Origin: a virus
IMG/VR virus record: IMGVR_UViG_3300028399_000016
Location: 1 to 39,300 of that record
DNA: 39,300 nucleotides
Direction: 5' to 3' (one strand)
Below are positions 1 through 39,300 of the stretch, one piece after another (position 1 is the stretch's first letter; each line of letters opens with the position of its first letter). The notes under the pieces are model-generated. The model saw only the letters and a program-made list of their open reading frames with translations. It ran no database searches and was not told the DNA's origin. The position numbers were made by a program, and so were the translations under genes.

Positions 1-49
1 CTGATTATACTATTCTTTATGCCAAGAAATAAATTTATTTAAAAAACAC

Positions 50-78
50 TTGACAACTCCTTACATGCGTGCTAACTT
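50..78 (+). promoter_or_regulatory. Candidate sigma70-type promoter of the rightward block
   Basis: A perfect TTGACA lies at 50-55. A 17-base spacer leads to TAACTT at 73-78, which is preceded by TGC like an extended -10. The -10 box matches only three of six consensus bases. It sits about 50 bases before the first convincing start codon of the rightward operon and no other promoter-like site is visible there. Transcription would start near 85. Confidence 0.55.
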
Positions 79-125
79 TTTGCCTAACATCATCACTCAC
101 AAAATCATTAAAACGGAATGCATCC

Positions 126-593
126 ATGAACGATAATCCTAAAAAGATATTAAAACTCAAAAAGAAAACTGTGCATTTTAAACCAGACAATACCCCTGTT
201 GTTCCATCTTCTGCACTAAAAAAACCTTCATTCATTGATTTAAAAGAAAATGATTTTGCATTAAAAGACAATGCTGTTCTACCTCCCAAAGAACGTTTAA
301 TAGCTTTTGTGCGAGAAACAACAGAAGAAAACCCAGACCACATATTTTTTCTTTCTGCAATGAATCTGAAACAGAGCAAAAACTACATCCAATGTATGAG
401 AACTGAATTATCACGATTCCGTGCAATCATTATTCATGAAAAAAAACGCAAGCCTGTTCCTTTTAAAATGTACACTAAAGAAATTTCTTTAACAGAAAAA
501 GGCTGCAAGATTGTTCTGTCACGCGGAAAAGTTGCTGAAATTTCTGATGAAGCACAAGAAGCCTTGAACATTTTGTCTGGCGATTTTAAATAA
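126..593 (+). CDS. Unknown lysine-rich early protein, 155 aa
   Basis: I do not recognise this protein. The reading frame is open from 69, but that upstream start would lie inside the promoter region. The ATG at 126 is preferred because it follows the predicted transcription start and has a weak purine stretch (CGGAA) upstream. The N-terminal 20 residues are very basic (KILKLKKKT), followed by a Pro/Ser linker and then a more ordered half (about residues 60-155) that begins PKERLIAFVRETTEENPD. The basic start resembles the KKTSFSLKKK stretch of the next gene, so both may bind nucleic acid; that is inference. It is the first gene of the rightward block. Confidence 0.75.
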   Translation: MNDNPKKILKLKKKTVHFKPDNTPVVPSSALKKPSFIDLKENDFALKDNAVLPPKERLIAFVRETTEENPDHIFFLSAMNLKQSKNYIQCMRTELSRFRAIIIHEKKRKPVPFKMYTKEISLTEKGCKIVLSRGKVAEISDEAQEALNILSGDFK

Positions 594-631
594 AACATAT
601 CAATTTTAAAAATTCTTCAAAGGCTCCCATC

Positions 632-1261
632 ATGACTTCAATCAATGATTTATTAAAAAGAAAAAACAATCCTGTGAAAGAGAAAATCGTTCCGAAAAAA
701 ACATCATTCTCTTTAAAAAAGAAATCTGTACCTGAATCTGCTCCTGAATCTGAATCTAAAAAATCTATTCCACTTATATCAGAATCTGAAACCTTAACCT
801 CAGACAACCCTTTTGATTCTTTAGCAGATACATTAAATAACATCGATCAACAGAAACCTATGTTATCTACAGAAACATCCTCTGAACCACTATCTACCCA
901 ATCTTCCGAATCCCAATTTGAAAACCCTACAATCGATGATGTTTCCAATTTTGTTTTTGAAGAACAACCTGATGAAACAGATGAAGCAATCATGCATCAA
1001 TTCTCTACAATGCTTTCCTCACTATCAAAATCTACAGGCGATCAAGTACCAGTCAATCTGGCTAAAAATCTAAAATTCATAAAAACACACGCTTTTCTAG
1101 CGGATATTTTAAAGCCTGAATCTATCTCAATTTTAGTTACAGCATTACGAAAATCTTATTCTTTCACAGTCGATACTAAAACTGAGAAATCCACCAAGAA
1201 AGCTTTGCAGAACAAAAAATTGTCAGAAGTTTCAGACAGTTTAGGTGGATTCAACTTCTAG
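632..1261 (+). CDS. Unknown protein with basic head and acidic Ser/Glu-rich linker, 209 aa
   Basis: I do not recognise this protein. Residues 1-32 are basic and contain KKTSFSLKKK. Residues 33-105 are a low-complexity Ser/Glu/Pro stretch with several ESE repeats, probably disordered. Residues 106-209 look folded and end in a short basic stretch. The layout of basic head, linker and compact C-terminus echoes the gene just upstream, and the pair may be diverged copies or partners. The spacer to the previous gene is 38 bases. No catalytic motif is visible. Confidence 0.75.
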   Translation: MTSINDLLKRKNNPVKEKIVPKKTSFSLKKKSVPESAPESESKKSIPLISESETLTSDNPFDSLADTLNNIDQQKPMLSTETSSEPLSTQSSESQFENPTIDDVSNFVFEEQPDETDEAIMHQFSTMLSSLSKSTGDQVPVNLAKNLKFIKTHAFLADILKPESISILVTALRKSYSFTVDTKTEKSTKKALQNKKLSEVSDSLGGFNF

Positions 1262-1303
1262 TCTTAATTTCAGTCTCAACCTTTATATTAAAAAGGAATT
1301 TCC

Positions 1304-1516
1304 ATGTCAGACACAGACAAAGCAGATATACAAATTGCCTTAAATAACTTTGAAAAGGCAAAAATTCATGCAAAACATTATAATAAATTTTTAACTGGAA
1401 GTGATACCTTTGATAATATATTACATTATGCAATCAAAGAAGCCTTTGCCTCTGGTCAAAAAAGCACTGTAGATAATCAGACTGAAAATACCAGACCCCA
1501 AAAAGTACAATATTGA
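1304..1516 (+). CDS. Small unknown protein, 70 aa
   Basis: Not recognised. The ATG has a good ribosome binding site (AAAAGGA, 6 bases upstream). The protein looks alpha-helical in its first two thirds (ADIQIALNNFEKAKIHAKHY) and has a polar, probably disordered tail. Its place between two replication-block genes and the good translation signal support it as real. No function can be inferred. Confidence 0.7.
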   Translation: MSDTDKADIQIALNNFEKAKIHAKHYNKFLTGSDTFDNILHYAIKEAFASGQKSTVDNQTENTRPQKVQY

Positions 1517-1550
1517 CCCTATACTTCATTCATTTTCTGAGAAACCCTCC

Positions 1551-2480
1551 ATGTCTGTAAAACTAAAATCACTCGAATCGTATCCTATAGATACATTCTA
1601 TATTTCCGATTCTACAATGCAAATGGCAGATACTTGTATGCGCAAATTAGAATTCTCAAAATTTTACAATTACAATCTGCGTACTAGATCTACGGCATCA
1701 GACGGTGGACACGCTTTACATAAAGCTCTAGGTGTTTTTATCTCCACTCGATCAAAAGAAAAAGCAACCTTATCTTTACTTTTATCCCACCCCATAGACC
1801 TCTGTGACAATCCTCTATGGAAATGGTCACTAGAAGCCTGTTACGCAACTTTACTATCTTTAATAAATTATTTCGAGAAACATTCTGAACTTGAAATTGT
1901 ACAAATAGATGGAAAAAACGCCATCGAAGTACCATTTTTAATCAACATAAAACATGGTATTAAAAACTTCATTGACGTGAAATATCGAGGCTATATAGAT
2001 TTCATTTTATACGACCGTTTAAACAATACTTATTTTGTTTTGGATTTAAAAAACTCTGGTCTTAATATCCAAGATTTCACGCCAGTTTTCAAATTCTCAC
2101 CTCAATGCTTGCCCTACGGCTTGGTTTTGGAACGTGCTATGGGAAAAGATTTTTCTTCATTCTATGTCCAGTATCTAGTTGCAAAAGTTGATGTTGTAAA
2201 TGCAAAAGTTACACCTCTAGAATTTGAAAAAACATCTTTAGACGTAGAAGAGTGGACCCGTGATTTGTACATGAAATTAGTCAACATAAAAACATACATG
2301 GACACAAAATGGTTTCCTAGAAAATCAGGTTCATGTGTTGAATGGTCAAGACCTTGTAGGTTTTTCGATCTATGTAGTTTAAGAAACTTAAAAACAATTA
2401 ACTTAATGTTACAGTCCATGGAACAGCCCGAAGCACGGCCTTTTGAACCGTGGATAACTTTAGACTTGGAGATTCAGTAA
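1551..2480 (+). CDS. Cas4/RecB-like PD-(D/E)XK exonuclease with Fe-S cysteines
   Basis: All marks of the RecB/Cas4 nuclease family are visible. GGHALH gives His54. The PD-(D/E)XK core follows as Asp150 (GYIDF), then Asp165-Leu-Lys167 (VLDLKNS). A QxxxY motif is at Gln185-Tyr189. One cysteine near the N-terminus (Cys29) and three near the C-terminus (Cys262, Cys269, Cys275) match the split 4Fe-4S cluster arrangement of Cas4 and AddB nucleases. Family members resect DNA ends. Here the likely partner is the Sak4-like recombinase gene about 650 bases downstream, so I infer a phage recombination module. The Cys262-Cys269 spacing is wider than the usual CxxC, but the last pair keeps the five-residue spacing. 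Confidence 0.85.
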   Translation: MSVKLKSLESYPIDTFYISDSTMQMADTCMRKLEFSKFYNYNLRTRSTASDGGHALHKALGVFISTRSKEKATLSLLLSHPIDLCDNPLWKWSLEACYATLLSLINYFEKHSELEIVQIDGKNAIEVPFLINIKHGIKNFIDVKYRGYIDFILYDRLNNTYFVLDLKNSGLNIQDFTPVFKFSPQCLPYGLVLERAMGKDFSSFYVQYLVAKVDVVNAKVTPLEFEKTSLDVEEWTRDLYMKLVNIKTYMDTKWFPRKSGSCVEWSRPCRFFDLCSLRNLKTINLMLQSMEQPEARPFEPWITLDLEIQ

Positions 2481-2725
2481 TGGAAAATGACCCTAGGGAT
2501 CATATATCAATACACAATCAACTTACAGACGTGCTTAAAGAGGCTGCATGTGAGCCGTGCTCTGGAAGAGGGAAACTAGACGATTCAGATGATGGAGATA
2601 TATATTGCAATCACTGGATATGTCCACACTGCAAAGGTACAGGATTCTCGAAGGAAGGAGAAAAGCTTGTACATAAGTTTAATGCGGCAAAAAGGCGTAA
2701 AAGAAACTTGAGAAACAGAACATGA
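2480..2725 (+). CDS. Small DnaJ-type zinc-knuckle protein, 81 aa
   Basis: Two CxxCxGxG repeats of the DnaJ cysteine-rich type are present: Cys24-x2-Cys27 followed by SGRG, and Cys48-x2-Cys51 followed by KGTG. Together they can hold one zinc ion. No J domain and no C-terminal chaperone domain is present; the tail is strongly basic (KRRKRNLRNRT). The frame is open from 2450, but the ATG at 2480 overlaps the TAA of the nuclease gene by one base and has a GGAGA site, so it is the better start. The role is unknown; a zinc clamp on DNA or on a partner enzyme is inference. The next gene overlaps it by ATGA. Confidence 0.8.
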   Translation: MENDPRDHISIHNQLTDVLKEAACEPCSGRGKLDDSDDGDIYCNHWICPHCKGTGFSKEGEKLVHKFNAAKRRKRNLRNRT

Positions 2726-3087
2726 AATCACTAAAAAAATCTTTACCGCACAATTCACAAATTCAGCTTGCCTTATTTCCTTTGTACACAAATCCACATG
2801 GGTATCTCGAACAAGACTTAGCTTGCCAAGCACTTTTCTTTTATTATTTAAACGCACAACAAACTTATGAACAACGTATAAAAGAGAACTTAGTTTATGA
2901 AGCTGAGCTGGATTCTGGGGTAAACTTGGAACAATCTTTTTTATCCATTGCGCGTTTATACAATGTCCAGCCTGAAAACATGGCTTCTTACTGGCCTTTA
3001 GTCGATAAACAATGTAAATCTTTACAGCTTCCTTTACTTCCTGACACATGGAACTATCGTTTTAAATCACTAATTATACTTCATTAA
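2722..3087 (+). CDS. Unknown protein, 121 aa
   Basis: Not recognised. The start overlaps the stop of the zinc-knuckle gene as ATGA, which implies coupled translation. The sequence is mostly helical with aromatic patches (QALFFYYLNAQQTYEQ) and holds no visible catalytic motif. Its location between a nuclease and a recombinase gene suggests a recombination or replication accessory, but the sequence itself does not show that. Confidence 0.7.
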   Translation: MKSLKKSLPHNSQIQLALFPLYTNPHGYLEQDLACQALFFYYLNAQQTYEQRIKENLVYEAELDSGVNLEQSFLSIARLYNVQPENMASYWPLVDKQCKSLQLPLLPDTWNYRFKSLIILH

Positions 3088-3115
3088 CTTTAGTCATTAA
3101 CTTTAGTCATTAACT
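3082..3115 (+). repeat. 13-bp tandem duplication before the Sak4-like gene
   Basis: The unit CATTAACTTTAGT occurs at 3082-3094 and 3095-3107, followed by a partial third copy CATTAACT. The first copy overlaps the stop codon of the upstream gene. It lies 22 bases before the next start codon. Similar short tandem units occur in other spacers of this genome. Confidence 0.9.
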
Positions 3116-3137
3116 CATCTCTCACAAAGGCCAATCT

Positions 3138-4127
3138 ATGCCCACACTCGAACAAAAAATTGCTGAAAGTTCTACAAATCCACCTTTAATGCGACTCTTT
3201 TTTTATGGATCACCAAAAACGCGCAAAACATGGCTTGCTGGAACTGCCGCAGAAGCGGGTTTCAATGTAATTCTTCTTGATTCTGATCATGGCTACCACA
3301 TTCTTCTAAAACAGCTATCTCTTGCTGCACAAAAACGCTTAATGATTATAGAAGCTCGTGATTCTATAAAAGTACCCACAGCCGCTAATTTCCTTACACG
3401 TTTTTTACGTTTTGGAACTGTAAATTTCGACGAATCCACGCGCTCAATCATAACAAATTCAAAACTTTTAACTCAATCCTGTATCCAACTATCCGTAGAT
3501 TCGCACTTAAACCAAAACACAGTCCTAATCATCGATTCTTACACAGCCCTTGTACGCTCATTGAACCTGGCTTTTCAAAAAGACAATGGTTACGATCCAA
3601 CAGAAAAATTTAATCCAAAAAAACCTGGCGTGCGCGATTCTTTTGGTTGGACAGGCGCTTTAGCTTCTTGGATGCTAGAAAAACTAACCCAATTACCTTG
3701 CCAAGTTATTATAATTGGCCACAAAACTGTTTATGAAAAACATTCTAAAGATCAAAAAACAGTTGAATGGGTACGAACACAAATAAAATCTACATCAGGC
3801 CCACATTCTATGACCTTGGGAGATAAATTTTCAGATATTTTATACTTTGAAAATATATCATCATCCATGACTAAAATATCGTCACGGCCAGAAAAAGATC
3901 AAGAAGGTGGTTGCCGATTAATTCCACCAGCATCATATACATGGGACAAACTCCAGTTCTCTCACATATGTGAATATGCGGGCATCTCTCTACCTTCACC
4001 CTCATTACCTTATTTAAACTTTTCAATCCCAAAACAAAAGGAGCTTAAAGACTTAGATACAGAACAGAAAAAAGGTACTAAAAATCTTTTAATTAAAAAA
4101 ATCAAATCAACTACAGTCTCAATTTAA
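3138..4127 (+). CDS. Sak4-like RecA-fold ATPase (AAA_24 type), probable recombinase
   Basis: The protein has a P-loop at residues 24-31 (GSPKTRKT), a DSDHG segment after strand 2 and a Walker B strand VLIIDS with Asp133. Length and layout fit the phage Sak4/AAA_24 family of single-domain RecA-like ATPases that assist strand annealing. The second glycine of the classical P-loop is replaced by Arg29. The gene sits between a RecB/Cas4-like nuclease and a probable ssDNA-binding protein, which is the usual company of Sak4. A weak AAAGG site lies upstream of the ATG. The last 40 residues are lysine-rich and probably flexible. Confidence 0.75.
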   Translation: MPTLEQKIAESSTNPPLMRLFFYGSPKTRKTWLAGTAAEAGFNVILLDSDHGYHILLKQLSLAAQKRLMIIEARDSIKVPTAANFLTRFLRFGTVNFDESTRSIITNSKLLTQSCIQLSVDSHLNQNTVLIIDSYTALVRSLNLAFQKDNGYDPTEKFNPKKPGVRDSFGWTGALASWMLEKLTQLPCQVIIIGHKTVYEKHSKDQKTVEWVRTQIKSTSGPHSMTLGDKFSDILYFENISSSMTKISSRPEKDQEGGCRLIPPASYTWDKLQFSHICEYAGISLPSPSLPYLNFSIPKQKELKDLDTEQKKGTKNLLIKKIKSTTVSI

Positions 4128-4147
4128 TCATCAAAGGAGCTATTAAA

Positions 4148-4336
4148 ATGCTGGGTAAAGAACTGATTCAGAAAATTCTTGATAACAAACTTTCAGACAA
4201 AGAAATCCGTGTTTATCAAGGAAGTTTAAATGGTTTTGTACAAGAAGAATCTGAAACCTTTGATATCATCGAAGTCATAACTGACACAAATGATTTAACC
4301 GAAGAAGTCTCAGGTGTTTTAATCGTAGACGGATAA
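4148..4336 (+). CDS. Small acidic unknown protein, 62 aa
   Basis: Not recognised. It has a strong ribosome binding site (AAAGGAG, 7 bases upstream) and starts 20 bases after the Sak4-like gene. The protein is acidic, with a helical first half and a beta-rich second half (DIIEVITDTNDL). Size, charge and place suggest a small partner of the recombination module, which is inference only. Confidence 0.7.
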   Translation: MLGKELIQKILDNKLSDKEIRVYQGSLNGFVQEESETFDIIEVITDTNDLTEEVSGVLIVDG

Positions 4337-4405
4337 TTTTTATCCTTCTTTTTTAGTCTCAATCTCTACCAATCTCAATCTTACTCTCAATAAGGAACTA
4401 AGAAA

Positions 4406-4951
4406 ATGAACCAAGAAACAAATGCATCAGTAGAAACTGTAACTGTTGACGACCTGGAACTGTCTTTGGACGAGCTTGCAGGAATTGACCTGTCAGAAAT
4501 CAAAGAAGTTCGTTCTTCTGCAATTCCTGCTGGCAAATTTCACTGGCGTATCACAGATGCAAAACTGGAATCTCGTGAATACTCTCTGGATTACGATGAT
4601 CCATCAAGTGAAAAAATCAATTCACCTGTTTTTGTTTTTGAACTCAAAGCCCAAAATTGCTTTGCATTAATCAATGAAGAACTTGATCCAGAAGATTACA
4701 TGGATGTTGAAAAAATCCATACAATTCGCATCAAGAAATTGAAAAAAGACCTGGGCAAAGCCAAAGCTTTCTTGGTTGATATCGGTCTGGACGGAAACAA
4801 GTCTGTTACTGATCTTGTCAATGAAGCACACGGCATCGAGTTTGTATCAGACATTACAAATCGTGCCAATCCTGACAATCCTGATTTTGTCTTTGCCAAC
4901 CTTGCCAACGTTATGAGCATGGAAAAGTTTGAAGAATCACAGGCAGAATAG
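4406..4951 (+). CDS. Probable phage ssDNA-binding protein, 181 aa
   Basis: The central part (about residues 35-120) is beta-rich and opens with SAIPAGKFHWRITDAKLESR, a layout typical of phage OB-fold-like ssDNA-binding proteins found beside Sak4 recombinases. The N-terminal 35 residues are acidic. A clear site, AAGGAACTAAGAAA, precedes the ATG. The identification rests on the neighbouring Sak4-like and polymerase genes plus overall composition, not on a diagnostic motif, and the classical acidic SSB tip is absent. The gene is followed by triple 10-bp repeats and a stem-loop before the polymerase gene. Confidence 0.5.
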   Translation: MNQETNASVETVTVDDLELSLDELAGIDLSEIKEVRSSAIPAGKFHWRITDAKLESREYSLDYDDPSSEKINSPVFVFELKAQNCFALINEELDPEDYMDVEKIHTIRIKKLKKDLGKAKAFLVDIGLDGNKSVTDLVNEAHGIEFVSDITNRANPDNPDFVFANLANVMSMEKFEESQAE

Positions 4952-4953
4952 AT

Positions 4954-4983
4954 ATCTGTAACGATCTGTAACAATCTGTAACT
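4954..4983 (+). repeat. Triple 10-bp tandem repeat (ATCTGTAACn)
   Basis: ATCTGTAAC followed by G, A and T in turn occurs three times head to tail, directly after the stop codon of the probable SSB gene and directly before a stem-loop. The unit length is close to one helical turn. Confidence 0.9.
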
Positions 4984-4984
4984 C

Positions 4985-5038
4985 AACACAGCGCCGAGTT
5001 TAAAACTTCATCCCAGTTTATTCGGTGCTGTGTTTTTC
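4985..5038 (+). terminator. Stem-loop terminator or attenuator before the DNA polymerase gene
   Basis: AACACAGCGCCGA at 4985-4997 pairs with TCGGTGCTGTGTT at 5022-5034, a 13-bp stem with one G-T pair and a 24-base loop, followed by a T-rich run. It lies inside the rightward operon, so it would terminate or attenuate transcription between the probable SSB gene and the polymerase gene. The long loop makes full termination uncertain. Confidence 0.6.
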
Positions 5039-5050
5039 TATCTCTTTTAC

Positions 5051-5072
5051 AAAGAATCCTTAAAGAATCCTT
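5051..5072 (+). repeat. 11-bp tandem duplication in the polymerase leader
   Basis: AAAGAATCCTT occurs twice in a row directly before the polymerase ATG and occupies the place where a ribosome binding site should be. No GGA-type site is present. Confidence 0.9.
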
Positions 5073-5073
5073 T

Positions 5074-7536
5074 ATGAAAACTGTCTATAAAAAAATCTTA
5101 TGGCTTACTCCAGCAAATTTCACTGGCGGATTGAAATTCACACTAGAAAAGCATCTCAAATCAATGGGTCTAGACTCTGCGCCGATTCATTTAAGATGCT
5201 TTTCAAAAAACTGTCTCAAAAAAACGGGGAAAAAGAACTTTACATGGGATCAGTCTAAATATAAATCTTTTGAAAATGCAATTACAAAATTCAATCCAGA
5301 CTTTATAGTCTGCAATGACACAGCTGCATTAGGATTTTTAACACAAAAATACACCTCTCTAGCCTTAACTCGCGGCTCAATTTACAAATTCAACTCCATT
5401 CCTTTCTTAGTCATCGACTCCATCCACAAAACAAAATCCACATCTACAGGGTCTTGGATTTTTAAACAGGATCTTTTAAAACTAAAACGCTGGATCACAG
5501 CAAAGCAACGTCATCAACAAAAATTCCGTTACAAAGTTTGCGAAAACAAAACAGACCTCGATCAATTAAAAAACTCGCTGTCCGATGCTTTGTTAATCGG
5601 TACGGACATTGAGACATCTGGTCGTGGACGACACGTAAAAATCACATGTTCTGGATATACAGTTTTGTCAAAATCAGGTAAAATTTTCACATGGGTAATT
5701 CCATTCGTAGATACTACAAAATCAGATGGATGTTTTTGGCGCTCTAAAAATGAAGAAATCTATGCTATGAAAACTATGGCATTTGTACACGCAAGTAAAC
5801 CCATAAAAGTTTTACAAAATGGTTCCTATGATGCTACACATGTAATCACATATCACATGCCGTACAACAATTACATTTTAGACACGCTACATTTATTCCA
5901 TTCCATCTATATAGAATCCCCAAAGCGTCTTGACTTTATAACTTCTTTATGCTTAGACTTTTACCGGTATTGGAAAGATGAATCAAAAGAAGCAGAAGAG
6001 GATACAGTAAAAGACATCCAAATACCTCAAACAACTTTTGGATTACGCAACTACTGGCGTTACAATGCGCTTGATTGTTATTATACGCTAATGAATTCTT
6101 TATTCTTATTAAAATTCATCCAACAACCTCAAATGAAATGGGCGCTTGATAACTATCTCAAAGAATTTTCAAATCAAACCGGTCCAGACTTGGCATGCTC
6201 ACTACGCGGATGTAAATGGAACACAAAAATACAAGCAAAATTAAACATGTCTTTGCTACAAAAATCAGAATCTGCGCTAAAAGACCTAAAAACTATGGTT
6301 GGTGATTCAACATTCAATCCCGGCTCACCCAAACAAGTAGCAGAATTGGTCTATGACATTCTAGGAGCTGAACCTATTCCACGTCAAAAAAGAAAAACCG
6401 GCGAACCCGTTTTAAAACTGGTCCAGACTCAGCATCCCTTGCTAAAAAAAATAATCAATCAAATCTGGGAATATAAAAAACCCTTAAACAATGCCTCAAA
6501 ATATGGCGAGCTTCAACTTCTTAATCAACGTTTCATGTACAAAGTGTCTGCCGCTGGAACTGAAACCGGACGCAAAGCTACAAAGTCGTCTGATTTCTGG
6601 CTCGGTTCAAATGTGCAAAATGTGCCTGAATCTATGCGTATAATGTTTGAACCAGATCCAGGATATTTTCTTTTTGATTTTGACTATTCACAATCTGATG
6701 CTTATTTCACAGCCTTTGAAAGTGAAGATCCAAAATTTATGGCAACAATGCTATCTGACAAAGATACACATTGCATTCATGCAGAACATTTCTTTCAAAT
6801 CCCTTATCAAAAACTTGCTGATGCAAAAAAGAATCATGAAGAATGGTGCGTACATAAAACTACTGGTGTGCGTTCTGTAACAAAGCGTGCAGTCTATGGC
6901 GCAAACTATCTCATGGCAGGTTACACGCTTTTCATAACCATGGGACAGGATGCTGTTATTGCAGCGGCTATACATCTAGGTTATAAAGACGCAGGTTCGT
7001 GGAATTTCAAACAATTAGTATTCCTCTGCACCAAACTGATAGAAAAATATTTTGAACTTTACCCCGTCTTACCCGTGTGGTTAACAGAACAAATAGCTAA
7101 AGTATCTGAAAACTCAAACTTGTCAACATGTTATGGCGGTTTAACCAGATTATTTTTCAAAGACTTAAGAACTGATACTTCTGGCCAAAGAGAGCTTGCT
7201 TCTTTTTACGGACAAGGAGGTACAGCTGGTAACATCAACGCATTTATGGCAGATTTTTATTACAACAACCATGATTCATCAGATATAATGTTATTATTTC
7301 AAGTACATGATTCTATTGTTGGTCAAGTAAGAATAGATAAACTAGAGAAATTAATCAAATTGAAATCTCTAATGGAACGCATATGTGAAATCCACGGAAG
7401 AAAATTTATTGTGCCAGTTGAAGGTTCGATAGGTTTAGGTTGGGGAAAAAGAATGCTTGACTGGGATGCAGATATAAAGAAAGAAAAAGTTTTTAAACAC
7501 GACAGAGAGTGGTGGAAGAAATGGAACAAGAAATAA
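5074..7536 (+). CDS. polA: Family A DNA polymerase with 3'-5' exonuclease and UDG-like N-terminal extension
   Basis: Residues 1-150 form an extension that resembles the second half of the uracil-DNA glycosylase fold. Residues 170-340 are the proofreading exonuclease: Exo I Asp178-x-Glu180, Exo II Asn249-x3-Asp253 and Exo III Tyr330-x3-Asp334. The polymerase follows with motif A (DYSQ, Asp537), motif B (Arg600-x3-Lys604-x3-Tyr608-Gly) and motif C (His745-Asp746-Ser747). All catalytic aspartates are kept. Motif C reads HDS where HDE is usual, and motif A reads DYSQSD where DYSQIE is usual. It is the phage replicative polymerase by context. No clear ribosome binding site precedes the ATG, and a stem-loop lies upstream, so expression may be throttled. 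Confidence 0.93.
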   Translation: MKTVYKKILWLTPANFTGGLKFTLEKHLKSMGLDSAPIHLRCFSKNCLKKTGKKNFTWDQSKYKSFENAITKFNPDFIVCNDTAALGFLTQKYTSLALTRGSIYKFNSIPFLVIDSIHKTKSTSTGSWIFKQDLLKLKRWITAKQRHQQKFRYKVCENKTDLDQLKNSLSDALLIGTDIETSGRGRHVKITCSGYTVLSKSGKIFTWVIPFVDTTKSDGCFWRSKNEEIYAMKTMAFVHASKPIKVLQNGSYDATHVITYHMPYNNYILDTLHLFHSIYIESPKRLDFITSLCLDFYRYWKDESKEAEEDTVKDIQIPQTTFGLRNYWRYNALDCYYTLMNSLFLLKFIQQPQMKWALDNYLKEFSNQTGPDLACSLRGCKWNTKIQAKLNMSLLQKSESALKDLKTMVGDSTFNPGSPKQVAELVYDILGAEPIPRQKRKTGEPVLKLVQTQHPLLKKIINQIWEYKKPLNNASKYGELQLLNQRFMYKVSAAGTETGRKATKSSDFWLGSNVQNVPESMRIMFEPDPGYFLFDFDYSQSDAYFTAFESEDPKFMATMLSDKDTHCIHAEHFFQIPYQKLADAKKNHEEWCVHKTTGVRSVTKRAVYGANYLMAGYTLFITMGQDAVIAAAIHLGYKDAGSWNFKQLVFLCTKLIEKYFELYPVLPVWLTEQIAKVSENSNLSTCYGGLTRLFFKDLRTDTSGQRELASFYGQGGTAGNINAFMADFYYNNHDSSDIMLLFQVHDSIVGQVRIDKLEKLIKLKSLMERICEIHGRKFIVPVEGSIGLGWGKRMLDWDADIKKEKVFKHDREWWKKWNKK

Positions 7537-7874
7537 ACAGAAATAGACTAATTTTATCACAGAATCGTATTAGAGGGTATAAATTGGCACATGCATTTAA
7601 TTTTAAGATGAATGACATTTATGTTATTCACAGCATAGAATGTTTAGATAAAATTCGTGGAATAAGATTTCACAGTATGTTTGTGGACATTAAATTTTTT
7701 AACTTAAAAAACGCTTCTGAAATTTACAGCCATGCACGAGAAAGATTGACAGAAAACCATCATATCTACGGAATAATGGACTTAAAAATAATTTTTTCTA
7801 GTTTAAAAGGACAATTTTATTATCCCCGTAAAAATATGTATCCACCTGCAAGTGCAACATTGTCCAAGCCCTAA
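7521..7874 (+). CDS. Unknown protein, 117 aa
   Basis: Not recognised. The frame is open from a GTG at 7509, but the ATG at 7521 has a better spaced purine-rich site (GGTGGAAGAA) inside the end of the polymerase gene and is preferred; both overlap the polymerase stop. The protein is basic with a beta-rich middle (MNDIYVIHSIECLDKI) and no known motif. The overlap suggests coupled translation with the polymerase. Confidence 0.65.
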   Translation: MEQEINRNRLILSQNRIRGYKLAHAFNFKMNDIYVIHSIECLDKIRGIRFHSMFVDIKFFNLKNASEIYSHARERLTENHHIYGIMDLKIIFSSLKGQFYYPRKNMYPPASATLSKP

Positions 7875-8124
7875 CGATATTATATCGTGCGTAGAAATTC
7901 CAGAACCTTTAGTTGCAAACACACTTGAACCTTTAGACATGCCTGACTATACGGCAGATCAATTTTTAAGAACTCTATGTACACCTGCAAAAACGATAAA
8001 ACAAGTGCAGATGTCAAGAAAAGAATTAGCTACTTATTTAGCGCATGAATTAACTAAGCATATATTAGCCTGCTTAGACAATAATGACACAATTATGGGT
8101 TATAAAAAAGATAAAGGAGAATAA
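7852..8124 (+). CDS. Unknown protein, up to 90 aa, start uncertain
   Basis: Not recognised. The longest version starts at a GTG at 7852 inside the preceding gene. The first ATG is at 7939 and would give 61 residues; neither has a convincing ribosome binding site. The C-terminal part is helical (SRKELATYLAHELTKHIL) and ends in a basic tail. The next gene follows after 3 bases. Confidence 0.55.
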   Translation: MQHCPSPNDIISCVEIPEPLVANTLEPLDMPDYTADQFLRTLCTPAKTIKQVQMSRKELATYLAHELTKHILACLDNNDTIMGYKKDKGE

Positions 8125-8127
8125 CAA

Positions 8128-8622
8128 ATGTCAATGTGTAAAGATTGCCCGCATATAATCGGTGACCTATCAGCCCGCGATTGTGCATTTCCTAACTGTG
8201 TAGGAGGTTGGCAGAGAGCTTTTGAAGAGCAAGTTAAGCATACGCAGATGTTAAATCTAAAAGTTGAATTTTTACAAAGACAACTTCTGGAGGCTAATGC
8301 TCGCAATTCTGCTGGCAAGACTTTAAAATGTGTTTTATGTTCAGGAATGAACAGCATACACTCGAATGCGTGCCCGAATAACCAGAAAGTAATAAAGATT
8401 AGCCCAAAAAAAGTAAAAACCTTAACGGATATAAACTCTGAAAAATTTACTGAATGGACTGCCAACCCCTATTTCAACAAAGAAATTGACTGCGAAGAAG
8501 AATTTCCTGTAGTATACGCAAATAAAATTGCTTTTGAATTGGAGGATGGATGTTTATTAATTCAGAAAAAATGTATTGGTCTGCATGAAAATATTAAACG
8601 CTATTTAATTTTACCTGAATAA
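8128..8622 (+). CDS. Two-zinc-site protein with central coiled coil, 164 aa
   Basis: Two sets of metal ligands are visible. The N-terminal set is Cys4, Cys7, Cys19 and Cys24. The second is Cys68-x2-Cys71-x6-His78-x3-Cys82, a zinc-finger-like spacing. Between them, residues 30-60 form a likely coiled coil (FEEQVKHTQMLNLKVEFLQR). The C-terminal 70 residues are acidic and beta-rich. AAAGGAG stands 8 bases before the ATG. I know no family for it. A structural or nucleic-acid-binding zinc protein of the replication block is inference. Confidence 0.75.
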   Translation: MSMCKDCPHIIGDLSARDCAFPNCVGGWQRAFEEQVKHTQMLNLKVEFLQRQLLEANARNSAGKTLKCVLCSGMNSIHSNACPNNQKVIKISPKKVKTLTDINSEKFTEWTANPYFNKEIDCEEEFPVVYANKIAFELEDGCLLIQKKCIGLHENIKRYLILPE

Positions 8623-8649
8623 TTTATACCTTCTGGAACTATCCATTCA

Positions 8650-9924
8650 ATGCCTATAAATGACATAATAAAAAACAAATTCCTGCAAACACATTTAAAA
8701 TATGTCCATAACACCGAATCACCTATTTTAATGCATACATGGTCGGCTATTCTATGTGCAGCAGGTGCTATGTCAAGACATGTTTGGGTTGACTCTGGGG
8801 CAAGACGTTTATATGCAAATAATTACTGTTTACTCGTCGGACCCCCAGGAACCAGAAAAAATTCGGCAATAAATCCAGCAGTTTCATTGCTAAAAAACAA
8901 CACCTCTGTAAAATTCGCCCCTGATGATACTGGCGGCCAACGTCAAGGTTTAATATCGGCTTTAGAAAACTGCACTGACAATCAAATCAAACATGATGCA
9001 GAATCATTATTCGATCTTGATTCCTTTACATCATCTGATCTTGATTCTTTAGGGGCTATAAATTTCAACCTAACTAAAGACAATCCAGATGCTCATTCGC
9101 TTTTCATATCTGCAACAGAGTTCGGATCTTTCTTAGGTCAAGGTTCTGTAGACATGACAAGATTTTTAATTAAAATGTGGGATTGTGAATCTTATAAATA
9201 TTCCTTAAAAAAGGAAGAAACTATATTAAAAGATCCTTTAGTCAACTTACTCGGAGGAACTACATCGTCTGACTTAGCTGCATTATTGCCCGCAGAAGCC
9301 ATAGGCCAAGGTTTTATGTCACGTATAATACTAGTTTTTTCTCCCCGAAAAGCAAAATCTGTTCCGCCTTCAAAATGGTTTTTAGACACAAAATATGAGC
9401 CAGATTTAAAATCCATATATAAATTTCTATCTTATGAAATGAAAGGAGGTATGTCGAAATCGCACGCAGCATGTGAATTAGAAGATCATATTTATAATCA
9501 AAACATATCTTTATCTGACACAAGATTTATCCACTATTCTGAAAGACGCGCAGATCATTTAGCCAAACTTGCAATGGTATTAGCTGCAACAGAAATGCGT
9601 TACGAAATTTCAGATACAGATTATGCCGAAGCAAATGCAATTCTAATCGAAACAGAAAAACATATGACTGACGCTTTAGGAGAATATGGTCTATCACCGT
9701 TGGCAGTCTCAAGACAAAAAATGATTGAATTTATTCAACATGCAAACGGACCTGTAAGCTCAGATATTTTGTGGATTATGTTAAGAAAAGATATGCGCGT
9801 TATTGATTTTAAAAACTCAATTGTAGAATTGATAAATGCAAAGAAAATCATTGAAGTACAAACAGACCATGGACAAGCGTTTGTTTTCAATGACAACATG
9901 GAAAGCCAGTTAGAACATTTCTGA
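8650..9924 (+). CDS. DUF3987-type P-loop ATPase, probable phage replicative helicase
   Basis: The N-terminal helical segment (TWSAILCAAGAMSRHVWV) leads to a P-loop at residues 64-72 (GPPGTRKNS). This is followed by a DDTGGQRQGL segment, a Walker B-like strand with Glu157 (LFISATEFGS) and GFMSRIILVF with a probable arginine finger at Arg225. That order fits the DUF3987 family of phage and plasmid primase-helicase-type proteins. The C-terminal third (about 330-424) is helical with a winged-helix-like end. As in many members, Arg replaces the second P-loop Gly. No separate primase was seen. The ribosome binding site is weak. Confidence 0.7.
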   Translation: MPINDIIKNKFLQTHLKYVHNTESPILMHTWSAILCAAGAMSRHVWVDSGARRLYANNYCLLVGPPGTRKNSAINPAVSLLKNNTSVKFAPDDTGGQRQGLISALENCTDNQIKHDAESLFDLDSFTSSDLDSLGAINFNLTKDNPDAHSLFISATEFGSFLGQGSVDMTRFLIKMWDCESYKYSLKKEETILKDPLVNLLGGTTSSDLAALLPAEAIGQGFMSRIILVFSPRKAKSVPPSKWFLDTKYEPDLKSIYKFLSYEMKGGMSKSHAACELEDHIYNQNISLSDTRFIHYSERRADHLAKLAMVLAATEMRYEISDTDYAEANAILIETEKHMTDALGEYGLSPLAVSRQKMIEFIQHANGPVSSDILWIMLRKDMRVIDFKNSIVELINAKKIIEVQTDHGQAFVFNDNMESQLEHF

Positions 9925-9950
9925 AACGCAACTCATGAGGAATCTTTATC

Positions 9951-10580
9951 ATGCCAAAACTTTTACCTTTACACAAATTTTTCCCCTCTGATGAATATGT
10001 CGGAGTCATGCTTGACATCGAAACCCTAGGTTTAAAATCATGGAAACATGCTATATCGTCTTTTTCTGCTACCAAATTTGATCTTAAAGATGGTGATATA
10101 AAAGATTCTTTACATTTACGTATTCTTACAAGTGACCTGCCTGCAACCAGTATGTGCGAAAAAACATTGCAATGGCGAACAGAAAACAAAGTTGATGAGT
10201 ATGAAAAACCCATCAAGCTTGTAAGAGCCCGTCAAGCTTTTTGCAACCTTTGGGATTTTCTGCGTTCAGGCAATGATGAAAGTACAAAACCCGTAATATT
10301 TACAAACCACACAGAATTTGATATCCCGTTCCTGCAAAGACATCTTGATTCACATTCAAAATCTATACCCTGGAATCACAAACATGTTTTTGATGTCGGC
10401 TCTCTACTATTAGGGCGCGGAGTTTCAAAATCTGAAATGTATGAAGAGGTTTTAAATTCAGAATCTTGGCATGAAAAGAAAGACAGCCTATTTAGCGGAA
10501 GAGACTGGAAGCATGATGCTTTCTATGACACAGTTCTACAAATAGAAGTTTTGATGCAAGGTTTAAATCAAGGAGAGTAA
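9951..10580 (+). CDS. DEDDh 3'-5' exonuclease (Rv2179c-like/DnaQ fold), 209 aa
   Basis: The exonuclease motifs are all visible: Asp22-x-Glu24 (LDIETLG), Asp124 in TEFDIPFL, and the closing His188 and Asp193 in KHDAFYDT. The TLQWR segment after strand 3 matches the T..WW region of Rv2179c-like phage exonucleases. It cuts 3' ends of DNA or RNA; the substrate cannot be told. An ATGAGGA site lies upstream of the ATG. The polymerase has its own proofreading domain, so this enzyme probably has another task such as nucleotide salvage or end processing. Confidence 0.8.
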   Translation: MPKLLPLHKFFPSDEYVGVMLDIETLGLKSWKHAISSFSATKFDLKDGDIKDSLHLRILTSDLPATSMCEKTLQWRTENKVDEYEKPIKLVRARQAFCNLWDFLRSGNDESTKPVIFTNHTEFDIPFLQRHLDSHSKSIPWNHKHVFDVGSLLLGRGVSKSEMYEEVLNSESWHEKKDSLFSGRDWKHDAFYDTVLQIEVLMQGLNQGE

Positions 10581-10581
10581 A

Positions 10582-10896
10582 ATGAATGTTTTGATTATAT
10601 GGAATGAGGTACCGGAAAGAATTTTTGCCAAGAAAGTTTCAATGACAGAGGCTGAATATGAAATTTTCAGACAAGCACATGGAAATTTGCAAAATCTTGC
10701 AGTCAATGAATCAGTAGAAACTATTATAGAGGCACTTTATTCTGCCCTTATGCCAAAGAGACACGTAGCAGAATTTCCTGTCTCTAAATATCTAGCCCAT
10801 ACATACGCAGGTAGATGGGTATTCGATGAAAACGAAGAAGCAATAACAGATATCTCTTCTTGTAACAAATTAATCCTTACAGGAATATCTCTCTAA
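10582..10896 (+). CDS. Unknown protein, 104 aa
   Basis: Not recognised. It starts one base after the exonuclease stop and has a strong site (AAGGAGA). It opens with a beta strand (MNVLIIWNEVPE) and contains a short acidic region before its C-terminal strand. It is followed without spacing by the next gene, so the three genes from the exonuclease onward are probably co-translated. Confidence 0.7.
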   Translation: MNVLIIWNEVPERIFAKKVSMTEAEYEIFRQAHGNLQNLAVNESVETIIEALYSALMPKRHVAEFPVSKYLAHTYAGRWVFDENEEAITDISSCNKLILTGISL

Positions 10897-11151
10897 ATGA
10901 AAAATCTACGTGGAGACCATCCCATATCTGATGATCTATTCAGAACTTTACAATTCTCTTTATCCAGGGATGATTACAATACAATAGTTAAATATGTATT
11001 TGAAGCAGAAGCTGAAAGACGACAGCTTATAATCACAACAACATTGTACGAAGCTTCAAGAAACCAAGTTGATGAAATGATGGAAGGAGTTAGAATAGCC
11101 ACAGAAACTGTGAAACACATTCGTGAAAAACTAAACTGTATTAAAATTTAG
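10897..11151 (+). CDS. Unknown helical protein, 84 aa, last gene of the rightward block
   Basis: Not recognised. The ATG directly follows the preceding TAA. The protein is almost wholly helical and charged, with a probable coiled coil in the second half (ASRNQVDEMMEGVRIATETV). It ends just before the convergent terminator hairpin. No function can be inferred. Confidence 0.65.
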   Translation: MKNLRGDHPISDDLFRTLQFSLSRDDYNTIVKYVFEAEAERRQLIITTTLYEASRNQVDEMMEGVRIATETVKHIREKLNCIKI

Positions 11152-11153
11152 GT

Positions 11154-11185
11154 AAAAAAAAGGAGAGGGTTTCAACGCCCTCTCC
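11154..11185 (-). terminator. Intrinsic terminator of the leftward late operon
   Basis: A perfect 8-bp stem, GGAGAGGG with CCCTCTCC, has an 8-base loop and eight A residues on the plus-strand left side, which read as a U-run for leftward transcripts. On its right are only five A residues and no T-run, so it works mainly for the leftward operon. It separates the convergent gene blocks. The remaining spacer to 11255 holds CTCAATCCT repeats and no gene. Confidence 0.85.
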
Positions 11186-11255
11186 AAAAACCGGCAGGAG
11201 GAATCAGCCTAACCGGAAACGCTCTTACAACCTCTCAATCCTTTTTCAACCTTTC

Positions 11256-14200
11256 TCAATCCTCTCTGTTAATAATTCCAATCATCCTCATCATACTATC
11301 TTCTTGCGAAGCATTACCAGCCTGTTGCAAAACTTTTAAATACGCTTTATTAACCAACGCCGCTTCCATTTCATTTCTAAAAGTAGTTTTTAAATTACTG
11401 TAATCACCGCCTGTTGATTTACCGTACTGTTTTATCAAACTATCAAGCCTACTTTTATCCAACTTCCCTGATCTAAAGCTAGCCCTTAATGCTTTTCTAA
11501 ACTCAGACCTGGCATCTTTTCTTTTCAACTGCGTAGATCTAATTCTAGAAAATTCCTCAATAATACCTTGATCTCGAATTGGTTTCATTGCAAACATTTT
11601 AGCTCCAATTTCAGAAGCAGTATTTATATTCTCATTTATAATCTGCCCCCTTGAATCTACACTCTGTCCATTTGCAATTTCAATCCAACCTTTTACCGAC
11701 TTAACAGGAAATGTTCTTGCAGCTATCTCACTTAGTTGCTGCCCATTAAATCCCTCATTAGCTGAAATACTTTTAACAGACTCTGAAATACCTCTGTATG
11801 TTTGTTTAATTAAACCCGCAGCAGGTGCCATGTCTGCAATGCTATAATTACGCATATAATTAGATCCTGGAATCGCTATATCAGTTCGCGTATACATAGC
11901 TGTGTTAGTCAGCGTACCTACAGAGCCAAACAACAAAGCATCTGTTATTTCTGTATTGTAAGTATTTTGCAGCCTATCAACTAAATTCTCTGTTCCATCA
12001 TAATTTTCAGTAAAATTATCAACATACTGGTTAAATCCGGGCAGAGATTTAGTTCCAAAAAATGCAGCTTGCAAACCCATTTGTTTCCAGAAACTGTTAA
12101 AATCACCCTTCTCCATATAACCATAAACACGCTGTAAATAATTCCATGCAAAAGTTGTAAACAAACCGAACGGCATTCCTACAGCACCTTGAAATATTTG
12201 TGGCCTGTTGTTTGGTCTAAAATCACCTATAACTCTGTTAGCCATTTGATGTGCAAATTCCATAGATGATTCTTTATCCAACTTTAGTTTATCTTTTCCC
12301 AGTTTATAAAACGTAGCATAGCTTATGCCTCTTGACCATTCTTCTGTTTTATCCACAGCAATAGAAGTAAAATCCACTGCTTTTTCAAGCATTCTCTCAG
12401 CATATCCTTTAGTCGGACTAGCAAAAAGATTCATCTGTTCAACTGTTTTTTGCCATAAATGACCTTTTACACCTGCTTCTTTAATAATACTTTGACCTTC
12501 TTTTGTGAAGAAAAAATGCGCACCGGATATGGAAGCTCGTGTTGGATTCCACAAAGCCGTTGATTCATCAATTGTAGAACTCCAAGCTGCATTTTCTTGT
12601 TTCCACAGCTTTATATCCTGCCCAGGTTTTAATCTTAAAGCATTTGCAACAATTGGAATTATCGTGGGCAATGACATTATGTTAATCGCAGCTAATCCTA
12701 GCTCACCTATTCTTAACAACATTGCACCTGTCAACGAGTTTAATTTTGTCGCATGCTTGATCATAGTTTGTGGCGGTTTAATTCTCATTGTATTTTGAAT
12801 ATACTCCTGAGAATCTTTAAAAGGATTATAATCAGGTAAAGCACCATTCAAGCCCTGCCATTCTTTCTCTCCCTGAACTGTGTTTTTCTGCGCACCCAAC
12901 TGTGCAACTTTTGCATCTTTAACTTTAGACCATATTTTATCATAGACATCCTCAATGCTACCATAAGTTTTACCAATAGTTTGATGCTCATCACCAGATT
13001 TTTTACCTAGTGCCCTTCTAGTCCATGTGTTCCAAACATCCCTTCCTTTCACAATGCTTGAAGAACTAGCCCCTGAATTCATTGCTGCCATTTCATTAAA
13101 CCGCATTTCTGGCTCAAAAAACATAGCCGTATTAACTCTGCCCACAGTCATATACTGATTGATCAAACTTTCCTGTTGCTTCTTTAAAACTTCAGGTCCG
13201 TTCTCAATTACTGCGCCCACAGAGGTTCCTTTTCCAGGTCCAGTCTGCTTAAATGTAGTTGAAAAATCTACCATGCGTGTAAAATCATCCAACTTAACCA
13301 TGTTGTAATTCTGCAAATCTTTTTCTGATGCAGTAAACAATTTCTTTCCTTGTTCACCTGCTAGTTTAATCTCTTGCTCTGCAACTTTTCGAGCCTGTAT
13401 CGCTGTATCTCCAGACGCAATAGAATAAACCTCACCAGAAGAAGAATCCATCAAAAATACTTTCTCTTTGTCAGCCAGATTTTTAGGAATCAAATGCAAT
13501 TCTTTTCTTTGTATAGGTTTCAAACCTGATAATTCACGTAGAACATTTATATGCGTAAGCACATCCTGTGACATTTTATTAATTGCCATTACAGATTCAG
13601 CAGCCAAAGGCGTTAAAACCATAGGTTGATAAGCTGTATTTTTACCTACAATCGGCGCAGGCATGAACTCAAATTGATCCAATGCATCATCAGAAATGTT
13701 ATATTGCTCTTTCAGCATCTGCTTATTCTTCGGATGATCTTCAAAGGGTATTTTATACCCAATCAATTTGCCTGCTTCATTTTCAACTGCGACTAAATTT
13801 GTGCTTCCTCTCCAGCCAGCCTGCACTTGATGCGTAGCAATATTATATGAAATTAAATCGCCTGTATCATTGCTGTCTATTAGCTTTTCAAATGCTCTAT
13901 TGTGAGGCTTAAACTGATCCCTAATATACTTTTTCACAACATTGTCTGTAGAATTTGTTATAGAATCAACAGCTAATATCGCAGTTTGATTTTCCAAACC
14001 TCCCATAGTTTGAAAGATTCTATCTTGCCTTATCTGTGAACCCTCAAATAAACTATTAACATCTTTCGCAGCTTTCAACCTTGCGGGATCACGTATCATT
14101 TCCTCAGTCATTTTCGCAATCAAAGGAGCGCCTTTATTTGCTGCATTTTTCATCGCTGTAATCAACGTACTTCTTTGCTGAAAAACAGCTTGTGTAAAAT

Positions 14201-16463
14201 CACTACGCTTCATAGGATCAATACCAGAGTCCTCAATCACTAACAACAAAGGTTTTCTTTCCTCATCAAACACTTTTAATCTGGAACCTCGTAAAGACAT
14301 TTCAGGCTTGACGATAAATTCATCAAATCCATCATCTACAGGTTTAACAAGTTTCGCGAGTTGAGATTTTAAAACATCCACATTAGGATAAATCTCATCT
14401 AAACTTTTAACACCTGATTTCTGCAAATCACTGAATAATTCTATTACAGGATGTATACCAGAAATTCCATTATTCGGCAGATTCAATTCTGTAATCAAAG
14501 ACTCTAATGTATCTTGAGTACCTTTTCCCAGCGTAATATCTCGTTCCATCTGTCTGCCAATTTTTTCTAGTCCTACACCGAATTCTTGATACTTTCTATT
14601 CAAAGATCCAAATTCAATCTCTTTCCAGTTAGCAAACGAAGAACTGCCGAATTTAATTTTAGAAGTTAACATCTGATTATCAAAACCAAATTTTTCTCCT
14701 AACTCTAAAACCGCATCTAACTGTGTGTGATGTGATAAGCCAGATAAATTTATAGTTTCTGCAATCTCAGGATTCCAGTTTTTCACAGCTTCTCTTGTCA
14801 AAGCTTGTATTCCTGTTTTACCTTGAAAAGTCAAATCACCATAATTCTGCTTGTTAACTCTTTTAAAAACATTTTTATAGTCTGCAATACCTATATCTAA
14901 ATTGTCAGACACAAGACCCCTAGTTGTAGAATCATCTTTATTTAACCTGGCTGCATAAGAAACTTTTTTAATGCTTGAATCATTCTTATCCAAAGATTTT
15001 TCAACACGCACAATCTGACCGAAATTTGCCTTGCCAATTTTATCAATTGCATTGTTATCACTTACAGCTTTTGTACCTTTGATTTTTACATCATCAAAAG
15101 ATGGTTTTACTTGTGAGGCTAGACTCAACGATCCATCCACATCCAGTTTTAAAACAGAACTCTTGTCAATATTTTTAGCTTCTCTGTATAGACCCACAAG
15201 TTCTTGTGTTTTCAAACTTCTTTGTGCCGTCTGCGTTTCTGGAATTTTTAAAAATTCAGCCACCTTTTCATCAATGACAGTTTGCAAAGTTTCTTTTCTT
15301 TTCTGCAATTTTTTAGGTAACTCTTTCAAACTTGATGCATCAAATTTCTCTATTGATACTGTATCCATCAACGTCGTGAAATCTGTTTTTAATGACGCAT
15401 CAAGCGTATTCATTTCTGCGATATCAAGTGTATGCTTTTTTGTTACAGTACTATACAAGCTATCCTCTGCTAATTTCTGCACCTGTGTAAACGCAGAAGC
15501 TTTCACAGTTACAATCTGACTTTCTATATTTGAAGTTAAAACAGGGTCACCAGAAGCTTTTAACAACTCAGATTCTTTAACTGCTACCTGCCCCATGTAT
15601 GCTGTAATTAAATTTGATCTTTCTCCAGGTCTTGCCATGACATCACTCAAAGGTTGGCCAGACACATTTCGTGCTTCTGCCCCAACAACACCGACATCGC
15701 GAACAACATTTTTTAATTTGTGCCTCATAACTGCGCCTGCTACACCTGAGAAAATGGCATTAGGCACAGCATACATTGCAGCGGTTTCCACAGTAGACAT
15801 TTCTTCAGGAAAGAAAAATTCACTTTCACTCAGCATAATGTAAATACCAATATCTGTGGCTACACCTATTTTAAACATGTCGATAGCTTCTGATCGTGAA
15901 GTTTTTTGAATCTTTGAAAACAGCTCTGAGTTTATTTCCCTATTTATCGTATTGGACTGTTTTTTAGCTAGTATCTGCGCCTGTTGTCTAATAGTTTCTG
16001 CACGACTTTCTACTGAAATCTGAGAAGGCAGCAATCCTTTTGCAACTTTTTTACCTGCAACTTTTTCAATTCTGTTATACACACTCTTTAAACGCATCAA
16101 TTTCTGCATACCAAGAATAGGAACAAATGAGGACACTAAAGCTCCAGTCAATTTATACGCATCCTCATTTGCATCAAAATTACGTTTCATACCTTCCGTA
16201 GTTAAAGTCTCTACCAACGCATTTGCATCATTTTCATCGATTCCAGGCATAGACTCTGCAATCTCTGACAAACCTCCAATCAAAGAATTAGGAATAGCGT
16301 ACTTAAATGCATCAGAAGATTTCTCTCTTTTAGTTCTGTAATCTTGTTCTTCAACAGAATCGCTTGAAAATCCCTGTAAATTAGGTTCATGATTTAAAAA
16401 ACTTGCTGGAACATCGAAGCCTGAGATTTCGTCTTCATTTTCTAAGTCTGTTAATGATACCAT
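11256..16463 (-). CDS. Very large internal virion / DNA ejection protein, 1735 aa
   Basis: The size, the position as last gene of the late operon and the mixed composition fit the largest internal core protein of podovirus-type phages (the T7 gp16 role). Long helical stretches are interrupted by hydrophobic segments, for example around residue 1240 (GELGLAAINIMSLPTIIP). Near residues 1450-1500 a segment (GLFTTFAWNYLQRVYGYMEKG) resembles a conserved part of internal virion proteins in several environmental phages. No lytic transglycosylase motif (SLT ES..N) was found. The start has AAAGGA 8 bases upstream. The role, forming a conduit for DNA across the envelope, is inferred. Confidence 0.7.
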   Translation of the reverse strand: MVSLTDLENEDEISGFDVPASFLNHEPNLQGFSSDSVEEQDYRTKREKSSDAFKYAIPNSLIGGLSEIAESMPGIDENDANALVETLTTEGMKRNFDANEDAYKLTGALVSSFVPILGMQKLMRLKSVYNRIEKVAGKKVAKGLLPSQISVESRAETIRQQAQILAKKQSNTINREINSELFSKIQKTSRSEAIDMFKIGVATDIGIYIMLSESEFFFPEEMSTVETAAMYAVPNAIFSGVAGAVMRHKLKNVVRDVGVVGAEARNVSGQPLSDVMARPGERSNLITAYMGQVAVKESELLKASGDPVLTSNIESQIVTVKASAFTQVQKLAEDSLYSTVTKKHTLDIAEMNTLDASLKTDFTTLMDTVSIEKFDASSLKELPKKLQKRKETLQTVIDEKVAEFLKIPETQTAQRSLKTQELVGLYREAKNIDKSSVLKLDVDGSLSLASQVKPSFDDVKIKGTKAVSDNNAIDKIGKANFGQIVRVEKSLDKNDSSIKKVSYAARLNKDDSTTRGLVSDNLDIGIADYKNVFKRVNKQNYGDLTFQGKTGIQALTREAVKNWNPEIAETINLSGLSHHTQLDAVLELGEKFGFDNQMLTSKIKFGSSSFANWKEIEFGSLNRKYQEFGVGLEKIGRQMERDITLGKGTQDTLESLITELNLPNNGISGIHPVIELFSDLQKSGVKSLDEIYPNVDVLKSQLAKLVKPVDDGFDEFIVKPEMSLRGSRLKVFDEERKPLLLVIEDSGIDPMKRSDFTQAVFQQRSTLITAMKNAANKGAPLIAKMTEEMIRDPARLKAAKDVNSLFEGSQIRQDRIFQTMGGLENQTAILAVDSITNSTDNVVKKYIRDQFKPHNRAFEKLIDSNDTGDLISYNIATHQVQAGWRGSTNLVAVENEAGKLIGYKIPFEDHPKNKQMLKEQYNISDDALDQFEFMPAPIVGKNTAYQPMVLTPLAAESVMAINKMSQDVLTHINVLRELSGLKPIQRKELHLIPKNLADKEKVFLMDSSSGEVYSIASGDTAIQARKVAEQEIKLAGEQGKKLFTASEKDLQNYNMVKLDDFTRMVDFSTTFKQTGPGKGTSVGAVIENGPEVLKKQQESLINQYMTVGRVNTAMFFEPEMRFNEMAAMNSGASSSSIVKGRDVWNTWTRRALGKKSGDEHQTIGKTYGSIEDVYDKIWSKVKDAKVAQLGAQKNTVQGEKEWQGLNGALPDYNPFKDSQEYIQNTMRIKPPQTMIKHATKLNSLTGAMLLRIGELGLAAINIMSLPTIIPIVANALRLKPGQDIKLWKQENAAWSSTIDESTALWNPTRASISGAHFFFTKEGQSIIKEAGVKGHLWQKTVEQMNLFASPTKGYAERMLEKAVDFTSIAVDKTEEWSRGISYATFYKLGKDKLKLDKESSMEFAHQMANRVIGDFRPNNRPQIFQGAVGMPFGLFTTFAWNYLQRVYGYMEKGDFNSFWKQMGLQAAFFGTKSLPGFNQYVDNFTENYDGTENLVDRLQNTYNTEITDALLFGSVGTLTNTAMYTRTDIAIPGSNYMRNYSIADMAPAAGLIKQTYRGISESVKSISANEGFNGQQLSEIAARTFPVKSVKGWIEIANGQSVDSRGQIINENINTASEIGAKMFAMKPIRDQGIIEEFSRIRSTQLKRKDARSEFRKALRASFRSGKLDKSRLDSLIKQYGKSTGGDYSNLKTTFRNEMEAALVNKAYLKVLQQAGNASQEDSMMRMIGIINRED

Positions 16464-16494
16464 GATGAGATTCCTTTGAAATTATTTAAATAAT

Positions 16495-18603
16495 TTACAG
16501 CGCGTTAAGTCTGAAATCACCGCTTTCATTGAGCAGACTATTTGTCTTTTTCTCTGCCGTGTCAGCAACATTCTGGGTTTCAATCCCCCAAGCAGGAGCC
16601 ACACTTCGGCCCCAAGTATTTGAAATAATAGTATCAACAACTTTAAACGGTTGTTTCCCTTTAAATAAATTAACCATAAATGATCCACGATGAATATTTT
16701 GCTGCGAATTCCAGATCGCTGCTTGAGAGGCCAGAATCTTATTTATCTCAACTTCAAGATCCTTATTAAGTTTATTATTTTCAAGCTGTGGATTCTGTTG
16801 CTGTTCTTTCACAGACAAAGCAGCTAATGTTTTAGCAAGGTCCAAAGGGCTATTCTGCCAGTTCCCAGGTTTACCTTCTGCGTCAAACAATCCCTGTTTA
16901 ACATTTGCATTTTTATTCGCCAACTCGGCTGCTGCTTGAATCAAAACATCTTTTGCTTTCGATGCAGCGTAGATTGTTAAAGGTGTTCTACCTTTATCAT
17001 CCACAGAACTCATAGCTTTTATAATTTTTTCACTATCAGTCTGTTTACCTTTCAATGTCGTAGACAGTAAATTTTCCAGCAACACATTTGAATCTATATC
17101 ACCGTCTGCATTTGTTAAATCAACTTCTTCACCTGTTATATCAACAAGCACATTTTCAGCAAATTTTTCCCAGGCCAAATTAAGCGCCTTATCTCCTCTA
17201 AAATCAGGTCTTGTAGAAATGTTTCCCGCAGTCACAGCAGCTGCATTTGCACCAAATTGCATTCTGCCACCATTAGTAAACCATTCTTGCTGGGCTGCTT
17301 TCAAAGGTTTTGTAGGCTGTGAATCTATTTGCTGTTTCTGTACAAGCTGAATCTTATCTTCAAGAGTTTTCAACAAAACTTTTTGCGTCTCAAAATCTTG
17401 TTCTGTCACACCAGAAGCATTCTCATTCATATTAGCCGTGAACTGCATAACAGCCATATAAGAAGATGCAACAGCAGGATGCAGGTCTGTATAATTAATC
17501 TCAGCCATTAAATCATCATTTGTATTTAACATGTTTATTGCTGAAAAATCAGTTTCCAACATTGACCCCGAAAAATCGCTTGATAAAACACCTACGCCTC
17601 TTTGCGCATCATTAAAAGACGCGTTATTCTTTGCTAACTTAACAGCTCTTTGGGCTTCCATTTGTCGAAAATCATCAGCAACTTTTTCTTTTTGAGAAAT
17701 CAAGCTGAGAACTTCTGATGGAGCAACAAAGAATCCTTTGCTTAGCTCTATTCTTGATTGTCCAGACTTTAAAGCTTTATCATACTGTTGACGTAAAAAC
17801 GAAACCGGCATCCGCTCTTTTGCTCTTGTCTCCATCTTTTTACCAAAATCAAATTTATCATTTTTAAAAGCTAAATCTGCTGCTTCAAACTCTAACTGCG
17901 CAGTTTGCAATTCTCTAAACAACTTATCAACTCGCTGCTCAGTAACAACTTCATTGAAATTCCCCGAAGCTTTTATATTTTTTAAATCATCCATCGTTAC
18001 TTGTGAGAAAGCAAAATCTTGATAAGCTTTTCTAGCGGAGTTTGACTGAATAATATTATTTATTTCAGCAGTTGTAAAAGAAATTGCCTGATCTTTTAAT
18101 TTCTGTGTGGCAATGTAGTTTGTAAATTCTGCTGCCGCATTTTGTGCTGCTAATTCTTCAGAAGAAGTTTGCAGTTTATTAACCTGAATCTTTGTCTGAT
18201 AATTTCTTATAGCTTCGCTCTGTCTTCTCTGTTGTTCAGAAACGTCATAATCATCATTAAATAAACCAATTAAAGATCCAAATATATTATTTCTTGAATT
18301 TTCAATTTTCACATCTGCATCATTTACAATTTCGGTTGTACTTTGTGCGGCTGTAACAAGCGCTTTATTTCGTTGTATCTGTGCATTTCGGTTTGCTGAT
18401 CGTACAAGCTGTGTTTCCTGCATAGAGTCCTTAACCGGTACGGGCAATTTTGTATCAAATTTTAACTCAGGAATTTCAGGCGCAATACTTTTATTCTCTC
18501 TAGGAGGTTTAGACCCTAAAGGAGTTAAATCAATAGGTGTTTCATTTTTTCGCACAGAAAAAGTTTCAACCAAATTTTGTGCTGAGTTTGTAAAATCAAC
18601 CAT
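16495..18603 (-). CDS. Probable internal virion protein, coiled-coil rich, 702 aa
   Basis: The protein is almost entirely helical, Gln/Ala/Asn-rich and shows long coiled-coil-prone stretches (SDEL-type heptads around residues 110-300 and 600-650). No catalytic motif is visible. Between a Q-rich small virion protein and the 1735-residue ejection protein it takes the place of T7 gp15. CGGAG stands 7 bases before the ATG. Function is inferred from gene order and size; no family was recognised directly. Confidence 0.6.
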   Translation of the reverse strand: MVDFTNSAQNLVETFSVRKNETPIDLTPLGSKPPRENKSIAPEIPELKFDTKLPVPVKDSMQETQLVRSANRNAQIQRNKALVTAAQSTTEIVNDADVKIENSRNNIFGSLIGLFNDDYDVSEQQRRQSEAIRNYQTKIQVNKLQTSSEELAAQNAAAEFTNYIATQKLKDQAISFTTAEINNIIQSNSARKAYQDFAFSQVTMDDLKNIKASGNFNEVVTEQRVDKLFRELQTAQLEFEAADLAFKNDKFDFGKKMETRAKERMPVSFLRQQYDKALKSGQSRIELSKGFFVAPSEVLSLISQKEKVADDFRQMEAQRAVKLAKNNASFNDAQRGVGVLSSDFSGSMLETDFSAINMLNTNDDLMAEINYTDLHPAVASSYMAVMQFTANMNENASGVTEQDFETQKVLLKTLEDKIQLVQKQQIDSQPTKPLKAAQQEWFTNGGRMQFGANAAAVTAGNISTRPDFRGDKALNLAWEKFAENVLVDITGEEVDLTNADGDIDSNVLLENLLSTTLKGKQTDSEKIIKAMSSVDDKGRTPLTIYAASKAKDVLIQAAAELANKNANVKQGLFDAEGKPGNWQNSPLDLAKTLAALSVKEQQQNPQLENNKLNKDLEVEINKILASQAAIWNSQQNIHRGSFMVNLFKGKQPFKVVDTIISNTWGRSVAPAWGIETQNVADTAEKKTNSLLNESGDFRLNAL

Positions 18604-18629
18604 TTTCTATCTCCGAATTTATTGACTCT

Positions 18630-19610
18630 TTAACTGTTTGCAGTTGTCCCACTAACACCAAACTGACTACCACGATTTCTTCCGCGAGAATTAGACTGCG
18701 AATTAGTTATCTCATTAATCAAGTTAGAAAGTTGTGTTTGTTGTTCAGTGGTTGCAGATGATAGAATAGATGACAAACTTGTGGTTGTAGTTTGACCTTG
18801 AGTTTGTGCTTGAGATTGGGATAAAACCTGCGCCAAAGTTTCAATTGCTTGCTGCTGTGTCTGCTGCTGAGTGGTAGATCCCACAGCAGAAGTAACCCCA
18901 GTCTGTTCTTGCGTAGAACCTCTTAAAATATTTAAAAGGTTTGTCAACTCAGTATTACCAGCTTGCGATCCCTGCAATGCCTGCATCAATTCTTGTGTCT
19001 GAATTTGTCTTGCAGCTAAATTCAGTTGTCCTTCTACGCCAGCTAATTGAGATTCTAAAGACGCTCTGCCTTCTGCTGTAGCTCCAACAACACCTGTATT
19101 AGCTAGAGAACCGCCAGCTTGCTGTGCCAATTGAGTCTGCAATGTTTGTAGTTCCCTTTCACCACGAAATCTTGCTGCCTCTAAAATTGACGCATTTGCA
19201 CCTGCAATGTCTGATCCTCCAGATAAAGCATTTGAATACAAAGCGTTTACAAGTGAAGATGAATCATTTCCAGATTGATTATTTAACAAACTTAAAACAG
19301 TATCTGTTAATTGACTTTGAACATCCGCACCCAAAAGTGTTGTTGTAGCATTTTGCTGTTGTTGTTGATTTTGTGCAGTACTTCCTGCTACAGACGTTGT
19401 ACCTGTTTGTTGCCCAGTATTTGTCTGTTGTTGCTGAGAAGCCTGAATAATGTTATTTATGGCCTCTTGAATAGCTTGTTGTTGCTGCTGCGATGTAGAT
19501 GCACCTGATGAGGCACCAGTTTGTTGCTCCGTTCTGTTTGTTTCTCCTGAAGTACTTGTGCTTTGTGAAGAACTTCCGCTGCTTCCACCAAATCCGAAAC
19601 TTAAAGCCAT
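18630..19610 (-). CDS. Gln/Ser/Thr-rich probable internal virion protein, 326 aa
   Basis: The first 90 residues are low complexity (Gln, Ser, Thr, Gly) after a MALSFGFGGSSG start. The middle (about 110-230) is a Gln/Leu/Ala-rich helical segment (ARFRGERELQTLQTQLAQQA), and the end is again Q/S/T-rich. Its place, first of three consecutive internal-core-like genes, and its size fit the T7 gp14 role. GGAG stands 7 bases before the ATG. The repetitive composition makes homology hard to judge, so the assignment stays tentative. Confidence 0.55.
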   Translation of the reverse strand: MALSFGFGGSSGSSSQSTSTSGETNRTEQQTGASSGASTSQQQQQAIQEAINNIIQASQQQQTNTGQQTGTTSVAGSTAQNQQQQQNATTTLLGADVQSQLTDTVLSLLNNQSGNDSSSLVNALYSNALSGGSDIAGANASILEAARFRGERELQTLQTQLAQQAGGSLANTGVVGATAEGRASLESQLAGVEGQLNLAARQIQTQELMQALQGSQAGNTELTNLLNILRGSTQEQTGVTSAVGSTTQQQTQQQAIETLAQVLSQSQAQTQGQTTTTSLSSILSSATTEQQTQLSNLINEITNSQSNSRGRNRGSQFGVSGTTANS

Positions 19611-19634
19611 AATATAACTCCTTAAAAATAAAAT

Positions 19635-21182
19635 TTATGCAGAAAATAAAGGATCTTGTGTAGATATGTAGAAATACTCTAAAAAAGCACCAAGATTATT
19701 TGTTGAAGAAAAATGAAGCTCTACTGTATCCCCAGCATCCACGACTAGAGTTTCTGTATGCGTAACAAGATTTCCGTTTCCTTCAAACCTATCTACACTT
19801 GTAGCTGTATAGCTAGGAGGAATATCTCCTACGTCCCTGTGCACAGTCACTGTAGTTCCGCCGTTATTTCCATTATTTCTAAATCTAAAAGAGAAAGTGT
19901 ACGTACCACTTCTTAAAAATGTATGTCTTGTTTCCTGAATTAAACCCTGAATTGTGCCATCTAGCACAACATTTTGTGGCCCCATAAAAACCCTGTTAGC
20001 AGTCCCAGCAACAACAGGAGGAAACAAAATAACATCCCGTGAACCCACATAGGCTTTTATACTTTGTTGTGTAGCTAATTGATCCGGCGAATCCGAAACC
20101 ATGTCATCTTCGTCTAAAACAATATTACTATTCGCAACATCCAATCTTCCAGAAATTGTAAACGTTAGAACATCCAGCGTATTACTTGAAATAGAAAATC
20201 CACCGCCAATTAATACTTCAGCAAACCATGTTTTTAGTGCGTTTTTAAAAACAATCCCAGCTGGATTTTCAGGTAAACCATTTGCAAAAATTTCGATATA
20301 AGTTGGAAGATCTGCATCCTCAACATTAAAACGTCTTGTAGCATTTACGCCGTTGCCTACAGAAACATTGCCTGTAGAAGAGATATATAAAGAAGGTGAA
20401 GAAACTGAACTTCTGTCTGTAATACCCCTTGAAGTAAAATCTGCATTAAAGACTGCCTCATTATTTACATTTAAAGAAGTAAACTCTCCAGACGCAGGTG
20501 CTACATTTCCTATAGAACTCGGTGAACCTAAAAATCCAATTATATCAGACGGAGTTAAAGCTCTTAATGCGTCAGTTTTTGCAATTACTTCGGATGCACT
20601 AGCTAGTTCAATTACACCAGCTTCTGTTTCAGATGCTTGAGGCAAAGAGACTCCAGGTAACGTTCCGGTTAATTGTGAAGCATCATGGACATCAGCAAGT
20701 GTTTCACCCGCATCAACTAAATCACCAGATGCATCCATTACCAATAAATTACCATCAACAATTGAAACAGCTTTTGCAGCTTTGGAATTAGCAAGAATAG
20801 TATTTAAAGCAATATTTGCTGCATTCACAAGGATATCCGCTGCATTAGTATCTATATCGATTCTATTTGTAGCTATATCTGCAACGTTCACGGCAATAGC
20901 ATCTGCATTAACAATGATGTTTGCTGCGTTCAAACTTGAAGAGGATGTCAAAGTGTTTAATAAAATTACCTGTGCTGCTGTCATTTTGCCTGCTACAAAT
21001 GTAGTCGCCGTGGGCACGTTAGATAAATCAGCTCTTGCTTGTTCAAAACCTCCGGGTGTTATACCATCATGTACATTAATCGCGTTCTTAGAAATATTTA
21101 CCGTCAATTCTCCAATACGACCTAGAAAAGTTGCCGAACCTGCTGCGTCATGTCTTACTAATTGAACTCTTTTTAAGGCCAT
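19635..21182 (-). CDS. Tail fibre / receptor-binding protein with Mtd-type N-terminus, 515 aa
   Basis: The frame is open from 21212, but ATG 21182 is the likely start because GGGAGGT lies upstream and the protein then begins MALKRVQLVRHDAAGSATFL. Residues 1-45, ending GELTVNISKNAINVHDGITP, match the N-terminal domain of major tropism determinant and related fibres, which docks the fibre on the virion. Residues 90-140 are a trimeric coiled-coil-like repeat (V/I-x-x-N-x-x-D/N). A short fibre repeat follows (ASETEAGVIELASASEVIAK). The C-terminal 120 residues look like a beta jelly roll that could bind the receptor. No C-type lectin fold and no reverse transcriptase is present, so a diversity-generating element is unlikely here. 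Confidence 0.75.
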   Translation of the reverse strand: MALKRVQLVRHDAAGSATFLGRIGELTVNISKNAINVHDGITPGGFEQARADLSNVPTATTFVAGKMTAAQVILLNTLTSSSSLNAANIIVNADAIAVNVADIATNRIDIDTNAADILVNAANIALNTILANSKAAKAVSIVDGNLLVMDASGDLVDAGETLADVHDASQLTGTLPGVSLPQASETEAGVIELASASEVIAKTDALRALTPSDIIGFLGSPSSIGNVAPASGEFTSLNVNNEAVFNADFTSRGITDRSSVSSPSLYISSTGNVSVGNGVNATRRFNVEDADLPTYIEIFANGLPENPAGIVFKNALKTWFAEVLIGGGFSISSNTLDVLTFTISGRLDVANSNIVLDEDDMVSDSPDQLATQQSIKAYVGSRDVILFPPVVAGTANRVFMGPQNVVLDGTIQGLIQETRHTFLRSGTYTFSFRFRNNGNNGGTTVTVHRDVGDIPPSYTATSVDRFEGNGNLVTHTETLVVDAGDTVELHFSSTNNLGAFLEYFYISTQDPLFSA

Positions 21183-21183
21183 T

Positions 21184-23079
21184 TTAAATTCTACCTCCCA
21201 AATTGACTGCAATGTCTAAAGTTTTTGCGTGAAAATTCTGCCCTAATTTAAACGCATTAATAGATATAAGATGGTATATACCTGATGAATCACAGGAATA
21301 AAAATCAGTTGTAGAATCTGTGTTAATTTTAATCGCCTTGGTTTCATAATTTGCAATTGGAGTTTCAGCGTCAATTGTAGCTACGATTTCAAAGTCATAA
21401 TCTACAGATCCTGAAACAGAAGATATTCCTCCATCACCCCAATCTTCATTGGGACTTCCATCAAGCCAATCTTCTTCAACTGTGACAGGAAACTGCGTTA
21501 CACTGTTCCAATCTTCTGAAAAAGATCCAACAGATTCACCCAATGTTCCGACAGAAACATTTGTTATGTACGAATATCTATCATTATCTTGTTCGTTGAA
21601 TAATCTTATTGGACCAATATTTACGTAGGAATCCAAAGGATCAAATTGTGCATCTTGAATTCTTTGATTTAAATCCACTATAGCAGCTGAGAAAGTTGTA
21701 TTTGTTTTAAATTCTGTTGCGGTTGAGCTATCTTCCGCAGATTTCTCTTCCGCAGTTAAATCTTCTGGAGATAGAAAAGACTGAACTTGATGATATCTAT
21801 AATAAACACCTGTATGATTGAGAAGTGATTTTTTTTCTGTTGAAAATTGAGCATTTGATGTGAAAATATAAATAGTGTCATTAACTCTTGTTGGTGTTTC
21901 TTCCCAAAAATAATGATAGGAATATCCATCTACAAGATCTGGAACAGTCTGAATTCCTGCGGGTGTATCAAAACGAAAAATAGATCCTTCAAGGTCTATT
22001 AAACCAAAAAAGAATCCCTCAAATTGTGTGGGCAAAGTGAAAAAATCTGTCAAAGCTGTAAAAGAAGTATTTAAACTTCCCCATTGAGCAATTTTTGTAT
22101 TTAAAATAAAAGCTTTTGAATATGTGTAATCTGCTTGTGTCTCAGCAATCCAAACAGAAAACCAGGATCTCTCTACATTGAAATCAATTTGTAAATTATT
22201 CTGGTTGTTCTGCACATCCAAATTGGGAATAATTTTTGTATGAAAATGCTCTCCCATAGCGGGTTCCCAGCTTGTAGGTTTTTGACCATCTGACCTATAA
22301 AATCCTGTTTTTGTTAAAAAAATCACTGCATCAGATTCATCATTTGTCAAACAATAAGGATTCACAGGAACATGCTGTCTTGACAAAATAATATGTCTAT
22401 AGGGATTCACTGAAACAATGGACTGTGATTTCATTATGCCAGAAGATAAAAATGTAAGCACGCCATCTGGAACAGTTTTCAAGCCTAAAGGTCTAGGATT
22501 TGAAAGTCCAAGTTTTGTTAATGCTTGAGCACCTGCACCTGTGGTTGTGGAAGCAACAAAATCTTGCCCATCACCGATTGCAGACCAAGCAAGCCAAATA
22601 TCTGTTAAAACGTGCAATCTTCCATCTGATTCTGTACACGCATGAATGTTCTCTGGAATAGAACCTCCAGATAAGATCTGCCATGAATCATTAAAAATAT
22701 CATATTCTATAAAAGGTGCGTTCTTTCTAGCTAAATAATATTTATTTCCTACAGCAGCTATAGACCAAGGAAATTCTGAAATAACAAAGGTTTCAAAAGG
22801 ATACAAAAGAATTGTTTTTCCAGACTCTGTATCAAAACGAAAAACACCCTCATCATTAACAATCAAAGATTCTGATGTTTCTGAGATTTTAAAAGTCTGT
22901 ACATTACCGAATCTTGATATAGATTTATGCGACAATAATGATCTTCCAAGACCACTAAAAGGACCATCTTGATCCATTAAAAAATTCTGCCCTTCAACAA
23001 CAAAAGGATCTTGGATTTTTCTTCTATCGACTAGAGGAAATAATCCTTTTATATTACGAATAAAAAGTTGTTGAGTCAT
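21184..23079 (-). CDS. Probable tail nozzle protein (tail tubular B-like, beta-propeller type), 631 aa
   Basis: The protein is beta-rich throughout and shows repeated blade-like segments with hydrophobic-aromatic strands (SLIVNDEGVFRFDTESGK, KYYLARKNAPFIEYDIF, DAVIFLTKTGFYRS). It starts MTQQLFIRNIKGLFPLVDRR and has the length of tail nozzle proteins such as P22 gp10 and T7 gp12. Its position after the adaptor gene and before the fibre fits. The match is structural in kind, without a diagnostic motif. Its stop lies one base from the start of the fibre gene. Confidence 0.6.
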   Translation of the reverse strand: MTQQLFIRNIKGLFPLVDRRKIQDPFVVEGQNFLMDQDGPFSGLGRSLLSHKSISRFGNVQTFKISETSESLIVNDEGVFRFDTESGKTILLYPFETFVISEFPWSIAAVGNKYYLARKNAPFIEYDIFNDSWQILSGGSIPENIHACTESDGRLHVLTDIWLAWSAIGDGQDFVASTTTGAGAQALTKLGLSNPRPLGLKTVPDGVLTFLSSGIMKSQSIVSVNPYRHIILSRQHVPVNPYCLTNDESDAVIFLTKTGFYRSDGQKPTSWEPAMGEHFHTKIIPNLDVQNNQNNLQIDFNVERSWFSVWIAETQADYTYSKAFILNTKIAQWGSLNTSFTALTDFFTLPTQFEGFFFGLIDLEGSIFRFDTPAGIQTVPDLVDGYSYHYFWEETPTRVNDTIYIFTSNAQFSTEKKSLLNHTGVYYRYHQVQSFLSPEDLTAEEKSAEDSSTATEFKTNTTFSAAIVDLNQRIQDAQFDPLDSYVNIGPIRLFNEQDNDRYSYITNVSVGTLGESVGSFSEDWNSVTQFPVTVEEDWLDGSPNEDWGDGGISSVSGSVDYDFEIVATIDAETPIANYETKAIKINTDSTTDFYSCDSSGIYHLISINAFKLGQNFHAKTLDIAVNLGGRI

Positions 23080-23089
23080 TGTTTATTTC

Positions 23090-23515
23090 TCAAGTAAAAA
23101 ATGCATATTGAACATCTTTAGACTGACCATTTAAAAGCTGTATAGCAGATGAATAAGCTCCTGAATATGCAAGCAAAATTCCAGCCGATCCAGAAGCAAC
23201 ATTAGTTAAAAACAATCTAGTGAATGGCGATGAAAAATCGGCTCCTACGGCAGAAAATGTTGCCACTATAGACAAGATTCTTGTTTCAGCGTCTATCTGA
23301 CCCAGAGTTGGAAACTCTAGTATATTACGTGCTAAAGGAAGTCTTGCATATCCACCTTGTGAAGATGGTTCTGATGAAATATTGGCAAGTGTATCTGTTT
23401 TTGCAGGTGTTTGATTGCAAGCTCCCAAATAAAAATTTGCTCCAGTTGCAACAATCGTTTCATCTCCGTGAAATATCATTTTCAATAAGGCTTCTTCGCC
23501 TTCAAAAGTTAACAT
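23090..23515 (-). CDS. Small tail-associated structural protein, 141 aa
   Basis: A beta-rich protein that resembles small virion proteins found in environmental podovirus-type and siphovirus-type genomes, with a start MLTFEGEEALLKMIFHGDET and a middle strand block FYLGACNQTPA. It is similar in layout to the 154-residue protein at 26176-26640 (a short-lived-looking beta sandwich that reports a value called LGI/LGA after the first strand), so the two may be relatives. It lies three bases after the tailspike stop. Function in the virion is inferred from context. Confidence 0.6.
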   Translation of the reverse strand: MLTFEGEEALLKMIFHGDETIVATGANFYLGACNQTPAKTDTLANISSEPSSQGGYARLPLARNILEFPTLGQIDAETRILSIVATFSAVGADFSSPFTRLFLTNVASGSAGILLAYSGAYSSAIQLLNGQSKDVQYAFFT

Positions 23516-23517
23516 AG

Positions 23518-26160
23518 TTAATCCTCTAAATTGTCTATTCTTTCAAGACCAAAGTTTATTTTTGTCAAAGATACATTCGTGTTCCCGACAGGGATTTTTA
23601 TTCGTAAATCTATAAAACTGTTGGTGTCAGTAAATGGAATTGAAAAATCTTCCGTGTCAAAAACATTTACAGATGCTAGCACAGAATCTAGTTGAATAAA
23701 TTTACCCGTATAAATTCCGTTAATAAATATGCCTATATTAAATTGCTCCACGACTAAAGCATTCAAACCAACAAAAATAGTTATTTTATATAAACCTTTT
23801 TGTTTAACATTCATTGTGCCAGTTTGGATATTAGCGTTTGAATTTTTAAAACTGTCTGCTTGGGAGGTATATGCACTTAAAATTTGAAACGTATCTGTAA
23901 CAGCAAGAGGTTTAATTCCTTTAAAAGTTAAACTATTATAGCTTGGCGTGTAAACAAAACTTTTTAGCAGGATAAAATTTTCTATTAACATTCTCTGCTG
24001 TTCATCGCTGTCTGTTATCGCGTGCAGTATTCTTGTGTTCAAGTCCTCAATTGCCGGAAAAAGGCTGTCTTGATAAGCAACTACAGCCTTGAAAGATCTA
24101 TATCTTTTTCTTTTTAAGAAGGCAGAAATGTTTACAGGCCCAAAACCAATATGAGCAAAGAAACTTTGATATTGTTTTGAGGCTAGAACAGCATTCACTT
24201 CTACGCTGTAATCCAAAAAAACAGTTGCAGCAAACGTTGTATATGTTTTTTGTATTAAACCCGCCTGTATCTCTATACTTGTTGATATAGGTAGTTGATT
24301 TATTCTGTAATAATTAAACTGTGCAGTATGTGCAGGTATTGGAGCACTACCAACATTGCCTGCAAATACACCTGTATTTACTACGGTAATTGCTCTGGTA
24401 AAAGATCCCGATAATGTCCAATTAACACCATTGTGCGAGTACCACTGCTCCCATAAATTACCTGTGCGTTTTACCCGCATAAATTGTGCTTGCGCCGTTG
24501 TTACAGGTATTGAAGATATACTACTGCCAACACTATTAACAATGGACCCAATATGTGCGTAAGTCTGTAAACCGTCGCTATAAAAATCAAAACGAATAAA
24601 ATTATCCGTATCAACTTCAACTAGAAAACCTTGACTCTGATATCTTTGTTCAACAATCGATTCAAGAGCGATTTCCATGAAAAAGTTTTCATTGGGTAAC
24701 GGATGCACAGCTCTAACTGACTCATTGCCGCCACTCCATGCATCATGAGATACGCCAGCACCTGGAACAGAAATAACTAACTCCACACCGTTTGCTGTGA
24801 CAGACCCATCACCAACAGGATCAACGACAGTCCATTGAGGATCGATTGTTGAAGTATTAAACTCATCGGAATAGCTGCCTATCTCCGGTGGAGTATCAAC
24901 CTCCGCGACAAATGAACTTTGTGTAGATGACGAGGATACCAACAAATCATTTTGAACATTTACAGTAAAATAATACACAGATGATAAAGTTAGATTTGGT
25001 AAAATAACAGAATGACTCGTTACCAGTGTGGGACTGATGATTGGAATTTCAGTCTCTGCGGTTGTCAATCCATAGCTCACGTCACCAGTTGTTGGTACGT
25101 TGCTATCCCACGAAATTACAGCTTCAATACCCGATGTGCCATTTTGCAAAGCAATACCAATATTGATTATTTCTGGGGCATTTAATACTGCAACACTACT
25201 GTTTGTCAGCGTTACGTGACCGGTTGCTGTGTCAACGTAATACGGTCGTCCAGTGTCCAATATAGGCAGGTATCTGGCCTGAGCGTTGCGCGTGTACATA
25301 AACTCGTATTGACGAGATTCGACGCTCTGAAACGTATTTATTTGCTGCCATGGCCATGTGCTCGGCGCGAGAATATACGGAATCATGTAATCGTGAGCGA
25401 GAACCAGCCCAGGGTGCGTAAAAAGATTCTCCCCGAGGTTTCTGAAAATTATTTCACACGTCGCATTTATGGCCTCAAGCGCAAAACAGGTATACGACAT
25501 TCCCGTTGTGCGCAAATAGTCCTCTTTTACCCGTCCGTCAGCCAAAAACCGGTTATTCAGCCTAACAACAAAATCATCACGAATGGTCTGCAAAAATACT
25601 GTGTCACCAGTAGCGGCAGCGCCAGCAATACAGCAAAATATCTTCCAATCGCCTTTGTTTGCCGCGTCAGTGTAAGGCCATGCACTAGCTATAAAATCAG
25701 TAATCCACTGTTTTATGGCAGGCTCAGAAGTAAAGCTGGGCTCGTCTTTTATAATGTTATAAGCAGCAAAAAACGCCGTAACAAACACGTACTGCTCAAT
25801 CGAATTACTGCCATTTGCAGAATACGTGGTTAATATTGGCAGCATTCTGGTTGCCGGATCGATCATCCAGAATTCCAGAATCTCTATTATTCGATTGAGA
25901 CTTGCTACGTCGCCAGTGCGAGCCCATAAAATAGAGTGATTGTATGCCTGAAACGCCATATCACGCCCGGCAATCTCATCAAACGGCTCATATGGGGAAT
26001 TGATTGTGCAGAAACGATCAATAGGTAATCCGCATGCCGTCGATCCACCCCACTGGATACTGTTGTTTGGTTTTGTGTTATACGGATCAGCTAACAATTG
26101 CAGCCAAGCGTCACTTGTTTGGCTATATTGTGCAGCTTCCGCTTTGCTATACCATGGCAT
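23518..26160 (-). CDS. Tailspike-like depolymerase: alginate-lyase-like toroid, FN3, ConA-like and jelly-roll domains
   Basis: Residues 1-325 are helical and contain AGRDMAFQAYNHSILWARTG, close to the alginate lyase (PF05426-like) alpha/alpha toroid. Residues 329-420 are a fibronectin III domain. Residues 428-620 look like a concanavalin A-type carbohydrate sandwich (SDEFNTSTIDPQW). Residues 629-700 hold three repeats of about 23 residues around K-x-Y-x-S-F. A coiled coil (705-735) and a C1q/TNF-like jelly roll (740-880) end the protein. It probably cuts or binds surface polysaccharide at the tail tip. Part of the enzyme-coding region is 50-52% GC against 27-32% in neighbours. Lyase activity is not proven because catalytic residues could not be fixed. 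Confidence 0.65.
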   Translation of the reverse strand: MPWYSKAEAAQYSQTSDAWLQLLADPYNTKPNNSIQWGGSTACGLPIDRFCTINSPYEPFDEIAGRDMAFQAYNHSILWARTGDVASLNRIIEILEFWMIDPATRMLPILTTYSANGSNSIEQYVFVTAFFAAYNIIKDEPSFTSEPAIKQWITDFIASAWPYTDAANKGDWKIFCCIAGAAATGDTVFLQTIRDDFVVRLNNRFLADGRVKEDYLRTTGMSYTCFALEAINATCEIIFRNLGENLFTHPGLVLAHDYMIPYILAPSTWPWQQINTFQSVESRQYEFMYTRNAQARYLPILDTGRPYYVDTATGHVTLTNSSVAVLNAPEIINIGIALQNGTSGIEAVISWDSNVPTTGDVSYGLTTAETEIPIISPTLVTSHSVILPNLTLSSVYYFTVNVQNDLLVSSSSTQSSFVAEVDTPPEIGSYSDEFNTSTIDPQWTVVDPVGDGSVTANGVELVISVPGAGVSHDAWSGGNESVRAVHPLPNENFFMEIALESIVEQRYQSQGFLVEVDTDNFIRFDFYSDGLQTYAHIGSIVNSVGSSISSIPVTTAQAQFMRVKRTGNLWEQWYSHNGVNWTLSGSFTRAITVVNTGVFAGNVGSAPIPAHTAQFNYYRINQLPISTSIEIQAGLIQKTYTTFAATVFLDYSVEVNAVLASKQYQSFFAHIGFGPVNISAFLKRKRYRSFKAVVAYQDSLFPAIEDLNTRILHAITDSDEQQRMLIENFILLKSFVYTPSYNSLTFKGIKPLAVTDTFQILSAYTSQADSFKNSNANIQTGTMNVKQKGLYKITIFVGLNALVVEQFNIGIFINGIYTGKFIQLDSVLASVNVFDTEDFSIPFTDTNSFIDLRIKIPVGNTNVSLTKINFGLERIDNLED

Positions 26161-26175
26161 CTTACTTTCTCTTTA

Positions 26176-26640
26176 TTAACCTGCTAAATTCCCAAAACCT
26201 TGCACATCCCAAGTTATAGAAAATGTCCCTGTAGTCAAGTCTAATGGACCTCCAAGATCAACTACGCCAACACAACGTTTTCCTGCATCTGTATCATTAT
26301 AAATAATTCCCCAGTAAGCACCTGATGGATTTCCTGGGTCAACAGCAATTGCAACGTCATCAAACGTCTGTGTATTAACACTCCCTGTTCTTATCCAGTT
26401 ATCAGTTATTACAGCTGATAATGAAATTCCATTTCCAGGGTAGTTCCCTCCAGGAGTCACTTCATTGAGTGAAAAATCAGTTGTGCCGTTCGCACCCCAA
26501 CGTGGATCTGGTGTAGTTTTTACAGGAACAAATGCGTTTGTTACAATACCTAGTTTAAAAACGTCTGCTGAATTGTCATGAAGTTTATTTCCTACATCTT
26601 CATAATATTGATCGAAATAAAAAGTATCTCCACGTGCCAT
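26176..26640 (-). CDS. Small virion structural protein, 154 aa
   Basis: The start MARGDTFYFDQYYEDVGNKL followed by KLGIVTNAFVPV is a layout I know from uncharacterised virion proteins of many environmental phages. The protein is beta-rich with Gly/Asn/Asp-rich turns and no enzyme motif. It lies between the tail adaptor and the tailspike and may link the spike or fibre to the tail. An AGGT site lies upstream. The family is known only as structural; the exact role is inference. Confidence 0.6.
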   Translation of the reverse strand: MARGDTFYFDQYYEDVGNKLHDNSADVFKLGIVTNAFVPVKTTPDPRWGANGTTDFSLNEVTPGGNYPGNGISLSAVITDNWIRTGSVNTQTFDDVAIAVDPGNPSGAYWGIIYNDTDAGKRCVGVVDLGGPLDLTTGTFSITWDVQGFGNLAG

Positions 26641-26657
26641 AACATATACCTGAAAAG

Positions 26658-27332
26658 TTATTTGTTTAAAGAATCAGAAGGTTCATTTGCAATTAAATCA
26701 TTTTGCAAAGATTTGTATGAAGCATAAGTAGGTCTGGATCTTGGGTCCCCAATGATATTAAATAATTTTGATAAAGCCCCTTCGACTATCAAATCATAAT
26801 AATTAAAAAGTAGCCAGTTTGAAACTTGCTCACGAGCAATTGTTTTTGAATCTGGATCAGATGCAGTTGCATAGAGCCAAGAATTTGTTTCCAAATCAAA
26901 TTGTGCTGGGCGATCTTCTGGTGCATAATATGGAAGTTTTCTTGAGTTTCTGTAGTATGAAACATCTATTAACGAATTTGCAGCTACACCAGCAAACACA
27001 TAATAACCAGGTCCGCCATAATAATAATAAGTTTTATTTTTTTGATTCTTGCCAGGCAAAATCTCAGGCGGATAAATTCTGTCGCCTCTTGCGTCAATAA
27101 AAGGATAACGCACAGTGCGTAACATACGAAATTCTTGAGGATAGTTCCAGATAAACACATCCCCAGTTGCAATCAATGAGTCCTCAATCATATCATTTCG
27201 GAAATAATTTCTGACTTGGCATTCACGGATTGATGTTCGTACAAAAGCAATCAAGTCATTTAATTTTTCAGGCCGTCCAGAGCGTTTAATAGCGTCATCA
27301 ACAGCAGATGAGAATGTGTTTATTTCAATCAT
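26658..27332 (-). CDS. Tail adaptor protein (tail tubular A / gp4-like), 224 aa
   Basis: Helical ends surround a beta-rich middle, as in head-to-tail adaptors that bind the portal (T7 gp11, P22 gp4). The N-terminal helix bundle (IEINTFSSAVDDAIKRSG) and the C-terminal helix pair (NWLLFNYYDLIVEGALSKLF, then SRPTYASYKSLQNDL) fit that family. A Tyr-rich loop (KTYYYYGGPGYYVF) lies in the middle. It is the first large gene after the capsid-linked terminator. The ribosome binding site is weak. Confidence 0.7.
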   Translation of the reverse strand: MIEINTFSSAVDDAIKRSGRPEKLNDLIAFVRTSIRECQVRNYFRNDMIEDSLIATGDVFIWNYPQEFRMLRTVRYPFIDARGDRIYPPEILPGKNQKNKTYYYYGGPGYYVFAGVAANSLIDVSYYRNSRKLPYYAPEDRPAQFDLETNSWLYATASDPDSKTIAREQVSNWLLFNYYDLIVEGALSKLFNIIGDPRSRPTYASYKSLQNDLIANEPSDSLNK

Positions 27333-27335
27333 AAT

Positions 27336-27791
27336 TTATGATTTCTTTTCTTTTACAGAAGTCTTTGAAGTTTTAGATTCTGAAGTTTTCAAAGTTTGGT
27401 GTGAAATATTTAATGCATCTTGAGATAGTTCTTTTTCAAGAATTTCTGCTGCTTCTGGGGACGCAGCAATTTTGGCATTTGATTCTGCAAGAATTTTTGC
27501 TTGACTTTGTTGCGAGGTAGAATCTATACCTCCTTTTACAGCACCGCTTCGTTGTTCAGAAAGTTTCAACTTTGCGAGCAAAGCATCTTCTTCAGCTTTT
27601 TTGTCAATTTTGCGTAACATACTACCTAGACAAGTTTCTTCAATGTGTTTGTCCAACTGTTCAATTTGTGTCTTTTCTGCCACAAAAAGTTGATGATTTT
27701 TTATCGTGTATGATGTTTCATCCAATCTGAATGTCAAAGATGGATATCTATCAGATACGTATAAAACTCTGTCGACTAATTTTTCAGACAT
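27336..27791 (-). CDS. Unknown virion-associated protein, 151 aa
   Basis: Not recognised. The first 55 residues contain beta strands (RVLYVSDRYPSLTFRLDE). The rest is helical and charged with a Lys/Ser/Thr-rich tail. AAGGGG stands 8 bases before the ATG. It is the first gene after the terminator at 27816-27854 and precedes the adaptor gene by 3 bases, so it is part of the tail-assembly operon. Confidence 0.65.
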   Translation of the reverse strand: MSEKLVDRVLYVSDRYPSLTFRLDETSYTIKNHQLFVAEKTQIEQLDKHIEETCLGSMLRKIDKKAEEDALLAKLKLSEQRSGAVKGGIDSTSQQSQAKILAESNAKIAASPEAAEILEKELSQDALNISHQTLKTSESKTSKTSVKEKKS

Positions 27792-27815
27792 TTTTTAACC
27801 CCTTCTTTTTAATAC

Positions 27816-27854
27816 AAAAAAAATGCTAGGAGGTTTTTACGCCCCCTAGCATTT
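27816..27854 (-). terminator. Intrinsic terminator after the capsid genes
   Basis: AAATGCTAGG pairs with CCTAGCATTT, continued after one mismatch by GG-CC. The loop is short, and a run of eight A on the plus strand gives U8 for leftward transcripts. It lies just after the capsid gene pair and before the tail genes, the same place as the T-phi terminator behind the T7 capsid gene. It would make capsid transcripts more abundant than tail transcripts. Confidence 0.85.
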
Positions 27855-27858
27855 TAAT

Positions 27859-28104
27859 TTATGCTGTCGGTGCTGCTGCAATCGACGCGGAAAGTGCATC
27901 CAATTCAGCACGAAGCTTGTGTGAAACTGAAGGCACAATGTGAAAATAATCAGGTGATTTTGCCGGAGTTCCAGATTTGTCATCGGGATCAGGAAGAAAT
28001 GATTTCAGTTCAGCAAGTAAAACGGCAATCTCAGCAGCAGCAGTTGCATTTACCACACCAGTAACATCTGCGTACGTTCCTACAGGAACTTCATTGATAG
28101 GCAT
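27859..28104 (-). CDS. Small capsid-linked protein, 81 aa
   Basis: Not recognised. It follows the capsid gene at 62 bases and ends at the terminator. It has an Ala-rich helical middle (ATAAAEIAVLLAELKSFLP) and an Asp/Lys/Pro turn, ending in SIAAAPTA. AGGGGGT lies upstream. High expression with the capsid suggests a decoration or head-completion protein, which is inference. Confidence 0.65.
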   Translation of the reverse strand: MPINEVPVGTYADVTGVVNATAAAEIAVLLAELKSFLPDPDDKSGTPAKSPDYFHIVPSVSHKLRAELDALSASIAAAPTA

Positions 28105-28166
28105 TTTGTAGACCCCCTAAAATTTAAATTGATCATAGATTAAATAAAAGTCAAACCAGGTTGTTT

Positions 28167-29333
28167 TTACGCAGCAGTGTCAATACCTGTGTAAGTTCCA
28201 CCTGTTTTCTCACCTTCATAAACAATTGTAGCTTCTGTTGTGTAGACACCAAAATCAGCATCTGCACCTGCGCGTGTACCATCTTTATCATTTCGATCAT
28301 GAAACGTACGACGAAGATATTCAACACGAATAGATCCAGGATGGAAAACGTACAAATCTTTTGTCCATACAGGATTTTCATTCATCAAAGGATGAGTCAT
28401 TAATTTCAAATCACCAAAAGGTGTTATCCAATTGCTAACTTTCATTCCGAACTCTGTAATTCCAGTTTCGATATTCATTACAGAAGATAGACGTGCAATT
28501 TTGTTTAGCACGGCAAGAACGGTATTTCCACAAAAAGAAATACGTTCATTGGGTTTACCTTTAATATTTGTTTGGAAGATATTTTGCAAAAATGCGTCAA
28601 TATCATCCCAGGTTGTATTGGCAATTTGTGCCTGAACATTTGTCCGTATCTGATTTGTCAAGCCGTTCATTGTACGAAATGGCTTTCCGTCTAAAACTCC
28701 TGTTGTTCGACGACCCCACATGAATGCCCGCTCAAGATCTTCAGCATGAAACATCCCAGCTTCTCGCTGATTTTCAGCCACAACTGAACCAGTATGATAC
28801 TCCACGGCTTTAGCTGTGCCGGTTGCATCCCAAGAATTCCGCACAATTTCCATGTAGTTAAATTCAGGGCTACCGATGTTTGCGATTGCAACAGGTTTGG
28901 GTGAGCCTTCAGAGTGTACATTTGTAATTTTTTGAATCGGCACAGGTGTTACAGAGCCGTTAATAGAAACAATAGCTGTATCTGCAAATCCGCGTGTAAC
29001 GGTGGCTACATTTGCAGTTATTGAATCGATGAAGATGTATTCACCTGTGGAATGTACCAACATTGTTGTGCCAGCTACAACTTGATTTTCTTCAGAAAGG
29101 TTAAAAGTTGTACCAGTGCCTGCATTGTTGGTAACATTCATGTAACCAGACAAATGACTCTTTTCAAACCAAGTTGATACAGTTGATTTAATATCACTAG
29201 AACGCATACCTGCTGTTAATGCAAGCAGAGGTGAAGAACCTGTTGGATACAATTGAAGAATAGCAGACGCAAAACTTCCCATTTCTGTACCTGGAATATT
29301 CTGGTCTGAAGCAAAAACGCCTTTTACTGCCAT
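28167..29333 (-). CDS. Major capsid protein, SU10/DUF5309 type, 388 aa
   Basis: The N-terminus MAVKGVFASDQNIPG and GSFASAILQLYPTGSSPLLA, the segment SWDATGTAKAVEYHTGS, and the block ERAFMWGRRTTGVLDGKP are features of the SU10-type capsid family (HK97 fold). The frame is open from 29348, but ATG 29333 has AGGTG 7 bases upstream and gives the normal start. The gene follows the scaffold gene and precedes a terminator, the usual place for this most abundant virion protein. Confidence 0.85.
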   Translation of the reverse strand: MAVKGVFASDQNIPGTEMGSFASAILQLYPTGSSPLLALTAGMRSSDIKSTVSTWFEKSHLSGYMNVTNNAGTGTTFNLSEENQVVAGTTMLVHSTGEYIFIDSITANVATVTRGFADTAIVSINGSVTPVPIQKITNVHSEGSPKPVAIANIGSPEFNYMEIVRNSWDATGTAKAVEYHTGSVVAENQREAGMFHAEDLERAFMWGRRTTGVLDGKPFRTMNGLTNQIRTNVQAQIANTTWDDIDAFLQNIFQTNIKGKPNERISFCGNTVLAVLNKIARLSSVMNIETGITEFGMKVSNWITPFGDLKLMTHPLMNENPVWTKDLYVFHPGSIRVEYLRRTFHDRNDKDGTRAGADADFGVYTTEATIVYEGEKTGGTYTGIDTAA

Positions 29334-29384
29334 GTTTAAACACCTCAATTTTGGTTTTTAAATGAATTAATAATGAATAAAAAC

Positions 29385-30152
29385 TTAATTATTCCCTTGC
29401 GTTAAAATTGATATCCAGTCATCGTGTGAACTCTGCTTGGATTTATTATTATTTTGTTGGCTGGAGTTAAAGCCACTTTCCCCAGGTTGATTACCTGAAA
29501 AATCTTTTGCTGTGTTTACCTGCGCAGACACATTGTCAAAATATTTTGCTGTTGCTTTTATCGCCTCTGGAAGAGACAGGTCTTTAGCCAGGAAACTATT
29601 TAAAGCAGCCTGAGCAACAGGCGCAATATTGGGATCTTCTGTAAAAGGAATTTTTTGATTCATTTCACGAATGGCTGATTTTGCATCTACAGACGCATTT
29701 GCTTCTCGAATTGACTCTTGTTTCACTTTTTCCAGCTTTGAGTCTACCAACTGATTTACTTGAGTTAAGGCTGCCTTGTAAACATTTTCACCTACAGATT
29801 TGAAAGCATTCTGAAGTGATTCAGTAGAACCCTGAACAATTTCAGATTCAATTTTTGCCATGTCAATATCTTGCATAAGATTTAATGAGGCTAGATGATC
29901 TTGCATTGCCTGCGCTGGATCTTGTTGTTGAGCCGGCTGTGGTTGTTGCTGTTGTGAAGTTTGGTTGTCAGTTTGTGTTTCTTCAGTTTTAGGCTCCCAA
30001 ATATTTTTTTGTAAATCTACGTTAGACGATTTGTTAGGTGGATCGTTAACATTGTCTGTCTGTGCAGGAGTTTCTGATGCAGAAACATTATCTGTAGATT
30101 GTGTTTGCTCAGTGGATGAACCAAGAACCGATTTCAGAAAATTAAAACTCAT
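29385..30152 (-). CDS. Probable capsid scaffolding protein, 255 aa
   Basis: It lies directly upstream of the capsid gene, as scaffolds do. The composition is acidic and Gln/Ser/Asn-rich. Residues 1-75 are low complexity, residues 80-150 are helical (ASLNLMQDIDMAKIESEIVQ) with coiled-coil character, and the last 35 residues are polar and end with DDWISILTQ, a short amphipathic end like those that bind coat protein. The ATG overlaps the preceding TAA and follows AAAGGAG. Identification rests on place and composition. Confidence 0.65.
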   Translation of the reverse strand: MSFNFLKSVLGSSTEQTQSTDNVSASETPAQTDNVNDPPNKSSNVDLQKNIWEPKTEETQTDNQTSQQQQPQPAQQQDPAQAMQDHLASLNLMQDIDMAKIESEIVQGSTESLQNAFKSVGENVYKAALTQVNQLVDSKLEKVKQESIREANASVDAKSAIREMNQKIPFTEDPNIAPVAQAALNSFLAKDLSLPEAIKATAKYFDNVSAQVNTAKDFSGNQPGESGFNSSQQNNNKSKQSSHDDWISILTQGNN

Positions 30153-30412
30153 TATTTTTCTCCTTTAGAATTGTTAATTGAGTTATTAAGCTCAATCAAG
30201 TGTAAAATTGTTGAATATTGTACGTGTAGATTTTCTAGCCTTCTGCATACAGATGTTTCTGATTCTTTATCAAAGCGTGCAAAAGTTAAGATTGATTTTT
30301 CAAGGTCAAGTTTTTCATTTTCAAGAACTTTTAGATATGCAGGATTTCTTGCAATATCACCGAACATGATTTTCTCATGAGGGTTTAATTTATCGTACTG
30401 TTGACTCATCAT
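30152..30412 (-). CDS. Unknown helical protein, 86 aa
   Basis: Not recognised. The frame reaches back to 30478, but the ATG at 30412 follows AAGGA at an 8-base distance and is preferred; a second ATG follows at 30409. The protein is helical and charged (NEKLDLEKSILTFARFD-like stretches) and ends in a basic tail. Its TAA overlaps the scaffold ATG by one base, so it is probably translated together with the scaffold. Confidence 0.65.
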   Translation of the reverse strand: MMSQQYDKLNPHEKIMFGDIARNPAYLKVLENEKLDLEKSILTFARFDKESETSVCRRLENLHVQYSTILHLIELNNSINNSKGEK

Positions 30413-30452
30413 TTTATAATTCCTTAGTTGCAATAAAATAATAAATAAAGCT

Positions 30453-30596
30453 TTGACAAGGGGCCCCAGTGCTTTCAATGTTTACGGCTCCTTACGGTCA
30501 CCAGGTATTTCCTTTTCGTCTCCACTTCGTTCCGCCTCAAACTCAAAAAAACCTGTCGCCCTGCAAGGTAGCCTAACATTGGCACTCCCTTGTCAA
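30453..30596. repeat. Inverted pair of TTGACAAGGG promoter-like elements
   Basis: On the plus strand TTGACAAGGG at 30453-30462 is followed by AGTGC and then CAATGTT (to 30482). On the minus strand TTGACAAGGG (30596-30587) is followed by AGTGC and CAATGTTA (to about 30575). The two elements face each other across about 100 bases of a gene-free spacer (30413-30607). Each begins with a perfect -35 hexamer; the minus copy has TAGGCT as a weak -10 at a 15-base spacing. Confidence 0.7.
30545..30569 (-). terminator. Weak intrinsic terminator candidate after the holin gene
   Basis: On the minus strand ACCTTG pairs with CAGGT (one bulged T) around an 8-base loop, followed by seven T. The stem is short. 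It lies 39 bases after the holin stop and between the inverted TTGACAAGGG elements. Confidence 0.4.
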
Positions 30597-30607
30597 TTCT
30601 TTTTTTA

Positions 30608-31018
30608 TTATTTTCTAATGAGAGAAGCCATGAAGTAAAATGAACCTACAGCCAGGGCCAGATTTCCCAGTGAAAAAGCTTCGACAATTGCAATAATATC
30701 TTTCGGATCTGTTTCAAAAATAAGATATCTTATTAATGCTATCCAGAAAGATAAAAGCAAAGATCCCATGATTGACCACGCCAAAATTCGCCGTGTAACT
30801 GACCTGACTGAGTTCTCATCCCGTGTAAGTTTCACGGCTTCCAAAGTTAAATTTAAACTTTTAGCGTTGGCCTCCACGCGCTCTTGTTCAGTGAAATTTT
30901 GTTCGTCGATGAAACCTCCGATACCTTTTGCAACTGTCATTGCTTTTGATATACCTTTAGTTTCCTGATTTCCACCTCCAAACAGTAAACTAATTCCTGC
31001 TTTTAATAATGAAAACAT
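30608..31018 (-). CDS. Holin of the GTA_holin_3TM type, 136 aa
   Basis: The protein has a glycine-rich N-terminal segment (LKAGISLLFGGGNQE), a hydrophilic linker containing GGFIDEQNFTEQERVEANAK, then RRILAWSIMGSLLLSFWIAL as one membrane segment and a second one near the C-terminus (FSLGNLALAVGSFYFMASLI). This matches the three-segment holin family seen in phages and gene transfer agents. It forms the pore step of lysis in the inner membrane. It is the third gene of a lysis cassette with endolysin and a small membrane protein and overlaps the latter by TAATG. Confidence 0.75.
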   Translation of the reverse strand: MFSLLKAGISLLFGGGNQETKGISKAMTVAKGIGGFIDEQNFTEQERVEANAKSLNLTLEAVKLTRDENSVRSVTRRILAWSIMGSLLLSFWIALIRYLIFETDPKDIIAIVEAFSLGNLALAVGSFYFMASLIRK

Positions 31019-31197
31019 TAATCTGCCTCCAATTTTGCTTTTATTACTGCGATATCAACAATGATATCGGATAAAGTGTTTTGTGTTGCTGAGACATTTG
31101 TTATAAGCATATCAACTTTATACTGTAAAACAAAGTACCCTCCAATTGATGTTGATAAAAAGATTAATACTGGCATCCATTTGATATACTTGTCCAT
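31018..31197 (-). CDS. Small membrane-anchored lysis-cassette protein, 59 aa
   Basis: It opens MDKYIKWMPVLIFLSTSIGG, a single N-terminal membrane anchor, followed by a heptad-patterned helix with DIAVIKAKLE near the end. That is the build of small phage lysis proteins such as i-spanin-like or holin-partner proteins. AGGTG lies upstream within the end of the endolysin gene, and the TAA overlaps the holin ATG by one base. Both neighbours are lysis genes, which supports it. No partner outer-membrane lipoprotein was found, so a spanin role is only one option. Confidence 0.75.
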   Translation of the reverse strand: MDKYIKWMPVLIFLSTSIGGYFVLQYKVDMLITNVSATQNTLSDIIVDIAVIKAKLEAD

Positions 31198-31204
31198 TTG
31201 GCAC

Positions 31205-31537
31205 CTAACCTTCTATGCAGTAATGATTTCCATCGTTGTATCTGCCGCCCCAATTTCCTCCCAGAGATTCCCAATAGAGACCAAGAATTTCATGGTCAGA
31301 TGTTGAAGTGAGGTAAGTGCCGTTTTTGAAAAGATTAAAGTCCACAGCCAGGCGCTTTTTGTGCATGGAATTCTTTTTTCCATAACCACGTGACTCTCCT
31401 GGACGACCAAAAACACGTGGATCGCGATAGGCATCACCGAATGTTAATTCATAACCTTGTTCATCAGCAAAGATTATCAATTTTGATACCATTAAGGTGA
31501 ATCGTCTTTGCTTATCACCTAGAGATTCTTTTTTCAT
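31205..31537 (-). CDS. Endolysin, M15-type L-alanyl-D-glutamate or D-Ala peptidase, 110 aa
   Basis: The zinc ligands of M15 peptidases are visible: His59 and Asp66 in SMHKKRLAVDFNLF, and His105 in NDGNHY. The stretch WESLGGNWGGRY and the N-terminal helix plus FGDAYRDPRVFG also fit T5-type and VanY-like phage endolysins. The enzyme cuts the peptide part of peptidoglycan. It has no signal peptide, so it depends on the holin for access. AAGGA lies 8 bases before the ATG. Confidence 0.85.
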   Translation of the reverse strand: MKKESLGDKQRRFTLMVSKLIIFADEQGYELTFGDAYRDPRVFGRPGESRGYGKKNSMHKKRLAVDFNLFKNGTYLTSTSDHEILGLYWESLGGNWGGRYNDGNHYCIEG

Positions 31538-31567
31538 TGAGATATTCCTTCTTTAGAGAAATAAAAA

Positions 31568-33457
31568 TTAAAGTGGGAGTTGTTGCTGTTGTAAAGTTTG
31601 TTGGCCTCCTTCTTGTTGCTGCGAATATTGCTGTAATAATTGGAAAGCTAGGTTTTTTTGTTCGGGAGTAAGCTTGTCAATTTCGGATTTGAATTCAAAT
31701 TGTGAAAAATCTGTTTTGTCACCCAGAAGAGAAGTCCAGTAGTTTATCATGGCAACCACGTCAAACTGCTGTGAAGCTTGTTGCGATTGAACAATGGTGT
31801 TTAAAACTTCTTTTATAGCCATTGTGATTGACATTTTATCAAGCCCTTTTAGGCCATCAGAGATAGAGAATTCAAGTTTTGTGTCTCTAAATTCAGCAGG
31901 ATTTACTTCTATCAACTCACCTTCTAGAGTCAGAATTTCCATGGATTTTTGATACTGTAAGATGTTAAACATCTGCATGATTTTTACTGGCGAAAATGCT
32001 TGTGCATGAATGATTTTCGCCAGCTTAAGATTTCTTCTGTTTGCTCCTTGAACAGTTGCCGCAGCTTGATATTGTGTTGCGCGTTCCAGACCTGCAACTT
32101 GTTTTAGGATTTCTGTAGGAAGAACCTTCTGCATTAATGAGTTTACAACCTCGATGTCTTGCAAGGTATTTGATGTTTTTGGTGCATCGAAAACTTGGTA
32201 GATAGCTTTTCTCAAGTCAGCTTCTGGCGGAGCATTAACTGCAATTTTTGACGCTACAGGATCATATTCATCGTTGAGATCGATAACATTTTTGTTGTAA
32301 AAAGTGACTCCATATAGAGCTCTTCTGGAAGCTTTCTGGTGAATGTTCATTTGTGCAGATGCAAATGTTTGGAATGGCATTAACAATTCAGCATAAGATT
32401 GCGTTTCTTCGTTAAATCCGTCATCAATTGGCATTGAAATTCCAATAGGCAAAAGCGCATGTGAGTTATTTAAAACTTGTACACGGCCTATGATTTCATT
32501 GTTGACCAAAATTATGCGGCAGATTTGAAGTTTATCCGAGGTTCCTAGACCGTACTTTTTCAAAGGAATCCAAATATGAAAGATAACATTTTCCACGGCT
32601 TTTTTTGTGGTAGAAACAGAGTCATGACCACCAAGAATGTTGATCCAGGATTCTTTTCTTGTCGAATGCACACCTTGTAAGTTGACAACAGGACGTTGTG
32701 TGTACCAACGAAGAGAAAAATTTTCTTTTTCCATCAGGGATTCAATATTATAGATCTCCCCGTCATCGAGCATCTTTTTCATTCTGAAAGGTGATTTGAT
32801 TGTAGCCTCGGCAAAAAACTCACCTTCTTGAGCCATGTTGATCGCGTCTACTGACAGATCATAAAATAAATTGTAAGGGTCTATGTCTCTCAGGGTGTTG
32901 CCAGCATAAACTTCTGCACCTTCGACAACTACAGGCTGCTCAGTTTCTGAATTTTCAAGTCTATTTCCTGTAAGAACTTTCCACTGCGGGGTCAAAGCTG
33001 CGAAATTGTATTTCATAGCGTCGAATAGAAATCTTGCTAAGTATCTTTCGTGCATAAATTTATCTGCGTTCTCATTCATCACAGAGGCAAATGCAGTTGC
33101 TACGGCTTGTTTATCTTTTGGTGCAATTGCGCCGTATAAGCCTGAGTCTGCGGCCAGGACTTCCATGAAATATGTTACAGCTTCATCAAGTTGAACAACT
33201 GTTAATGGCAATGACACATCAACAGGTTTTATACCATAGCCTTTTTCATTGTCAATTTGACGTTTTGTGTCATCATCGTCTAAGACAAGATAACCATAAA
33301 CTTGTTTATCTATCTTTTCAAAACGTTCATTGCGAGATTCATGATAGTCTTTTTGATCCATGAGTTTTTCTTTCAAAAGATCGACAAGACTATCATGTTG
33401 TTTGGCTGTAATCTTGATGGATTTATCAACTTGATAGGTAGTTTTTCTTTTTATCAT
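31568..33457 (-). CDS. Portal protein, 629 aa
   Basis: Gene order (TerS, TerL, portal) and length fit a podovirus-type portal. The first third contains YHESRNERFEKIDKQVYGYL and later VVVEGAEVYAGNTLRDIDPY followed by NLFYDLSVD, which look like the portal crown and wing strands; long C-terminal helices (residues 440-600) fit the stem and barrel. The end is Gln-rich. GAGG precedes the ATG. It forms the dodecameric DNA gate at one capsid vertex. No diagnostic motif exists for portals, so context carries weight. Confidence 0.75.
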   Translation of the reverse strand: MIKRKTTYQVDKSIKITAKQHDSLVDLLKEKLMDQKDYHESRNERFEKIDKQVYGYLVLDDDDTKRQIDNEKGYGIKPVDVSLPLTVVQLDEAVTYFMEVLAADSGLYGAIAPKDKQAVATAFASVMNENADKFMHERYLARFLFDAMKYNFAALTPQWKVLTGNRLENSETEQPVVVEGAEVYAGNTLRDIDPYNLFYDLSVDAINMAQEGEFFAEATIKSPFRMKKMLDDGEIYNIESLMEKENFSLRWYTQRPVVNLQGVHSTRKESWINILGGHDSVSTTKKAVENVIFHIWIPLKKYGLGTSDKLQICRIILVNNEIIGRVQVLNNSHALLPIGISMPIDDGFNEETQSYAELLMPFQTFASAQMNIHQKASRRALYGVTFYNKNVIDLNDEYDPVASKIAVNAPPEADLRKAIYQVFDAPKTSNTLQDIEVVNSLMQKVLPTEILKQVAGLERATQYQAAATVQGANRRNLKLAKIIHAQAFSPVKIMQMFNILQYQKSMEILTLEGELIEVNPAEFRDTKLEFSISDGLKGLDKMSITMAIKEVLNTIVQSQQASQQFDVVAMINYWTSLLGDKTDFSQFEFKSEIDKLTPEQKNLAFQLLQQYSQQQEGGQQTLQQQQLPL

Positions 33458-33621
33458 TTAATGGGCCTCGGTGATTGAGAGATGGAGTGTTTATTGACTA
33501 AGGCAAATTTATGGCTGAAGATCTGAGATAAAGATCGCTCCGCGCGCTGCGCTTGCTCTCCGCTTATATCGTGAAGAACAGATGAAGAACAGATGAAGAA
33601 CAGATAACATAGATGAAGAAC
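33458..33621. other. Gene-free spacer between portal and terminase with triple repeat
   Basis: The spacer holds the unit GATGAAGAACA (11 bp) three times in tandem within 33571-33604, the first copy with one change, plus a single GATGAAGAACC nearby. It also has a GC-rich stretch around 33535-33562 made of overlapping GCGC and CTCCGC words. No open frame with a good start was found. Confidence 0.7.
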
Positions 33622-35127
33622 CTAAAAATCACAAATCTGACTTGAGCCTTGTATAGCAATTTTGCTGTGAACTGTATACTCTTGCATTATAAGATACATC
33701 CAACGTTGCAGCATTTGCGGTGCATAAGCATAAGCGTCAATATGATCGTCAACATTTGTTTTTCTGTCAGGGCGGTAAGAAATAAGTTCTTGCGTTAAAG
33801 CAAAATCACCATAGTTTAATGCATATTCTTTTGCTTTTATCATTGCTGCCCACGCTATTATTCGCTGAGGTTTTCGCCCTATAGCTTGCAATTGAACAAA
33901 TGAGATTCCACGTTCTCCGGGCATACAGTTCTCGTTAAACTCAATCCCATTTCTTAAGCATTCATGCTCAAAAACGTATTTCAAAGACGCTTGAAAAGCT
34001 ACTGATTCTATACCCACAGTCTGTATACGCCATTTCTTGCACAACCTTATAACTTCCCAGAACAAACTTATAGGATCTATCCCTGTGTAGCCTTCATAAT
34101 CTACAGCTTGCCACGCACCGTTTGGTCCGCAGTTTTCAAGCCAACCATGAACTGCAATAACAGTTTTATGTGCCCAAGTTTCTTTTGAAATTGCAAGATC
34201 GATTGTTATAAATCCATACTTTATATCATCCTCTTGAATATGAGGGTTGTAAAATATTTCCTCAGCAAGAATGATTCCTCTTCCACCCGCAGATGGCATA
34301 TTCATCATTTCGGCAAACCAAACGTCTGCCATTCCCGCTTCTAAATATTCTACATAATCTTTTTTTAGTTTATCAATCGACCACGCATCTGGCCAAAGCG
34401 GTTTACCATTGGAAAGCAAACAACCATATACACGTGAGTGCCAGAACTCCGATGCGCAGTTTTCCGCAATAAGGGACTGTGTTTCCGTGAGATTACCAAT
34501 CTGCACGATTTTGTGATGGAATTTATCGAGCGCTTTTTTAAACGGCCCGTAGAACCATCTTTTCGCGATCCTGAAGCTGACTTCGGTGACTTCCGCTTGT
34601 GCCGCATCAATGTCGTCGAGTATTGCCAATTGAGGTCGTTGGTTGTCAATGTTAATTCCTCGAACTTGCTGCAAAACGCCGAATGCGCGTAAAATACAAA
34701 GCTTATCACCAAGCCAAAACTTATAAATCCCTTTGCCATCTTGTCGTGTCTCCATTTTTATTTTGCCAAAGACTGCGACGAAATTGTCACATTCCATAAA
34801 GGCTATTATGTCATTTACTGACGGTATTGCAATTGATACGGTGTTTGATAGGTAGAGGATGAATCTGTAATCTGAAAATAGAAAGAAATAAACGCAGGCA
34901 AGTTTAGCCAAGGTTGTTTTTGCATGGTCGCGTGGAACTGCACAGGCAAATTTATCAACCTGTAAATCAATCATCAATTTAAAAAGTTCAACATGAAATT
35001 CTGGGACAGGAAAAGTTAGTTCGTCACCGAGAAAAAATTGTATGAAGAATTCAGGATCATACTGCAAAGCAGCTTTTATCTCTTCTGTAGATAGTTGAAC
35101 AACTTCGGTAGCGATTGCAGTATTCAT
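33622..35127 (-). CDS. terL: Terminase large subunit, 501 aa
   Basis: The ATPase has a Walker A-like loop VPRDHAKT (64-71) and a Walker B strand LAILDD with Asp171 and Asp172 (the second carboxylate replacing the usual Glu). The nuclease domain shows Asp310 (FITIDLAIS), Glu374 (GIESVAF) and Asp461/Asp464 in NVDDHIDAYAY. This is the packaging motor that feeds DNA through the portal and cuts concatemers. It follows TerS after 27 bases. Confidence 0.92.
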   Translation of the reverse strand: MNTAIATEVVQLSTEEIKAALQYDPEFFIQFFLGDELTFPVPEFHVELFKLMIDLQVDKFACAVPRDHAKTTLAKLACVYFFLFSDYRFILYLSNTVSIAIPSVNDIIAFMECDNFVAVFGKIKMETRQDGKGIYKFWLGDKLCILRAFGVLQQVRGINIDNQRPQLAILDDIDAAQAEVTEVSFRIAKRWFYGPFKKALDKFHHKIVQIGNLTETQSLIAENCASEFWHSRVYGCLLSNGKPLWPDAWSIDKLKKDYVEYLEAGMADVWFAEMMNMPSAGGRGIILAEEIFYNPHIQEDDIKYGFITIDLAISKETWAHKTVIAVHGWLENCGPNGAWQAVDYEGYTGIDPISLFWEVIRLCKKWRIQTVGIESVAFQASLKYVFEHECLRNGIEFNENCMPGERGISFVQLQAIGRKPQRIIAWAAMIKAKEYALNYGDFALTQELISYRPDRKTNVDDHIDAYAYAPQMLQRWMYLIMQEYTVHSKIAIQGSSQICDF

Positions 35128-35154
35128 TTATTTTGCAACTATTTTACACAGATT

Positions 35155-35712
35155 TCACAACGAAGGAAAAGCTGGGATTAGCTCTTTATCTTCTGATTTT
35201 GAAGTTAGTAAATCTTGCACAGATTTTGCGCCCATAAAGTCAGAATCTTTTTTTGTTTCTAAAAGTTTACTTCCATCTGATTTCTCAATTTGAAAATTCT
35301 GTTGTAGCTTCTCGACGAAAGTTGCATTTAATTGAACAACAGTTCTTATGCCAGCATTTTGAGAAATAGGATTGTTTGAGAAAGTTCCGCGTCGTTGCGC
35401 TTTGTTAGCAAGAGCTGCGGCCCGCAAAGCAAAATCAGGTTCAGGATCATTTTGCAAAGCCTCGACAACTCTTCTGATGCCCAATGCTTCTATACCATCC
35501 CAACCTTTGTTTATCAACTCGTTCTGTTTGAATGTTTCTCCGGCAACAATTTGCGCTTGTTCTAAATATTCTTCTGTTTTCATTATTTGCGAAATTCTGC
35601 TTTCAGAAACACCCAGAGCCTGCGCAGTTACTTTTCTCTCTACGCCCACAATTTCCATGCGAGCAAGTTTTTGCATTTTCTTTGATGAAAGCGCGCCTTG
35701 TTCTTGAGCCAT
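35155..35712 (-). CDS. terS: Terminase small subunit, 185 aa
   Basis: The frame is open to 35805, but ATG 35712 follows AAGAGGA at 8 bases and is the likely start. Residues about 25-50 form a helix-turn-helix (VTAQALGVSESRISQIMK), expected for packaging-site recognition, followed by long oligomerising helices. It precedes TerL as in most phages. The helix-turn-helix could also belong to a regulator, but position makes TerS most likely. Confidence 0.7.
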   Translation of the reverse strand: MAQEQGALSSKKMQKLARMEIVGVERKVTAQALGVSESRISQIMKTEEYLEQAQIVAGETFKQNELINKGWDGIEALGIRRVVEALQNDPEPDFALRAAALANKAQRRGTFSNNPISQNAGIRTVVQLNATFVEKLQQNFQIEKSDGSKLLETKKDSDFMGAKSVQDLLTSKSEDKELIPAFPSL

Positions 35713-35848
35713 TGTAGGATTCCTCTTGAAACAAAATTTAAAGTTAGGTGAACAGCTTTTTTCACGAATAAATCTATATGGGAAATTCACTCGCGGACGC
35801 TTCAAATCGTCTTTGTCTCATCCGTCCACTGGAGACTTACAGCTTGAT

Positions 35849-35877
35849 ATTATTTAAAGTCGTACATCTGTGCGCAA
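35849..35877 (-). promoter_or_regulatory. Possible promoter of the packaging operon
   Basis: On the minus strand TTGCGC (35877-35872), a 17-base spacer and AATAAT (35854-35849). The -10 matches five of six consensus bases, the -35 only three. It lies 137 bases before the TerS start in a gene-free spacer. Confidence 0.35.
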
Positions 35878-35936
35878 TCACATCGACTGGAGAGTTTAGG
35901 TATGGCAAATGCTAATGAAGATAAAGAAGAAGAAGA

Positions 35937-36056
35937 CTAAAGGAAATAAGGTAAAAAAATTATCGAAACAACAAAAATACCTGGCAATAGATCGATAAAT
36001 ATATCCAGCATAAATCCAGTCCATGATACAAACACCTTCACAGTTTGAGCTATCAT
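35937..36056 (-). CDS. Small hydrophobic membrane protein, 39 aa
   Basis: The protein starts MIAQTVKVFVSWTGFMLDIF and continues almost without charge to its end, so it would span the membrane once or twice. Its ATG overlaps the TGA of the upstream gene as ATGA, a common sign of coupled translation. A short size and the lack of a known family keep it tentative. It may be a lysis-related or superinfection-related membrane protein; nothing in the sequence decides that. Confidence 0.55.
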   Translation of the reverse strand: MIAQTVKVFVSWTGFMLDIFIDLLPGIFVVSIIFLPYFL

Positions 36057-36286
36057 CTTGCTTTCCCTCTCATTGCCAATTTCATATTTAGTTCTGCAAT
36101 TTTGCCATGTAACTCTGCGACTTTATCTTTATACCCTTCCAACTCTTTTTCTTTATTTCTATATCTCAAAACAAACTTATATAACAACCCAATCATCTGC
36201 TTCTTTACATATGCACTTCCATTTGCGCCTCCTTCCAAAATATAAATCGCTCTGTTCGCATCTTGAACAGCTTTTGAAAGTTCCAT
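36053..36286 (-). CDS. Coiled-coil protein, 77 aa
   Basis: Not recognised. It has a helical first half and a second half with clear heptads (YKDKVAELHGKIAELNMKLA), ending in a basic tail. AGAGGT stands about 7 bases before the ATG. It begins after a terminator hairpin (36450-36475), so it needs its own promoter; the 13-mer at 36303-36315 lies where such a site could be. Its stop overlaps the small membrane protein. Confidence 0.65.
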   Translation of the reverse strand: MELSKAVQDANRAIYILEGGANGSAYVKKQMIGLLYKFVLRYRNKEKELEGYKDKVAELHGKIAELNMKLAMRGKAR

Positions 36287-36498
36287 TTCATTACCTCTTT
36301 GTTACATATCCTGTACATGCTACGCAAAACCTAATGCTGATGTTTGCTGACTCCGAAATTTTTATTTTTATTTCTATTTTTATTTCTTCAGGCTTCGTAT
36401 ATTTTTAGAAAAAAGTTTAGGGTGACTTTTTATAGGGAACCGGGGCCATAAAAAATAGGGGGATACTGTCCCCCCTTTGGAATTAGTCTAGATCTAGA
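36287..36498. other. Gene-free spacer with terminator, T-rich tracts and 13-mer
   Basis: The spacer contains a terminator hairpin (36450-36475), an 18-bp palindrome at its end, plus-strand T-rich tracts around 36356-36410 and the 13-mer TACAGGATATGTA on the minus strand at 36315-36303. That 13-mer is also found at 38735-38747. No open frame with a good start was found. Confidence 0.7.
36450..36475 (-). terminator. Intrinsic terminator after the small-gene pair
   Basis: Plus-strand GGGGGA (36458-36463) pairs with TCCCCC around a 5-base loop. On the minus strand the stem is followed by TATTTTTT. It lies 24 bases after the stop of the 72-residue gene and ends that transcript. Confidence 0.8.
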
Positions 36499-36501
36499 CT
36501 A
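36484..36501. repeat. Perfect 18-bp palindrome over a stop codon
   Basis: TAGTCTAGATCTAGACTA reads the same on both strands. Its right end is the TAG stop of the 72-residue gene, and on the minus strand it brings stops in all three frames. It lies 9 bases from the terminator hairpin. It could be a protein binding site or a stop-rich linker sequence. Confidence 0.9.
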
Positions 36502-36717
36502 GAACTGTTCTACATTTGCATTAAACCAGTTGACATAGGGCAGTAACTTTGCATTGCCTCGAAACGACGCGGGATAGTTGAAAAAATGCACCCATTCTTT
36601 GTTTGGAGCTTCTAATACGATTGTGTTTGCTGCGGTTTGCAAAACTCGGGCTATCTGCCGACCTTGCCATGTAGCGCCTTGGATGCATTGATGTACGCAC
36701 ACGATTGATTGAGTCAT
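36499..36717 (-). CDS. Unknown protein, 72 aa
   Basis: Not recognised. AAAGGAT stands upstream of the ATG. The protein is compact with several Trp and Gln residues and beta-like stretches (RQIARVLQTAANTIVLEAP). A second open frame on the same strand (36521-36754) is a shadow without a good start. The gene lies between a 95-residue unknown gene and a terminator, so the two form a small transcript with the promoter at 37103-37131. Confidence 0.6.
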   Translation of the reverse strand: MTQSIVCVHQCIQGATWQGRQIARVLQTAANTIVLEAPNKEWVHFFNYPASFRGNAKLLPYVNWFNANVEQF

Positions 36718-36782
36718 TTGATCGATCCTTTTGATTGAGTGTAGAACTGCACAATATCAGGTTGGAAAAACAAAATCAACAG

Positions 36783-37070
36783 TTATTTTGGCTGACACAA
36801 TCTTTGCAGCTCTGCGAGTTTGGCATTTGCAGCCTCGATTGAGTCATTATAATATTGATTATTGAGCGCCCATTGTAGATCTATTTTGTGAGAACAGTTA
36901 TCAGGGTCAAATTGACGTATAGGTGTAAATTTTAAAAACACGCGAGAAATATCAGTGGCTGTCCATGGATTGCCTTCGGGATTGTTGGGTAGGTCACGGA
37001 TAAATCGCTTGATAATGGACTTGAGTTGTTTTGCGTTGATTGGTGTTACTGATGATGATGATGACGACAT
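36783..37070 (-). CDS. Unknown protein, 95 aa
   Basis: Not recognised. It starts with a Ser run and then a basic stretch (KQLKSIIKRFIRDLPNNPEG), followed by a Trp-containing segment and a helical end. GAGGA lies upstream. A strong promoter match is at 37103-37131, so this gene heads its own transcript with the 72-residue gene. The basic N-terminus could bind nucleic acid; that is inference. Confidence 0.65.
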   Translation of the reverse strand: MSSSSSSVTPINAKQLKSIIKRFIRDLPNNPEGNPWTATDISRVFLKFTPIRQFDPDNCSHKIDLQWALNNQYYNDSIEAANAKLAELQRLCQPK

Positions 37071-37102
37071 TTTAAAATCCTCTAGGTTGATTGAGAATCC
37101 AG

Positions 37103-37131
37103 AGTATAGATAGAGAGTTTTAAAATATCAA
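37103..37131 (-). promoter_or_regulatory. Sigma70-type promoter for the small-gene pair
   Basis: On the minus strand TTGATA (37131-37126), a spacer of exactly 17 bases and TATACT (37108-37103). Each hexamer matches five of six consensus bases. The start codon follows about 33 bases downstream of the -10 box. Confidence 0.75.
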
Positions 37132-37150
37132 GGGGGATATTAAAATAAAA

Positions 37151-37185
37151 TAAAACCCTGATTAGATATACCAATCAGGGTTTTA
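37151..37185. terminator. Bidirectional terminator after the higher-GC gene
   Basis: TAAAACCCTGATT and AATCAGGGTTTTA form a perfect 13-bp stem with a 9-base loop. Runs of A and T at the stem ends work in both directions. It follows the stop of the 276-residue gene and insulates it from the promoter just downstream. Confidence 0.9.
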
Positions 37186-37208
37186 GATTTGCGTAGATAG
37201 ATAGAGAT

Positions 37209-38039
37209 TTATGCAGATTGAGAATCTTGAGAATCAGAATCTTGCTCGCGCATAGGCGCTGTCTCTGCTATTTTGTCCGCAGGTTTGTCTGCCGTAATCG
37301 CCATGATATCTGTCAAATCGATATTAGTTGTTGACACCGTAACTTCGTGCCGCGTGTTAAGCCAATGCTGTAAGTTACCCGGCTCGATACCGTCCTTATC
37401 AGCCTGCGCGATCATCGAGTTGATAACCATAATCCAGTTATCTTGTGACACAGCCGGAAACTGTTGCTCTGCAAATGCAGCACAGGATAATGCCTGACGA
37501 AGAAGAGCTTTGTTGATAAATGTCAGTCCTTTAGCTTTCAACGCTTTGACATAGATAGCTGCCAGCGAGTTAAACGCCGCCATTGCAGAGGACCGCGAGC
37601 TGGTGATAAAATCGTCGATTTTAAACGGTATCTGTGCCAGCTCCATATCATCCTTGGGCATTGCCGCTGATTTTACAGCCCGGATTAAAATCGTGGATAA
37701 TTGTTTTGCAATCCACAGAGGACCACCGGGTGCGTTTGCTATTGCGTCTACGGACGGTATTGCTGAGATACAAACGTTGAGCACCTGTTTACCGCCACCT
37801 TTGATCAATTTGGTTAGAGGCACAATTGCGATACCGTAATCGTCGGGAAAATCTGCTTCAGGATCAAAATTAAAAACTGGCTCTTGGTCGGACTCCATGC
37901 AGAGATCAACTGCGGTTGCAATTGCGGCTTCGGCTTTTTCCAGATTTTCTGCACCGAAATACTGCTGTTTGATATCCTGCATTGTTGGGGCTGGATCTTT
38001 GGCTTCTGTTGCGGCTTCATTTTCATTTTCTGCGGACAT
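37209..38039 (-). CDS. Unknown acidic protein in its own transcription unit, 276 aa
   Basis: Not recognised. The protein has an acidic, Ala-rich N-terminus, a central Gly/Lys segment (VPLTKLIKGGGKQVLNVCIS) and a polar acidic tail (MREQDSDSQDSQSA), like the tails of abundant DNA-binding or single-strand-binding proteins. Two 60-base stretches I counted are 47% GC, well above most neighbours. AGGAG stands 8 bases before the ATG. It has a TTGACA site upstream and a perfect terminator downstream, so it is monocistronic and probably highly expressed. It opens the leftward block, which may mean early expression. Confidence 0.75.
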   Translation of the reverse strand: MSAENENEAATEAKDPAPTMQDIKQQYFGAENLEKAEAAIATAVDLCMESDQEPVFNFDPEADFPDDYGIAIVPLTKLIKGGGKQVLNVCISAIPSVDAIANAPGGPLWIAKQLSTILIRAVKSAAMPKDDMELAQIPFKIDDFITSSRSSAMAAFNSLAAIYVKALKAKGLTFINKALLRQALSCAAFAEQQFPAVSQDNWIMVINSMIAQADKDGIEPGNLQHWLNTRHEVTVSTTNIDLTDIMAITADKPADKIAETAPMREQDSDSQDSQSA

Positions 38040-38082
38040 TTTACTGACTCCTTGGTTTGTGAATTATTGTGGTTGAGATTTG

Positions 38083-38110
38083 AGAGTAACATTGTGGGTG
38101 CAGATGTCAA
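38083..38110 (-). promoter_or_regulatory. Candidate promoter of the 276-residue gene
   Basis: On the minus strand a perfect TTGACA (38110-38105) is followed after 16 bases by TACTCT, a weak -10 with three of six matches. AACCGGTT, an 8-bp palindrome, lies just upstream (38122-38129) and could be an operator. Transcription would start about 35 bases before the ribosome binding site. Confidence 0.5.
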
Positions 38111-38183
38111 GTGGATTTGCTAACCGGTTGTCACTTTTCTACCCTTTTATAGGTAATTTTTTTATAGATGGTTTTTGATGCCA

Positions 38184-38633
38184 TCCTAACATATCAAGTA
38201 ACATCACGACTAAACCTAATTTACTAACATGGCCCGGCGCTGACCCCCTGTAATTCCTGTTAGTAATAATCATACTTGCCTTTTTTCGGTCAGATTCCAC
38301 TTTCTATTTCACACGGTCAATTATATTCCTCTTTTACACTCTCTAATCTGTGTTTATAGGCTCCAAAAGACGTATATACCCTATATATTATGATTTTAAA
38401 TTTTTTGCGGGGGGTATTAAATTGTTGCTCTCAGAAAAATATGGCTTTTGGAGGCGGATAAAAGCAAGATTGGGGCTCAAAAAGCGGAATATATGGGTTT
38501 GAAGGCGGTGAAACACGGAATTTGGCTGAAAAACGGTGATTATGATTTGGAATTACAGGAATTACAGGGGCACAGGGAAACTCACGTTAGTAAATTAGGT
38601 TAAGTTGTTAGGTTAGGTTATTGGGTGTTAGGA
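38184..38633. repeat. 450-bp degenerate palindrome in the divergent control region
   Basis: Positions pair so that left plus right coordinate stays at 76814-76817 throughout. Perfect blocks are 38213-38228 with 38586-38601 (16 bp) and 38245-38260 with 38555-38570 (16 bp). Shorter blocks are TATATTCC at 38322-38329 with 38486-38493, CTCCAAAAG at 38361-38369 with 38445-38453, and TCCTAACA at 38184-38191 with 38626-38633. I counted 75 matches in 120 ungapped positions for 38245-38364 against 38570-38451. The left arm is pyrimidine-rich, the right arm purine-rich, and the centre is AT-rich. The surrounding 38040-38797 holds no full-size gene. Confidence 0.9.
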
Positions 38634-38709
38634 ATTTGGGTTTATTTTGTATTTGAACAGACAATTTATATTCTCAAGGTCTATAAAACACAAATAGATT
38701 ATAAATATA

Positions 38710-38738
38710 TTGACACAGGATATTATTGTTAGTATACA
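38710..38738 (+). promoter_or_regulatory. Strong sigma70-type promoter of the right operon
   Basis: TTGACA (38710-38715), a spacer of exactly 17 bases and TATACA (38733-38738): six of six and five of six consensus bases. Transcription would start near 38745, just before a GGATGGAG ribosome binding site. It lies outside the right arm of the palindrome. Confidence 0.85.
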
Positions 38739-38760
38739 GGATATGTAGGATGGAGTAAAA

Positions 38761-38796
38761 ATGGAACACAAAAAGCGTTTTGACACGGAGACCTGA
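38761..38796 (+). CDS. Possible 11-residue leader peptide
   Basis: The frame MEHKKRFDTET ends in TGA two bases before the next gene. It is preceded by GGATGGAG at about 5 bases, a better site than many genes here have. The ribosome binding site of the next gene lies inside its last codons, so translation may be coupled. It is too short to call with certainty. Confidence 0.4.
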   Translation: MEHKKRFDTET

Positions 38797-38797
38797 T

Positions 38798-39097
38798 ATG
38801 CAAATTAAAAATATTAAAAATATTAAAATGATTATCAATAATTTTGTGCAGCGTTTGAAACACAAGCCTAAAAACAAACTATTGCGCCGAAGGCTTCGCT
38901 TGTGGTTGTACACGTCCAAAAATAATCTAATATATTTACACGAACAAAGATCTGTGGCTTTAAGATTTGACGATTATATTAAGGAAATTAATGTTGATAT
39001 TGATTTTATTGAGGATGAAACGTTATATCTTTACGGGGAAATCATTAGTAAGTTGGATATGTGGACCGAGGTACGCAGTGAGGTAGCAAATCAATGA
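38798..39097 (+). CDS. Unknown basic protein, 99 aa
   Basis: Not recognised. A longer open frame begins at a TTG at 38780, but ATG 38798 with GGAG at 7 bases is better. The N-terminal 45 residues are strongly basic (KHKPKNKLLRRRLRLWLY), the rest is acidic and helical. A nucleic-acid-binding early protein is possible. Its TGA overlaps the next ATG as ATGA. Confidence 0.7.
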   Translation: MQIKNIKNIKMIINNFVQRLKHKPKNKLLRRRLRLWLYTSKNNLIYLHEQRSVALRFDDYIKEINVDIDFIEDETLYLYGEIISKLDMWTEVRSEVANQ

Positions 39098-39300
39098 GTG
39101 AGCAAAATCTATCATCAAACAACACATTAAAATTTTGGCAAACACGCCTTAAACATTGTCACCTATATATAGCTAATCGGTTGGTGGGATTTACAGAGGA
39201 TGATGTTGTTTTGCAGCGCGCATTGATCGCGTGGGCAGCTATGACTGATGAGGATTTTTGGGACATGCATTTAGTGTTGCCAATTGATTTGCAACTCGCG
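39094..39300 (+). CDS. Unknown protein, start only, runs out of the window
   Basis: The ATG at 39094 overlaps the previous stop as ATGA and the frame stays open to the last base, giving at least 69 residues starting MSEQNLSSNNTLKFWQTRLK. It is helical and contains several Trp residues. The start and coupling look real, but the product cannot be named from this part. Confidence 0.65.
   Translation, partial: MSEQNLSSNNTLKFWQTRLKHCHLYIANRLVGFTEDDVVLQRALIAWAAMTDEDFWDMHLVLPIDLQLA

Follow-up and report, generated by a model that had tools for sequence, protein, structure and literature searches.

A long imperfect palindrome with arms that evolve together is a candidate bidirectional replication origin in a largely uncultured phage lineage

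What keeps a long imperfect palindrome in place at the point where the two gene blocks of a phage genome diverge? The window analysed here, i.e., the whole stretch of 39,300 bases, is an IMG/VR virus record without end overlap and is therefore possibly incomplete. Its leftward block encodes terminase, portal and major head protein, while the rightward block (genes from 69 to 11151) encodes exonucleases, a family-A DNA polymerase and a primase. As the original prediction from the sequence had placed it, the palindrome lies between leftward and rightward operons, in a 740-bp gap; the leftward gene on one side occupies 37209-38039, and the ORF on the other side reads rightward from 38780 (or from an ATG at 38798). 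That prediction offered four possible roles: a replication origin, a mirrored control region for divergent transcription, a template for a long self-paired RNA, or a palindromic MITE-like insertion. Origins with long palindromes and divergent control regions are each familiar kinds of element, and no published description of this palindrome was found in the literature searched.

The palindrome spans 450 bp (38184-38633), and its symmetry centre was re-found at 38407.5. In the best gapped arm-to-arm alignment, a local alignment to which no strand is assigned, the left arm (38184-38375) pairs with the reverse complement of the right arm (38439-38633) at 75% identity; the alignment has 202 columns, 17 of them gap positions, and agrees with the predicted mirrored arms of at least 190 bases each. 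The top ungapped mirrored segment, which begins 39 bases from the centre on either side and ends at 167, scored 33 and had 81 of 129 positions complementary (63%, where about 62% had been predicted). First-order shuffles of the region scored 11-15 (20 shuffles) and second-order shuffles scored at most 17 (200 shuffles). Predicted folding of either strand was likewise far more stable than that of shuffles (z ~ -8.9). Hence the folding, the self-alignment and the random-sequence control that the original prediction had proposed as checks all set the region apart from shuffled DNA, and a chance origin was rejected; the palindrome in the window is real. Both of the perfect 16-bp blocks noted earlier are present as exact reverse-complement matches: an inner block, CCCCTGTAATTCCTGT, at 38245-38260 with its partner at 38555-38570, and an outer block, AACCTAATTTACTAAC, at 38213-38228 with its partner at 38586-38601, again with no strand assigned. 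The claim that the arms have almost no indels applies to the mid-arm only, because the gapped alignment of the whole arms contains the gap positions given above; in addition, the mirror register shifts by one base beyond about 170 bases from the axis. The related suggestion that spacing is under selection is borne out in that the symmetry is maintained, but indels do occur. The palindrome is present as a single copy in the genome and is the strongest in the whole window (score 116; runner-up 52). The runner-up, at about 30435-30614, has short arms at this gapped score and lies between late genes.

The axis has a distinct composition. An AT-rich centre and a reversal of strand composition, from a C/T-rich left arm to a G/A-rich right arm, are both seen in the sequence, as had been described. 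The axis core (38379-38414, plus strand) consists of CCC, an AT-rich tract (38382-38406, plus strand) that ends in AAATTTTTT, and the G-run GGGGGG (38409-38414, plus strand), and is polar, pointing toward the replication genes. A polar core of the form AAATTTTGA-GGGGGG, directed toward the replication genes, was found at the axis in most members, and of the 30 scored for an A/T tract with a G-run behind it close to the axis, 22 had their best instance on the strand directed at the replication genes. The mean over 35 members showed an AT peak at the axis, i.e., the intergenic AT-rich melting region looked for in a bidirectional origin, together with mirrored GC-rich zones near +/-110-130 bp from it. 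In a scan of viral contigs the exact core AAATTTTGAAGGGGGGTC turned up in three, of which a single one is a palindrome relative; the core alone is thus not diagnostic. The idea of an R-loop, based on outward G-richness of both arms, was dropped as inconsistent across relatives.

Sigma-70-like promoters directed outward lie just outside both arms, each with its -35 element about 300 bp from the axis. Of the two, the leftward promoter (TTGACA-16-TACTCT, 38083-38110, minus strand; AGAGTA at 38083 and TGTCAA at 38105 on the plus strand) was picked out by eye, and its -10 element is weak; the rightward one is TTGACA-17-TATACA (38710-38738, plus strand). Such outward promoters were found outside 17 of 64 arms, compared to a shuffle mean of 5.9 (maximum 11), and inward promoters were rarer than expected (3, against 7.5 in shuffles). 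Outward promoters on both sides are the arrangement of a divergent control region. The leftward gene that adjoins the left arm (37209-38039, minus strand) is the first gene of the structural operon and encodes an orphan protein of 276 aa, family A3, which is kept in relatives at 21-49% identity by alignment, with homologues at 79 loci in a redundant set. This protein had no Pfam or PHROG match, and its predicted structure (a fair model) had no match among known folds; the structure model of the other flanking orphan family, A4, was poor. The first rightward ORF (38780-39097, plus strand; 105 aa from a TTG start, or from the ATG at 38798) is uncertain as to gene identity and matched no known family. 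The second orphan family, with the motif YCxKTG, provides the first rightward gene in several relatives (L004:5773-7002, L005:5533-6756, L037:4979-6385 and L028:4204-5385, all on the minus strand), and no counterpart was recognised in the window, a possibly incomplete record. A search for an initiator among the flanking genes gave no known initiator, and a search for repeated initiator sites in the region gave enriched k-mers but no clear iteron.

Relatives were gathered by terminase from viral contigs and one genome collection. Besides the window, about 28 contigs, all of them distant relatives, have a long palindrome in the intergenic stretch that precedes the structural operon. In G001, G002, G004, G006 and G007, which are complete or near-complete, no other palindrome of the genome scores as high (80 vs 38, 86 vs 38, 60 vs 32, 72 vs 34 and 74 vs 42). 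At 21 of 43 testable loci the palindrome scored at least 40 and was 150-800 bp from the flanking gene; at the remaining ones it was weak, farther off (in several loci because of extra genes) or not clearly present, and the element is thus not universal. The cultured relatives Tiera, PaP2 and Aeromonas P5 gave weak signals only; the divergent gap of Tiera (L033, 43391-44172) contains a direct repeat some 70 bp long along with a weak hairpin. A host search by terminase gave, apart from a distant Kouleothrix match, only two contigs, both from the same Neomarinimicrobiota MAG; the palindrome is present on one of them (L129). Strong palindromes at other locations were seen on a Kouleothrix contig (L130, ~700; score 112) and on L042 (~10220; score 146), where the palindrome is downstream of the terminase and near the contig end. 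Exact end overlaps of 69-141 bases in G001, G002, G004, G005 and G007 suggest circular assemblies of 45-49 kb.

The two arms evolve together within each genome. Arm identity within genomes was 0.57-0.73 (mean 0.64), whereas the same arm compared across genomes gave 0.53-0.55 and shuffled DNA gave 0.53. In a permutation in which arms were re-paired among genomes 2000 times, the maximum was 0.639, compared to 0.672 observed. For the window and L004, whose terminases are 80% identical, the arm scores were 42 and 50 between genomes vs 125 and 106 within. Since the arms match within but not between genomes, it is the symmetry that is conserved and not the sequence. That each phage's own arms match while their sequence differs suggests, from sequence comparison, that the mirror symmetry itself is needed. 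As a function of distance, arm identity is low at the axis, peaks 140-180 bp out and is no higher than background past about 220 bp.

These features point to a bidirectional replication origin inside a divergent control region, a reading that is drawn from sequence and to which we assign a probability of about 0.5. Both halves of it had been among the roles first proposed, and each is supported by the synteny, the AT-rich axis with its polar core, the outward promoters and the coupled evolution of the arms. In the order of events that we would propose, the outward host-type promoters at about +/-300 bp would drive leftward transcription of the structural block and rightward transcription of the replication block; the mirrored arms would hold paired protein sites, or would extrude as a cruciform or fold when single-stranded; the AT-rich axis would melt; the polar A/T tract and G-run would set where, or on which strand, priming starts; and replication forks would depart both ways. 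The keto-skew extremum lies about 0.1-0.9 kb from the palindrome in G001, G002, G006 and G007, where gene direction switches too, and in G005 it is near the divergent gap, confounded by gene direction; the keto skew of G004 does not fit the palindrome position. The turning point of GC skew, in contrast to that of keto skew, is often not at the palindrome. Because gene direction switches at the same place, skew is not independent proof of an origin. More tentatively, the origin or switch could be recognised by shape, as a DNA cruciform of about 400 bp or a single-strand hairpin, with the stem selected for complementarity and the axis core alone conserved.

The outward promoters could also be read without replication. 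Here the region would be a purely transcriptional mirrored control region, the arms being the upstream regulatory regions of two divergent promoters at which a phage or host regulator binds and switches both blocks, while replication begins elsewhere. Promoters stand beyond both arms, each with an arm upstream, and in the window and L004 they are placed symmetrically, which agrees with this; yet binding sites alone would need neither about 200 bp of complementarity per arm nor sequence that has fully diverged at 80% terminase identity, and the polar AT/G core at the axis is left unexplained, so that we regard this account as rather unlikely. The coupled evolution of the arms, lineage by lineage, is likewise what mutational upkeep with little function would give, either through gene conversion or through template switching between the arms of a quasi-palindrome, a documented process of arm homogenisation that was put forward originally for bacteriophages (PMC8604942). 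If template switching were the main cause, arms that lie closest together should match best, yet identity is lowest at the axis and highest 140-180 bp out, so that this is unlikely. Moreover, upkeep of this kind explains neither one syntenic place held over deep divergence nor the core and promoters; we think it improbable as the whole explanation, and template switching may contribute to arm matching.

A long self-paired RNA transcribed from the region, acting as a structured RNA or a decoy, would suit the polar axis core and the very stable fold predicted for either strand. A selected RNA hairpin should show an excess of G-U over A-C mismatches that is greater within than between genomes. 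The window alone seemed RNA-like in this respect (G-U bias 32 vs 16, ungapped), but the bias was gone against the cross-genome control: the G-U/A-C ratio was 1.23 within and 1.16 between genomes (permutation p 0.2), an outcome that fits symmetry at the level of DNA. The two strands also fold similarly relative to shuffles, the favoured strand varies among relatives, few promoters read into the palindrome, inward ones being rarer than in shuffles, and an Rfam search of the region gave no match at the gathering score; this proposed role thus found no support and is very doubtful. A DNA-processing site other than an origin, such as a packaging start or a resolution or termini site, would suit the fact that most relatives have the palindrome within about 2-5 kb of the terminase gene, on its upstream side, but the distance is about 8.5-9 kb in L014 and L015 and several relatives assemble as circles through the palindrome, and we hold this to be very unlikely. 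The MITE-like insertion, for which the palindromic and intergenic nature of the element speaks, was refuted, with practically no chance left to it: the palindrome is single copy with no dispersed related copies, a sequence search of the region in phages gave no DNA match, and relatives share no common sequence and hold it at a fixed syntenic place.

The candidate origin can be set against known systems. Plasmid single-strand origins, Frpo of the F plasmid and integron attC sites, all single-strand elements recognised by their structure, are imperfect palindromes in which the fold is kept more than the sequence; these act on one strand, whereas the phage palindrome favours neither strand consistently. 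In herpes simplex, oriL is a long palindrome between divergent genes. The phage element resembles oriS and oriL in its mirrored boxes around an AT-rich spacer; however, the boxes in herpes simplex are conserved in sequence and bound by a known protein, the sequence of the phage arms is not conserved, and the viruses are unrelated. For herpes simplex oriS, a hairpin in the unwound origin has been described (PMC12543377). According to the available part of their published description, the Aquificae viruses OS3173, GBS41, JC39 and Conch37 are dsDNA viruses of 37-41 kb with a family-A polymerase and two divergent blocks, in which a gap of 750-1,350 bp with predicted stem-loops at the skew switch was proposed as a bidirectional origin (PMC7689252). 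The present phages are likened to them by layout, not by homology: they share the family-A polymerase, the divergent blocks and an intergenic gap with stem-loop potential, but the features set out in that part of the description are repetitive elements with stem-loops and do not include a long palindrome over about +/-200 bp with coupled arm evolution (PMC7689252). A family-wide palindrome that combines fast-changing sequence with conserved symmetry was not found described for this phage lineage.

Where the symmetry of a long non-coding element outlasts the turnover of its sequence, selection on DNA shape, or a specific repair process that acts on it, is strongly indicated; an origin recognised by shape, if true, would belong to a class that is new for phages of this lineage. 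The two conserved orphan genes beside the palindrome are candidate partners of the element, and its natural variants would allow tests of the tolerance and use of long imperfect palindromes. Across a broad and almost wholly uncultured phage lineage, the palindrome can serve to mark the probable origin.
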